From contig MHBH01000023.1 of assembly GCA_001804805.1 (NCBI GenBank), forward strand, positions 1-43,606: a stretch of DNA of 43,606 nt. The letters run 5' to 3'. A program made the translations under genes and the position numbers. The notes beneath the pieces were generated by a model. It was not told the origin of the DNA and searched no databases. It saw only the letters and a program-made list of their open reading frames with translations. Origin of the DNA: Lentisphaerae bacterium GWF2_49_21. GTDB taxonomy: Bacteria > Verrucomicrobiota > Lentisphaeria > Victivallales > GWF2-50-93. Below are positions 1 to 43,606 of the stretch, in pieces. Position 1 is the stretch's first letter; every line of letters begins with the position of its first letter.

Positions 1-2508
1 GCGGGTCAGGGAACGGCAGTTGAACAGGAAGAAGAGTTCCCCAATCACAAGGACACCGGCGGCGACGGTCCGGGCCTGATTTATGGAAGCACCGTTCCTG
101 CTCTCATACAGGAAAAGGCCGAAAATTCCCATCACAAGAAGAGACCCTATGAAAATAGTGCGTATGGCGAGGGACCTGGTCATTATGGCCAGCGCAGGAT
201 CCCTGGGAGGCGCCTTCATGATGCCAGGCTCCTTTGGCTCGAAGGCCAGCATCATGCCAAGGCATAAGGCTGTCGACATGTTCACCCATAGTATCTGGAC
301 TGGAAGTATGGGCAGGGTGGTTCCTGCGAAGACCGCAACCATTATCGCCAGCGCCTCACCAAGATTTGTCGGCAGCGACCAGACGATGAACTTCTTCAGG
401 TTGTCAAAGACGCAGCGCCCTTCCTCGACGGCCGACTCGATGGATGCGAAATTGTCATCTGTCAGCACCATGTCGGCCGCCTCCTTTGCCACTTCCGTGC
501 CGGTAATCCCCATCGCGATCCCGATATTGGCCTGCTTCAGCGCCGGAGCGTCGTTGACGCCGTCGCCCGTCATCGCGACAACATATCCGCGCGACTGCAG
601 GGCCTTCACGATCCGCAGCTTCTGTTCCGGAGTCACACGGGCAAATACGCTTGTTTTATCTACGCAACTCTTGAGATCCTCGTCTCCGAGTTTCTCAATA
701 TCCCTGCCGGCAATTGCATGGAGCCCGGCTTCTCCGTCCTTTGAATATGGATCCTTCTTCAGACCGAGCTGTAACGCGATGGCCTTGGCCGTAAGGATAT
801 GGTCGCCTGTAATCATCTTGACCCTGATACCTGCAGAATGGCAGTTCTTCACAGCCTCTATGGCCTCCCGCCTGGGAGGATCTATCATTCCCTGCAGCCC
901 CAGGAAAGTAAGGGATGCCGTTATGTCCTTGTGGTCAATCCTGTCCATCGCCGAAGCAGGATTGAAACGTGCAAATGCTAGCACACGGAGCCCGCCTCCT
1001 GCCATTTTCTCCACCTGCACCCTGATTGCATCAGCTGAAACCGGGCAGACATTTCCATTGTCCTCCATCTGATCAACGCATTTCTCCAGGATTTTCTCCA
1101 CGGAACCTTTCAGATATATTGTCCGCCCTCCGTTTTCCAGGACATGAAGGGTCGCCATATACTGGTACTCGGACTCGAAAGGGATCGAATCCTTCCGGGG
1201 AAGGCTGGGGATGCCGTCCGGGAAAAGCACGCGCCCCTTTCCGGCCGCGACAATCAAAGCGCCTTCAGTCGGATCACCCTCGACAATGTACGCCTCTTCT
1301 TTTCGGACGACACGGCTGTCGTTGCAGAGCACTCCGGCCGCAAGACATTCCCCGAGAGCCTTCGAAGGAACAGCTGGACTGCCTCCTTCCATGATCTCAA
1401 TCTTTCCGTCCGGATCATAGCCTGTCCCTGATACCCGGTAGGACTTCCCACCGCTGAATATCTCCTGTACGGTCATCTTGTTCTCAGTCAGCGTACCTGT
1501 CTTATCGGAGCATATTACACCGGTGCTTCCAAGAGTTTCCACGGCAGGCAGCTTGCGGATGATGGCGCGGCGCGACGCCATGCGCGAGACGCCGATTGCT
1601 AGGGTGATTGTCACGGCTGCAGGAAGCCCCTCGGGAATCGCGCCTACAGCCAGTGCGACAGCCGCCATGAACATGTCGACAAACTTCTCACCCCTCAGCA
1701 TCCCCACTGCAAGAGTAAGTGCCGCCAGCCCCAGAATGACATACAGCAGGAAATGGCTGAACTGTGCTATCTTGATCGTAAGCGGAGTCGCAAGATCATC
1801 AGCGCTCGATATCAGTCCCGAAATACGCCCGACTTCCGTGCTGTCACCGGTAGCGACAACGATCCCATGACCCTGGCCGTAGGTTACAAAGGTTGACGCA
1901 TATGCCATGTTGATACGGTCCGCAAGGACCGTGTCCTCGTTGAGGGATCCTGTTTTCTTCTCGACCGCTACTGATTCTCCGGTAAGGGCTGATTCGTTCA
2001 CCTGCAGATCACGGATATTGACAAGCCTGATGTCCGCAGTCACCTTGTCGCCGGAGGAAACCACGACAATGTCCCCAGGGACTAGCTCAGTTGAGGGAAT
2101 CTGCTCCTTTCTTCCATTCCTCAGGACTGTGGTCTGGGCGGTCATGGAACGGGAAAGCGCCTCAAGGGCCTTCAGCGCCTTCGCCTCCTGTAAAAATCCG
2201 ATTATGGAGTTCACAAACACTACGCTGAATATGACCGAGGCGTCGACCCATTCCTTCAGGCAGAGGGTTACAAGGGTGGAGGCCAGCAGGATATAGACTA
2301 GCGGCTGATGGAACTGGAGGAGGAACCTCAGCCATGCCGGAGTCCCCTTCTTCGGCGTGATCTGGTTTAATCCGTATATTTCCTTCCTGTTTTCCACCTC
2401 TTGCGTAGAAAGTCCGCTTGCAGCGTCGGTACCAAGCATCTTCAGGATTTCAGGTTCCTGTATTGCGTGCCATCTTTCCCCTGATGAAATTTTAGTTCCT
2501 AATGTCAT
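1..2508 (-). CDS. P2-type cation-transporting P-type ATPase (3' end cut by window edge)
   Basis: Reading the minus strand from ATG at 2508 gives 836 codons open to the window edge. A GGGAG ribosome site lies about 8 nt upstream of the ATG. P2 ATPase landmarks appear in order: an N-terminal cation-ATPase domain, NESALTGES (about residue 178), the M4 ion-site motif AIPEGLPAAVTITLAIG (about 290) and the phosphorylation motif CSDKTGTLTEN with Asp335. The reading ends in ELFFLFNCRSLTR, a usual late-membrane motif, so roughly the last 60 residues are missing. The protein should use ATP to pump a cation across the inner membrane. The M6 segment reads ILWVNMSTALCLG where SERCA-type Ca2+ pumps have NLVTDG, so the M6 aspartate is replaced by Ala and a calcium label is not safe. 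It begins 42 nt after the antiporter gene and is probably co-transcribed with it. Confidence 0.93.
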   Translation of the reverse strand, partial: MTLGTKISSGERWHAIQEPEILKMLGTDAASGLSTQEVENRKEIYGLNQITPKKGTPAWLRFLLQFHQPLVYILLASTLVTLCLKEWVDASVIFSVVFVNSIIGFLQEAKALKALEALSRSMTAQTTVLRNGRKEQIPSTELVPGDIVVVSSGDKVTADIRLVNIRDLQVNESALTGESVAVEKKTGSLNEDTVLADRINMAYASTFVTYGQGHGIVVATGDSTEVGRISGLISSADDLATPLTIKIAQFSHFLLYVILGLAALTLAVGMLRGEKFVDMFMAAVALAVGAIPEGLPAAVTITLAIGVSRMASRRAIIRKLPAVETLGSTGVICSDKTGTLTENKMTVQEIFSGGKSYRVSGTGYDPDGKIEIMEGGSPAVPSKALGECLAAGVLCNDSRVVRKEEAYIVEGDPTEGALIVAAGKGRVLFPDGIPSLPRKDSIPFESEYQYMATLHVLENGGRTIYLKGSVEKILEKCVDQMEDNGNVCPVSADAIRVQVEKMAGGGLRVLAFARFNPASAMDRIDHKDITASLTFLGLQGMIDPPRREAIEAVKNCHSAGIRVKMITGDHILTAKAIALQLGLKKDPYSKDGEAGLHAIAGRDIEKLGDEDLKSCVDKTSVFARVTPEQKLRIVKALQSRGYVVAMTGDGVNDAPALKQANIGIAMGITGTEVAKEAADMVLTDDNFASIESAVEEGRCVFDNLKKFIVWSLPTNLGEALAIMVAVFAGTTLPILPVQILWVNMSTALCLGMMLAFEPKEPGIMKAPPRDPALAIMTRSLAIRTIFIGSLLVMGIFGLFLYESRNGASINQARTVAAGVLVIGELFFLFNCRSLTR

Positions 2509-2549
2509 GTTCGGCTCCCTTGCCATTCCTTACCATATTAAGTTAAAAA

Positions 2550-4310
2550 TTATTTTTTTAAAATTCCAATAATCCTGGACTTGTCCTTGCTATGGATTTC
2601 ACCGCCGGAATTCAGTATCTGCATATTTACTTTTTCGTCGAGGGCCATAAGAGGGATGAAATGCTTGTCATCGAATCCTGAAGTCTCCCCGTAATTCAAC
2701 GTTATGACTTCTGCCCCTTCGGAAAACATCTCCTCCAGGCCTGAGTAATCAATCCCGGGCCCGAACAATATTTTCCCTTCTCCACGACCGCCGGCGATCT
2801 CGCTTTTCTTCAAATCCACAGGAAGGCGGAAAAGCCCTTTCCTCCCGAAAACCTCCTTGTATTTTATCAGTGCAAGCGCATTGGCCTCCTCGTTGGAGGT
2901 CATCGCAAATATATTTCCTATCCCTGACAAGTCGATTTCATCGCCTATCTTGTCATCAAGGATGTTGCCGCAATATGAAACAATCCCCTCTCGCCCTGCG
3001 GAAATTATGTTCTTCCGGTTGGTGTCCACCATCGCAACCTGAATCCCCTGCTTTTTAAGCTCCGCTGCTATTTTACGTGCCCACCAATGGGCTCCTACAA
3101 ATATTACGCCCTGCGGATCAGGAGCGGTGATTCCAAGCATGCGCGCAAGCGGCAGCGATATCAATCCATAAAAAACCACGGTCCCTATGATTATAAAGAA
3201 TGTAAAGGGGACGATCTTGGAAGCTTCGACATATCCGGCCGTCTGCAGCTGGATTGCAAAAACAGATGCTATTGCAGCTGCAATTATACCGCGCGGAGCC
3301 ATCATCCCCAAAAATATCCGTTCCTTCAGGGAAAGGCTGTTCCTGTCAGCGCACATTGCTACAGACAGCGGCCTTATTATCAAAATCAGGACTATGAGAA
3401 AAACAACGCACTTGTAATCTATATAGTTGAAATCCGAGAGCTTGAGCCTGGCGGCAAGAACAATGAAAAGCGTCGAGATGATTATCAGCCTCAGATCCTC
3501 CTTGAAATGGATTATGTGCCTGACCGAAACAAAGGTCTGATTCGCAAAAATAATCCCCATAAGGGTAGCTGTCAGCAATCCTGATTCGGGCTGTACGAGA
3601 TTTGAAACAGTGAAGGCGCATATCACCGAGGCAAAAGTCAGGGGATTGTCTAGGAAATCCGGGATCCAGCTGTTCCTAATCAGGACCAAAATGATGGAGG
3701 AGGCGCTCAAGCTCAGCAGGAAACTGATGAACACTGTTTTTGAAATGCTGAATATGACCACTGTCAGCGCACCCTGCACTCCTCCTGACATTATTGACTC
3801 AAAGACGACTGTCGCAAGCAACGCCCCTATCGGATCAATGAAAATCCCCTCCCATTTCAAAGTATGTCCTACTTTTCCCTTGGGCCTCACATGTGAAAGC
3901 AGGGGCAATATCACTGTCGGCCCCGTAACAACAAGCACTGCTCCAAAAACAAGTGAAATCTCAAGGGACAGTCCAAGGATGACAAGGGCGGAAAGGGAAA
4001 TCAATATCCAGCTGACAACAACACCGGTTGTCACAAGGTTCCGGATTGTACTTCCGACCTTCTGCAATTCATTCAACTTCAGGTTCATCCCCCCTTCGAA
4101 CAAGATCAGCGCGACTCCAAGGGAGACAAATGGAATTAGAAGATCCTTGAAGATCAGGTCGGGATTTATATAGCCCGTGACCGGACCTGTCAATATTCCT
4201 ACAAGAAGCAGAATCAAAATCGCGGGAATCCTGTATCGCCAGGCCACCCATTGAGACAGCATGCCAAGGAATATTATAAGGGCAAAAATCAGAAGGAAGT
4301 CATGTGTCAA
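2550..4310 (-). CDS. CPA1-family cation:proton antiporter with C-terminal TrkA_N-like domain
   Basis: This 586-residue protein has about 12 hydrophobic segments in the first 400 residues, followed by a soluble nucleotide-binding-like domain of about 150 residues. CPA1/NhaP-type signatures are LFEGGMNLKLNEL, GPTVILPLLSH, IDPIGALLA (with the likely ion-binding Asp) and MMAPRGIIAAAIASVFA (conserved Arg). The C-terminal part (GVIFVGAHWWARKIAAELK, then GNIFAMTSNEEANALA) resembles a Rossmann TrkA_N/RCK domain, but its first glycine motif is degenerate. It should exchange Na+ or K+ for protons at the inner membrane. The start is TTG at 4310, supported by GGGAG about 8 nt upstream; the first in-frame ATG lies inside the first membrane helix. 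It is immediately upstream of the P-type ATPase, so the pair looks like one ion-homeostasis transcript. Confidence 0.9.
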   Translation of the reverse strand: MTHDFLLIFALIIFLGMLSQWVAWRYRIPAILILLLVGILTGPVTGYINPDLIFKDLLIPFVSLGVALILFEGGMNLKLNELQKVGSTIRNLVTTGVVVSWILISLSALVILGLSLEISLVFGAVLVVTGPTVILPLLSHVRPKGKVGHTLKWEGIFIDPIGALLATVVFESIMSGGVQGALTVVIFSISKTVFISFLLSLSASSIILVLIRNSWIPDFLDNPLTFASVICAFTVSNLVQPESGLLTATLMGIIFANQTFVSVRHIIHFKEDLRLIIISTLFIVLAARLKLSDFNYIDYKCVVFLIVLILIIRPLSVAMCADRNSLSLKERIFLGMMAPRGIIAAAIASVFAIQLQTAGYVEASKIVPFTFFIIIGTVVFYGLISLPLARMLGITAPDPQGVIFVGAHWWARKIAAELKKQGIQVAMVDTNRKNIISAGREGIVSYCGNILDDKIGDEIDLSGIGNIFAMTSNEEANALALIKYKEVFGRKGLFRLPVDLKKSEIAGGRGEGKILFGPGIDYSGLEEMFSEGAEVITLNYGETSGFDDKHFIPLMALDEKVNMQILNSGGEIHSKDKSRIIGILKK

Positions 4311-4324
4311 CTTGAAATCTCCCG

Positions 4325-4573
4325 TTATTCCTTGTCGCCGTGTTCTGAAACATAAAATTCTTCCATCATCTTGTCATATGCCTCCGGGGAGATTCCATGC
4401 GTGACATCCTTGTCCAGATATTTTTTCATGAATTGCTCTATGTTAAGCCATTCATCCCCGATTTTGATTCTTTTCGTCCAGGCGCAGACCTTTACTAGCT
4501 TTTCCAGTTTGCCGACAATCTCCTTCGTCTCCAGCAGCCTGCAGGAAATCCAGCTTATGCAATCCGATAGGAA
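4325..4573 (-). pseudogene. Degenerate C-terminal fragment of a sensor/receiver-associated zinc-ribbon-like module
   Basis: The open frame runs from the codon after a stop (4573) to TAA at 4325-4327 and has no ATG, GTG or TTG at its head. Its translation contains LVKVCAWTKRIKIGDEW and then DVTHGISPEAYDKM. This matches the layout of the short C-terminal module often found after receiver or PAS domains (ICxxCKKIR...SHGICPEC), but three of the four cysteine positions are changed to Thr, Ser and Tyr. I read it as the remnant of a larger signalling gene; a small functional protein using a rare start cannot be excluded. Its stop codon lies 14 nt before the antiporter TTG start. Confidence 0.45.
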
Positions 4574-4724
4574 TTATTGATAGTGAACCTTAATTGTCTA
4601 TGGACGAATTATCAAGCATGGGCGAGGTTAATCAGATGCTTTCCCATTCCATCTCCATTTGATGGAACGGAAGCAAGGACAAATATCCGGCTCATCTTTT
4701 GTCAATTGCCGAGAAATGGTCCAG

Positions 4725-5825
4725 CTATTCAATGTGTGGCATGGCATTAGGTTCCACCTGCAAGTGTATAGTAGATGTCGGGAAGGCGATTTCCGCCCCG
4801 TTCTTTTCTATGATGCGACCAATCTTCAGCAGGACATCCTGTTTGACCTTGTGAAAGCGTTCCCACTTTTCAGTTTTGGTGAATGTGTATACGAAGAAGT
4901 CCAGAGAACTTGCACCAAAGCGGTCGAAGTTGACCATGAGAGTCAGTTTGCTGTCGATTTCCGGATGCTCCAACAGCATGTCTTTGACTTCCTTTGTGAT
5001 GCGTTCCATTACATCGAAATCAGCATAACGGATTCCAATGGTTTCATAAATGCGGCGGTTTGTCATACGTGACGGATTCTCGATGATGATGGTTGAAAAC
5101 AGGGAATTCGGCACATAAATCGGTCGTTTATCAAAAGTACGGATGATCGTCATGCGCCAGCCTATTTGTTCTACAGTACCTTCGATCTGCCGGTCAGGAC
5201 TGCGTATCCAGTCTCCGATCTTGAATGGACGGTCGAGGAAGATCATCATGCTTCCAAATAGGTTAGCCAGCAGGTCCTTGGCGGCAAAACCAATGGCAAT
5301 ACCTCCGATACCACCAAATGCAAGCAAACCTGAAATGCTGTACCCCATGGATTGCATGCCAACTAGCATGCCGGTAATGACGATGGTTATCTTGCCTAGG
5401 TTACAAATTACGGTTAGCGTTGTGCGATCCAGTGCATCTTCAGATGATGAACACGTCTTGATGTAGTTGGCTTCCGCCTCTTTGATGGCGCGTACCAGAA
5501 ACCAAGTGATAATTGCCACTACACCTATCCTGCGCACAGGATCAACCATGAGGAATATTGATGATTCACTCTGCTTCTGCGCAATCTTGGCGGCAAAGGA
5601 AATTCCAATCAACCATAACATCAGGCTGAGCGGTCTATGCGCGGCCGCAAGCAGGGCGTCATCCCATATGTTAACTGTGCCTGCCGCCTTCTGCCGCAGC
5701 TTTTTTAGAACGAGATTGGCGGTAAAATTTACGGTTACAGTGGCCAAGACCACCAGGAAAACATGTGAGAGCCACCATTCGTCACCGTAAAAGAAACCTG
5801 CCAGCTGTGAGATGTAATCCTCCAT
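4725..5825 (-). CDS. MscS-family mechanosensitive ion channel
   Basis: The ATG at 5825 is preceded by GGAAGG at a good distance; an in-frame ATG 39 nt further upstream has no ribosome site, so the 366-residue form is preferred. The N-terminal third has several membrane helices. The pore-lining helix carries the glycine/alanine pattern GGIGGIAIGFAAKDLLANLFG, followed by the beta domain (FLDRPFKIGDWIRSPDRQIEGTVEQIGWR), the asparagine motif YVPNSLFS and ENPSRMTNRRI, then the cytoplasmic vestibule. MscS channels open under membrane tension and release solutes during osmotic downshock. The architecture is closest to the YnaI-like branch as I recall it. The gene diverges from citrate synthase. Confidence 0.93.
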   Translation of the reverse strand: MEDYISQLAGFFYGDEWWLSHVFLVVLATVTVNFTANLVLKKLRQKAAGTVNIWDDALLAAAHRPLSLMLWLIGISFAAKIAQKQSESSIFLMVDPVRRIGVVAIITWFLVRAIKEAEANYIKTCSSSEDALDRTTLTVICNLGKITIVITGMLVGMQSMGYSISGLLAFGGIGGIAIGFAAKDLLANLFGSMMIFLDRPFKIGDWIRSPDRQIEGTVEQIGWRMTIIRTFDKRPIYVPNSLFSTIIIENPSRMTNRRIYETIGIRYADFDVMERITKEVKDMLLEHPEIDSKLTLMVNFDRFGASSLDFFVYTFTKTEKWERFHKVKQDVLLKIGRIIEKNGAEIAFPTSTIHLQVEPNAMPHIE

Positions 5826-5978
5826 AATAGTTCCTTCCGCTGAACCTCTGATTGTTGCGTACAATATTCAAGTTTCCATGGATTCTCTCAGGAAAAACTC
5901 TTACTTTTAATCATGTCATTTTCAAGTGCATGGTTTAAAATATATGCACAAAACAAATGCAACTTCTGTCTTTTCCTG

Positions 5979-6007
5979 TTGCATTTCCATGCTCCATAAT
6001 CTATATG
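5979..6007 (+). promoter_or_regulatory. Candidate sigma-70 promoter for citrate synthase
   Basis: TTGCAT (5979-5984) and TATATG (6002-6007) are separated by exactly 17 nt. The predicted start point is about 25-30 nt before the gltA ATG at 6042, and an AAGGAGG ribosome site sits at 6030-6036. Confidence 0.5.
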
Positions 6008-6041
6008 TTAGAATTAACTTTGTGAACTCAAGGAGGCTTTT

Positions 6042-7328
6042 ATGAATGCTGAACTTTCCTACAACAATAAAAAGACTGAACTGAAAGTGCTTGAAGGATC
6101 AAACGGCGAAACCGCAATTGATATCACGAAACTGCGGAATGAAACAGGATTGATCACATACGATCCCGGATACCAGAACACCGGCTCCTGCCAGAGCGCG
6201 ATCACCTTCATCGACGGGGAAAAGGGCATTCTCAGATACAGGGGGATTCCTGTTGAAAAGCTTGCCGAAAAATCAACATTCATAGAAGTCTCATACCTTC
6301 TAATATATGGCAAGCTGCCAAACCGCGAAGAAAGGGCTCAATACTCACAGCAACTCTCCATTAATGCACTCCTGCACGAGGACATGCTGCATTATCTGGA
6401 AAACATTCCTCCTACGGCCCATCCCATGACCCTTCTCAGCAACATGGTCAACTCACTTTCAGTCTATTATCCCGGATTCTACGTGGAGAACTATGACAAT
6501 GCGACCTTCCATCTGATGGCGGCGCGGCTGATCTCCAAGATAAGGACGATGGCCGCCTTCTGCTACAAGAAATCCATCGGAGAGCCTTTCGTCTATGCCA
6601 GGGAGGATCTCCTCTACGTCCAGAATTTCCTGAACATGATGTTCTCCAGCCCGGTAAAAAGCTATGAACTGGATCCGGACATCATACGCACGCTCGAAGT
6701 CCTGCTCATCCTCCATGCCGACCATGAACAGAACTGCAGCACGTCGACCGTCCGTCTTGTCGGATCAAGCAAGGTCAACCTCTACTCATCGATATGCGCC
6801 GGCATCTGCGCGCTCTGGGGTCCTCTCCATGGCGGCGCCAACCAGAAGGTCATTGAGATGCTGGAATCCATCCAGAAATCGAGTCTTTCACCAAAGGATT
6901 GCATAGAACGGGCAAAGAGCAAGGACAATCCGTTCCGCCTGATGGGATTCGGCCACCGCGTCTACCGCAACTACGACCCGAGGGCAAAGATCCTAAAGGC
7001 ATATTGCACGAAGCTCTTCAAAAAGATGAAGACAAATGATCCTCTCCTGGAAATCGCCATGCAGTTGGAAGAGCTTGCCCTCTCCGACGACTATTTCATC
7101 GAACGCAAGCTTTATCCGAATGTTGATTTCTACAGCGGAATACTCTACCGCACTATTGGAATTCCGACGAACATGTTCACCGTCATGTTCGCCATGGGCC
7201 GCATGCCAGGCTGGATCGCACACTGGCGTGAAATGCACGACAGCCTGCCGTTCAAGATCGGGCGACCAAGGCAGATATACACAGGTTCCCCGCTGTCAGA
7301 ATATGTTCCGATTGAAAAAAGAACCTGA
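6042..7328 (+). CDS. gltA: Citrate synthase
   Basis: This 428-residue protein matches the length and organisation of the type II (Gram-negative) citrate synthases. It condenses acetyl-CoA with oxaloacetate to form citrate at the entry of the TCA cycle. All three catalytic residues are visible: His263 in GPLHGGANQ, His305 in GFGHRVYRNYDPRAK and Asp362 in YPNVDFYSG. The N-terminal domain (ITYDPGYQNTGSCQSAITFI, GILRYRGIPVEKLAE) is also typical. A near-perfect AAGGAGG ribosome site precedes the ATG. The ClC gene follows after 15 nt, so the two may share a transcript, though no functional link is obvious. Confidence 0.98.
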   Translation: MNAELSYNNKKTELKVLEGSNGETAIDITKLRNETGLITYDPGYQNTGSCQSAITFIDGEKGILRYRGIPVEKLAEKSTFIEVSYLLIYGKLPNREERAQYSQQLSINALLHEDMLHYLENIPPTAHPMTLLSNMVNSLSVYYPGFYVENYDNATFHLMAARLISKIRTMAAFCYKKSIGEPFVYAREDLLYVQNFLNMMFSSPVKSYELDPDIIRTLEVLLILHADHEQNCSTSTVRLVGSSKVNLYSSICAGICALWGPLHGGANQKVIEMLESIQKSSLSPKDCIERAKSKDNPFRLMGFGHRVYRNYDPRAKILKAYCTKLFKKMKTNDPLLEIAMQLEELALSDDYFIERKLYPNVDFYSGILYRTIGIPTNMFTVMFAMGRMPGWIAHWREMHDSLPFKIGRPRQIYTGSPLSEYVPIEKRT

Positions 7329-7343
7329 TCCTGATTCCTAATA

Positions 7344-9350
7344 ATGAACATCATATCAAACATCTATAACAGGCTGATCAGTTTTGTCAACGAGGTGAAG
7401 AAGGCGGATTTCACCTACATGATAATCTTTTCGCTGATCGTGGGGACCGTCACCGGGCTCATCGCCGTCTATTTCATCAAGGCGATCTTCCTGCTCACGG
7501 ATCTTTTCAAGGGAATGGCCCTCGAAAGGAACTGGCTCTATATTGTCCTGCCTGCCATGGGGGGGCTCATCATCGCCCCGATATTCCGTTATCTCGCCCC
7601 CGAAGCCAAAGGGCACGGCGTACCGGATGTAATCATGACAGTCGCCGCCGGACGTGGACTGATAAGGCCCATCGTAGTATTCGCAAAATCCATCGGATCA
7701 ATTATTACCCTCAGTACCGGCGGATCCGTCGGACGCGAAGGTCCGATCGTCCAGATCGGCGCCGGAATAGGCTCTTCAATCGCACAGTTCCTAAAGCTGA
7801 ACGAGAGCAAGACCATCACTCTTCTTGGGTGCGGCGCCGCGGCAGGGCTTTCAGCGACATTCAATGCTCCGATCGCCGGCGTCATCTTCGTAACCGAAGT
7901 TATCATGAGGAGATCAGGAGTGCGCGAATTCAGTTCAATTGTCGTCGCATCTGTCTCAGCATCGGTCATAAGCAGGGCGATGCTCGGTGATGATCCGGCC
8001 TTCCATATCGACCTTCCACCTCTCTTCCAGCTGAAATCGCATTGGGAGCTGTCGCTGTTCCTCCTGCTGGGAATTGTCAGCGCCGTAGCCGGAGTGATGT
8101 TCATCAAGACACTTCTTGCCTCGGAGCTGGCTTTTGAAAAGACGAAAAAGATACCTGACATGCTGAAGCCTGCATTCGGCGGACTGATATTCGGATTCCT
8201 CCTTTTCTCCCTGCCGGAGCTTTATGGCCCGGGATTTCCAGCGATGGAGAAAGTCCTCAACGGTGATCCGAGTTTCGTCCTGCCTCTGCTTGTCATCCTT
8301 GTTTTCGCAAAGATAGTCGGGACTTCGACATGCATAGGCTCCGGTTCGTCCGGCGGCGTATTCGCCCCTGCCCTTTTCATCGGAGCGATGACAGGCGGGG
8401 CATTTGGAAAGGCAGTCCAGGACTTCTTCCCGAATTTCGTCACTGAGCCAAGAGTCTACGCAATCGTCGGGATGGCCGCGGTGTTCAGCGCCGCCGCACG
8501 GGCTCCTGTCACCGCGATAATCATCATCTTTGAAATGACCAGGAGCTACCAGATAATCCTTCCGCTGATGTTCGCGACAGTCATAAGCGTCGTCGTCGCC
8601 GAATGGCTGAACAAGGAAAGCATCTTCACATGCCAGCTCGCGGCAAAGGGCATCGATGTCTCATCCCTGGAGAACAGGCCCATGCTTGAGATGATAAAGG
8701 TCGAGGATGCGATGCTGCCGATCGACAAATGCCTCACCGCCCCCGCCTACATGCCGCTCAGGGATCTCGAGGCGTACCTGCATGAGAACGACAGTCGCCG
8801 TGCGCTGGTCGTAGACACACATGAAAAACTCTTCGGGATTGTGACAATACAGGATCTTTATCATCGTCCGGAGCTTCTTGACACCGGGATTGTCGCCGAC
8901 ATCTGCACGAAGAAGCTTCTCACGGTCTATCCTTCGGACACTCTTGAGGACGCAATGCTTATCCTGGGTGGAGAAGATATCCAGTCGCTCCCCGTCATTG
9001 AATATTCCAGCACGAAGAAATGCCTTGGTGTCCTGAGGAGAAGGGATCTTGTGACCGCCTACTCCGAAGCGCTTCTGAAAAGCGAGAAGAAAAAGCAGTT
9101 CATCCAGAAGCTCAAGTTCAAGAAGGCCACGAACACCGAGTTCGTTGAATATGTGATGAAGAAGGGGGATTCCTCCGTCGGCATGAAGATCAGCGAGATA
9201 AAGCTTCCGGCGAACTGCAACATCATAACCATATTCAGGAAGAAGGATCTCCTCGTCCCCAAGGGGCACACCGTCCTGAAGTCCGGGGATCTCCTCGTAG
9301 CCGTAGTCGAGAACCAGGATGAATTCATAAAATCTCTTCAGGCTGGATGA
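7344..9350 (+). CDS. ClC-family chloride channel/antiporter with CBS pair and TrkA_C domain
   Basis: Residues 1-430 form the ClC membrane domain. The selectivity motifs are GHGVPDV (about 90), GGSVGREGP with the gating-type Glu132, and GSGSSGGVFAPALF (about 332). The domain moves chloride or a related anion, as a channel or as a proton-coupled exchanger. Two CBS domains follow (about 445-565), which usually bind adenine nucleotides. A TrkA_C/RCK_C-like domain closes the protein (about 590-665, ending in the LPANCNIITIFRKKDLLVPKG and LKSGDLLVAVVE strands). The ATG at 7344 has no strong ribosome site and lies 15 nt after gltA, so translational coupling is likely. GREGP and the lack of a nearby riboswitch argue against the fluoride-specific ClC branch. 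Confidence 0.94.
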   Translation: MNIISNIYNRLISFVNEVKKADFTYMIIFSLIVGTVTGLIAVYFIKAIFLLTDLFKGMALERNWLYIVLPAMGGLIIAPIFRYLAPEAKGHGVPDVIMTVAAGRGLIRPIVVFAKSIGSIITLSTGGSVGREGPIVQIGAGIGSSIAQFLKLNESKTITLLGCGAAAGLSATFNAPIAGVIFVTEVIMRRSGVREFSSIVVASVSASVISRAMLGDDPAFHIDLPPLFQLKSHWELSLFLLLGIVSAVAGVMFIKTLLASELAFEKTKKIPDMLKPAFGGLIFGFLLFSLPELYGPGFPAMEKVLNGDPSFVLPLLVILVFAKIVGTSTCIGSGSSGGVFAPALFIGAMTGGAFGKAVQDFFPNFVTEPRVYAIVGMAAVFSAAARAPVTAIIIIFEMTRSYQIILPLMFATVISVVVAEWLNKESIFTCQLAAKGIDVSSLENRPMLEMIKVEDAMLPIDKCLTAPAYMPLRDLEAYLHENDSRRALVVDTHEKLFGIVTIQDLYHRPELLDTGIVADICTKKLLTVYPSDTLEDAMLILGGEDIQSLPVIEYSSTKKCLGVLRRRDLVTAYSEALLKSEKKKQFIQKLKFKKATNTEFVEYVMKKGDSSVGMKISEIKLPANCNIITIFRKKDLLVPKGHTVLKSGDLLVAVVENQDEFIKSLQAG

Positions 9351-9532
9351 TTGGCCTGCCCGTGCCGTACGGCCAGGGATGAATGGATTGCTGGATGGTT
9401 GGGTTTATTAATAGCCTTGATTCATCTTCTCTTTAACGGAGCACGGTTTTTTACCACGCCGAATGGCTGTGATCCAACCCGCGAACTGACGGACAATCAG
9501 CCTACATCTCAGTCGCCCTCTTCAATGTCGCC

Positions 9533-9555
9533 GCCCTGCGGGGGCTTTTTCTTTT
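9533..9555 (+). terminator. Rho-independent terminator candidate after the gltA-ClC pair
   Basis: GCCC and GGGC pair around a short loop (9533-9545) and are followed by TTTTTCTTTT. The stem is short, so this is a moderate candidate about 180 nt after the ClC stop codon. Confidence 0.45.
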
Positions 9556-9559
9556 CTAC

Positions 9560-10060
9560 CTTATCGATTTCCCAGGACTTTCGCCCTGTCTACTATACGT
9601 ATACGTATATTTGCATATAAGAAATATCTCTGCAGGCTTGAGTCCCAGAGGGACGAAATGGAAATAGGCAGGGGCTTCAGCCCCTGTTTATTGCCGTGGT
9701 TGTGTTCGCGTGCCATAGGTACGCGATGTTAATGTCTCGGTTCTATGGTTTTCATGGCGTGCCTACGGTACGCCTAAATACATATAATCCATTCAACAGG
9801 GGCTGAAGCCCCTGCCTATTCTCATCCTGTCCCAGCCGGGACAGTCAGCACACATCAACTTATTGTATTCCAAAATGCGTATAGTAGATAGAACTTTCGC
9901 CCTGGGCTACAACATCCCGCCCTCTGCGAGGGCTTAAGACAGAATCTGATTCCATAGGGAGCCTCCGCAGGATGGCGATATATTGTCTTGTCGCGCCATA
10001 GCTTCCCTGCGACGGCGGAAGCCCATAGGCGTCAGCCATGGGACATGTGTGGAATAGAAC
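9560..10060. repeat. Mosaic of short interspersed repeats in a non-coding spacer
   Basis: No convincing gene is seen between 9351 and 10202. The spacer contains a CTTTCGCCCTG-type segment twice (about 9578 and 9895), each next to an inverted CTACTATACG/CGTATAGTAG pair. It also has GTCCCAGAGGGAC- and GTCCCAGCCGGGAC-type palindromes on both sides of a perfect 25-bp inverted pair, and a TGTCGCGCCATAGCTTC segment (9989-10005) that recurs exactly at 19748-19764. This pattern fits REP or other non-autonomous palindromic elements. Confidence 0.6.
9664..9819. repeat. REPIN-like inverted-repeat doublet
   Basis: The 25-bp arms 9664-9688 and 9795-9819 are exact reverse complements, and each is itself palindromic around GGGGCTTCAGCCCC. 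They enclose 106 nt that hold two further GTACG/CGTAC-type palindromes. Two inverted REP units with a short spacer are the layout of REPINs, which RAYT transposases mobilise. No RAYT gene is present in the window. Confidence 0.7.
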
Positions 10061-10122
10061 ATACTGATATAAAGTCTTCTTTCCTCCTTCTATTTATCTT
10101 TCAAAATTCCTGCTTCTTGCGC

Positions 10123-10150
10123 TTGACTATGATTAGTTCAACTGTATAAT
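10123..10150 (+). promoter_or_regulatory. Strong sigma-70 promoter candidate for the YXWGXW gene
   Basis: TTGACT (10123-10128) and a consensus TATAAT (10145-10150) are separated by 16 nt. The predicted start point falls inside the ATTGAATTA direct repeats, about 45 nt before the ATG at 10203. Confidence 0.6.
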
Positions 10151-10183
10151 TGAATTAGACAATTGAATTATATGATTGAATTA
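10149..10183 (+). repeat. Three ATTGAATTA direct repeats with 13-bp spacing (operator-like)
   Basis: ATTGAATTA occurs at 10149-10157, 10162-10170 and 10175-10183, a constant 13-bp period. The first copy overlaps the end of the -10 box and the last ends a few bases before the AAGGAGG ribosome site. Such placement would suit a repressor or an mRNA-binding factor. Confidence 0.5.
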
Positions 10184-10202
10184 TAAGCAAGGAGGGCATG
10201 CC

Positions 10203-12089
10203 ATGAAGAACAACAGGTTGATATTGCTGACGGCGGCGGTCATTTCTTTTTCATTGACAGATAGCTTGACTTATAAGGCACTGGGGGCCGATGCCTATGA
10301 TATGGACAGTCCACCTCCCCTCCCCGCCCAGGAACAACCCGAAATCCTGACGAAGGGCCCCGTGCATGAAGCATTTGCCAGTCCAGTGAACCTGGAGGAT
10401 CCCGAGGGGATCTTCGTGAGAGTCCAGCCACCGGAAAATATCGAGGAAGCGCCACCTCCCGACAGGCCGGCCGGCGAACAGTTAACATGGGTGCCGGGCT
10501 ACTGGTCCTGGAGCACAGACCGCAACGGTTTCATCTGGATAAGCGGATGCTGGCGCGCCGCCCCGCCAAAAATGACATGGGTGGCCGGATACTGGGCACG
10601 TATGGACAATGGATGGAAATGGGTCTCCGGATTCTGGATCCAGACAGGCGTAAAGGAAATTGAATATGTGAAGGAACCTCCTGCAATCCTTGATATAGAA
10701 CCGTCCGGACTAGCTCCCGCGAATGATCTTGTATGGGTTCCTGGCTGCTGGTACTGGTCACAAGGACAATATGTATGGCGTCCCGGATACTGGCTGCAGG
10801 AACAAGCGGGCTGGTTGTGGATCCCTTCTCATTATGTAAGGACTCCGCGCGGATATGTCTTTTCAGGCGGGCACTGGGACTACCCGCTGGAGCACAGAGG
10901 AATCCTATTTGCACCGGTCTGCTTTCCAAAGTCCTTCCATGCACGTACAAATTTCTCCTATTCATTGAACATTGTCCTCGATCTTGGATGTCTCAAGTTG
11001 AATTTATTCACATCTCCCCGGTATTCCCACTACTACTTCGGAGATTATTATGATGACATCTATCTCCGTGTCGGCATCTTCCCGCGTTTCGATGGCGGAC
11101 GTAGACATGCATGGTACGATCCTATCTTCGAGCATGACAAATGGCGCGGAAAACTTCAGGATCCGAGGTGGGAGGAACATGGACGAAAGGATTACGAGCT
11201 TCGTCGCGACAACAGGGATCTCCGTCCTGCATCGACCTACCGCGAACAGGAAAAAAGAACTGTAAACCTCCAGGAACCGCAGAAGAAGAATATACAGATT
11301 GCAAAACCCATGTCCCCGGTTATAATTGAAAAGACGTCAACGAAGAAGATTGAACGTTTGGATGCCAATGTGCAGAAGAAGATCTCAACACAGGGGAAGG
11401 ACTTACAGCAGAACCGGGAAGATAGAAATCGCTGGGAATCAAAAATTCCAGTTTCTGATGCAGAGAAGGAGCCTGTTCAACATGTAAAATCTGTTAAAGT
11501 ATCGAATGAAAGCCGCAGTTCCAACCCTCTATCGCAGGAACAGATGAAAGTCGTCCGGCAGCCGCCTTCCGACGCTCTTCCGGCAAATACGGCCAATTAC
11601 CGAGGGGACAGGAATGACGGCAGAAAAAAAGAAAGCCCTGAGCTTATTTACCGCGAGCAGGAAACAAGGACGTCAAAAACACAGGCCCCTGACTGGAAGA
11701 ATGTTCAGGACGCGCAGCGTCAAATCCCAGTTGCGGTTGAAAAAACTGCAACGCAGAAGTATGATCGCATTAATATCGATGCCCAGAAGAGGATATCAAC
11801 GCAGGGGAATGATCTGCAGCAGAACCGGGAAGAGAAAAACCGAATGGAATCCAAGCCCGTAGTTTCCAGGACATATCAGGAACCTGTGGCCCCTTCATCG
11901 AACAGTGGCCGCAATTCCATTCCGCCATCTCCGGAACAAGTGAAAATTCCGGCTTCCCCAATGGTAGGATGGCAGGCACCGGTCAATTCTTCTGCAGAAA
12001 TTCTTCCGGCAAGTCCGGCTGACGAGCGCGGAAACAGGAATGAAGGAAAGGGAATGCCACGAGGCGATTCAAAAACGCGGATAAGATAG
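10203..12089 (+). CDS. Exported YXWGXW-repeat protein with duplicated C-terminal region
   Basis: The ATG at 10203 follows AAGGAGG; an upstream in-frame ATG at 10176 lies before that site and is rejected. The 628-residue product begins with a signal peptide (MKNNRLILLTAAVISFSL). The N-terminal half carries repeats of the W-x-PGYW-x-W type (LTWVPGYWSWS, WISGCWR, WVAGYWAR, WVSGFWIQ, LVWVPGCWYWS, WRPGYWLQ), characteristic of the YXWGXW family of exported proteins of unknown role. The C-terminal half is hydrophilic and duplicated: YREQ at residue 346 and again at 483, with ISTQG-[KN]-DLQQNRE in both copies, a unit of about 137 residues. It is 2 nt upstream of a MATE exporter gene, suggesting co-transcription. 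Function unknown. Confidence 0.85.
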   Translation: MKNNRLILLTAAVISFSLTDSLTYKALGADAYDMDSPPPLPAQEQPEILTKGPVHEAFASPVNLEDPEGIFVRVQPPENIEEAPPPDRPAGEQLTWVPGYWSWSTDRNGFIWISGCWRAAPPKMTWVAGYWARMDNGWKWVSGFWIQTGVKEIEYVKEPPAILDIEPSGLAPANDLVWVPGCWYWSQGQYVWRPGYWLQEQAGWLWIPSHYVRTPRGYVFSGGHWDYPLEHRGILFAPVCFPKSFHARTNFSYSLNIVLDLGCLKLNLFTSPRYSHYYFGDYYDDIYLRVGIFPRFDGGRRHAWYDPIFEHDKWRGKLQDPRWEEHGRKDYELRRDNRDLRPASTYREQEKRTVNLQEPQKKNIQIAKPMSPVIIEKTSTKKIERLDANVQKKISTQGKDLQQNREDRNRWESKIPVSDAEKEPVQHVKSVKVSNESRSSNPLSQEQMKVVRQPPSDALPANTANYRGDRNDGRKKESPELIYREQETRTSKTQAPDWKNVQDAQRQIPVAVEKTATQKYDRINIDAQKRISTQGNDLQQNREEKNRMESKPVVSRTYQEPVAPSSNSGRNSIPPSPEQVKIPASPMVGWQAPVNSSAEILPASPADERGNRNEGKGMPRGDSKTRIR

Positions 12090-12091
12090 GA

Positions 12092-13495
12092 ATGAACGAA
12101 TCAGCTGAAATTCAGACCACCGGCAGGCGGCAGGAATCCGTTCTGGTATACAGGGATGTGCGACGCACTTTGTTCAGCATGGCCTTCCCGATGCTTGCCG
12201 GCACTTTCGCCATCAATGCATACAGCCTCACCGACATGTGGTTCATTTCCCGTCTCGGCACTCTTCCGATGGCGGCTATTGGTTTTACATTTCCGGTTAT
12301 AATGTTCCTCACATTCATCGCCGGCGGCATCGGCAACGGTGTAATGACTCTTGTCTCCCATTCCCTCGGGCGCAACGACCACGGTCTTGCCGCCCGCATA
12401 ACCTCATATGGGATTCTGATGATGGCATCAACCACCCTGACGCTGTCGATAATCGGATATTTCACTGTCGGCCCGGTGTTTACCTGGCTCGGGGCGGACG
12501 ATTCCACCCTTCCGCTAATCAGGAAGTTCATGGGAATATGGTATCTCGGAGCGATCACGATGGCCATCCCGATGATGGGCAATGGAATCCTCATATCGTC
12601 CGGCGACTCCAAAGCGGCAAGCCGTATCATGATGACAGGCCCGATAGTCAATATCATTCTAAATCCAATTCTGATCTTCGGGTATTTCGGTTTCCCTGCG
12701 ATGGGAATTGCAGGATCCGCCACGGCGACCGTAATTGCCCAGCTGGTATCCGTGACATGGCTTCTTATGCTGCTGCAGAGGAAACACAGGCTCCTTGATT
12801 TCAAGAATATCAACTTAGATGAATTCAAGAATTTATTTCAGAAGATCATGTCGTTCGGCATTCCAAGCATGCTGAGCATGGTCCTGATGCCGATCTCATC
12901 AGCAGTGATAATAATGATCCTGAGCAGCATTGGAAATGAAGCCGTCGCCGCAGCCGGCGTCGCAGGCCGCATCGAAATGTTCGCCTTCATCATACCAATG
13001 TCACTCGGAATGTCCCTGACTCCTTTTATAAGCCAGAACTTCGGCGCCGGAAGGATCGACAGGATCAAGGAGGCCATGGACCTGTCGACACGCTTCGCCA
13101 TGATCTACGGAATCGCCATTGCAGTGATATTTTTCCTGTCGGCACCGCTGATGGCTTCGGCATTCACTTCAGATCCAAAAGTCTCGGAAATACTTGTCTC
13201 CTACATTCGCATCATCTCGTTCGGATATGGAATGATGGAAGTGCACAGGTACTGCGGATTCGTGCTTACCGGACTCCACCGTCCGAAATCAGCGACAATG
13301 CTGAACACCATAAGGGTGCTTGTCCTGCTGATCCCCCTCTCCTATCTCGGACTGTATCTGGGTGGAGTAAAGGGAGTATTCATAGGTCGTCTCGCAACCG
13401 ACCTCCTAGCCGGCGGCATCGGACTTATCTGGGCATACAAGGCATGCGCCGCGGCAAGAGCCAATGCCGTGTCACTTCAGAAATCCCAAATCTGA
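12092..13495 (+). CDS. MATE-family multidrug/cation exporter
   Basis: This 467-residue protein has about 12 membrane helices in two homologous halves. The first helix holds the usual pattern AFPMLAGTFAINAYSLTDMWFISRLG; the second half restarts at FGIPSMLSMVLMPISSAVI and contains MSLGMSLTPFISQNFGAGR, a conserved MATE segment. These transporters export drugs or metabolites using a Na+ or H+ gradient; the substrate cannot be told from sequence. It starts 2 nt after the YXWGXW gene and is probably translated from the same mRNA. A second, divergent MATE gene lies at 38658. Confidence 0.93.
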   Translation: MNESAEIQTTGRRQESVLVYRDVRRTLFSMAFPMLAGTFAINAYSLTDMWFISRLGTLPMAAIGFTFPVIMFLTFIAGGIGNGVMTLVSHSLGRNDHGLAARITSYGILMMASTTLTLSIIGYFTVGPVFTWLGADDSTLPLIRKFMGIWYLGAITMAIPMMGNGILISSGDSKAASRIMMTGPIVNIILNPILIFGYFGFPAMGIAGSATATVIAQLVSVTWLLMLLQRKHRLLDFKNINLDEFKNLFQKIMSFGIPSMLSMVLMPISSAVIIMILSSIGNEAVAAAGVAGRIEMFAFIIPMSLGMSLTPFISQNFGAGRIDRIKEAMDLSTRFAMIYGIAIAVIFFLSAPLMASAFTSDPKVSEILVSYIRIISFGYGMMEVHRYCGFVLTGLHRPKSATMLNTIRVLVLLIPLSYLGLYLGGVKGVFIGRLATDLLAGGIGLIWAYKACAAARANAVSLQKSQI

Positions 13496-13848
13496 CGCAG
13501 AAAGCTTGCATTCCATCTGTGGAATATTCTCTTGTTGGAGTTCACAGCTTTAGCGTGTCTTGTCATTCAATATGTAGGGGGCCTCTCTTCTCCAAATATC
13601 CGGAATTATCAGGCCGGAATCTTGATTTCCCATCCTCGGATGTTCTATTTTAATGTGCTTGGACAATGGACGCTTATTCTATTACTAAATCGAGGGGTAA
13701 TTTCAAAACCGCGGACGCGGCAAGCGCGTCCCTCCATTTTTTACGCCCGCTTCGGGCGTGGAGGGTCATGCTTGCCATGACCGATTCTTGAGTTTTGAAA
13801 TTGCCTCTCGAGACTATTATGCGACGAATAGCAGTTTGAGGAAATGAT
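13496..13848. repeat. Non-coding spacer with three repeat families
   Basis: The spacer contains one copy of the GTTGGAGT hairpin repeat (13534-13560), one copy of the GGAATC..ATGTTCTATTTTA repeat (13615-13652) and a nested palindrome of about 120 bp (13691-13810). The outer arms of the palindrome, CGAGGGGTAATTTCAAAAC and GTTTTGAAATTGCCTCTCG, pair with two mismatches; inner GGCAAGC/GCTTGCC and ACGCCCG/CGGGCGT arms pair as well. No gene is seen. Confidence 0.65.
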
Positions 13849-14352
13849 ATGAAATCATTGATATTATCTATTGTCTTGATTGGAGTATTCATATGCGCTT
13901 CTCATGAGGGAACGGCTCAACCCGAACAGGCACAGGTGATTAGTAAATCGGCCATTGATCTCAAAGAAGATTTCAGTGCGTCCGATTTCAAGTTAGCGGT
14001 GGTCGGCAAATGGAAGTCTGTGTTTAACGCCGACAAGACCAAACGGAATATTCAGAATCTGGAATTCACATCTGACGGGACTGCAAGTCTTATCATTACG
14101 CAGGCAGATAATTCCGAACAATATTCAGGTTCATACACAATCACCTTTGATAGGGAACCAGGAGTTGGAACTGTAACAGTTGCGACCATCGCAATTAATT
14201 CAAATGGATCGAATCCAATAGTTTTGTCTCGCGTGAGCTTCGGCCTGCATAATGGAATCCCATTAAAGGAAGGCATTGTCCTGAGAATCGACCGGGAACC
14301 ATACGGCGTGTTGAAAAGACAAAATAAGCCGGATGCAGGCAACAGCAAATAA
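13849..14352 (+). CDS. Small exported protein of unknown function
   Basis: The 167-residue product starts with a signal peptide (MKSLILSIVLIGVFICAS, cleavage probably near HEGTAQ). The mature part looks like a single beta-rich domain: VGKWKSVFNADK, then NLEFTSDGTASLIITQ, YSGSYTITF, VTVATIAIN and VLRIDREPYGVLKR. The G-K-W...F..DGT...G.Y pattern recalls lipocalin-like or META-type stress domains, but I do not recognise a family. GAGGA lies upstream of the ATG. It is followed after about 37 nt by the small regulator gene at 14390. Confidence 0.75.
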   Translation: MKSLILSIVLIGVFICASHEGTAQPEQAQVISKSAIDLKEDFSASDFKLAVVGKWKSVFNADKTKRNIQNLEFTSDGTASLIITQADNSEQYSGSYTITFDREPGVGTVTVATIAINSNGSNPIVLSRVSFGLHNGIPLKEGIVLRIDREPYGVLKRQNKPDAGNSK

Positions 14353-14389
14353 TCCCGCATCGTTCTATTCATAAAAAAGGAGACATATC

Positions 14390-14656
14390 ATGGCAAAGAA
14401 GGACAATCACATCATCGTCGCTATTCACGTGACCGACAGGGTCAAGCAGGCGTCACGCGTACAGGCTGTGCTCACGAAGTACGGAGGATACATCAAGACG
14501 CGCATCGGCCTGCATGAGGCAAAGGGCAAGGCCGCATCTCCCAATGGCCTCATCCTCCTGGAACTGGTCGGGGCGGACAACTGCAGCAGGAACATCCTTA
14601 AGGAACTTAATTCCGTAACAGGTGTCGAGGCGAAGTGCGTGATCTTCGAGCATTGA
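14390..14656 (+). CDS. TM1266-like (iron-only hydrogenase system regulator type) small ACT/ferredoxin-fold protein
   Basis: This 88-residue protein has the pattern VAIHVTDRVKQASRVQAVLTKYGGYIKTRIGLHE, then NGLILLELVG and LNSVTGVEAKCVIF. That is a single beta-alpha-beta ligand-binding-like domain resembling the C-terminal domain of NikR and the TM1266 group annotated as regulators of the Fe-only hydrogenase system. It has no DNA-binding N-terminal arm, so it would act as a small sensor or effector. AAGGAG lies 8 nt before the ATG. No hydrogenase maturation gene is nearby, so its usual partner is not evident. Confidence 0.65.
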   Translation: MAKKDNHIIVAIHVTDRVKQASRVQAVLTKYGGYIKTRIGLHEAKGKAASPNGLILLELVGADNCSRNILKELNSVTGVEAKCVIFEH

Positions 14657-14725
14657 ACCATCAGTTTAAGGACAGGTCGGAGATGGAAACTGGATTAGAT
14701 GTAGTTCGATTGGGATATTTTACAG

Positions 14726-16084
14726 ATGTTATCTAATCACAAAAATAAGCCGTTCCTGATTCCGGATGACGTGATTGCAAACGTGCGTGCCCGGATAGAT
14801 CAGGGCTGGGCGCCCAGCATCATAATCGGCGTTGTGGATGCGGACGGATCGAGATATTTCGCATATGGAAACACAAAATTCAAAGACGGCAAGCCAGTAG
14901 ATCAACACAGCGTATTCGAGATCGGCTCGATCACAAAACTTTTCACCGCACTTGCCCTGGCCGATATGGTCGTAAAGGAAGAGGTAGCGCTTGACGATCC
15001 CGTCCAACGCTATCTTCCGGATCATGTGCATGTGCCTAAAAGCGGTACAAAAGAGATCACTCTGCGTCTGCTCGCAACCCATTTCTCAGGTCTGCCGTCC
15101 ATTTTACCCAACTTCGTTCCGCGCGATCCTCATGCTCCCTATCCGTATATGATCTACGACAAAGACAAACTCATAGAATGCCTGAACGGATATTCCCTGA
15201 CTCGTGATCCAGGTACTAAGTTCGAATACTCAAACTTTGGCATGAGACTTCTAGGTATCGCTCTGGCACACCATGATGGAGTTCCATATGAGGACATGCT
15301 GCGCCGCCGCGTCCTGACTCCACTCGGGATGACCAGCACCATGGTGGCTCTCACCCCCGAAGCCGAAACCCGCCTTGCCATAGGTTCTCAGGATGGGCAT
15401 CCAGTACCAAATTGCTACTTGGGTGAGGTGGCCGGATCGGGCGGCCTGAGGTCCAATGCCAAGGACATGACTAAATTCCTCTCTGCCGCCATGGGACTCA
15501 CGAAGACGACACTATATCCGGCCTTCCAACTCGCCGAAACCCCGATATTCGATGTCATGCCTGACTACTGTTTCGGACTCGCCTGGTGTATCCGGAAATA
15601 CGCCTCCGGACACATCCTGAGTCACGATGGAGGCACCGGAGGTTATCGCAGTATCGTAATCTTTGACAAGGTAAAATCTGTAGGAGTCGTGGTGTTGACA
15701 AACTCGACCGAAAATATAAATGAAATTGCGAACCACATGATTGATCCAACAACCCAGCTTGCGCCAGTTCGTACCGTCATGAAAATCTCATCCGTGGAGA
15801 TGAAAGCATATGTCGGCCGCTACAAATTGACGCCCACAATAACAATTGCCGTAACTTGCCAGGAAGACATTCTCTTATTCCAATCCATAGGCGATAAAAT
15901 TTTCCCCGGGGCCGATCCGGAGGAACTTATCAGGCTCTGGGCGAAAGCCCCGGACGAATTCTATTTCCACCGAGCACCGGCGACAGTAAGTTTTACACGG
16001 GGCGACGATAGGCGAGTTACTGCGCTGATCTTGCACCATGACAAGACCGACAAACTGGCCGAACGACAGTGTCGGAATTCTTGA
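14726..16084 (+). CDS. Serine hydrolase of the class C beta-lactamase/penicillin-binding family
   Basis: The 452-residue protein has the three active-site motifs of this fold: Ser68-x-x-Lys71 in EIGSITKLFT, Tyr168-Ser-Asn170 in FEYSNFG, and HDGGTGG (300-306) in place of the KTG triad. Members act as D-amino-acid peptidases, esterases or beta-lactamases. No export signal is visible at the N-terminus chosen here, which suggests a cytosolic enzyme or an unusual start. The C-terminal 110 residues form the extra beta domain common in this family. The ribosome site is weak. The stop codon lies inside a copy of a repeat found twice more in the window. Confidence 0.88.
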   Translation: MLSNHKNKPFLIPDDVIANVRARIDQGWAPSIIIGVVDADGSRYFAYGNTKFKDGKPVDQHSVFEIGSITKLFTALALADMVVKEEVALDDPVQRYLPDHVHVPKSGTKEITLRLLATHFSGLPSILPNFVPRDPHAPYPYMIYDKDKLIECLNGYSLTRDPGTKFEYSNFGMRLLGIALAHHDGVPYEDMLRRRVLTPLGMTSTMVALTPEAETRLAIGSQDGHPVPNCYLGEVAGSGGLRSNAKDMTKFLSAAMGLTKTTLYPAFQLAETPIFDVMPDYCFGLAWCIRKYASGHILSHDGGTGGYRSIVIFDKVKSVGVVVLTNSTENINEIANHMIDPTTQLAPVRTVMKISSVEMKAYVGRYKLTPTITIAVTCQEDILLFQSIGDKIFPGADPEELIRLWAKAPDEFYFHRAPATVSFTRGDDRRVTALILHHDKTDKLAERQCRNS

Positions 16085-16111
16085 TTTCCAATCTTTGAAT
16101 GTTCTATTTTA
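16073..16111 (+). repeat. Copy of the GGAATC..ATGTTCTATTTTA repeat overlapping a stop codon
   Basis: This stretch of about 39 nt aligns with 13615-13652 and 32722-32759; all share GGAAT, TTGA, a variable middle and ATGTTCTATTTTA. Here it supplies the TGA stop of the serine hydrolase and ends 4 nt before the next gene's ATG. Confidence 0.55.
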
Positions 16112-16115
16112 CAGT

Positions 16116-16913
16116 ATGAGCAAAAGATATGTAATATTAGGCAACATTCTCATCATAGGCATAGGCGTCCTTTTATTATTCACCATTGAGTATTTCTCTC
16201 CTGACAATGCTTCAAAGCTCTCAACGACTCGCAGCAAGGGCAGTCTTAAATGCCAGGGCTTGGCTATTCGAATGTATTCGGAAGAATATATTGAGTTCAC
16301 TCGCAAAACGGATTCGCAAAAACTAGCTGAGGCAGAACACTGCAAATCAAGATCAAATTTCGACCCCGTCTCCGATCCGAGGATAGTGGTAGAAGATTTG
16401 AATAGTCACGCTGATAAATTGACTCTGGTATTGATCGGAAGCTCAAATGTTATATCATGGAAGGGTGTAGGTTCATGTCACACCAAGCTTTATTCCGGCA
16501 AGTCGGCGTTCGGAACATATAATGACATGTGGTTCGGAAGTGGACCGTCAGCTTCTGAACAAAAAATCACACGGGAAGAAATGCTCGCTGTGATTTCAAC
16601 ACTTCAAGATAACATATTACAAAGATGTGCCATGCGTAGCGTTTCATTGCAGGAACTGAAGAGCCAGTCACCGAGTTTGACTTTCGTTTTCGAAGGTGAT
16701 AGACATAATTTAGAAGCTGCAGCTATTGCAATAGGCTATCCCACTTCAAACAATAATATCATTTATTACATTGCAAAACTGAATAACAGGCCCGAGGCGA
16801 TAAAGATAATGACGCGTCTCAAAAAAGACGTGAAGAATTCCGAGGACACCTCGTGCGCGATCGGAAATGTTATTTATAGAGTTAGCAACGGTGCCTGCTT
16901 CGGTTCAGACTGA
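16116..16913 (+). CDS. Membrane-anchored protein of unknown function
   Basis: The ATG at 16116 begins MSKRYVILGNILIIGIGVLLLF, a single N-terminal membrane helix. An upstream in-frame ATG inside the serine hydrolase gene is not credible. The 265-residue product has an extracytoplasmic domain with five or six cysteines (LKCQG, EHCKS, GSCHT, QRCAMR, TSCAIG, GACFG), which suggests disulfide bonds. A segment (LTLVLIGSSNVISWKGVGSC) has alternating hydrophobic residues. No family is recognised. It follows the serine hydrolase by 31 nt and precedes another membrane-anchored unknown. Confidence 0.7.
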   Translation: MSKRYVILGNILIIGIGVLLLFTIEYFSPDNASKLSTTRSKGSLKCQGLAIRMYSEEYIEFTRKTDSQKLAEAEHCKSRSNFDPVSDPRIVVEDLNSHADKLTLVLIGSSNVISWKGVGSCHTKLYSGKSAFGTYNDMWFGSGPSASEQKITREEMLAVISTLQDNILQRCAMRSVSLQELKSQSPSLTFVFEGDRHNLEAAAIAIGYPTSNNNIIYYIAKLNNRPEAIKIMTRLKKDVKNSEDTSCAIGNVIYRVSNGACFGSD

Positions 16914-17109
16914 TTCTGTAAATATTCTATCACCAATATTAACTTTTACTGGACTGCATAAAGCCCTATACTTAAATAGCGGTTGCAATATGCATAGTTG
17001 TCGCATTCTGCAAAATTGGCGAACTTGACTAAGAAATTGGAAATCCAATTGGACTATGCGCAGGAATCGTTGTAATATTGGCTGATTTCATGTTCTCAGG
17101 AGGATATGC

Positions 17110-17907
17110 CTGATTAATTCTTTATACATTCGCTGGATACGTCCCCCTGGCAATCTACGAAATTGCCCGAGGTTCCTTAAGTATCTAAAATGGGGACTGC
17201 TATTATTTATCGTCCTTGTCATTTCATATTTTATTCGCCTACTAATATACGACAAGAAAATCTCCGATGAATCAGCCAAGATAAATTCTCTTCATCAAAA
17301 ACTGCTTGAGGTTGATCCAAATCAGCCAGAATACAAATCATTATGTTATGATTACCGAAGTCTGTGGGAGAGTCTGTTAAAGAAAGCTCGTGATTCAAGA
17401 ATCTATCATACAAGATGTAAAGCTCTTGCCATATGGAATGACTATGTCGGTAAAAATGAAAAATGGCTTCCTTGGCAGATAATCGCAATGGAAGATGCCA
17501 AATTCCCTGATGAACGGTTCCTTTCAAAAGCATGGGGTCTGGCCGAAAAACACAGGGATGCCAACCTTATGTCCGCAATCTGCTGTGTTGTCGGATACTA
17601 CGGCTCTGAAAATGACATTAGACGGCTGACGGACTTCAAGAACAGACTGGCGGCGAAGGATAAAAATGACAAGCTGATTTCACGCTTGATAGACATAGCC
17701 GTCAATTTTTGGAACTGGAACAAGGAACTGCGTCAAAATAAAATAGAATGTCCACAGGAGGATATTGCTTCAACGGCCTTGCCTCCTCATTTTATTCCAG
17801 AATATACTAACCACGATGATTCAATATGGGCTTTTCTAAGCTGTGAACCGGATTCTCCAATAAATACAAAAATGGAGAAAAAAGACTCCAACAGCCTGAA
17901 AAAATGA
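17110..17907 (+). CDS. Membrane-anchored unknown protein with a probable non-ATG start
   Basis: The frame is open from 17077 to TGA at 17905-17907, but the first in-frame ATG is at 17488, deep inside the protein. A perfect AGGAGG (17098-17103) lies 6 nt before an in-frame CTG at 17110; the ATG at 17107 within the same spot is out of frame and stops after three codons. From 17110 the product is 265 residues with a clear membrane helix (KWGLLLFIVLVISYFIRLLIY), then a helical soluble part (LHQKLLEVDPNQPEYKSL, FLSKAWGLAEKH, DLKNRL-like heptads). Either the start is CTG or a small indel separates an ATG from the gene. Family unknown; it may work with the unknown protein just upstream. Confidence 0.6.
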   Translation: MINSLYIRWIRPPGNLRNCPRFLKYLKWGLLLFIVLVISYFIRLLIYDKKISDESAKINSLHQKLLEVDPNQPEYKSLCYDYRSLWESLLKKARDSRIYHTRCKALAIWNDYVGKNEKWLPWQIIAMEDAKFPDERFLSKAWGLAEKHRDANLMSAICCVVGYYGSENDIRRLTDFKNRLAAKDKNDKLISRLIDIAVNFWNWNKELRQNKIECPQEDIASTALPPHFIPEYTNHDDSIWAFLSCEPDSPINTKMEKKDSNSLKK

Positions 17908-17947
17908 AATCACCTGTCAAGTAGAGCCAAGAACAGCCCTTACGGGC

Positions 17948-17965
17948 TTAACTACGAACATATTC
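17948..17965 (+). repeat. 18-bp direct repeat, copy 1
   Basis: TTAACTACGAACATATTC here is identical to 19825-19842. The two copies are in the same orientation and bracket the sigma-54 activator gene. Each lies near a short CCC/GGG palindrome. Confidence 0.6.
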
Positions 17966-18027
17966 AATTTAAATGATTCTTTCTCCAGTGAAGAAATAAA
18001 CTTTGTGCCTCTGTGCCTTTGTGCCAG

Positions 18028-19650
18028 CTATTTCCTGTTTCCAGCCATCTCCTTCAATTTCCTCCACAATGTCGCGGTGCCGATACCGAGGATCTCGGCG
18101 GCCCTTGTCTTGTTGCCGGCGGTTTTCTCAAGGACGGAGAGGATATATTCCCTTTCAACTGATTCCAGGCTGGCGCCTTTGAATCCTAGCGGTTTTATTC
18201 CGAGGGAAATCAGGTTCTTCGGAAGATGTTCCGGATGGATCGTTCCGTCACCGGAAAAAACTGCCGCCCGTTCAATCACGTTCTCAAGTTCCCTGACATT
18301 CCCCGGCCAGTTGTATCCCATGAGATAGTCGAGGCATTTCGCATCGAGGCTCAGTTTTGGAAGTTTCAGTTTTCTGGAAACTTTCTTCACAATATTCCGC
18401 GCGAGCGGAAGAATGTCTTCCTTCCTGTCACGCAGAGGCGGAAGTTCAATCGTCACAACGGCAAGACGGTAGTAAAGATCCTCGCGGAAGCGCCCATTTT
18501 CCACATCCTGCATCAAATTCCTGTTTGTCGCGGCTATTATCCTCACGTCGATCTTCCTCGGGACATTCTCACCGAGCCGTACAATCTCCCGTTCCTGCAG
18601 GACGCGCAAAAGCTTGATCTGCATCTCCTGTGAGACATCTCCGATCTCGTCGAGCAGGACAGTTCCCTTGTCAGCCTGTTCGAGAAGTCCGATCCTGTCC
18701 CGCACAGCACCCGTGAACGCTCCGGCCTTGTATCCGAAAAGCTCGCCTTCGAGCAGGGTCTCGGGCAAGGCTCCGCAGTTGACCGCCGTGAAATTCTTCC
18801 CGCTCCTAGGCGACAGCCTGTGGATATATCTGGATATCACTTCCTTTCCGGTACCGCTTTCTCCCATGATGAGGACCGATGTGTCGAAACGCGAAACCCG
18901 CGAAACAAGTTCAAGTACCTTCCTGAACGATGCGCTGTGGACTTCTACGGCATCCAGCGCCGCAACGCCTTCAAGCGTATCGAGCTTTATCCTCTGCTTT
19001 GAGATCTCTCGGTCTTTTTTCTGAAGTTCCTTCGTGAGAGCATCGACTTTGAGCTGTATGTCTTCGGCCTCGAAGTATGATATATATTTTTCCAGGTCGG
19101 CGCCCCATGATTTTCCGTCCATTCCTTCCGCCATGCAGATCCTCGCGCCGGAGGCCCTGCATTTTTTTTCGATGAAGTAGACATCGAATCCGAGACAGAA
19201 GGAGGAATATCCGCTCGCGTATCCTGCAAGAGTCCAGCATACGGGATGATCCGTCTCTCCAAGCTGGGAAATATGCTCTTCCGCCTCCCCGGAATTATGC
19301 CAGAGGTATTCAATGCGGCATTTCTTCCCCGTCTCGTCGAGTTCATGTATTGTCATCTGGGTGTTGGATACGCCCTGCAGGGTCTGGAGACGTGCACCGG
19401 CCTTCAGCCATTCGGTGCTGTTCTCCCATTTGAAGATCCTTTTCATCGCGGCCGCGTCGGCCTGCCCCCAGAAATATCCGAATCTGGTCAGCACCTTCCT
19501 GGCGTAGTCCAGGCTAACCATACCTATCAGATCCTTCCTGAACTGTCCGAACGAATGCAGATCATGTATTATCAGCCTGCGCCCGTGAAGGCTAAGGAGC
19601 CCTTCGGAAAAATTCACTATCTCTTCAAGTTTTAAATCTTCAGCTTTCAT
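18028..19650 (-). CDS. Sigma-54-dependent transcriptional activator with XylR_N/V4R sensor domain
   Basis: This is a 540-residue bacterial enhancer-binding protein. Residues 1-185 resemble the XylR/DmpR-type sensor, with an XylR_N-like region and a V4R part containing Cys138, Cys152, Cys164 and Cys172 that could bind a small molecule or metal. A coiled linker (195-225) follows. The AAA+ domain has Walker A GESGTGKE (263-270), the sigma-54 contact loop GAFTGA (310-315) and Walker B VLLDEIGD (331-338). A Fis-type helix-turn-helix ends the protein (505-537, NKTRAAEILGIGTATLWRKL). AAGGAG precedes the ATG. It is divergent from the M20/acetate kinase genes and is probably their activator; XylR relatives respond to small aromatic effectors, but the ligand here is unknown. 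Confidence 0.95.
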   Translation of the reverse strand: MKAEDLKLEEIVNFSEGLLSLHGRRLIIHDLHSFGQFRKDLIGMVSLDYARKVLTRFGYFWGQADAAAMKRIFKWENSTEWLKAGARLQTLQGVSNTQMTIHELDETGKKCRIEYLWHNSGEAEEHISQLGETDHPVCWTLAGYASGYSSFCLGFDVYFIEKKCRASGARICMAEGMDGKSWGADLEKYISYFEAEDIQLKVDALTKELQKKDREISKQRIKLDTLEGVAALDAVEVHSASFRKVLELVSRVSRFDTSVLIMGESGTGKEVISRYIHRLSPRSGKNFTAVNCGALPETLLEGELFGYKAGAFTGAVRDRIGLLEQADKGTVLLDEIGDVSQEMQIKLLRVLQEREIVRLGENVPRKIDVRIIAATNRNLMQDVENGRFREDLYYRLAVVTIELPPLRDRKEDILPLARNIVKKVSRKLKLPKLSLDAKCLDYLMGYNWPGNVRELENVIERAAVFSGDGTIHPEHLPKNLISLGIKPLGFKGASLESVEREYILSVLEKTAGNKTRAAEILGIGTATLWRKLKEMAGNRK

Positions 19651-19824
19651 GGAAACACTCCTTGGATGGTTGGATGAATGGATGGATGCTAATAAAGAAA
19701 TTCAAATTTCATCCCATCTGTCCTTGAATCTTAATTCGTTTGTAGCCTGTCGCGCCATAGCTTCTCAGCGAAGGCGGATTAATCCCGCAAGGGATGTTCT
19801 TCAATTCTTACATGTCTTGCGACA

Positions 19825-19842
19825 TTAACTACGAACATATTC
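19825..19842 (+). repeat. 18-bp direct repeat, copy 2
   Basis: Identical to 17948-17965. It sits in the spacer between the activator and the M20 gene, about 60 nt after a second copy (19748-19764) of the TGTCGCGCCATAGCTTC repeat. Confidence 0.6.
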
Positions 19843-19926
19843 TTTAAATCCAATATCCATTCACCTTTCCCCGTAATCGTTTCATTATGATACACTATCC
19901 ATATCAACATGAACTGTTATTTCATT

Positions 19927-19944
19927 TTTACAAGGTTTTGTAAA
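19927..19944. promoter_or_regulatory. Candidate upstream activator site for the sigma-54 regulator
   Basis: TTTACAA and TTGTAAA form a perfect 7-bp inverted repeat with a 4-nt centre. A further half-site TTGTAAA lies at 19983-19989. It lies about 60-80 nt upstream of the -24/-12 element, a workable enhancer position although a little close. Confidence 0.45.
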
Positions 19945-20004
19945 ATGATTATATTATTTATATTACATTCGCAATAAAGCACTTGTAAATACATATCCCT
20001 ATCA

Positions 20005-20020
20005 TGGCATGAATGGCGCT
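20005..20020 (+). promoter_or_regulatory. Candidate sigma-54 (-24/-12) promoter for the M20/acetate kinase genes
   Basis: TGGCATGAATGGCGCT has the obligatory GG-N10-GC spacing (GG at 20006-20007, GC at 20018-20019) and matches TGGCA and the final GCT of the consensus; the TT before GC is replaced by GC. The start point would be near 20031, about 30 nt before the ATG. The divergent sigma-54 activator supports the call. Confidence 0.5.
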
Positions 20021-20061
20021 AAAGGGAACATAGAAAACAAAATCTAAACAGGAGACATACA

Positions 20062-21288
20062 ATGTACAGGATCATGAAAGACAGGAACGAGGCGATGAAG
20101 GATGAAGTCAGGGATTTCGCAAGCGAACTCCTTAAAATTTCAAGCATCAGCCAGAACGAGAAAAAAGCCGCGGAATTCATATGCGGAAAAATGAAACAGC
20201 TCGGTTACGATGATGCATTCATCGACAATGCGGGAAACGCGATCGGAGTCATCAGGGGGCGCACACCGGAAGCCGCTGTGATCCTCAATTCCCATATCGA
20301 CACAGTCTCTCCCGATGAAGAAAAATGGACGATGCCTCCTCTCAGCGGAAAGATCGAAGATGGCAAGCTCATGGGCGTCGGAGCAAGCGACTGCAAGGCG
20401 GGACTGGCGTCACAGATCTTCGCCGGAGCCCTGCTCAAGCGTTCGCTTCTGCCTATGCGCGGACCTTTCGTGGTCGCCGCGACTGTCGCAGAGGAGAACG
20501 GCTGCAGCATCGGACTTAGGAAATTTGTCTCCGACACCCTCCCCTCGCTCGGAATGAAGGCCGGCTTTGCGATTCTCGGTGAACCTACCGGAAACGGGCT
20601 CTACTACGGGCACGACGGCTGGGTCGAGGTCAACATCCATATCGAAGGCGCAAACCCCTTCCAGGTTTCCGACACTGCAAGATCTATCAACAGCGATCTT
20701 TCACTGGTCTCGATAAACAGGAATAAATTTGCAGCAATGGAGGAAATGAGCATCGGACGTCCTGTCTTCAACGACAATTCGGGATTCAGGGCCGCGGACA
20801 TGTGTGTTTCAAAACGCCTGAGAGGCAGTGAAAGCTCAGAGGAGGTCGTCTCCTGGCTCAACCATGAAGTCGGCGTGCTTGTGCAGAATGAAAGGAAAGT
20901 CGCGGTCGAAGTCGCGGTGATTTCCGAAAACCAGAAGATGTACAATGGAAGCAGGACCATCGTCAAGCGCGTTACGAACGCCTGGCAGACGGATCCCTAC
21001 AGTCCGCTGATGCAGAGGGCGCGCCAGTCCCTGTCAGCCGCGGAATGCGAAGTCCGCACTGGAAAATGGAATCTCGGCAGGCTCGGAATGGGTACCGCCG
21101 GAAGCGTCTTCTCCGGCGAATTCAAGATCCCGGTCATAGGATACGGTCCCGGAACCGAGGAATGCGCCCATGCTCCGGATGAATTTGTCCTCCTGGACAA
21201 GATATACGAGTCAGTCTACGGCACAGCGGCGATCGTCCATGGCCTTGTTGGGATCCCGGTATGCGGCTGGACCTCCGATGAAATATGA
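20062..21288 (+). CDS. M20-family metallohydrolase (YgeY/ArgE/DapE-like), probable amidohydrolase
   Basis: This 408-residue protein has the di-zinc site of M20 enzymes: His78 and Asp80 in LNSHIDTV, Asp110 in GASDCKAG, the catalytic pair Glu144-Glu145 in VAEENG, Glu174 in ILGEPT and His370 in EECAHAPDEF. Such enzymes cleave amide bonds of peptides, N-acylated amino acids or succinylated intermediates. The lid/dimer region reads EGANPFQVSDTARSIN where most relatives have a GRxAHxxxP-type motif, so the usual histidine is missing and the substrate may be unusual. AGGAG lies 8 nt before the ATG. It is first in a probable sigma-54-controlled operon with two acetate-kinase-family genes. Confidence 0.88.
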   Translation: MYRIMKDRNEAMKDEVRDFASELLKISSISQNEKKAAEFICGKMKQLGYDDAFIDNAGNAIGVIRGRTPEAAVILNSHIDTVSPDEEKWTMPPLSGKIEDGKLMGVGASDCKAGLASQIFAGALLKRSLLPMRGPFVVAATVAEENGCSIGLRKFVSDTLPSLGMKAGFAILGEPTGNGLYYGHDGWVEVNIHIEGANPFQVSDTARSINSDLSLVSINRNKFAAMEEMSIGRPVFNDNSGFRAADMCVSKRLRGSESSEEVVSWLNHEVGVLVQNERKVAVEVAVISENQKMYNGSRTIVKRVTNAWQTDPYSPLMQRARQSLSAAECEVRTGKWNLGRLGMGTAGSVFSGEFKIPVIGYGPGTEECAHAPDEFVLLDKIYESVYGTAAIVHGLVGIPVCGWTSDEI

Positions 21289-21313
21289 AAATAAATAAAC
21301 TTAGGGCGAAACA

Positions 21314-22519
21314 ATGAAGATAATAGTTTTCAACTGCGGCAGTTCATCCTTGAAATACAGGATCATTTCGATGCCGGATGAAAAGGAGATAGCCGGCGGA
21401 GAAGCCCAGAGGATCGGGCCGAAGACCGCCGAACCGTCACGGATCATCCATAGGCATGGCGATAAGACCGAGACGCATCTCGTTGAAATGCGCAGCCATG
21501 CCGAGGCTATGGCGGAAGTCAGGAAACTCCTTTCCACCGACAGTTCCCTTACCCCTGATGCGTTCGGACACAGGGTTGTGCATGGCGGCGGAGTTTTCAG
21601 TTCCGCCGCGCTGATCTCGGATGAATCCCTAGATCAGTTGGAGAAGATCAAGCATCTCGCGCCGATCCATAATCCGCCGGCGATGAAAATCATACATGCA
21701 TGCGGCAAGGAATATCCCGGTATTCCATCCGTGGCAGTCTTTGACACAGCGTTCCATGCGACAATTCCTGATTATGCATCGACATACTGCCTTCCCTATG
21801 AGATCTCAGAGAAATTGAAGATACGGAAATATGGATTCCACGGGACAAGCCACCAGTTCGTGGCAGAAGAGGCCGCAAAGATGCTGGGAAAACCATTCGG
21901 GGAACTGAATGCTGTCAGTTGCCATCTTGGCAGCGGAGGTGCAAGCCTATGCGCCATAGTCAATGGGAAGTCCGTTGACAATACGATGGGCTATTCACCG
22001 TTGCAGGGGCTCATCATGAGCACTCGATGCGGAGATCTCGATCCGGCGCTTACATTGAACCTCCTCCAGCATTTCATCGGCAGTACAGCTGATGTGGAAA
22101 GGCTTCTGAACACGCGCAGCGGAGTCCTGGGGATGTCCGGGGCTTCTGCCGACATCCGTGACATATTCTCATTGGACAAGCGTGACTGCGGCAACCAGAG
22201 GACCAGCCTGACGGCCGAGGCGTACCTGTGGAGGATAAAAAAGTATATCGGCTCCTATATGGCCGTGGTCAAAAATCTGGACGCAATCATCTTCACCGAC
22301 ACCATCGGGGAGCTTATACCGCATGTAAGGTGGGCTGTATGTTCAGACATGGAATACTTCGGGCTGAAAATAGATTCCGAAAAAAACGAGCATGCCGAAT
22401 CGCTTCCTGTTGATGTCTCACAGAAGGACAGCCGTGTGAAAATCCTGGTTGTCGCGACAAATGAGGAGCTCGCAATTGCAAGGAGGACCTACAGCTTGCT
22501 GGCAGGAGACAAACGATAA
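21314..22519 (+). CDS. ackA: Acetate kinase (or related short-chain acyl kinase)
   Basis: The 401-residue protein keeps the acetate kinase signatures: FNCGSSSLKY (Asn7), FGHRVVHGGG with the substrate Arg, VFDTAFHATIP with the catalytic Asp, KYGFHGTSH, SCHLGSGGASLCA, STRCGDLDP with the second Arg, and TNEELAIA near the end. It interconverts acetyl phosphate plus ADP with acetate plus ATP, the usual energy-yielding last step of fermentation; propionate or another acyl group is possible. It begins 25 nt after the M20 gene. No phosphotransacetylase is in the window, so this copy may use acyl phosphate from another source or serve a dedicated pathway. Confidence 0.95.
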   Translation: MKIIVFNCGSSSLKYRIISMPDEKEIAGGEAQRIGPKTAEPSRIIHRHGDKTETHLVEMRSHAEAMAEVRKLLSTDSSLTPDAFGHRVVHGGGVFSSAALISDESLDQLEKIKHLAPIHNPPAMKIIHACGKEYPGIPSVAVFDTAFHATIPDYASTYCLPYEISEKLKIRKYGFHGTSHQFVAEEAAKMLGKPFGELNAVSCHLGSGGASLCAIVNGKSVDNTMGYSPLQGLIMSTRCGDLDPALTLNLLQHFIGSTADVERLLNTRSGVLGMSGASADIRDIFSLDKRDCGNQRTSLTAEAYLWRIKKYIGSYMAVVKNLDAIIFTDTIGELIPHVRWAVCSDMEYFGLKIDSEKNEHAESLPVDVSQKDSRVKILVVATNEELAIARRTYSLLAGDKR

Positions 22520-22595
22520 AACACAGAGGAGAGACAGAGATATTACTCTGTGAACTCAAAGATAAGCATGAGATATTTTTGAATTGATTGATTTT

Positions 22596-22662
22596 GTTGG
22601 AGTACAAGCTTTAGCTTGCATCTTTTTTTAATACTAAGACAAACTGAAGTTTGTACTCCAAC
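22596..22662. repeat. Inverted pair of GTTGGAGT hairpin repeats
   Basis: Arms 22596-22618 and 22640-22662 are reverse complements with three differences and a 21-nt spacer. Each arm contains a small palindrome (CAAGCTTTAGCTTG and CAAACTGAAGTTTG). The unit recurs at 13534, 25013-25070, 25796 and 32542-32640. Confidence 0.7.
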
Positions 22663-22768
22663 GAGAGACAGTGAACATCGGCTCACATGCCTTCTAAATC
22701 AGTCCATGTATTTCTCTCGGATCTCTGTGGTTAATCTTAAAATACTTAATAACTGATGGAGTAAGAAC

Positions 22769-23821
22769 ATGAACATAATTTCAATATCGCAGAACGTTTC
22801 CAGACTTGAGTTTGCTTTGTTCGACAAGATTGGCGGCGCCCCCCTTGCCGAAGGCGAACTTAAGAACTGGATGAACCAGGAGATTTTCAAAAGCATTCCG
22901 GAAAAAATAACGTTGCTATGCGGAAAAACGCTGAGGATGAAGAACAGGGCTTTCTCCGCGGACCTGATCTGCATACGGGCCCCCTACGGCGGAGAGGATT
23001 TCAAATCCCCTGAACTGCTGACAGACAAAAGCATTAAAAAGCTCAGGAAGATCGAGCATGTCGCACCAATGCATATTCCGGCGCTGATAGAACTGATAAA
23101 CCTGTTGAAGGATTATTTCCGAGGAACTCCTATTTCACTTGTCTTTGAAACCTCCTTCTTCACCCGTCTTCCCGAACGCGAATACGTATACGCCGTCGAT
23201 CCGGGGCTTGCAGGCGGAATTCCCCTGCGGAGGTTCGGATACCATGGGATATTCCATGAGAGGGCTTTTGAATTTTCCCACGATAAGGACAAAGGAAGAT
23301 CAAGGGTAATCTCAATCTGTCTTGAACCAATACCTGAAATATGCGCCGTCAAGAACGGGAATCCGCTCATGGTTACCGGAGGGGCGACTCCTTTGGAAGG
23401 GCTCCCCGGCGAAACGACATGCGGCGATATTGACCCGCTCATAATCCTCTCACTTTCCGAAAGCCTCGGATGGGGTCCGGAAGAGATAAACAAGACTCTT
23501 TCACGGAAAAGCGGGATTCAGGGCTTGACCGGAAAGAAAATGAATTTCGCCGGACTTTTCTCCTCCAGCGATTCCAATGCAGTCCTTGCGAAGAATCTTT
23601 TCCTATACAAGATCCTGCTTGCAACAGGAAGCGCGATTGCAGCTATGGGAGGTGTTGATGCGATCGTATTTTCTGGAAGATACCACGATCTCGGAAAGGA
23701 AATCCATACTTATCTCCTTTCAAAGCTGGATCTGCCAGTTGACAACTGCGAGGTACTGCCGGACAATCTCCTCAGATTGACCGCCGAGGCCGGGCTCCTG
23801 TCACTCCTGAAGAATAAATAA
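22769..23821 (+). CDS. Acetate kinase paralogue with degenerate active site (probable pseudokinase)
   Basis: This 350-residue protein aligns with acetate kinase through HVAPMHIPALIELI, RRFGYHGIFHERAF, GGATPLEGLPGETTCGDIDP and the C-terminal domain. The catalytic residues are changed: the N-terminal NxGSSS loop is replaced by SQNVSR, FDTAFH by FETSFF (Asp to Glu, His to Phe), HLGSGG by CLEPIP, STRCGD by ETTCGD (Arg to Thr) and TNEE by TAEA. Arg70 in CIRAPYGG remains. The frame is intact and GGAG precedes the ATG, so it looks maintained rather than decaying. A regulatory or structural partner of the acetate kinase just upstream is the simplest idea. A 249-nt spacer with repeats separates the two. 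Confidence 0.85.
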   Translation: MNIISISQNVSRLEFALFDKIGGAPLAEGELKNWMNQEIFKSIPEKITLLCGKTLRMKNRAFSADLICIRAPYGGEDFKSPELLTDKSIKKLRKIEHVAPMHIPALIELINLLKDYFRGTPISLVFETSFFTRLPEREYVYAVDPGLAGGIPLRRFGYHGIFHERAFEFSHDKDKGRSRVISICLEPIPEICAVKNGNPLMVTGGATPLEGLPGETTCGDIDPLIILSLSESLGWGPEEINKTLSRKSGIQGLTGKKMNFAGLFSSSDSNAVLAKNLFLYKILLATGSAIAAMGGVDAIVFSGRYHDLGKEIHTYLLSKLDLPVDNCEVLPDNLLRLTAEAGLLSLLKNK

Positions 23822-23844
23822 TTTGGTATCCCAGATTATTTATC

Positions 23845-23873
23845 TTGACAACGGGATTTGATTTTGATATACT
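23845..23873 (+). promoter_or_regulatory. Strong sigma-70 promoter candidate for the small CxxC protein
   Basis: A consensus TTGACA (23845-23850) and TATACT (23868-23873) are separated by 17 nt. The predicted start point near 23880 excludes translation from the TTG at 23845 and supports the ATG at 23920. Confidence 0.6.
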
Positions 23874-23919
23874 GGTGACGAATTATGTTGCAATTGGGGG
23901 ACTGAGGAATGGTATTCTT

Positions 23920-24132
23920 ATGTACAATTCAACTGAAACCCTGCCTATGTCGGTAATGGATGTTGAAAGGAAGACAATCCCCGTGGTATGTCCATGGTGC
24001 GATAAAATCTTCGGCGTCGCGAAAGTTGAGATCGAAGAAGGCAGGAAAATCGGCCCCGCCCATAAGATCTGCAAGACCTGCTTCGCAATTGTAAACCAGA
24101 CTAATCTTCCAAAAGATAAGACTAATATTTAG
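23920..24132 (+). CDS. Small zinc-ribbon-like protein with two CxxC motifs
   Basis: The 70-residue product contains VVCPWCDKIFGVAKVE and PAHKICKTCFAIV. Four cysteines in two CxxC pairs, with a His before the second pair, suggest a structural zinc site. The order of motifs resembles the short C-terminal module that follows many receiver and PAS domains (ICxxCKKIR...SHGICPEC), here as a stand-alone protein. The ATG at 23920 follows GAGGA about 11 nt upstream and lies about 40 nt downstream of a strong promoter. Its role is unknown; it might dock with a sensor kinase. Confidence 0.65.
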   Translation: MYNSTETLPMSVMDVERKTIPVVCPWCDKIFGVAKVEIEEGRKIGPAHKICKTCFAIVNQTNLPKDKTNI

Positions 24133-24247
24133 GATACGTCTATCCCTTGCTTTCCCTCCTTCTTTATCCTTTTTTCTAATTCCTGTCATATAACCTGCCG
24201 GTTACAGCAACTAACCCAGTATTAAAACTAAAACTCAGGAGGAAATT

Positions 24248-24922
24248 ATGAAGAAGCTGATGATGATCGCAGTGCTGTGTCTTTTGGCCGGAGCTTTCCT
24301 GTCCGCACAAAATCAACCCGCAGGAGTTCCAGGAAATGAAACCAGTCCCGCAGTAAAGAATGCTGAAAATACCCCTCCGCCGCCCCAGCAAGGATTCAGA
24401 GGGCCCCAAATGCGTTTCGGACAGGGAATGCCCGGTGGAGAAATGAAAGAAGCATGTCAAAATTGCACGATGCAGATGAACAAGCCCGGACAAGACCGCG
24501 AAGGGATGGAAGGTAGAGGCAGGCAGATGCCCCAGAATATGAGGGGCCAGCAGGAACGGCAGGAACAGGAAATGATGGAAAACCGACTCAGGGAGATCGA
24601 TCCCAAGAAGTTCGAGGAAATAAGCAAGCTTAAGGACCAGGTCAGGGAAATGACCCAGCAGCTTATGGAAAAGGCCCGGAAGGATGAAGAGGACTTCAGG
24701 AAGCTTGTGGAAAAATACCGTGAGACGAAAGCCGACACCGACAAGGCCGCACTCAGGGCGAAGATCGAAGAGCGCATGAAGAACAATTTGGAGTCTCAGA
24801 AACAACGCATCTCCGAAGAGGAAAAGAATATCCAGTCCAAGGTCGACAGGATCCTGAATGAAATCACTTCAGAAAAGGGCCCTGCCAAAGAGAAGAAGAA
24901 TGAAACGATTGAACGTAAGTAG
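24248..24922 (+). CDS. Exported coiled-coil protein, Met/Gln/Gly-rich
   Basis: An AGGAGG site precedes the ATG. The 224-residue product has a signal peptide (MKKLMMIAVLCLLAGAFLSAQ), then a low-complexity region rich in Pro, Gly, Gln and Met (GFRGPQMRFGQGMPGGEM) with one CQNC pair, and a long charged helix (about 120-215) likely to form a coiled coil. This layout resembles Spy/CpxP/ZraP-type periplasmic chaperone or metal-binding proteins, although clear LTxxQ motifs are absent. It precedes the ECF sigma factor and shares composition with later genes of the cluster, so it may belong to the same regulon. Confidence 0.75.
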   Translation: MKKLMMIAVLCLLAGAFLSAQNQPAGVPGNETSPAVKNAENTPPPPQQGFRGPQMRFGQGMPGGEMKEACQNCTMQMNKPGQDREGMEGRGRQMPQNMRGQQERQEQEMMENRLREIDPKKFEEISKLKDQVREMTQQLMEKARKDEEDFRKLVEKYRETKADTDKAALRAKIEERMKNNLESQKQRISEEEKNIQSKVDRILNEITSEKGPAKEKKNETIERK

Positions 24923-25012
24923 GAAATAGGGTGGACATAACCAGCTTCGCCGGAACTCATAATATTTTTGACAGGATAACAGGATTCTACAGGATTTGAA
25001 CCAAGTTCAAGA

Positions 25013-25070
25013 GTCAAGACAGCCTAAAGGCTGGACTCCAAATTTTGGAGTTCACACTTCAGTGTGTCTT
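25013..25070. repeat. Head-to-head GTTGGAGT hairpin repeats within a repeat-rich spacer
   Basis: A minus-oriented copy (25013-25042, core CAGCCTTTAGGCTG) abuts a plus-oriented copy (25043-25070, core CACACTTCAGTGTG). They are flanked by AGGATAACAGGATT-type (about 24973) and ATCCTGTAATCCTGT-type (about 25084) segments, also inverted with respect to each other. No gene is seen between 24923 and 25207. Confidence 0.6.
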
Positions 25071-25207
25071 ATTAAATCCAGTTTATCCTGTAATCCTGTC
25101 TAAAAATACAATTTCCTATACTATCAAGTTTCCTTTTTTTACAGGATTCATGTCATATATTTAGGTTTCATGCACGACTAATCATCAAATATAGGCACTG
25201 AATCCTG

Positions 25208-25765
25208 ATGGATGAGATTGAACTGCGGGCACAGCTTGAGAAGCATCATTCAGTATGTTATGGATGGGCGTTGAACTGCTGTTCGCATGACAGGACGGAG
25301 GCGAAGGACGTGCTTCAGATGGCATACATGAAAGTTCTCGAGGGCAAGGCCTCTTACAAGGGGCAGTCCTCTTTCAAGACATGGTTCTTCTCGGTGATCC
25401 GCAACACTGCGGCCGAGGAATGGAGACGTCACTGGTTCCGGCGCCTGGGGCTTGCGAAGTTCGCACAGGAACAGGTGACAGCATCAGACGACGGGGAGCC
25501 ACGGGACATGTCGGAAGTTTCAAAGGCGTTCCGGAGCATTTTCGCAAAGCTGCCGGGGCGCCAGCAGGAAGTGCTGCATCTGGTGTTCTACCAGGACATG
25601 AGCGTGCAGGAGGCGTCAGTGGTAATGGGAGTGTCAATAGGTTCGGCCCGTACGCACTATGAGCGGGGCAAGGAGAACATGAGGAAGTTTTTAAGGCACA
25701 CTGGTACAGAGGCACTGAGTTCGGAAGTTCGGGAATGCGGAAGTGCGGAAGTGCGAAAGTTCTAG
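25208..25765 (+). CDS. ECF-subfamily RNA polymerase sigma factor
   Basis: The 185-residue protein has sigma region 2 (CYGWALNCCSHDRTEAKDVLQ, then SSFKTWFFSVIRNTAAEEWRR) and region 4 (FAKLPGRQQEVLHLVFYQ, SVQEASVVMGVSIGSARTH) with no region 1 or 3, the ECF layout. It directs transcription of a dedicated regulon, normally held by a membrane anti-sigma factor; the next gene fits that role. No strong ribosome site precedes the ATG at 25208. The last ~15 residues (SSEVRECGSAEVRKF) are encoded by an 8-bp tandem repeat and the stop codon lies inside that repeat, so the tail is probably not part of the conserved fold. Confidence 0.93.
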   Translation: MDEIELRAQLEKHHSVCYGWALNCCSHDRTEAKDVLQMAYMKVLEGKASYKGQSSFKTWFFSVIRNTAAEEWRRHWFRRLGLAKFAQEQVTASDDGEPRDMSEVSKAFRSIFAKLPGRQQEVLHLVFYQDMSVQEASVVMGVSIGSARTHYERGKENMRKFLRHTGTEALSSEVRECGSAEVRKF

Positions 25766-25791
25766 AATGCGGAAGTTCGGAAGTGTGGATG
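25720..25791 (+). repeat. 8-bp tandem repeat (nine units) spanning the end of the sigma factor gene
   Basis: Units of the form TTCGGAAG or TGCGGAAG repeat nine times without interruption. The sigma factor stop TAG (25763-25765) is created by a variant in unit six (TTCTAGAA). Because 8 is not a multiple of 3, gain or loss of units ahead of the stop would shift the reading frame of the C-terminal tail. Confidence 0.8.
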
Positions 25792-25931
25792 TTTTGTTGG
25801 AGTACAAACTTTAGTTTATCTTTTCTTAAAATTCGGTTCTTTGGAATTTTTTCCGGATTTCGTGCTTTGAGTTTCGAATTTTAAATATTTCGACAACAGG
25901 CGTGTAAATTTAATTACGGATGGGAATAAAG

Positions 25932-26306
25932 ATGAAGAACGATGAATTGGAAACCAGGCTGAAAGATTCCTTCAGCGGAATGCGCGCCGAAGATGAGGCG
26001 AATGCGCCTTCCTTTGAAAGCTGTACGTCTTCACCTGCTGCAAGGACACTCTCATATTCTCCTATAATATGGCGGCTTGCCGCATCCTTTGCGCTTATCG
26101 CATTTGTCGGAGCGGGCGTCCTAAAACTCCAGAATTGCTCAAGCAATCCTTCTTCAAGCAGCCCTTCTCAGGAACTGCAGCAGGAGAAGTGGGCCTCCAT
26201 ATCGAGCTGGCAGGCCGGTACCGACAATCTGCTTACGATGACGGACACCCATCTGGACGGATCATTCACAACTGGCACGGACCTATTGATAGAGGGAAGC
26301 CTATAG
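25932..26306 (+). CDS. Putative anti-sigma factor (single-pass membrane protein)
   Basis: The ATG at 25932 follows a GGATGGGA stretch and is preferred to the one 12 nt upstream. The 124-residue product has a short charged cytoplasmic part (MKNDELETRLKDSFSGM), one membrane helix (IIWRLAASFALIAFVGAGVL), then a Ser/Gln-rich extracytoplasmic tail. Position directly after an ECF sigma gene and this topology suggest an anti-sigma factor, but no ZAS/zinc motif (HxxxCxxC) is visible. The assignment is contextual. It is followed after 111 nt by the Spy-like gene. Confidence 0.6.
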   Translation: MKNDELETRLKDSFSGMRAEDEANAPSFESCTSSPAARTLSYSPIIWRLAASFALIAFVGAGVLKLQNCSSNPSSSSPSQELQQEKWASISSWQAGTDNLLTMTDTHLDGSFTTGTDLLIEGSL

Positions 26307-26417
26307 GAATCATAACCACAGAACACCTGGAGTAGCTACGCTACAACCAAAACATGTGCCCACAGATAACACAGATAAAAAAACAACCACGAAAGCTAAA
26401 TGAAAGGATACTTTGAT

Positions 26418-26972
26418 ATGAAAAAGATCATTATGACTGGCATATTCACGATGTTTGCCGTTGCATGCTGGGCACAGGATCCTAATCCGGGCAAGCCCCA
26501 GGACCAGAATGCGCCCGGAGGCTCATCAATGAGGCATACGAGGATGTTTGGAATGTCCTTCAACGAGGAGCTGTTCCCTCCGGAATCCGTAATGCAGAAC
26601 CAGCAGGCCCTCGGCCTGACAGACGAACAGAAGAAGTCCATACTGGAAGTAATGAAGACATTCTCGGCGCAGTTCACGGAACTCCAGTGGAAACAGAGCG
26701 CTGAGCAGGAGATCATGTCGGAACTGCTGAAGCAGGAGCAGGTCGACGAGACCAAGTCCCTTGCACAGCTCGATAAACTCATGGCAATAGAAAATGAGAT
26801 AAAACGCCTTAACCTGGGCAATCTGATCAAGATCAGAAACCTTCTGACAGCAGAACAGAAGACCAAGATGAAATCGTTAAGGCAGTCGATGATGATGAAG
26901 ATGATGGAAGGTGCAAGGGAAAGACGCGGCGGCGCAAATCCTCCTCCTCCTCCAAAACCTCAGGATGAATGA
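26418..26972 (+). CDS. Spy/LTXXQ-like periplasmic protein
   Basis: The ATG at 26418 gives a clean signal peptide (MKKIIMTGIFTMFAVACWAQ); an ATG 18 nt upstream is in frame but less likely. The mature 165 residues are mostly helical and contain the paired motif of the Spy/CpxP/ZraP family: ALGLTDEQKKSILE (about 70) and RNLLTAEQKTKMKSL (about 140), with a charged helical hairpin between. These proteins are periplasmic chaperones or metal-responsive sensors. The C-terminus ends in a Gly/Pro-rich tail (GGANPPPPPKPQDE). The stop overlaps the prepilin start by 4 nt (ATGA), so the two are translationally coupled. Confidence 0.78.
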   Translation: MKKIIMTGIFTMFAVACWAQDPNPGKPQDQNAPGGSSMRHTRMFGMSFNEELFPPESVMQNQQALGLTDEQKKSILEVMKTFSAQFTELQWKQSAEQEIMSELLKQEQVDETKSLAQLDKLMAIENEIKRLNLGNLIKIRNLLTAEQKTKMKSLRQSMMMKMMEGARERRGGANPPPPPKPQDE

Positions 26973-27655
26973 TGAAAATAAAGAATCTCCTGATGGCCAC
27001 CCTATTTCCGCCTCATCCGGCTTCGCAAGACTACGCCGTGACAAGGGCAACTGGGTATTACGGACGCCATCCCTCGCCTCACGGGGGGTCGGAGATTCTT
27101 TATAACAAAAGAAAATCGAAGCCGAATATATTTATTTTTGGTGAAAAAAATAAATTCACTCTTATCGAGTTATTAGTAGTAATAGCAATCATCGGAATTC
27201 TCTTCGGTCTTGTCGCCCCTGCCCTGAACAAGGTCAAACAGAAGGCGAACAGTACGAAATGCCTGAACAACCTCCATAATATCTCGCTCGCGTTCCAAGG
27301 CTATCTTCTGAGCTCAGGAGACATCATGCCGATCGCCTCCACAATGCCGTCACTCAACCTCAACACCGATCCTAGGATCGTCGATGTCCTGTCATCGGAG
27401 CTCCAGAACAATACTGCAGTATTCCAATGTCCGGCCGACAACTCTCCGGTCGACAACGGCAAGACTTATTTCGAGGCTGAAGGTTCCAGCTATGAATACA
27501 TGGTCAACCTCGGGGGAAGGAAGATTGACCGGTCTACACGGCCGCCTGCAACAAATCCTGTAATGCACGATTATATCTGTTTCCATGGAATACCGACTAA
27601 ACCCGGAGCAATGAATTATATTCTGGCCGACTGGCATGTCGGCGATTTAGAATAG
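26969..27655 (+). CDS. Type II secretion/type IV prepilin-like protein with long leader
   Basis: The 228-residue product contains the prepilin N-terminal signature KFTLIELLVVIAIIGIL, with Glu at +5 and a hydrophobic helix, followed by ALNKVKQKANSTKCLNNLHNISLAFQGY and a globular domain ending in MNYILADWHVGDLE. The processing site is preceded by an unusually long leader of about 60 residues (rich in His, Pro and Arg). Long variable leaders before this motif are frequent in Lentisphaerota pseudopilins, as far as I recall. The leader and the H-x(n)-DG-like ending resemble the large DUF1559-type group. It overlaps the Spy-like gene by 4 nt and lies 10 nt before the next gene. Confidence 0.85.
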   Translation: MMKIKNLLMATLFPPHPASQDYAVTRATGYYGRHPSPHGGSEILYNKRKSKPNIFIFGEKNKFTLIELLVVIAIIGILFGLVAPALNKVKQKANSTKCLNNLHNISLAFQGYLLSSGDIMPIASTMPSLNLNTDPRIVDVLSSELQNNTAVFQCPADNSPVDNGKTYFEAEGSSYEYMVNLGGRKIDRSTRPPATNPVMHDYICFHGIPTKPGAMNYILADWHVGDLE

Positions 27656-27665
27656 GAAAAATGAC

Positions 27666-28310
27666 ATGAACAAAAAATATTTTATCAGCGTTTTCGTCCT
27701 GCTTGCAGCCTTGTCGGGCGTATTGGCATACTATAAATATTTTCCTGAACCCAAGCTTCCCGATCCCAAGGAGCAGAAGCCTGTAGAAATAGCCAAGCTG
27801 ATGGCTTCGGATGATTTTTCAAAGCTGCCTGAAAAAGTCAGGGACAAATACCTTGAAAACCTGGTGAACCAGGAGAATACCAGGGAGATATTCTATTCGT
27901 CGGAAGGGATGACCGAAGATCAGAAGAAAAACCTGAGGGAGAACATGCGGGCTGTCTTTGATCTGAGGACGAAAATAACTGCGGACGAATACTTTGCGCT
28001 GCCTCCCGACAAGAGGGAGGAATACTTGGACAAGAAGATTGACGAGATGGCGGAACGTTTCGCAGAAAGGCGGAGAAATGCTGAAGCCCAGGGCGGAACC
28101 GGCAACATGCCCGGACCTGGCGCATGGGGTCCCGGTGGAGGACAGGGAGGAGGACCACCCGGACAAGGTGGTAGCGGTGGAAGAAGGCAGGGGCCGACAG
28201 CCCAGCAGGTAAAAAGCAGGATCGAGACGACTGATCCCGCGACCAGGGCGAAGACGGCCCAGTACCGGAAGGAAATGCGTGAGAGGATGCAGCAGCGCAG
28301 AAGCAATTGA
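27666..28310 (+). CDS. Exported or membrane-anchored protein with Gly/Pro-rich linker
   Basis: The 214-residue protein starts with an uncleaved-looking hydrophobic segment (MNKKYFISVFVLLAALSGVLAYY). A helical region follows (KLMASDDFSKLPEKVRDKYLE, MTEDQKKNLRENM, YFALPPDKREEYLDKKI), whose L-P-x-(D/E)-(K/R) repeats resemble each other. A very Gly/Pro-rich linker (about 145-180, GPGGGQGGGPPGQGG) leads to a basic helical C-terminus (YRKEMRERMQQRRSN). No family is recognised. Spacing to both neighbours is short, so it belongs to the same operon as the prepilin and the next gene. Confidence 0.72.
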   Translation: MNKKYFISVFVLLAALSGVLAYYKYFPEPKLPDPKEQKPVEIAKLMASDDFSKLPEKVRDKYLENLVNQENTREIFYSSEGMTEDQKKNLRENMRAVFDLRTKITADEYFALPPDKREEYLDKKIDEMAERFAERRRNAEAQGGTGNMPGPGAWGPGGGQGGGPPGQGGSGGRRQGPTAQQVKSRIETTDPATRAKTAQYRKEMRERMQQRRSN

Positions 28311-28352
28311 TTCAAAGAACAAGGAAATAAATATTAATCAAAGGAGATGATG

Positions 28353-28979
28353 ATGAAAAAGATGACTGTCGTGTTGGTGTCGGGCTGCCTTTTATCAGGA
28401 GCAATGTTTTTAACGGGTGGTTCTGTTCTCGGCCAGGAGGACAAGGACCAGATTGCAGCTCCGCAGAATCCTGCAGCTGACAAAGCAGCGGATAAGCCGG
28501 CAGACAAAGGAGCTGACAAGGCGGCTGCGCAAGGAGGAAACCAGCGTCAGGGGCAGCGTCAGGGTCCGGGAAATTTTGATCCGCAGAAAATGCAACAGCA
28601 GTTCATGGACAGCATAAAGGAAACACTCAGCGTCACTGATGAGGACTGGAATACTATGAAGCCGCTGATAGAAAAAGTAATGACTTTGTCGCGTGAACTC
28701 CGTTCACAGGGACGGATGGGATTTACTGGTGGCCGTCGCGGTGGCCCTGGTGGAACAGAGCAGCAGCCCACAACCGACGCCGGTAAGGCGATCCAGGCTC
28801 TCAAGACAACCTTGGACAATGCAAACTCCACTCCGGAGGAAATCAAGGCCAGCCTGGATGCTGTGCGCGCGGTAAAGAAGAAGTCCGAAGGGGATCTCGC
28901 AAAGGCGAAGGAAGAACTGCTTAAAGCAATTACTCCGCGACAGGAAGGAAGACTTGTACAGCTGGGCATAATTGATTGA
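28353..28979 (+). CDS. Exported helical protein with Ala/Lys/Asp and Gly/Gln-rich segments
   Basis: Three ATGs stand in a row at 28347, 28350 and 28353; AAGGAG at 28341-28346 best fits the last, giving 208 residues. A signal peptide (MKKMTVVLVSGCLLSGAMFL) leads to a repetitive segment (KAADKPADKGADKAA), a Gln/Arg/Gly-rich linker and a helical domain (FMDSIKETLSVTDEDWNTMKP, LIEKVMTLSREL) with a Gly-rich loop (GGRRGGPGG). The DEDWxxMKPxxEKV segment recurs in exported proteins of PVC bacteria, as I recall, without a known function. The stop is followed within 3 nt by a strong hairpin. Confidence 0.72.
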   Translation: MKKMTVVLVSGCLLSGAMFLTGGSVLGQEDKDQIAAPQNPAADKAADKPADKGADKAAAQGGNQRQGQRQGPGNFDPQKMQQQFMDSIKETLSVTDEDWNTMKPLIEKVMTLSRELRSQGRMGFTGGRRGGPGGTEQQPTTDAGKAIQALKTTLDNANSTPEEIKASLDAVRAVKKKSEGDLAKAKEELLKAITPRQEGRLVQLGIID

Positions 28980-28981
28980 AT

Positions 28982-29021
28982 GTAAATATTCACTGAAGGA
29001 CATACTTCAGTGAATATTTAC
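28982..29021 (+). terminator. Strong hairpin between the exported-protein genes and the glycosyltransferase gene
   Basis: GTAAATATTCACTGAAG and its exact reverse complement form a 17-bp stem with a 6-nt loop (GACATA), starting 3 nt after the preceding stop codon. No T-run follows, so it is not a classical terminator. It may attenuate read-through or protect the upstream mRNA end. A GTG at 29010 lies within it and is not a plausible start. Confidence 0.55.
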
Positions 29022-29042
29022 GCCCTTTCTCCAAAGGATCAT

Positions 29043-30995
29043 ATGGAACAGGTAGATAACAAATCTTTGGACGGGCAGGAACGGATTCATAATGCCAAAC
29101 GCCTAATAAGCCGTTGGCTGCCGCTTGCCTGCCTGATCATCCTCCTGGCCGGCTATACCGTCTTCCTATGGTATTACTATTCGCCTGCAATAAGCCATCC
29201 CGATTCCAACGGATACTGGGCACAGGGCACTTTGATTGCGCAGACCGGACAGGCGACATTCCGTCCGGAATCGCCGGTGCAATATATCGGTATGCACTGG
29301 CTTGTAACTGATGATGGACTGTTTGTAAGCCGTTACTCGCCTGGCCTGCCGCTGGCAATCGCCTTGATCACTAAAATCTCAGGACCTGAATCAAGCGTTC
29401 TTTTAAATCCGGTACTGGCCGTCTTAACACTGCTTGGCGTCTTTCTTTTGACACGTTCACTGATAGGATCCGGCTGGGGTGTTTTGGCGGCATTGGTTCT
29501 GGCGCTCAATCCTGTATTCAATACTCACGCACTAAATTCCATCTCCCACATGGCCGTTGCATTTCTACTCGTCTGGGGAATATACCTTCTTGTGTGCTGG
29601 GTAAAGCATGGGCGTCTTCTTGAAGCATTTGGAGCTGGACTTCTACTCGGTTGCATTCCCGCCGTCCGATATCCGGAGGCTGTATTCTGTCTGGGGATTG
29701 CCGTCTTCCTTGCCTGGCACTGGCGTGCCCGTCAACGGATCTGGCTGCACTATCTGGCTGCAGTCGGAGGCGCACTCGTGCCGATTATCCCGCTGATGAT
29801 CCGGAACCAGCTTACATTCGGCGCATTCTGGAAAACTGCATACTCGATAACTCATGAGCAGACTGGCTTCGGATGGGATTACTTCCAGCAGCACTGGCTC
29901 CAGTATATCCAAAACCTTCTTGGCGATGGAATGGGTGTCATGCTGCCATTGGGTCTTATCGGGATTGCTCTTATGATAAGCCTTCATAGGAAAGTGATAA
30001 GCGATAAGGAATCCGACCCTCAGTCCGGCATCCTCCGCCCATTCGGTATTCTGATTGCGCTGATCATCATACCGTCAATCATCCTCTACATGGCCTACTA
30101 CTGGGATGGAATGGGCGGAGCCGCGGGAAGCCTGCGGTTCCTGCTTCCTTTATTCCCTCTTTTCTCTGTAACTGCAGTCTGGACGCTATGGTTCCTGACG
30201 CACCAGTTGAACCTGACATCCCGGATTTCAGCAGTTTCTGTGGTTTTCCTGATCTATGCTTTATGGGGAATCCCTACAAGCCAGCAGGAATGCCGTACGC
30301 TTCAATACCAGCACCAGATCCTGACACGTGCTACCGCCGCCCTGCGCAAAGAAGTGCCTGCAGAATCCGTACTCATTGCAAACCAGGGACTATATCAGCA
30401 CCTTGACTTCATCCGGGCCTGGCATCTGGCCGATCCCATGCAGATTGCCAGAGGGGGAAGACAGAATCCCCTCATGGATGCTGGAAATGAAACGCCCCGC
30501 CCAAGGCAGGCTGACAAGCTAAAATCGCTGATGGCGAAGTATGAAGGACTTTCCAGACAGGATCTGGCGCAGGCGCTTGCGGAAGACATCCGCAAATGGT
30601 CGGATGGCGGAAGCATCTATTTCGTTGGGACGGAAACTGAGCTGCAGAACATGTCCGATACTTATTTCAAAAAGCAGAAATATGATATTGTCGAAAAGAT
30701 CGAACTCCCCGAAGCCCCCAAGGAAATGAGCACGAACAGAAGGGGTGGCGGGATGCGCAGGCCGGGTGATATGGCACGTATGCCTCCTCCTGGTGCTCCG
30801 CCTGGAATGCAGGATCCGCAGGGTCCTGGAAGGATCTTTGGGAATTTCAGAAGGGGAGGAGGTTTTCCTCCTGGTGGCGGCGGCATGGGCATGGCCTCTC
30901 TCCAGGGGGAGAAAACTCTTGTCATTGCAAAATGGGAAGTGACTGGAAGCAATTCAAAATCGGATAATCCGGCTCCACTGCAAGCGAACAAATAA
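29043..30995 (+). CDS. GT39/ArnT-like integral membrane glycosyltransferase with Gly/Pro/Met-rich tail
   Basis: The ATG at 29043 follows AAAGGA and gives 650 residues; a GTG 33 nt upstream lies inside a hairpin and is rejected. About 11-12 membrane helices cover residues 25-430. The first extracytoplasmic loop (SHPDSNGYWAQGTLIAQTG) has the Asp/Asn pattern of polyprenyl-phosphate-sugar-dependent transferases, and SRYSPGLPLAIAL and RYPEAVFCLGIAVFLAW resemble PMT_2 segments. Such enzymes add sugars to lipids or exported proteins on the periplasmic side. The C-terminal tail (about 575-640) is rich in Gly, Pro, Met and Arg (GMRRPGDMARMPPPGAPPGM), the same composition as the linkers of the upstream exported proteins, which hints at shared localisation or binding. 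Confidence 0.82.
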   Translation: MEQVDNKSLDGQERIHNAKRLISRWLPLACLIILLAGYTVFLWYYYSPAISHPDSNGYWAQGTLIAQTGQATFRPESPVQYIGMHWLVTDDGLFVSRYSPGLPLAIALITKISGPESSVLLNPVLAVLTLLGVFLLTRSLIGSGWGVLAALVLALNPVFNTHALNSISHMAVAFLLVWGIYLLVCWVKHGRLLEAFGAGLLLGCIPAVRYPEAVFCLGIAVFLAWHWRARQRIWLHYLAAVGGALVPIIPLMIRNQLTFGAFWKTAYSITHEQTGFGWDYFQQHWLQYIQNLLGDGMGVMLPLGLIGIALMISLHRKVISDKESDPQSGILRPFGILIALIIIPSIILYMAYYWDGMGGAAGSLRFLLPLFPLFSVTAVWTLWFLTHQLNLTSRISAVSVVFLIYALWGIPTSQQECRTLQYQHQILTRATAALRKEVPAESVLIANQGLYQHLDFIRAWHLADPMQIARGGRQNPLMDAGNETPRPRQADKLKSLMAKYEGLSRQDLAQALAEDIRKWSDGGSIYFVGTETELQNMSDTYFKKQKYDIVEKIELPEAPKEMSTNRRGGGMRRPGDMARMPPPGAPPGMQDPQGPGRIFGNFRRGGGFPPGGGGMGMASLQGEKTLVIAKWEVTGSNSKSDNPAPLQANK

Positions 30996-31027
30996 AAAAA
31001 CACCCTCATGGAACGCGGTCTTTATAT

Positions 31028-31055
31028 TTGTATCCTGATAATCAAAGAATATAGT
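31028..31055 (+). promoter_or_regulatory. Promoter candidate for the fluoride riboswitch transcript
   Basis: TTGTAT (31028-31033) and TATAGT (31050-31055) are separated by 16 nt, placing the start point near 31062, just ahead of the aptamer. Confidence 0.5.
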
Positions 31056-31065
31056 ATTTGATGAT

Positions 31066-31122
31066 CTAGGCGATGAGGTTCGCCTTATAACCGTGGCTCG
31101 AATGCCTCTGATGACCTCTACC
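31066..31122 (+). ncRNA. Fluoride riboswitch (crcB motif) aptamer
   Basis: The segment begins with GGCGATGAGG, closes the first stem with TTCGCC, continues with TTATAACCG and a GGC/GCC stem, and ends with CTGATGACCTCTACC. These are the conserved landmarks of the crcB RNA, including the GAUGAGG and CUGAUG-x-CCUCUAC parts that form the pseudoknotted fluoride pocket. It lies directly upstream of a cation/proton antiporter, one of the gene types known to be controlled by this riboswitch along with crcB and fluoride ClC. Confidence 0.88.
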
Positions 31123-31147
31123 TTTGCCGGTAGGGGTTTTTTATTTT
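31115..31147 (+). terminator. Intrinsic terminator overlapping the fluoride aptamer (expression platform)
   Basis: CCTCTACC (31115-31122) pairs with GGTAGGGG (31129-31136) around TTTGCC and is followed by TTTTTTATTTT. The 5' arm is the 3' strand of the aptamer, so fluoride binding should compete with terminator formation and switch the downstream gene on. Confidence 0.85.
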
Positions 31148-31176
31148 GAACATAATCAATAACACAGGAAATGAAC

Positions 31177-32385
31177 ATGGAAAAAATATATTTCGTAGTG
31201 GCGATATGGCTTGCATTGGCTGTCATATCGACAGTCATCGCCTATCATCTGAAGATGTCCATAGCACTGGTGGAAATATGTGTCGGGGTGGTCGCCGCCG
31301 CGGTTGCGAATCATTTCTGGGGGAATGACGCCATGGGCGGCAGTGCCGAATGGCTGCGCTTTCTCGCTTCAGCTGGCGCCGTCCTGCTGACCTTCCTAGC
31401 CGGGGCGGAGCTTGATCCGGCCTCATTCAAATCAAAGAGGAAGGAAATTCTCATCGTCGGATTTATCGGCTTTCTTGCACCATTCCTGGGCTGTACCGCG
31501 GTCGCGAGATATCTGCTGAACTGGGATCCACAGGCAAGCTGGCTGGCCGGAATAGCGCTCTCCACCACTTCCATGGCCGTCGTCTACGCAGTAATGCTCG
31601 AAACAGGTTTCAACAAGACTGATTTCGGCAAAGGAATTCTTGGAGCATGCTTCATCAACGATCTGGGGACAGTGATAGCACTCGGCCTCATATTCGCCCC
31701 TTTCACCTATAAAACAATTGTCTTCCTGGCTGCAAGCACAATAATACTTGCGCTTTTCCCTTTCATTACTTCATTCCTGACAAACAAATACGGCAACAGG
31801 ACCGCGGCGATACGGGCAAAATGGATCATTCTTGTCCTGTTTTCTCTAGGAGCCCTCGCACTCTGGGCTGGAAGCGAAGCCGTTCTTCCTGCGTATATAG
31901 CCGGAATGCTCCTTGCGGAATTCGCAGCAAAAGAACACATTTGGATGAGACGCATGCGGACACTTACAGTGGGATTCCTGACCCCGTTCTATTTTCTCCG
32001 GGCGGGCACTCTTGTCTCCCTCCCCGCCCTTATTTCGGCTCCACTGATATTCCTTGCGCTTCTCCTCGGAAAAGTCGCTTCAAAGATATTCGGACTGTAT
32101 CCGGTCATCGGACAGTTCAGGAAGGAACGCTCTGAAAAATGGTATTACACCCTGCTCATGTCGACCGGACTTACCTTCGGAACCATTTCCGCCCTATACG
32201 GATTTTCACACGGAATTGTAACACAGGAACAGTATTCCTTCCTTGTAGCTGCTGTAATAGCAAGCGCAGTGATTCCGACAATGATCGCCAATTACGCATT
32301 CATGCCCAAGCATCTGCTCCAAGACAAGGAAGCCCAGAAGAAGGCCGGACAGCCTCTCTCGGAAGGCGGATTTGACGAGGAGTAA
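31177..32385 (+). CDS. NapA-like CPA2 cation/proton antiporter under fluoride riboswitch control
   Basis: The 402-residue membrane protein has about 12 helices. CPA2 landmarks include LLTFLAGAELDPASF in an early helix, ALSTTSMAVVYAVMLETG, and ACFINDLGTVIALG with the Asn-Asp pair expected for ion exchange, plus a late helix RAGTLVSLPALISAP. The ATG at 31177 is preferred because AGGA lies 8 nt upstream; the ATG at 31171 is too close to that site. It exchanges Na+ or K+ for H+ in the inner membrane. In fluoride stress it could restore pH or ion balance after HF enters and dissociates. The riboswitch and terminator sit in its leader. Confidence 0.9.
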   Translation: MEKIYFVVAIWLALAVISTVIAYHLKMSIALVEICVGVVAAAVANHFWGNDAMGGSAEWLRFLASAGAVLLTFLAGAELDPASFKSKRKEILIVGFIGFLAPFLGCTAVARYLLNWDPQASWLAGIALSTTSMAVVYAVMLETGFNKTDFGKGILGACFINDLGTVIALGLIFAPFTYKTIVFLAASTIILALFPFITSFLTNKYGNRTAAIRAKWIILVLFSLGALALWAGSEAVLPAYIAGMLLAEFAAKEHIWMRRMRTLTVGFLTPFYFLRAGTLVSLPALISAPLIFLALLLGKVASKIFGLYPVIGQFRKERSEKWYYTLLMSTGLTFGTISALYGFSHGIVTQEQYSFLVAAVIASAVIPTMIANYAFMPKHLLQDKEAQKKAGQPLSEGGFDEE

Positions 32386-32900
32386 TTTCCCCATAGGATT
32401 TTCTTTCTGACAACTACATACAAAGACATAATAAAGTTGACAGGATAACTGGATTAACAGGATAAAATTGAATTCATAAATATCATGATAATCCTGAGCT
32501 GATTTCAAAATACAGAATAATATTGTTTCGGAAATGCACCCGTTGGAGTCCAAACTTTAGTTTGTCTTAATATTTCCCGACGCCCGTTGGGGCCGGGATC
32601 TTCGACAACAGGTTACGCAAGCTGAAGCTTTTACTCCAACGAAAGCAATCATCTCAAAAGAGGCAATTTTGAAATTGCCTCAATCCTGTCTAATAATTTC
32701 TGATGTTCTATACAGTGAAAATGGAATCTTGACTTTACAGCCGTGCATGTTCTATTTTAGAACTGCTTAGGCGGCTGATGCATATGATATGATGACGCCA
32801 TAGAGGCTAAGGTATTTTTTTGGGGGGGGTGCCACGACAGTCCGTCTCCATCCCCTGTTTTTCCCGGCAAAAGCGGAATTCCGCATAATAATGAGTTAGC
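32386..32900. repeat. Non-coding spacer with hairpin repeats
   Basis: The spacer holds an AGGATAACTGGATTAACAGG-type segment (about 32442), an inverted pair of GTTGGAGT repeats (32542-32564 and 32618-32640), a GAGGCAATTTTGAAATTGCC palindrome (about 32659) and the third copy of the GGAATC..ATGTTCTATTTTA repeat (32722-32759). A run of T and nine G residues follows near 32820. No gene or clear promoter is seen. Confidence 0.6.
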
Positions 32901-33545
32901 ATGAATAAAAAAATCACAATTATTGTATTATTAAATATATTACTCATTTGTGTTATTTATTTTCTCTTTTTAAAAGCTCAGCCTTATTATAAAAGCGAGA
33001 AAATTATACCTGCAGTAACTGACTTGGAAAGAAGTGGTACTAGATGCGGTCCATATATTGAACTAGTCGTGGACATCAATGGAAATATTAATATTGCTGG
33101 AGAAAATTTATCAATTATAAAATTATCGGAAATAATAAAAACAGGAATTGAAAGAGAAGGGATAGATATACCTATACTTCTTCATGCAGACAAGAGAGCA
33201 AACGTATCAGCACTCAATCCTATATTTCAAGTATTGACAGATAAGGGGATATATCGTGCATGTCTTGAAGTTATCTCTACCAGCAACGATTGGTTTTATG
33301 GTTTTTCTATAGCATTTGGCGATGAATTTAACAAAGATGCGGACAGAATTGACATTACAATTGAAAGCATAAATTTAAATAATAAAGCAACAGATTATAA
33401 TGGTATCGTTAAATATTTGAATACGCTTGAAAAAGAAAAATGGATTTTATTAAATTGTTCTGGAAACCTAAAATATCAATCTCTTGTTGATTTCTTGACT
33501 GTCTGTAAAAAAAACAAATTATATTGTCATTTAAAAATTAACTAA
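32901..33545 (+). CDS. AT-rich gene for a membrane-anchored protein with two ExbD-like domains
   Basis: The 214-residue product has one N-terminal helix (ITIIVLLNILLICVIYFLFL) and then a segment patterned like the periplasmic domain of ExbD/TolR: IELVVDINGNINIAGENLSI, KLSEIIK, IPILLHADKRANVSALNPIF and DKGIYRACLEV. A shorter second segment (VKYLNTLEKEKWILLNC, YQSLVDFLTVCKK, NKLYCHLKIN) has the same order of elements. ExbD couples proton flow to outer-membrane transport, but no ExbB or TonB gene is adjacent. The conserved membrane Asp of ExbD is absent. Base composition is far more AT-rich than neighbours, which suggests transfer. Confidence 0.6.
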   Translation: MNKKITIIVLLNILLICVIYFLFLKAQPYYKSEKIIPAVTDLERSGTRCGPYIELVVDINGNINIAGENLSIIKLSEIIKTGIEREGIDIPILLHADKRANVSALNPIFQVLTDKGIYRACLEVISTSNDWFYGFSIAFGDEFNKDADRIDITIESINLNNKATDYNGIVKYLNTLEKEKWILLNCSGNLKYQSLVDFLTVCKKNKLYCHLKIN

Positions 33546-33600
33546 TGCTAACCATTGCATGCTCCGAACGGCTTGGAGCCGCCAGTGATGCTTGAGGCGT

Positions 33601-33732
33601 TCAGCTTCCCAGCACGGAAAGATTGTTTTTCACTAGGAGAACGCTGCTTATCGCCTTGAGGTTGTCCTTTGATATCTCCACGCCATACTTCCCAGAAAGT
33701 TCGCTCCTGATTCTTCTTGCATTCGCCCTGTA
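33601..33732 (-). pseudogene. C-terminal remnant of a TerB-like gene
   Basis: The minus strand reads ANARRIRSELSGKYGVE then ISKDNLKAISSVLLVKNNLS and VLGS before TGA at 33601-33603. This is nearly identical to the last residues of the intact TerB-like gene at 36976 (ISKDNMKAISNVLLVKNNLS). Only about 44 codons remain; the upstream part is replaced by a terminator. It marks a partial duplication or deletion in this locus. Confidence 0.75.
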
Positions 33733-33738
33733 AAAAAT

Positions 33739-33765
33739 AAAACCCCGCTAACATCGCGGGGTTTT
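33739..33765 (-). terminator. Rho-independent terminator of the GGGtGRT/NifU-like operon
   Basis: AAAACCCCGC and GCGGGGTTTT form a perfect 10-bp stem with a 7-nt loop. On the minus strand it is followed by a further ATTTTTT run and lies 25 nt after the GGGtGRT stop codon. Confidence 0.85.
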
Positions 33766-33790
33766 ATGTATCATCAAAAAAAGATGCAGT

Positions 33791-34795
33791 TCACTTCTTG
33801 GCTGAAGCCTGTTCTACGGCTACTGCAACAGCTACCGAAGCACCGACCATCGGATTATTGCCCATCCCGATCAGCCCCATCATCTCCACATGGGCAGGAA
33901 CTGACGAAGATCCAGCAAACTGGGCGTCTGAGTGCATGCGTCCCATGGTATCCGTCATGCCATAGGATGCAGGACCTGCCGCCATGTTGTCAGGATGAAG
34001 GGTACGGCCTGTTCCACCGCCGCTCGCCACGGAAAAATATTTCTTCCCCTGCTCGAGGCATTCCTTCTTATAGGTACCCGCAACAGGATGCTGGAAACGT
34101 GTGGGATTGGTGGAATTGCCGGTGATGGAAACGTCGACGCCCTCATGATGGTTGATGGCGACGCCTTCACGGACATCGTCGGCACCGTAGCATCTCACCT
34201 TCGCGCGGTCGCCGGTCGAATAGGCAGTTTCCTTTACAATCTTGAGCTTGCCTGTGAAATAGTCGAACTTGGTCTGCACATATGTGAAACCGTTGATTCG
34301 GGAAATAATAAACGCAGCATCTTTGCCAAGACCATTTAGTATCACCTTGAGAGGCTTCTTGCGGACGCGGTTTGCGGATTTCGCAAGACCGATCGCCCCC
34401 TCAGCCGCGGCAAAAGACTCATGCCCTGCGAGGAAGGCGAAACAAGCCGTCTCCTCCTTGAGCAGCATTGATGCGAGGTTGCCATGGCCGATACCGACCT
34501 TGCGGTCGTCAGCCACAGATCCGGGAATGCAGAATGCCTGAAGGCCTTCGCCCAGAGTCTGCGCAATGTCTGCGGCCCTGGTCTGCCCTTTTTTAACAGC
34601 AATAGCCGCGCCGAGGATATAGGCCCAGCATGCGTTCTCAAAGCATATCGGCTGGACACCCTTCACAATATCATATACGTTTACGCCTTTATCTTCACAG
34701 ATCTTTTTAGCCTCTTCAAGAGACTTGATGCCGTATTTCTTGAGCACCGGATTGATCTGGCCTATTCTTCTGTCATAACTTTCAAAAAGTGCCAT
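33791..34795 (-). CDS. GGGtGRT family protein
   Basis: The 334-residue product contains the family-naming motif in SVASGGGTGRTLHPDN (about residue 275), together with FCIPGSVADDRKVGIGHGNL and HEGVDVSITGNSTNPTRFQHP. The family is found mainly in anaerobes and has no established biochemical role; it regularly sits beside a NifU-like scaffold gene, as it does here, pointing to Fe-S cluster or sulfur chemistry. The start ATG at 34795 has AAGGA upstream; an ATG 102 nt further upstream lies inside the preceding gene and is rejected. It follows the NifU-like gene by 16 nt and ends at a strong terminator. Confidence 0.9.
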   Translation of the reverse strand: MALFESYDRRIGQINPVLKKYGIKSLEEAKKICEDKGVNVYDIVKGVQPICFENACWAYILGAAIAVKKGQTRAADIAQTLGEGLQAFCIPGSVADDRKVGIGHGNLASMLLKEETACFAFLAGHESFAAAEGAIGLAKSANRVRKKPLKVILNGLGKDAAFIISRINGFTYVQTKFDYFTGKLKIVKETAYSTGDRAKVRCYGADDVREGVAINHHEGVDVSITGNSTNPTRFQHPVAGTYKKECLEQGKKYFSVASGGGTGRTLHPDNMAAGPASYGMTDTMGRMHSDAQFAGSSSVPAHVEMMGLIGMGNNPMVGASVAVAVAVEQASAKK

Positions 34796-34811
34796 TTTAG
34801 TGTCGTCCTTT

Positions 34812-35504
34812 CTATTCGTGTCTGGGATCAATGTAGGTTTTCGCTTCCGCAAAACGTCCGTATGTGCCTGTCGCCTTCTTGAGCGCCTCGTTGGCATCTA
34901 CGCCTTTCTTGATGGCATCCATCATCTTGCCGAGACTGACGAATTCATATCCGATGATCTCCTTGTTCTCATCGAGGGCGATCCTGTTTACATATCCCTC
35001 TGCCATCTCAAGATATCTCGGTCCCTTCTTCACGGTGCTGAACATTGTCCCGCACACACTGCGCAACCCCTTGCCCAGATCCTCGAGTCCGGCTCCTATG
35101 GGAAGTCCGCCCTCGGAAAATGCCGTCTGCGTACGGCCGTAGACGATCTGCAGGAAAAGTTCCCTCATTGCGGTGTTGATGGCATCGCAGACAAGATCTG
35201 TGTTCATGGCTTCAAGTATTGTCTTGCCGGCGAGGATTTCCGCGGCCATGGCGGCGGAATGGGTCATGCCTGTACAGCCAAGGGTCTCAACAAGAGCCTC
35301 CTGGATGACGCCGTCCTTGACGTTGAGGGTCAGCTTGCAGGCGCCCTGCTGCGGAGCGCACCAGCCCACGCCGTGGGTAAGGCCGTTGATGTCCTTGACT
35401 TCCTTTGCCTGTGTCCACTTGCCCTCCTGAGGTATCGGGGCGGGCCCATGGTCGGGTCCCTTCGCGACACAAGTCATTTGTTCCACTTCATGCGAATACA
35501 TCAT
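34812..35504 (-). CDS. NifU/IscU-like iron-sulfur cluster assembly scaffold protein
   Basis: The 230-residue protein has three conserved cysteine sites of the IscU/NifU_N fold: GACKLTLNVKDG, ETLGCTGMTHSA and GLRSVCGTMF, with further cysteines at GWCAP and DLVCDA. Such proteins assemble an Fe-S cluster and pass it to target enzymes. It is longer than IscU and is paired with the GGGtGRT gene 16 nt downstream, an arrangement typical of anaerobes. AAGGAG precedes the ATG pair at 35504/35501. No IscS-type desulfurase is present in the window, so sulfur would come from elsewhere. Confidence 0.88.
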   Translation of the reverse strand: MMYSHEVEQMTCVAKGPDHGPAPIPQEGKWTQAKEVKDINGLTHGVGWCAPQQGACKLTLNVKDGVIQEALVETLGCTGMTHSAAMAAEILAGKTILEAMNTDLVCDAINTAMRELFLQIVYGRTQTAFSEGGLPIGAGLEDLGKGLRSVCGTMFSTVKKGPRYLEMAEGYVNRIALDENKEIIGYEFVSLGKMMDAIKKGVDANEALKKATGTYGRFAEAKTYIDPRHE

Positions 35505-35622
35505 GTAAAAAACTCCTTTCCATGATTTACAATTAAGATATCGTTTCTCTATTTTCAGATTGGCGGGAAAGGTACTCGGAGGTCAAGCATAAATCAAGCA
35601 TGGCAGATTTTTATCTTCCGGA

Positions 35623-36912
35623 TCATCCCTTCTGCAGTTTTTCAATTATCACTTCATAGATCCTGGAACGGCTGACCTTCCTGACATGGAATAAGAGGTT
35701 TCCGTATTCTATCCTGTTTTCGACACGTGGATTTTCATCTGATATCTCCATCAGCCACTGGCAGAGATTTTTTTCGGATTCAGGGAAGTTTGGCACGTCA
35801 ACCACCTTGCCTATCTTCTCCAATGTCAGTCCGCCTCCGGCGAGCCAGCGGTTCTCGGTAAGTTCATATATGAATTCCGGCAGTATGTCAAACTCATCCC
35901 TTATGTCTCCTACTATCGTCTCAAGCATGTTCTCAAGAGAGACAAGTCCGGCTGTTGAGCCGGACGGAGATCTGACGATCGCTATGTGCTGGCAGCTCTT
36001 GGTAAGCTTCGGCAGGACATCGAGGACATTGTCCGTCTCCGCCACGAAGACGATCCTCCTGCATATGCTTCTCAGCGTCGGCTTCGCCGGGTTCACCCTG
36101 ATCGCGTTCATTATGTCCTTGAAGTTCACATACCCGATTATCCTGTCGACATCTTCCGCCTCGACAATCGGATACCTTGTATGATGGTGGATATGGGCTT
36201 CAACCAGGGCCTTGTTCAGCGACATGTCCGCCGACAGGTATTTTATCTCGTCCCTTCCAACCATTATATCGGAGATCCTGACGTCCTGGACATTCATCGT
36301 GTTCGTAATTATTTTCAGCTGCTCGCTGCGCAGCTTGTTCCTGACCACTGCGGACTTCGCAATTCCCAGTATGCTCCTAATGGGATCAGCGATCTGGTCC
36401 ACGCCGGAAAGTCCAAGACCGACCAGCTTCAGGAAGATCTTGGTTGAAATACTGAGTACAGCTACGGCTGGATAAGCAAGAAACATAAGAATCCTGGTTA
36501 TGGGGAAAAGCAGGATGATCATCTTTTCCGGATCCTTCAGCCCGATGCTCTTCGGGATCAGTTCACCGAAGACTATCGAAATGTAGGTGACAGCCACAAC
36601 TATGAACACCAGCGAGACCTGGTATGAATAAGGACTTAGGAATGAAACATCCTTCAGCACCATGTTGAGATCGCCTGCGAGAATAGTGCCCCCGTATGCC
36701 CCGGACACTACTCCGACGAGGGTGATGCCGACCTGGATGGACGAGAGGAACTTCTCCGGCTCGTCCATCATCTCCAGAATCTTGCCTGCACGCCTGCTGC
36801 CATGTGACTGGAACGTCTCCAGGATCTCGCGTCGCGCGGAAACGAACGCTATCTCTGAGAGCGCCAGAATCCCGTTCGCGAATATCAATATGAGTATTAC
36901 GATCACTTCCAT
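35623..36912 (-). CDS. CorC/HlyC (CNNM-type) membrane protein with CBS domains
   Basis: The 429-residue protein begins with a DUF21/CNNM membrane domain (ILALSEIAFVSARR, SIQVGITLVGVVSGAYGG, VVAVTYISIVFGELIPKSIGL). Two CBS domains follow (about 210-335, including IMVGRDEIKYLSADMSL and HTRYPIVEAEDVDRIIGYV), then the C-terminal CorC_HlyC domain (about 350-425, LEKIGKVVDVPNFPESEKN). Members export or regulate Mg2+ and other divalent cations; older annotations call them hemolysins. The nearest gene downstream is the NifU-like gene, with 118 nt between them. Confidence 0.94.
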   Translation of the reverse strand: MEVIVILILIFANGILALSEIAFVSARREILETFQSHGSRRAGKILEMMDEPEKFLSSIQVGITLVGVVSGAYGGTILAGDLNMVLKDVSFLSPYSYQVSLVFIVVAVTYISIVFGELIPKSIGLKDPEKMIILLFPITRILMFLAYPAVAVLSISTKIFLKLVGLGLSGVDQIADPIRSILGIAKSAVVRNKLRSEQLKIITNTMNVQDVRISDIMVGRDEIKYLSADMSLNKALVEAHIHHHTRYPIVEAEDVDRIIGYVNFKDIMNAIRVNPAKPTLRSICRRIVFVAETDNVLDVLPKLTKSCQHIAIVRSPSGSTAGLVSLENMLETIVGDIRDEFDILPEFIYELTENRWLAGGGLTLEKIGKVVDVPNFPESEKNLCQWLMEISDENPRVENRIEYGNLLFHVRKVSRSRIYEVIIEKLQKG

Positions 36913-36975
36913 GGAATAATTCCGGGTTAAAGCATGTTTTTTAAATTACCGGCTTGTGCCTGGAGAAAAAGCCCA

Positions 36976-37806
36976 TCACCCCAGCACGGACAGGTTGTTC
37001 TTAACAAGCAGGACGTTTGAAATAGCCTTCATGTTGTCCTTTGAAATTCCAGCCTTGTCCATGAAGTTCCTGATCATGATCTGCTCCACCCTGTGGTAGG
37101 ATTCATCATGCATCGCGATCTCGATCATGTTGGCGAGAATGCACAGCTTCTGTTCATCATTCAGGGATCCGGCGTGTTCAAAAAGCTGATCGGCGGAATG
37201 TGTCTTGAAATATTTCAGCGCTGGCTGGAGAATGTCATTGTTCCCGCAGAACACATGCAGGATGTACCTGTCTTCGTCTTTTTCTATAGTTCCATCTGAC
37301 GACGCCACGTACATCATGGCCGCGGCCATGAACTGCATCGGCGTCAGCGGAAGGGGAGCCGTATCACCCTGATGCGGAACCTGAGCATTCGGGGACATTC
37401 CAGTACCGGCAGGAACATTGGCTCCCGATGAAGACGACACTCCGGACTCATTTGGCACAGCTGTCTTGACCTTGCCTACAAGAACCTCCAAATCATGCTG
37501 CTCCGAGCTTGAAAGCTTGAGGGAATACTCCCTGCCATCCAGGACGACATCGAGGAATGGATTGAACTTATCCTTCCTGATCTCCAGTCTTGATATCTCC
37601 GCGCCGAATTTTCCGGAAAGCTTGAGGAATGACTCCTCGCCGGCCTTCCTCGAATATATGAACAGCCTGTCGCCATGGGATATCACATATCCTTCGCCCG
37701 GCTCCCCGTCAATATTGCCGCTAGTACGGACCGCCGGGACAGGAGCTTTGTCAAGGATGCCGGAAAATTCGCTTTTGACCTTTTCAGGGAGGAAGGAGGC
37801 ATTCAT
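36976..37806 (-). CDS. TerB-like domain protein
   Basis: The 276-residue protein has an N-terminal beta-rich region (GYVISHGDRLFIYSRK, FLDVVLDGREYSLKL), a Ser/Pro-rich linker (about 118-150) and a C-terminal all-helical TerB-like domain (155-276: PMQFMAAAMMYVASSDGTIEK, ILANMIEIAMHDE). The SSDGTIEKDE and AMHDESYHRVEQ segments match the acidic, metal-binding helices of TerB, first found in tellurite resistance operons and now linked to stress signalling at membranes. No other ter gene is nearby. It lies 64 nt upstream of the CorC/HlyC gene in the same orientation, and a C-terminal copy survives as a remnant at 33601-33732. Confidence 0.8.
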   Translation of the reverse strand: MNASFLPEKVKSEFSGILDKAPVPAVRTSGNIDGEPGEGYVISHGDRLFIYSRKAGEESFLKLSGKFGAEISRLEIRKDKFNPFLDVVLDGREYSLKLSSSEQHDLEVLVGKVKTAVPNESGVSSSSGANVPAGTGMSPNAQVPHQGDTAPLPLTPMQFMAAAMMYVASSDGTIEKDEDRYILHVFCGNNDILQPALKYFKTHSADQLFEHAGSLNDEQKLCILANMIEIAMHDESYHRVEQIMIRNFMDKAGISKDNMKAISNVLLVKNNLSVLG

Positions 37807-37948
37807 ATTTTTTTCCTTGAAAATTTCATTTTCTACGGATAAAAATTAAAGGGAACCTGGATATGCGCCTCGCAAGAACGCATATTTTAGCTTATTATAT
37901 TATAACCTAACTGGAATCGGGTGTAAATTCAACCCCGATGGAGCTCAT

Positions 37949-38344
37949 ATGGACACAGAGACTGAAAAAGACATACCGGTGCTGAAGGCCGAACCTGTAG
38001 AGGACAAGCCTGCGCCGAAACAGCCTGCATTCCCGGAGATCAGGAAGTCCGGACTCAACCTTCATCCCATGAGCGGTCTTCTGATCCTATTCCTCGATTA
38101 CGCCTTCTTCGTCGCTGAAATGCCTGTCATATCCCTTCCTCTGGCATGTTTCCTGGCATTCACCCTCAGCTTTACAGGCGTGTTCCTCATCCAGAAATAC
38201 ATTGACGAGGAGAACACCGGCCGCGCCGTCGCCAAGGCGTTCTTCGGAGGAGTGGTGACAGGAATCCCAACACCGATCTTCGGCACAGCCTTCGGTTCAA
38301 TGATCCTCGTAGTCTCAGGACTCTCATTCCTAAAGAGAAAATAG
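37949..38344 (+). CDS. Small membrane protein of unknown function
   Basis: The 131-residue protein has a charged N-terminal tail (MDTETEKDIPVLKAEPVEDK, about 40 residues), two or three membrane helices (GLLILFLDYAFFVAE, LPLACFLAFTLSFTGVFLI, FGSMILVVSGLSFL) and a glycine-rich loop (FFGGVVTGIPTPIFGTAFG). GATGGAGCT gives a modest ribosome site. I do not recognise the family. It diverges from the TerB-like gene, with 142 nt between them. Confidence 0.7.
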   Translation: MDTETEKDIPVLKAEPVEDKPAPKQPAFPEIRKSGLNLHPMSGLLILFLDYAFFVAEMPVISLPLACFLAFTLSFTGVFLIQKYIDEENTGRAVAKAFFGGVVTGIPTPIFGTAFGSMILVVSGLSFLKRK

Positions 38345-38440
38345 CTTCCGCAGATTGCCAAAGCTTCGTATCCAATATACCTTCTCCACCTTTGAGTCTA
38401 ATGATGAGCTTAACCGATTGTAAATAACGGAAGACGGATT

Positions 38441-38590
38441 TAGTCCCCCAAGCTAATTTCGCTTGTAGTAGCACATGTTTGCGCGTTAAGTAGGTACGTG
38501 CTTAAGCATGTACCATCTTAATTTCTAGGAATGGGACAGGCTAAAGCCCATCCCTACTTGTAACGCGCAAGTCCTACGGAGGGGGACTAC
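38441..38590. repeat. Nested palindromic element in a non-coding spacer
   Basis: TAGTCCCCC (38441) pairs with GGGGGACTA (38581), TTGCGCGTTA (38479-38488) pairs with TAACGCGCAA (38561-38570), and the core 38493-38514 is a near-perfect palindrome around GCTTAAGC. The arrangement is that of a small non-autonomous palindromic element. Nothing else is seen between 38345 and 38657. Confidence 0.55.
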
Positions 38591-38657
38591 TACAGACAAA
38601 TACTCAAATCGAAATTTCCTGAATTATCCGTTATAGATCTATTTGAACTGAGCATAT

Positions 38658-40100
38658 ATGAAATCAAAATTTTCAGAGCTCTGGAAAAGACATTTCGACG
38701 GACCGGCCGGAATATCGGAGGTCTGGCTCATCGCTTTTCCAATGATAATATCCTCGGGATTCGACGTCTTCATCATGTTCATCGACAGGCTTTTCCTTTC
38801 CAGGCTCGAACCCGTCCAGATGGCCGCGATGATGACCGGCGGTCTGACAGCATTCACCGCCGGCACCTTCTTCATCGGCCTCATAAGCTACAGCGGTGCG
38901 ATCATCGCACATCTCTACGGCGCGGGCAGGAAGAAGGACTGTTCAAAGATGCTTTCGCAGTCCTTCATGCTGGCTGTGCTCGCATATCCTCTGGCCCTGC
39001 TCTTCATACCGATCGGCCTGGCTTCATTCCACTGGGCGGAACATTCCGAAATCCAGATACGATATGAGACTGAATATTTTATCCTGACAATGTTCGTCAC
39101 AACGATCTTCGGCCTGCTCAGGATCCCCTTCGCCTCGTTCTTCTCAGGGATAGGCAGGACTTCCGTCATAATGGTTGCGAATTTCGCAGGCTTAATCTTC
39201 AATCTAGTGATCGCATATGTCCTTATCTTCGGCAAATACGGATTCCCCCAGATGGGAATCAAAGGTGCCGCTATAGCCATAGCGGCAAGTTCGGCCGCGA
39301 ATCTCGCAGTCCTGGTATTCTTCTATCTCCGGAAGAAGAACCGCGAGGAATTCCATATTTCAAAATCCTTCGTCTACGAGTGGCCCCTGATGAAGAAGCT
39401 CCTTAAATTCGGGTTCCCATCCGGTCTCGAGTTCATGATAAACCTCTCTGCCTTCACGACGATGGTCACGATGTTCCATAGCTACGGCGAGACTGTCGCG
39501 TCCGCTGTCACTATTGTCTTCAACTGGGACATGATAGCCTTCCTCCCGATGCTCGGTCTGCAGATAGCAGTAACGACTCTGGTCGGGCAGAATCTCGGAA
39601 GGAAGGATGAGGGAAACGCGATCCGGGCGACATGGTCCGGACTCAAGCTCAACCTCATCTACTCAGGATTCATGCTGCTGCTTTTCCTGACCATGCCAAA
39701 ATATCTCGTAAAAGTCTTCGAGCCATCCATACTTCCTCCGGACTGGGATCAGATCGCCGCGATGGCGGTCCCGATGATAATGATGATGTCCGTCTATCCG
39801 ATCTCTGATGGCATGTTCATAGTATTTTCCGGAGCGATACGAGGCGCGGGCGACACCACCTGGGCGATGTTCGCATCAGCAATATTGCATTGGGCAGGAG
39901 CATTATATGCCTGGTTCCTGACGCATCATCTTGTACTGCCTCCGGTGACCGCATGGATTTTCTTCGTACTGATCTTCCCTCTGTTCGGACTTACATTCTG
40001 GCTGCGTTTCAGGAGCGGCAAATGGAAAGGGAAGAACATAATGCCTGTGGAAGAGGCGGTAATCGATCTCGAACCGTCTCCGGCCACGCAGAAGGAGTAA
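38658..40100 (+). CDS. MATE-family multidrug/cation exporter (second copy)
   Basis: The 480-residue protein has about 12 membrane helices in two halves: IAFPMIISSGFDVFIMFIDR in the first, and LKFGFPSGLEFMINLSAFTT followed by QIAVTTLVGQNLGRKDE in the second, which is the conserved MATE region. It exports organic cations or metabolites in exchange for Na+ or H+. It is only distantly similar to the MATE protein at 12092 and more like the NorM/DinF-type branch with a longer N-terminus. The ribosome site is weak. It stands alone between two repeat-bearing spacers. Confidence 0.92.
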   Translation: MKSKFSELWKRHFDGPAGISEVWLIAFPMIISSGFDVFIMFIDRLFLSRLEPVQMAAMMTGGLTAFTAGTFFIGLISYSGAIIAHLYGAGRKKDCSKMLSQSFMLAVLAYPLALLFIPIGLASFHWAEHSEIQIRYETEYFILTMFVTTIFGLLRIPFASFFSGIGRTSVIMVANFAGLIFNLVIAYVLIFGKYGFPQMGIKGAAIAIAASSAANLAVLVFFYLRKKNREEFHISKSFVYEWPLMKKLLKFGFPSGLEFMINLSAFTTMVTMFHSYGETVASAVTIVFNWDMIAFLPMLGLQIAVTTLVGQNLGRKDEGNAIRATWSGLKLNLIYSGFMLLLFLTMPKYLVKVFEPSILPPDWDQIAAMAVPMIMMMSVYPISDGMFIVFSGAIRGAGDTTWAMFASAILHWAGALYAWFLTHHLVLPPVTAWIFFVLIFPLFGLTFWLRFRSGKWKGKNIMPVEEAVIDLEPSPATQKE

Positions 40101-40301
40101 ATCCTATATTGATTAAGCTATGTCAAGGGATATATTTTGCATTGGATAATTGAAAATATATTCACTCTCGGTTTTAACCGGAAAAAATGGAAACCCATAA
40201 TAATTAAGGTTTCCTTACAGCTAAATTATTTTTTTGATTCTGGATGGACAAAGCCAATAAAGGCATGCTTGTTTTTTCCACAAATTGGAATAGGTTAAAG
40301 C

Positions 40302-40622
40302 ATGATTACAATGGATCAGATAAAAAACTTGTCCAACCGGATAGCCTCCCTTTTTCATCCGGACAAGATTATATTGTTTGGTTCTTATGCCTACGGAAAT
40401 CCGGGAACCAATTCCGATGTGGATCTTCTTGTCATTCTTCCTTTTACAGGTAATAATTTCCGCAAGTCCCTTGAAATATTAAACGAGTCCAAGCCCGGAT
40501 TCATGGTGGATATATTAGCAAGACGGCCAGATGATACTGAGATGAGATACTCGTCGGGAGATCCTTTGATCCGGGAGGCGTTGGATAAGGGAATTATCTT
40601 GTATGAATCAAATCGTTGCTGA
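40302..40622 (+). CDS. MNT-type minimal nucleotidyltransferase
   Basis: The 106-residue protein has the nucleotidyltransferase signature GSYAYG (27-32) with Asp39-x-Asp41 (NSDVDLL) and a third Asp near residue 70 (FMVDIL). Minimal nucleotidyltransferases of this kind pair with HEPN proteins; in characterised MntA/HepT systems the enzyme adds AMP to the HEPN toxin and neutralises it. The gene overlaps the downstream HEPN gene by 20 nt, so the two are translationally coupled. AGG lies 8 nt before the ATG. Confidence 0.9.
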   Translation: MITMDQIKNLSNRIASLFHPDKIILFGSYAYGNPGTNSDVDLLVILPFTGNNFRKSLEILNESKPGFMVDILARRPDDTEMRYSSGDPLIREALDKGIILYESNRC

Positions 40623-40986
40623 ATGGATTCTAAAAGCGGATGGCGACTTCAATACTGCTGCCAGGGAAATGGCTGCTACAGATAATCCAAATTATGATGC
40701 TGTCTGTTTCCATTCCCAGCAATGCATTGAAAAACTCCTGAAAGCCTTCCTGATTAAGAAAAATATCATTCCTCCGAAGATCCACGACCTGGCAGAGCTT
40801 TGCCGTATGATTGAGAAAACCTCTCATGGGTGGATACCTCCTCCTGTAAATGACTTGAATTTCCTTTCCCGCGCTGCGGTTGATTTCCGTTATCCCGGAG
40901 AATCAGCAGATAAAGAGGAAGCTGAGGGTGCACTGACCATCTGCTCCCGTTTAAGGCCTGAGATTGAGAAAGTTATAAATTCATAA
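40603..40986 (+). CDS. HEPN-domain protein, partner of MNT
   Basis: The 127-residue all-helical protein has the HEPN pattern VCFHSQQCIEKLLKAFLIKK, KIHDLAELCRMIEK and FLSRAAVDFRYPGE. HEPN proteins are often RNases using an R-x4-6-H motif; here the C-terminal motif reads RAAVDFRYPG without the histidine, as in many of this MNT-linked branch, so RNase activity is uncertain. With the overlapping MNT gene it forms a probable toxin-antitoxin or abortive-infection pair. Confidence 0.88.
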   Translation: MNQIVAEWILKADGDFNTAAREMAATDNPNYDAVCFHSQQCIEKLLKAFLIKKNIIPPKIHDLAELCRMIEKTSHGWIPPPVNDLNFLSRAAVDFRYPGESADKEEAEGALTICSRLRPEIEKVINS

Positions 40987-41017
40987 GAAAGCTACTCTTT
41001 CTTCAGGGCATAACCAT

Positions 41018-43063
41018 ATGTTCAAACTCAAATCAGATTTCATGCCTTCCGGCGATCAGCCTGAGGCCATACAGGCCATTGCCGAAGGGCTCAATGCCGG
41101 GAAAAGAAACCAGACCTTGCTAGGTGTCACTGGTTCCGGAAAGACTTTCACGCTGGCGAACGTCATCTCCCAGTTCGACAGGCCGGTCCTTGTCATGTCG
41201 CACAACAAGACCCTTGCAGCCCAGCTTTACACTGAGTTCAAATGTTTTTTCCCTGAGAATGCTGTCGAGTATTTCATCAGTTATTACGATTATTACCTTC
41301 CGGAAGCTTATATCCCCCAGACAGACACCTACATTGCGAAGGACGCAAGCATCAACGAGGATATCGAGCGACTCAGGCTTTCCACGACCGCTTCACTTCT
41401 CGAACGCCGCGACGTCATCGTCATCGCAAGCGTGTCCTGCATCTACGGACTGGGCTCCCCCCAGGATTATGAACAGATGTGCGTGACCGTCGAGAATGGT
41501 ATGAAAATCGATCGTGACGACCTGCTGCTTAAACTCATCTGCATCCAATATGAACGCAATGACATCGCACCGGAAAAAGGCAATTTCAGGGTCAGGGGTG
41601 ATTCGGTAGACGTCTTCGTCCCGCAGCGCGAGGAATTCATCCGCCTCGAGTTCTGGGGCGATTCCATTGAAAGCATCCATAAATGCGATCCCCTGACAGG
41701 CAATATCAAGGAAAAGATCTCAAAGGCCGTATTCTTCCCATGCAAGCATTTCGTCATGCCTCCGGACAGGATAGAACTCGCCTCCCAGAAAATCATCAAC
41801 GAAATGAAGGAGCGCGTGAAATTCTTCGAGGAGAGGAATCTCCTGGTCGAGGCCCAGCGGATACATCAGCGGACCATATACGACATGGAAATGCTCAAGG
41901 AAATAGGATATTGCAGCGGAGTTGAAAACTATTCCCTCCATCTCGCAAACCGCCTGCCCGGCTCGCGCCCTTTCTGCCTGATCGATTTTTTCCCGAAGGA
42001 TTTCATAACCATCGTCGACGAATCGCACGTCACTCTCCCCCAGATAAGGGCGATGTTCAAAGGTGACAGGAGCCGCAAACAGACTTTAGTGGATCATGGA
42101 TTCCGCCTGCCGTCTGCTCTCGACAACCGTCCCCTCACATTCGAGGAGTTCACGGATTTGACACAGGATTCGATATTCGTTTCGGCGACACCCGGAGATT
42201 ACGAGGTGAAACTCAGCGGTTCGACCGTTGATCAAGTCGTCAGACCGACCGGACTGCTGGATCCTGAAATCAGCATCCGCCCCCTGAAAGGGCAGATCGA
42301 CGACCTCATGAATGAAGTCCGCAGATATGCCGAACGCAAGGAGCGTGTCCTAGTCACAACACTCACTAAGAAGAATTCCGAACGACTTGCCGACTATCTG
42401 ACCGAAGCCGGACTCAAGGTCAAATACATCCATTCCGAACTCGACGCACTCCAGAGGGCGAAGGTAATCTGCGATCTTCGCAAAGGCGATTTCGACTGTC
42501 TTGTCGGGATCAATCTCCTCCGTGAAGGAATAGACCTGCCGGAAGTAGCGCTTGTCGCAATCCTCGACGCGGACAAGGAAGGATTCCTGCGTTCTGCAAG
42601 GTCGCTGATCCAGGTCGCCGGAAGAGCTGCGAGGAATATCAACGGCAAGGTCATTCTGTATGCCGACAATATGACTGACAGCATCAAGAACCTTGTGACC
42701 ACGACAAATGCCCGTCGCAAAAAACAGGAGCAGTTCAACATTGAACACGGCATTGAACCGAAATCCATTGTAAAGGCCATCCGGGAAGACATCTCAATAT
42801 ATTTTGCGTCTGAGAAAGCGGCAAAAGAAAAGGGAAGGAAAGAGGAAACAGAACTTTCCGAGGACATCGTCACCGAACTCGAGAAGGAGATGCTTGACGC
42901 CGCTGAAGCCCTCGAATTCGAGCGCGCCGCATATCTGCGGGACATCATCAAGCAGCACCGCGTTAATGAAGTAGTGACGGAGAGCGGGCGAATCGGAGAA
43001 CCGGAGATTGCAGACAAAAAGAAGACAGATGACAGACGGCAGAGGACAGCAGGCAGGAAATAG
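41018..43063 (+). CDS. uvrB: Excinuclease ABC subunit B
   Basis: The 681-residue protein is full length for UvrB. It has Walker A GVTGSGKT (36-43), the beta-hairpin region YYDYYLPEAYIPQTDTYIAK that clamps damaged DNA, the Walker B-type VDESH (about 333), helicase motifs VSATPG and LLREGIDLPEVALVAILDAD, QVAGRAARN, and a C-terminal UVR domain (EKEMLDAAEALEFERAAYLRD) that contacts UvrC. It verifies DNA damage during nucleotide excision repair. The ribosome site is a modest AGGGCAT. It lies 31 nt after the HEPN gene. UvrA and UvrC are outside the window. Confidence 0.98.
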   Translation: MFKLKSDFMPSGDQPEAIQAIAEGLNAGKRNQTLLGVTGSGKTFTLANVISQFDRPVLVMSHNKTLAAQLYTEFKCFFPENAVEYFISYYDYYLPEAYIPQTDTYIAKDASINEDIERLRLSTTASLLERRDVIVIASVSCIYGLGSPQDYEQMCVTVENGMKIDRDDLLLKLICIQYERNDIAPEKGNFRVRGDSVDVFVPQREEFIRLEFWGDSIESIHKCDPLTGNIKEKISKAVFFPCKHFVMPPDRIELASQKIINEMKERVKFFEERNLLVEAQRIHQRTIYDMEMLKEIGYCSGVENYSLHLANRLPGSRPFCLIDFFPKDFITIVDESHVTLPQIRAMFKGDRSRKQTLVDHGFRLPSALDNRPLTFEEFTDLTQDSIFVSATPGDYEVKLSGSTVDQVVRPTGLLDPEISIRPLKGQIDDLMNEVRRYAERKERVLVTTLTKKNSERLADYLTEAGLKVKYIHSELDALQRAKVICDLRKGDFDCLVGINLLREGIDLPEVALVAILDADKEGFLRSARSLIQVAGRAARNINGKVILYADNMTDSIKNLVTTTNARRKKQEQFNIEHGIEPKSIVKAIREDISIYFASEKAAKEKGRKEETELSEDIVTELEKEMLDAAEALEFERAAYLRDIIKQHRVNEVVTESGRIGEPEIADKKKTDDRRQRTAGRK

Positions 43064-43072
43064 TTATTAATC

Positions 43073-43471
43073 TTATTTTTTCATCTTATCTACCAGCTTT
43101 TTCAATTCATCATAGGGTCCAGTGATATATGGTTTGCCCATAGAAGCTTTATAAGACATAGATAATTCTTCTTTTCCATTAATTTCAATAGATACTTTTG
43201 TTCCTTCTTTACATTCCAGCAGTCCTTTCCCAAGTTTTACTGCTCCATTTCCAGTAACGCCAAAGGTTATACACATACTTTTCATGTCTTCAGAACTTGC
43301 CGTTATGCTAACCAAACCAGAATTATCAATTAGCAATTTCTTTTCGCCATCGTTAGAATAAAATAACTGAATTCCCTTTCTAACTTCATAGGTTTTTTCA
43401 AAACGGCGAGAACAAGATAAAATCAAGAATAGAAGAATTATTATGGAAGCATATTTTACTAATATTCTCAT
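43073..43471 (-). CDS. AT-rich gene for a small putative lipoprotein
   Basis: The 132-residue product starts with a lipoprotein-like signal (MRILVKYASIIILLFLILSC, lipobox LILSC). The mature part looks beta-rich (GIQLFYSNDGEKKLLIDNSG, GVTGNGAVKLGKGLLEC, TKVSIEINGKEELSMSYKAS). No family is recognised. The base composition is much more AT-rich than the adjoining uvrB, which suggests recent acquisition. It converges on uvrB, whose stop is 9 nt away, with no terminator seen between them. Confidence 0.6.
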   Translation of the reverse strand: MRILVKYASIIILLFLILSCSRRFEKTYEVRKGIQLFYSNDGEKKLLIDNSGLVSITASSEDMKSMCITFGVTGNGAVKLGKGLLECKEGTKVSIEINGKEELSMSYKASMGKPYITGPYDELKKLVDKMKK

Positions 43472-43606
43472 AAATTATATTCCAAACAACTTCTTTAATA
43501 AATCACTTTTCATCATTGCTGTCCTAAATAAGCTTCAAGTTTAGATTTGGGACGGATTTTTCCGTCTGAGCACATTCTTCCAACATTCATTTTTCAAAAC
43601 CAGCCC
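43472..43606. other. Window end, no confident gene
   Basis: The minus strand has a 25-codon frame (43590 to 43513) ending in SKLEAYLGQQ, with an in-frame stop just upstream of its ATG. It could be a short peptide or the end of a broken gene; nothing firm can be said. Confidence 0.3.

Follow-up and report, generated by a model that had tools for sequence, protein, structure and literature searches.

An acetate kinase paralogue that has lost its catalytic residues, AckX, is encoded next to an acetate kinase that keeps them, AckA2, in DNA from Lentisphaerae bacterium GWF2_49_21 (contig MHBH01000023.1, assembly GCA_001804805.1; the 43,606 nt analysed are referred to as the window). We propose, with a probability of roughly 0.7, that the two proteins make up an acyl kinase of two subunits, in which AckA2 does the catalysis and AckX is an obligate, non-catalytic partner. 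This reading is favoured because ackX lies directly 3' of ackA2 in 26 of 26 distinct species, with start and stop codons overlapping in most loci, and because a second, independent pair of kinase and degenerate twin was found. Features are listed in Table 1.

Table 1. Positions of the module features in the window and, in the last row, of the second kinase and twin module in three other loci.
Feature	Position	Strand	Evidence or remark
Divergent sigma-54 activator (XylR_N, V4R, AAA+, Fis-type HTH)	18028..19650	-	Domain matches
Possible sigma-54 (-24/-12) promoter, TGGCATGAATGGCGC	20005..20019	+	Weak here; 43 nt before the M20 start
M20-family hydrolase, DapE/ArgE/YgeY-like	20062..21288	+	Profile matches, conserved residues
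AckA2, acetate kinase with intact catalytic residues and PPi-type ATP-site motifs	21314..22519	+	Pfam (401 bits), motifs, trees
ackA2-ackX gap (249 bp) with genome-wide repeat	22520..22768		Repeat arms at 22596-22618 and 22640-22662
AckX, acetate kinase paralogue without catalytic residues	22769..23821	+	Pfam, residue map, AlphaFold model, dN/dS
Second module (kinase, twin, FolE2)	L163 2521-5583; L164 1403-4468; L180 2115-5268	-; -; +	Two Myxococcales, one Verrucomicrobiota

AckX: residues, fold and selection

The AckX reading frame is open throughout and encodes 350 amino acids; a GGAG ribosome site (22758-22761) stands 7 nt ahead of the ATG, confirming the intact frame and good ribosome site described in the first-pass annotation of this DNA. 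The protein matches the Acetokinase family in Pfam (Acetate_kinase, PF00871) with 150 bits and an E-value of 1e-43, the curated cut-off being 22 bits, and it matches the NCBIfam model TIGR00016 (ackA) with 139 bits, under the 293-bit cut-off of that model. AckX and AckA2 are 26% identical, and since the E-value of their match is 9e-36, the likeness is not due to chance.

Residues are numbered here as in Methanosarcina ACK, from alignments with the Methanosarcina sequence. The loss of catalytic motifs claimed in the first-pass annotation was borne out: 12 canonical residues have been substituted in the window protein and in almost every orthologue, namely N7, S10, S12 and K14 in PHOSPHATE1, H208 and N211 in PHOSPHATE2, G239 and R241 in LOOP3, D283 and R285 in LOOP4, G331 in ADENOSINE, and E384 (the roles of N211, G239, G331 and R285 are described in PMC4390882 and PMC5517563). 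The substitutes include Glu or Pro for N211, Glu or Gln for G239 and Arg for G331, and the magnesium, nucleotide and main phosphate residues are all missing. R91, H123, H180 and H184 are mostly retained, leaving a partial acyl side with Arg91 in 20/23, His180 in 19/23 and Glu in place of Asp148 in 22/23. Within the catalytic set N7, R91, D148, H180, R241 and E384, three residues (N7, R241, E384) are gone, D148 has become Glu, and R91 and H180 are present; on this residue evidence AckX would not be classed as an active acetate kinase (EC 2.7.2.1). The FGYHG and CGDIDP motifs remain, as the same annotation had stated.

AckX proteins also carry a family signature (FETxFF, SICLExRPE, GLPGExxCGEIDP and FSGRY) that is absent from the kinases compared. 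Conservation peaks at 211-240 and 301-330 and is lowest in the N-terminal PHOSPHATE1 region and at the C-terminus. The signature bears on the possibility that AckX is an enzyme with a different activity on an acyl substrate, using conserved residues of its own; the candidates would be Glu148, His184, Cys208, Glu211/Glu214 of SICLExRPE, and the GLPGExxCGEIDP segment. Polar residues that are invariant in the family are found along what were the active-site loops, and their conservation exceeds what a scaffold needs. However, AckX has neither a nucleotide loop nor a phosphate loop, the degenerate twin of the second pair has lost even these residues, and the structural model of AckX is at its least confident around the former phosphate site and LOOP3 (pLDDT <50 at 205-224), so that a new enzymatic activity is improbable.

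The AlphaFold model of AckX (pLDDT 82, pTM 0.82) contains the complete two-domain acetate kinase fold. Foldseek matched it to acetate kinases with a TM of 0.82, the best match in the PDB being an acetate kinase, and the model superimposed on 6ioy over 341 residues (Z 33.1) and on 2iir over 342. By the NG86 method, dN/dS of AckX is 0.06-0.14 within the order of the window's species: three congeneric species gave 0.06-0.09 (dS 0.38-0.90), and the window's own genus gave 0.08-0.14, with dS near saturation. These values are near those of AckA2 and of the M20-family hydrolase; in close pairs from Myxococcales and Planctomycetota the ratio rises to as much as 0.27. Mean pairwise difference is 0.60 for AckX versus 0.42 for AckA2, indicating that AckX evolves faster. 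No frame breaks were found in AckX orthologues apart from contig ends. The short AckX of one genome (G005, locus L026) was considered as a break, but its contig is small, and the final 130 bp have no match in AckX and read as a different protein; the case was attributed to the contig end and not scored as decay. An origin of AckX as an assembly artefact was ruled out by the same gene order in independent genomes and collections.

Could AckX be an ordinary ackA duplicate that is decaying and has been kept by chance? The lost catalytic motifs and the faster evolution relative to AckA2 would be expected of such a gene, but the low dN/dS and a frame that is intact wherever no contig end truncates the gene, across at least seven phyla, refute decay and leave it with almost no probability. 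The first-pass annotation had read selection for a non-catalytic role from the intact frame, with a heteromer partner or a metabolite sensor as examples, and had named structure prediction with superposition on acetate kinase, dN/dS across orthologues and frame breaks as ways of checking it; the complete predicted fold, the absence of relaxed selection in the window's order, the unbroken frames and the cross-phylum signature support selection for such a role.

Gene order, partners and distribution of the module

Orthologues of AckX occur in 25 other species belonging to at least seven phyla. They were found in the window's genus and order and, in a collection of named genomes, in Lentisphaerota, Verrucomicrobiota, Kiritimatiellota, Omnitrophota, Planctomycetota, Bacteroidota, and Myxococcota or deltaproteobacteria. 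The Kiritimatiellota carriers are two strains of Pontiellaceae, neither of whose records bears a MAG label. When AckA2 alone was used to search 388 Verrucomicrobiota genomes, 11 matches were obtained with scores far above the next, and all 11 had the M20 gene before and ackX after. A search of 343 Planctomycetota genomes for AckA2 returned only the seed genome, as did a motif scan for PPi-type kinases in 266 Myxococcota genomes, and the module is therefore rare. In Pontiellaceae B12219 a serine recombinase is encoded near the module (L083, 8320-9894, minus strand), which is in keeping with horizontal transfer.

At their junction ackA2 and ackX usually overlap, by 4 nt (ATGA) or by 13 to 20 nt; G001, L080 and the window instead have gaps of 9, 17 and 249 bp, respectively. 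The window gap contains a REP-like inverted repeat, GTTGGAGTACAAGCTTTAGCTTG (22596-22662), for which the genome holds 163 matches with up to 3 mismatches and the reversed control none. Because this repeat has about 160 genomic copies, the gap is probably a recent local insertion, and sister species have an overlap or 9 bp at the junction and no such gap. The 249-bp separation in this species also means that tight translational coupling is not essential. Farther downstream, positions 24248-28979 hold small genes for low-complexity Met/Gln/Pro/Gly-rich secreted proteins. The same stretch encodes an ECF sigma factor (25208-25765) and, at 26969-27655, a type IV pilin-like prepilin; in G001 (L024) ackX is followed by a similar set. 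A GGGtGRT protein (PF14057, 659 bits), from a highly conserved family with no function given in its Pfam entry, is encoded at 33791-34897 on the minus strand.

Sequence upstream of AckA2 is available for 24 species, and in 23 of them (all but L085) it encodes the M20-family hydrolase. His78, Asp110, Glu144, Glu174 and His370 are conserved and Glu145 mostly so; the metal ligands are retained save for Gln in place of Glu145 in one genus. The nearest subfamilies are DapE, ArgE and YgeY, and their resemblance suggests that the substrate may be an N-acyl compound; naming the M20 subfamily or its substrate was rejected, as the protein scores well below each NCBIfam cut-off. Two other potential clues to the substrate were set aside: the genes flanking the four-gene module differ between genera and genomes, and a phosphoketolase lies near the module only in G077 and G078. 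Distance matrices of the four module genes are correlated at r 0.94-0.96, and since these matrices agree while the genes outside vary, the module moves as a unit. A mirror-tree argument for binding was rejected, as all four genes correlate equally, which speaks for co-inheritance only.

The divergent XylR_N/V4R activator was found in 16 of 18 loci with enough sequence. At the same place upstream of the M20 gene, several orthologous loci have TTGGCATGGCAATTGCT or a close variant, a match that is strong in those loci and weak in the window. The activator bears on the idea that AckX is a free-standing ligand sensor or effector and not a stable subunit of AckA2, although the two roles may be combined. 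A sensor of this kind would bind an acyl compound or acyl phosphate in the remnant pocket and act on the sigma-54 activator or on flux. It would account for the co-inheritance of AckX and activator, and for an acyl side that is partly kept when the nucleotide residues are gone. We regard it as unlikely, however: the codon overlap of ackX in most loci is with ackA2 and not with the activator gene, two Planctomycetes loci (L079 and L085) have AckA2-AckX with no activator nearby, and in the second pair type no such activator adjoins the genes and the twin keeps a different remnant.

That second pair points to the subunit reading. Two Myxococcales genomes with the AckX module also carry a second PPi-motif kinase (CHLGTGGSS, VMSTRSG, VFTDDIG), whose gene overlaps that of its own degenerate acetate kinase, with a FolE2-type GTP cyclohydrolase gene coming next. 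A motif scan found the same trio in one Verrucomicrobiota genome, making three genomes in all. The twin in these loci is 23% identical to AckX and has different losses, including R91, H123 and H180. All bacterial PPi-motif acetate kinases encountered here thus adjoin a degenerate twin, in two unlike gene settings. This recurrence is the strongest indirect evidence that the twin goes with the enzyme, not with a single pathway.

The ATP site of AckA2 and its affinity to the Entamoeba enzyme

AckA2 retains N7, S10, S12, R91, H123, D148, H180, R241 and E384. Its motifs CHLGSGGAS, MSTRCGD and FTDTIGE correspond to HLGNG, MGTRxGD and FTGGIGE in ATP-type enzymes. The first-pass annotation had used this neighbouring gene as the standard for AckX, a choice that did not hold up, its HLGSGG, STRCGD and FTDTIGE being variant, PPi-type motifs; an ordinary ackA followed by pta (phosphotransacetylase) is located on another contig (contig 17) of the same genome.

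Among solved structures, the best match to the PHOSPHATE2/LOOP3 stretch of AckA2 was 4H0O, the PPi-dependent acetate kinase of Entamoeba histolytica (EhACK), to our knowledge the only PPi-dependent acetate kinase described. AckA2 and EhACK have in common an extra Gly in PHOSPHATE2, Thr/Ser for N211, Ser239, Asp330 and the lack of Gly331; the extra Gly, Ser239 and the lack of Gly331 are found in all AckA2 copies. In about 75 ATP-type acetate kinases, drawn from relatives and from Planctomycetota, the EhACK-type changes never occur in combination; one (L116) has Ser239 alone. The extra Gly is Gly203 of EhACK, a residue singled out in PMC5517563; EhACK with Gly203 deleted on top of Q323G-M324I is inactive (PMC5517563). 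A further acetate kinase variant was noted in Planctomycetota (L126, L127, L128, L131 and L165), in which CHLGGSSS, PHNNRVG and VFTGGIGEN replace HLGNG and MGTRxG; it forms its own clade (100/100), paralogous to the canonical copy.

In an unrooted tree of 46 kinases, AckA2, the second bacterial group and EhACK are split from all ATP-type kinases (96/94). The split, likewise unrooted, survives masking of the diagnostic motif columns (95/86). EhACK groups with the second-module kinase, and in the masked tree is sister to a Verrucomicrobiota member of that group (99/81); split and placement alike are to be read with the caution that EhACK is a long branch whose composition departs from the other sequences. 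These results make PPi use by AckA2 plausible, at about even odds. The genome encodes a membrane pyrophosphatase, and a PPi economy is therefore plausible as well.

ATP use by AckA2 may also be considered, given that position 331 is Thr and not Gln as in Entamoeba and that Ile332 is kept. A heteromer of AckA2 and AckX that uses ATP, its PPi-like motifs compensated by other changes, is a credible reading, though one we would not bet on. AckA2 keeps Glu334 in addition to Ile332, has good overall scores with ATP enzymes, is 45% identical to Methanosarcina ACK versus 34% to EhACK, and lacks the Gln-Met at 331-332 that occludes the adenosine pocket in EhACK (Thr-Ile in AckA2, Asp-Ile in the second branch); moreover, Cryptococcus ACK has Ser at 211 and yet uses ATP (PMC4390882). 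On the other hand, N211S, G239S and G331Q each lower the activity of Methanosarcina ACK 100- to 200-fold as single changes (PMC4390882), whereas AckA2 combines equivalents of N211S and G239S with the extra Gly, Asp330 and Thr at 331; its grouping with EhACK also persists when the motifs are masked.

A proposed two-subunit acyl kinase

From the gene order and the residue patterns, a heteromer of AckA2 and AckX is likely. Acetate kinases are homodimers, and AckX would therefore take the place of one protomer. The product would be an AckA2-AckX heterodimer or an A2X2 assembly, AckX standing to AckA2 as TsaB does to TsaD, and AckX would stabilise or gate the AckA2 active site. An acyl ligand may be bound in the remnant pocket of AckX (Arg91, His180, Glu148). 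By extension from EhACK, phosphate transfer would probably run between acyl phosphate and Pi/PPi and not ADP/ATP. The M20 hydrolase would supply or remove the acyl substrate. A small molecule, acting through the XylR_N/V4R activator, probably induces the module.

There is precedent for such partnerships. TsaB is a degenerate ASKHA-fold paralogue and the obligate partner of TsaD, with which it forms a heterodimer or A2B2 (PMC9654439). As would be expected of a pair of this kind, the degenerate paralogue is always encoded with the catalytic one here (all 26 species for AckX and three genomes for the second pair); TsaB-TsaD differs in belonging to another ASKHA family with another reaction, and in that its association is proven, whereas that of AckX with AckA2 is deduced. 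Apicomplexan PanK1 and PanK2 are homologous kinase-family proteins in one complex, from a family thought to be only homodimeric (PMC8366970), but they represent another kinase family and share no operon. Canonical AckA, TdcD and PduW have the same fold and Pfam family as AckX and AckA2; in contrast to them, AckX is without catalytic residues and AckA2 has a changed ATP site. Canonical ackA also stands alone or with pta, unlike ackA2-ackX, and the duplicated ackA of Lactococcus encodes two active isozymes (PMC3956926). EhACK resembles AckA2 in its ATP-site changes and its side of the tree, and differs as a eukaryotic single protein with no degenerate partner known; PPi use is a property of EhACK and only a prediction for AckA2.

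Several points run counter to a heteromer. Operon order and codon overlap would also be seen for two proteins that serve the same pathway without ever being in contact. EhACK works with no known twin, so that a PPi-type kinase can do without one. AckX, moreover, evolves faster than its supposed partner.

No prior description of an AckA2-AckX system was found in searches of the open-licence literature. Tentatively, and at somewhat less than even odds, we suggest a bacterial clade of PPi-dependent acyl kinases that are always heteromeric with a degenerate subunit and occur in at least two module types (one with M20 and the sigma-54 activator, the other with FolE2), from which EhACK would be derived as a member that runs without the second subunit. 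Acetate kinase is the textbook homodimeric ATP-forming enzyme, and a conserved two-subunit version with a dead subunit, if true, would add an architecture new to the family. EhACK, which comes from an amoebic parasite and is the only PPi-dependent acetate kinase known, would then fall inside a bacterial clade, and both its origin and the switch from ATP to PPi would become testable by comparing relatives.
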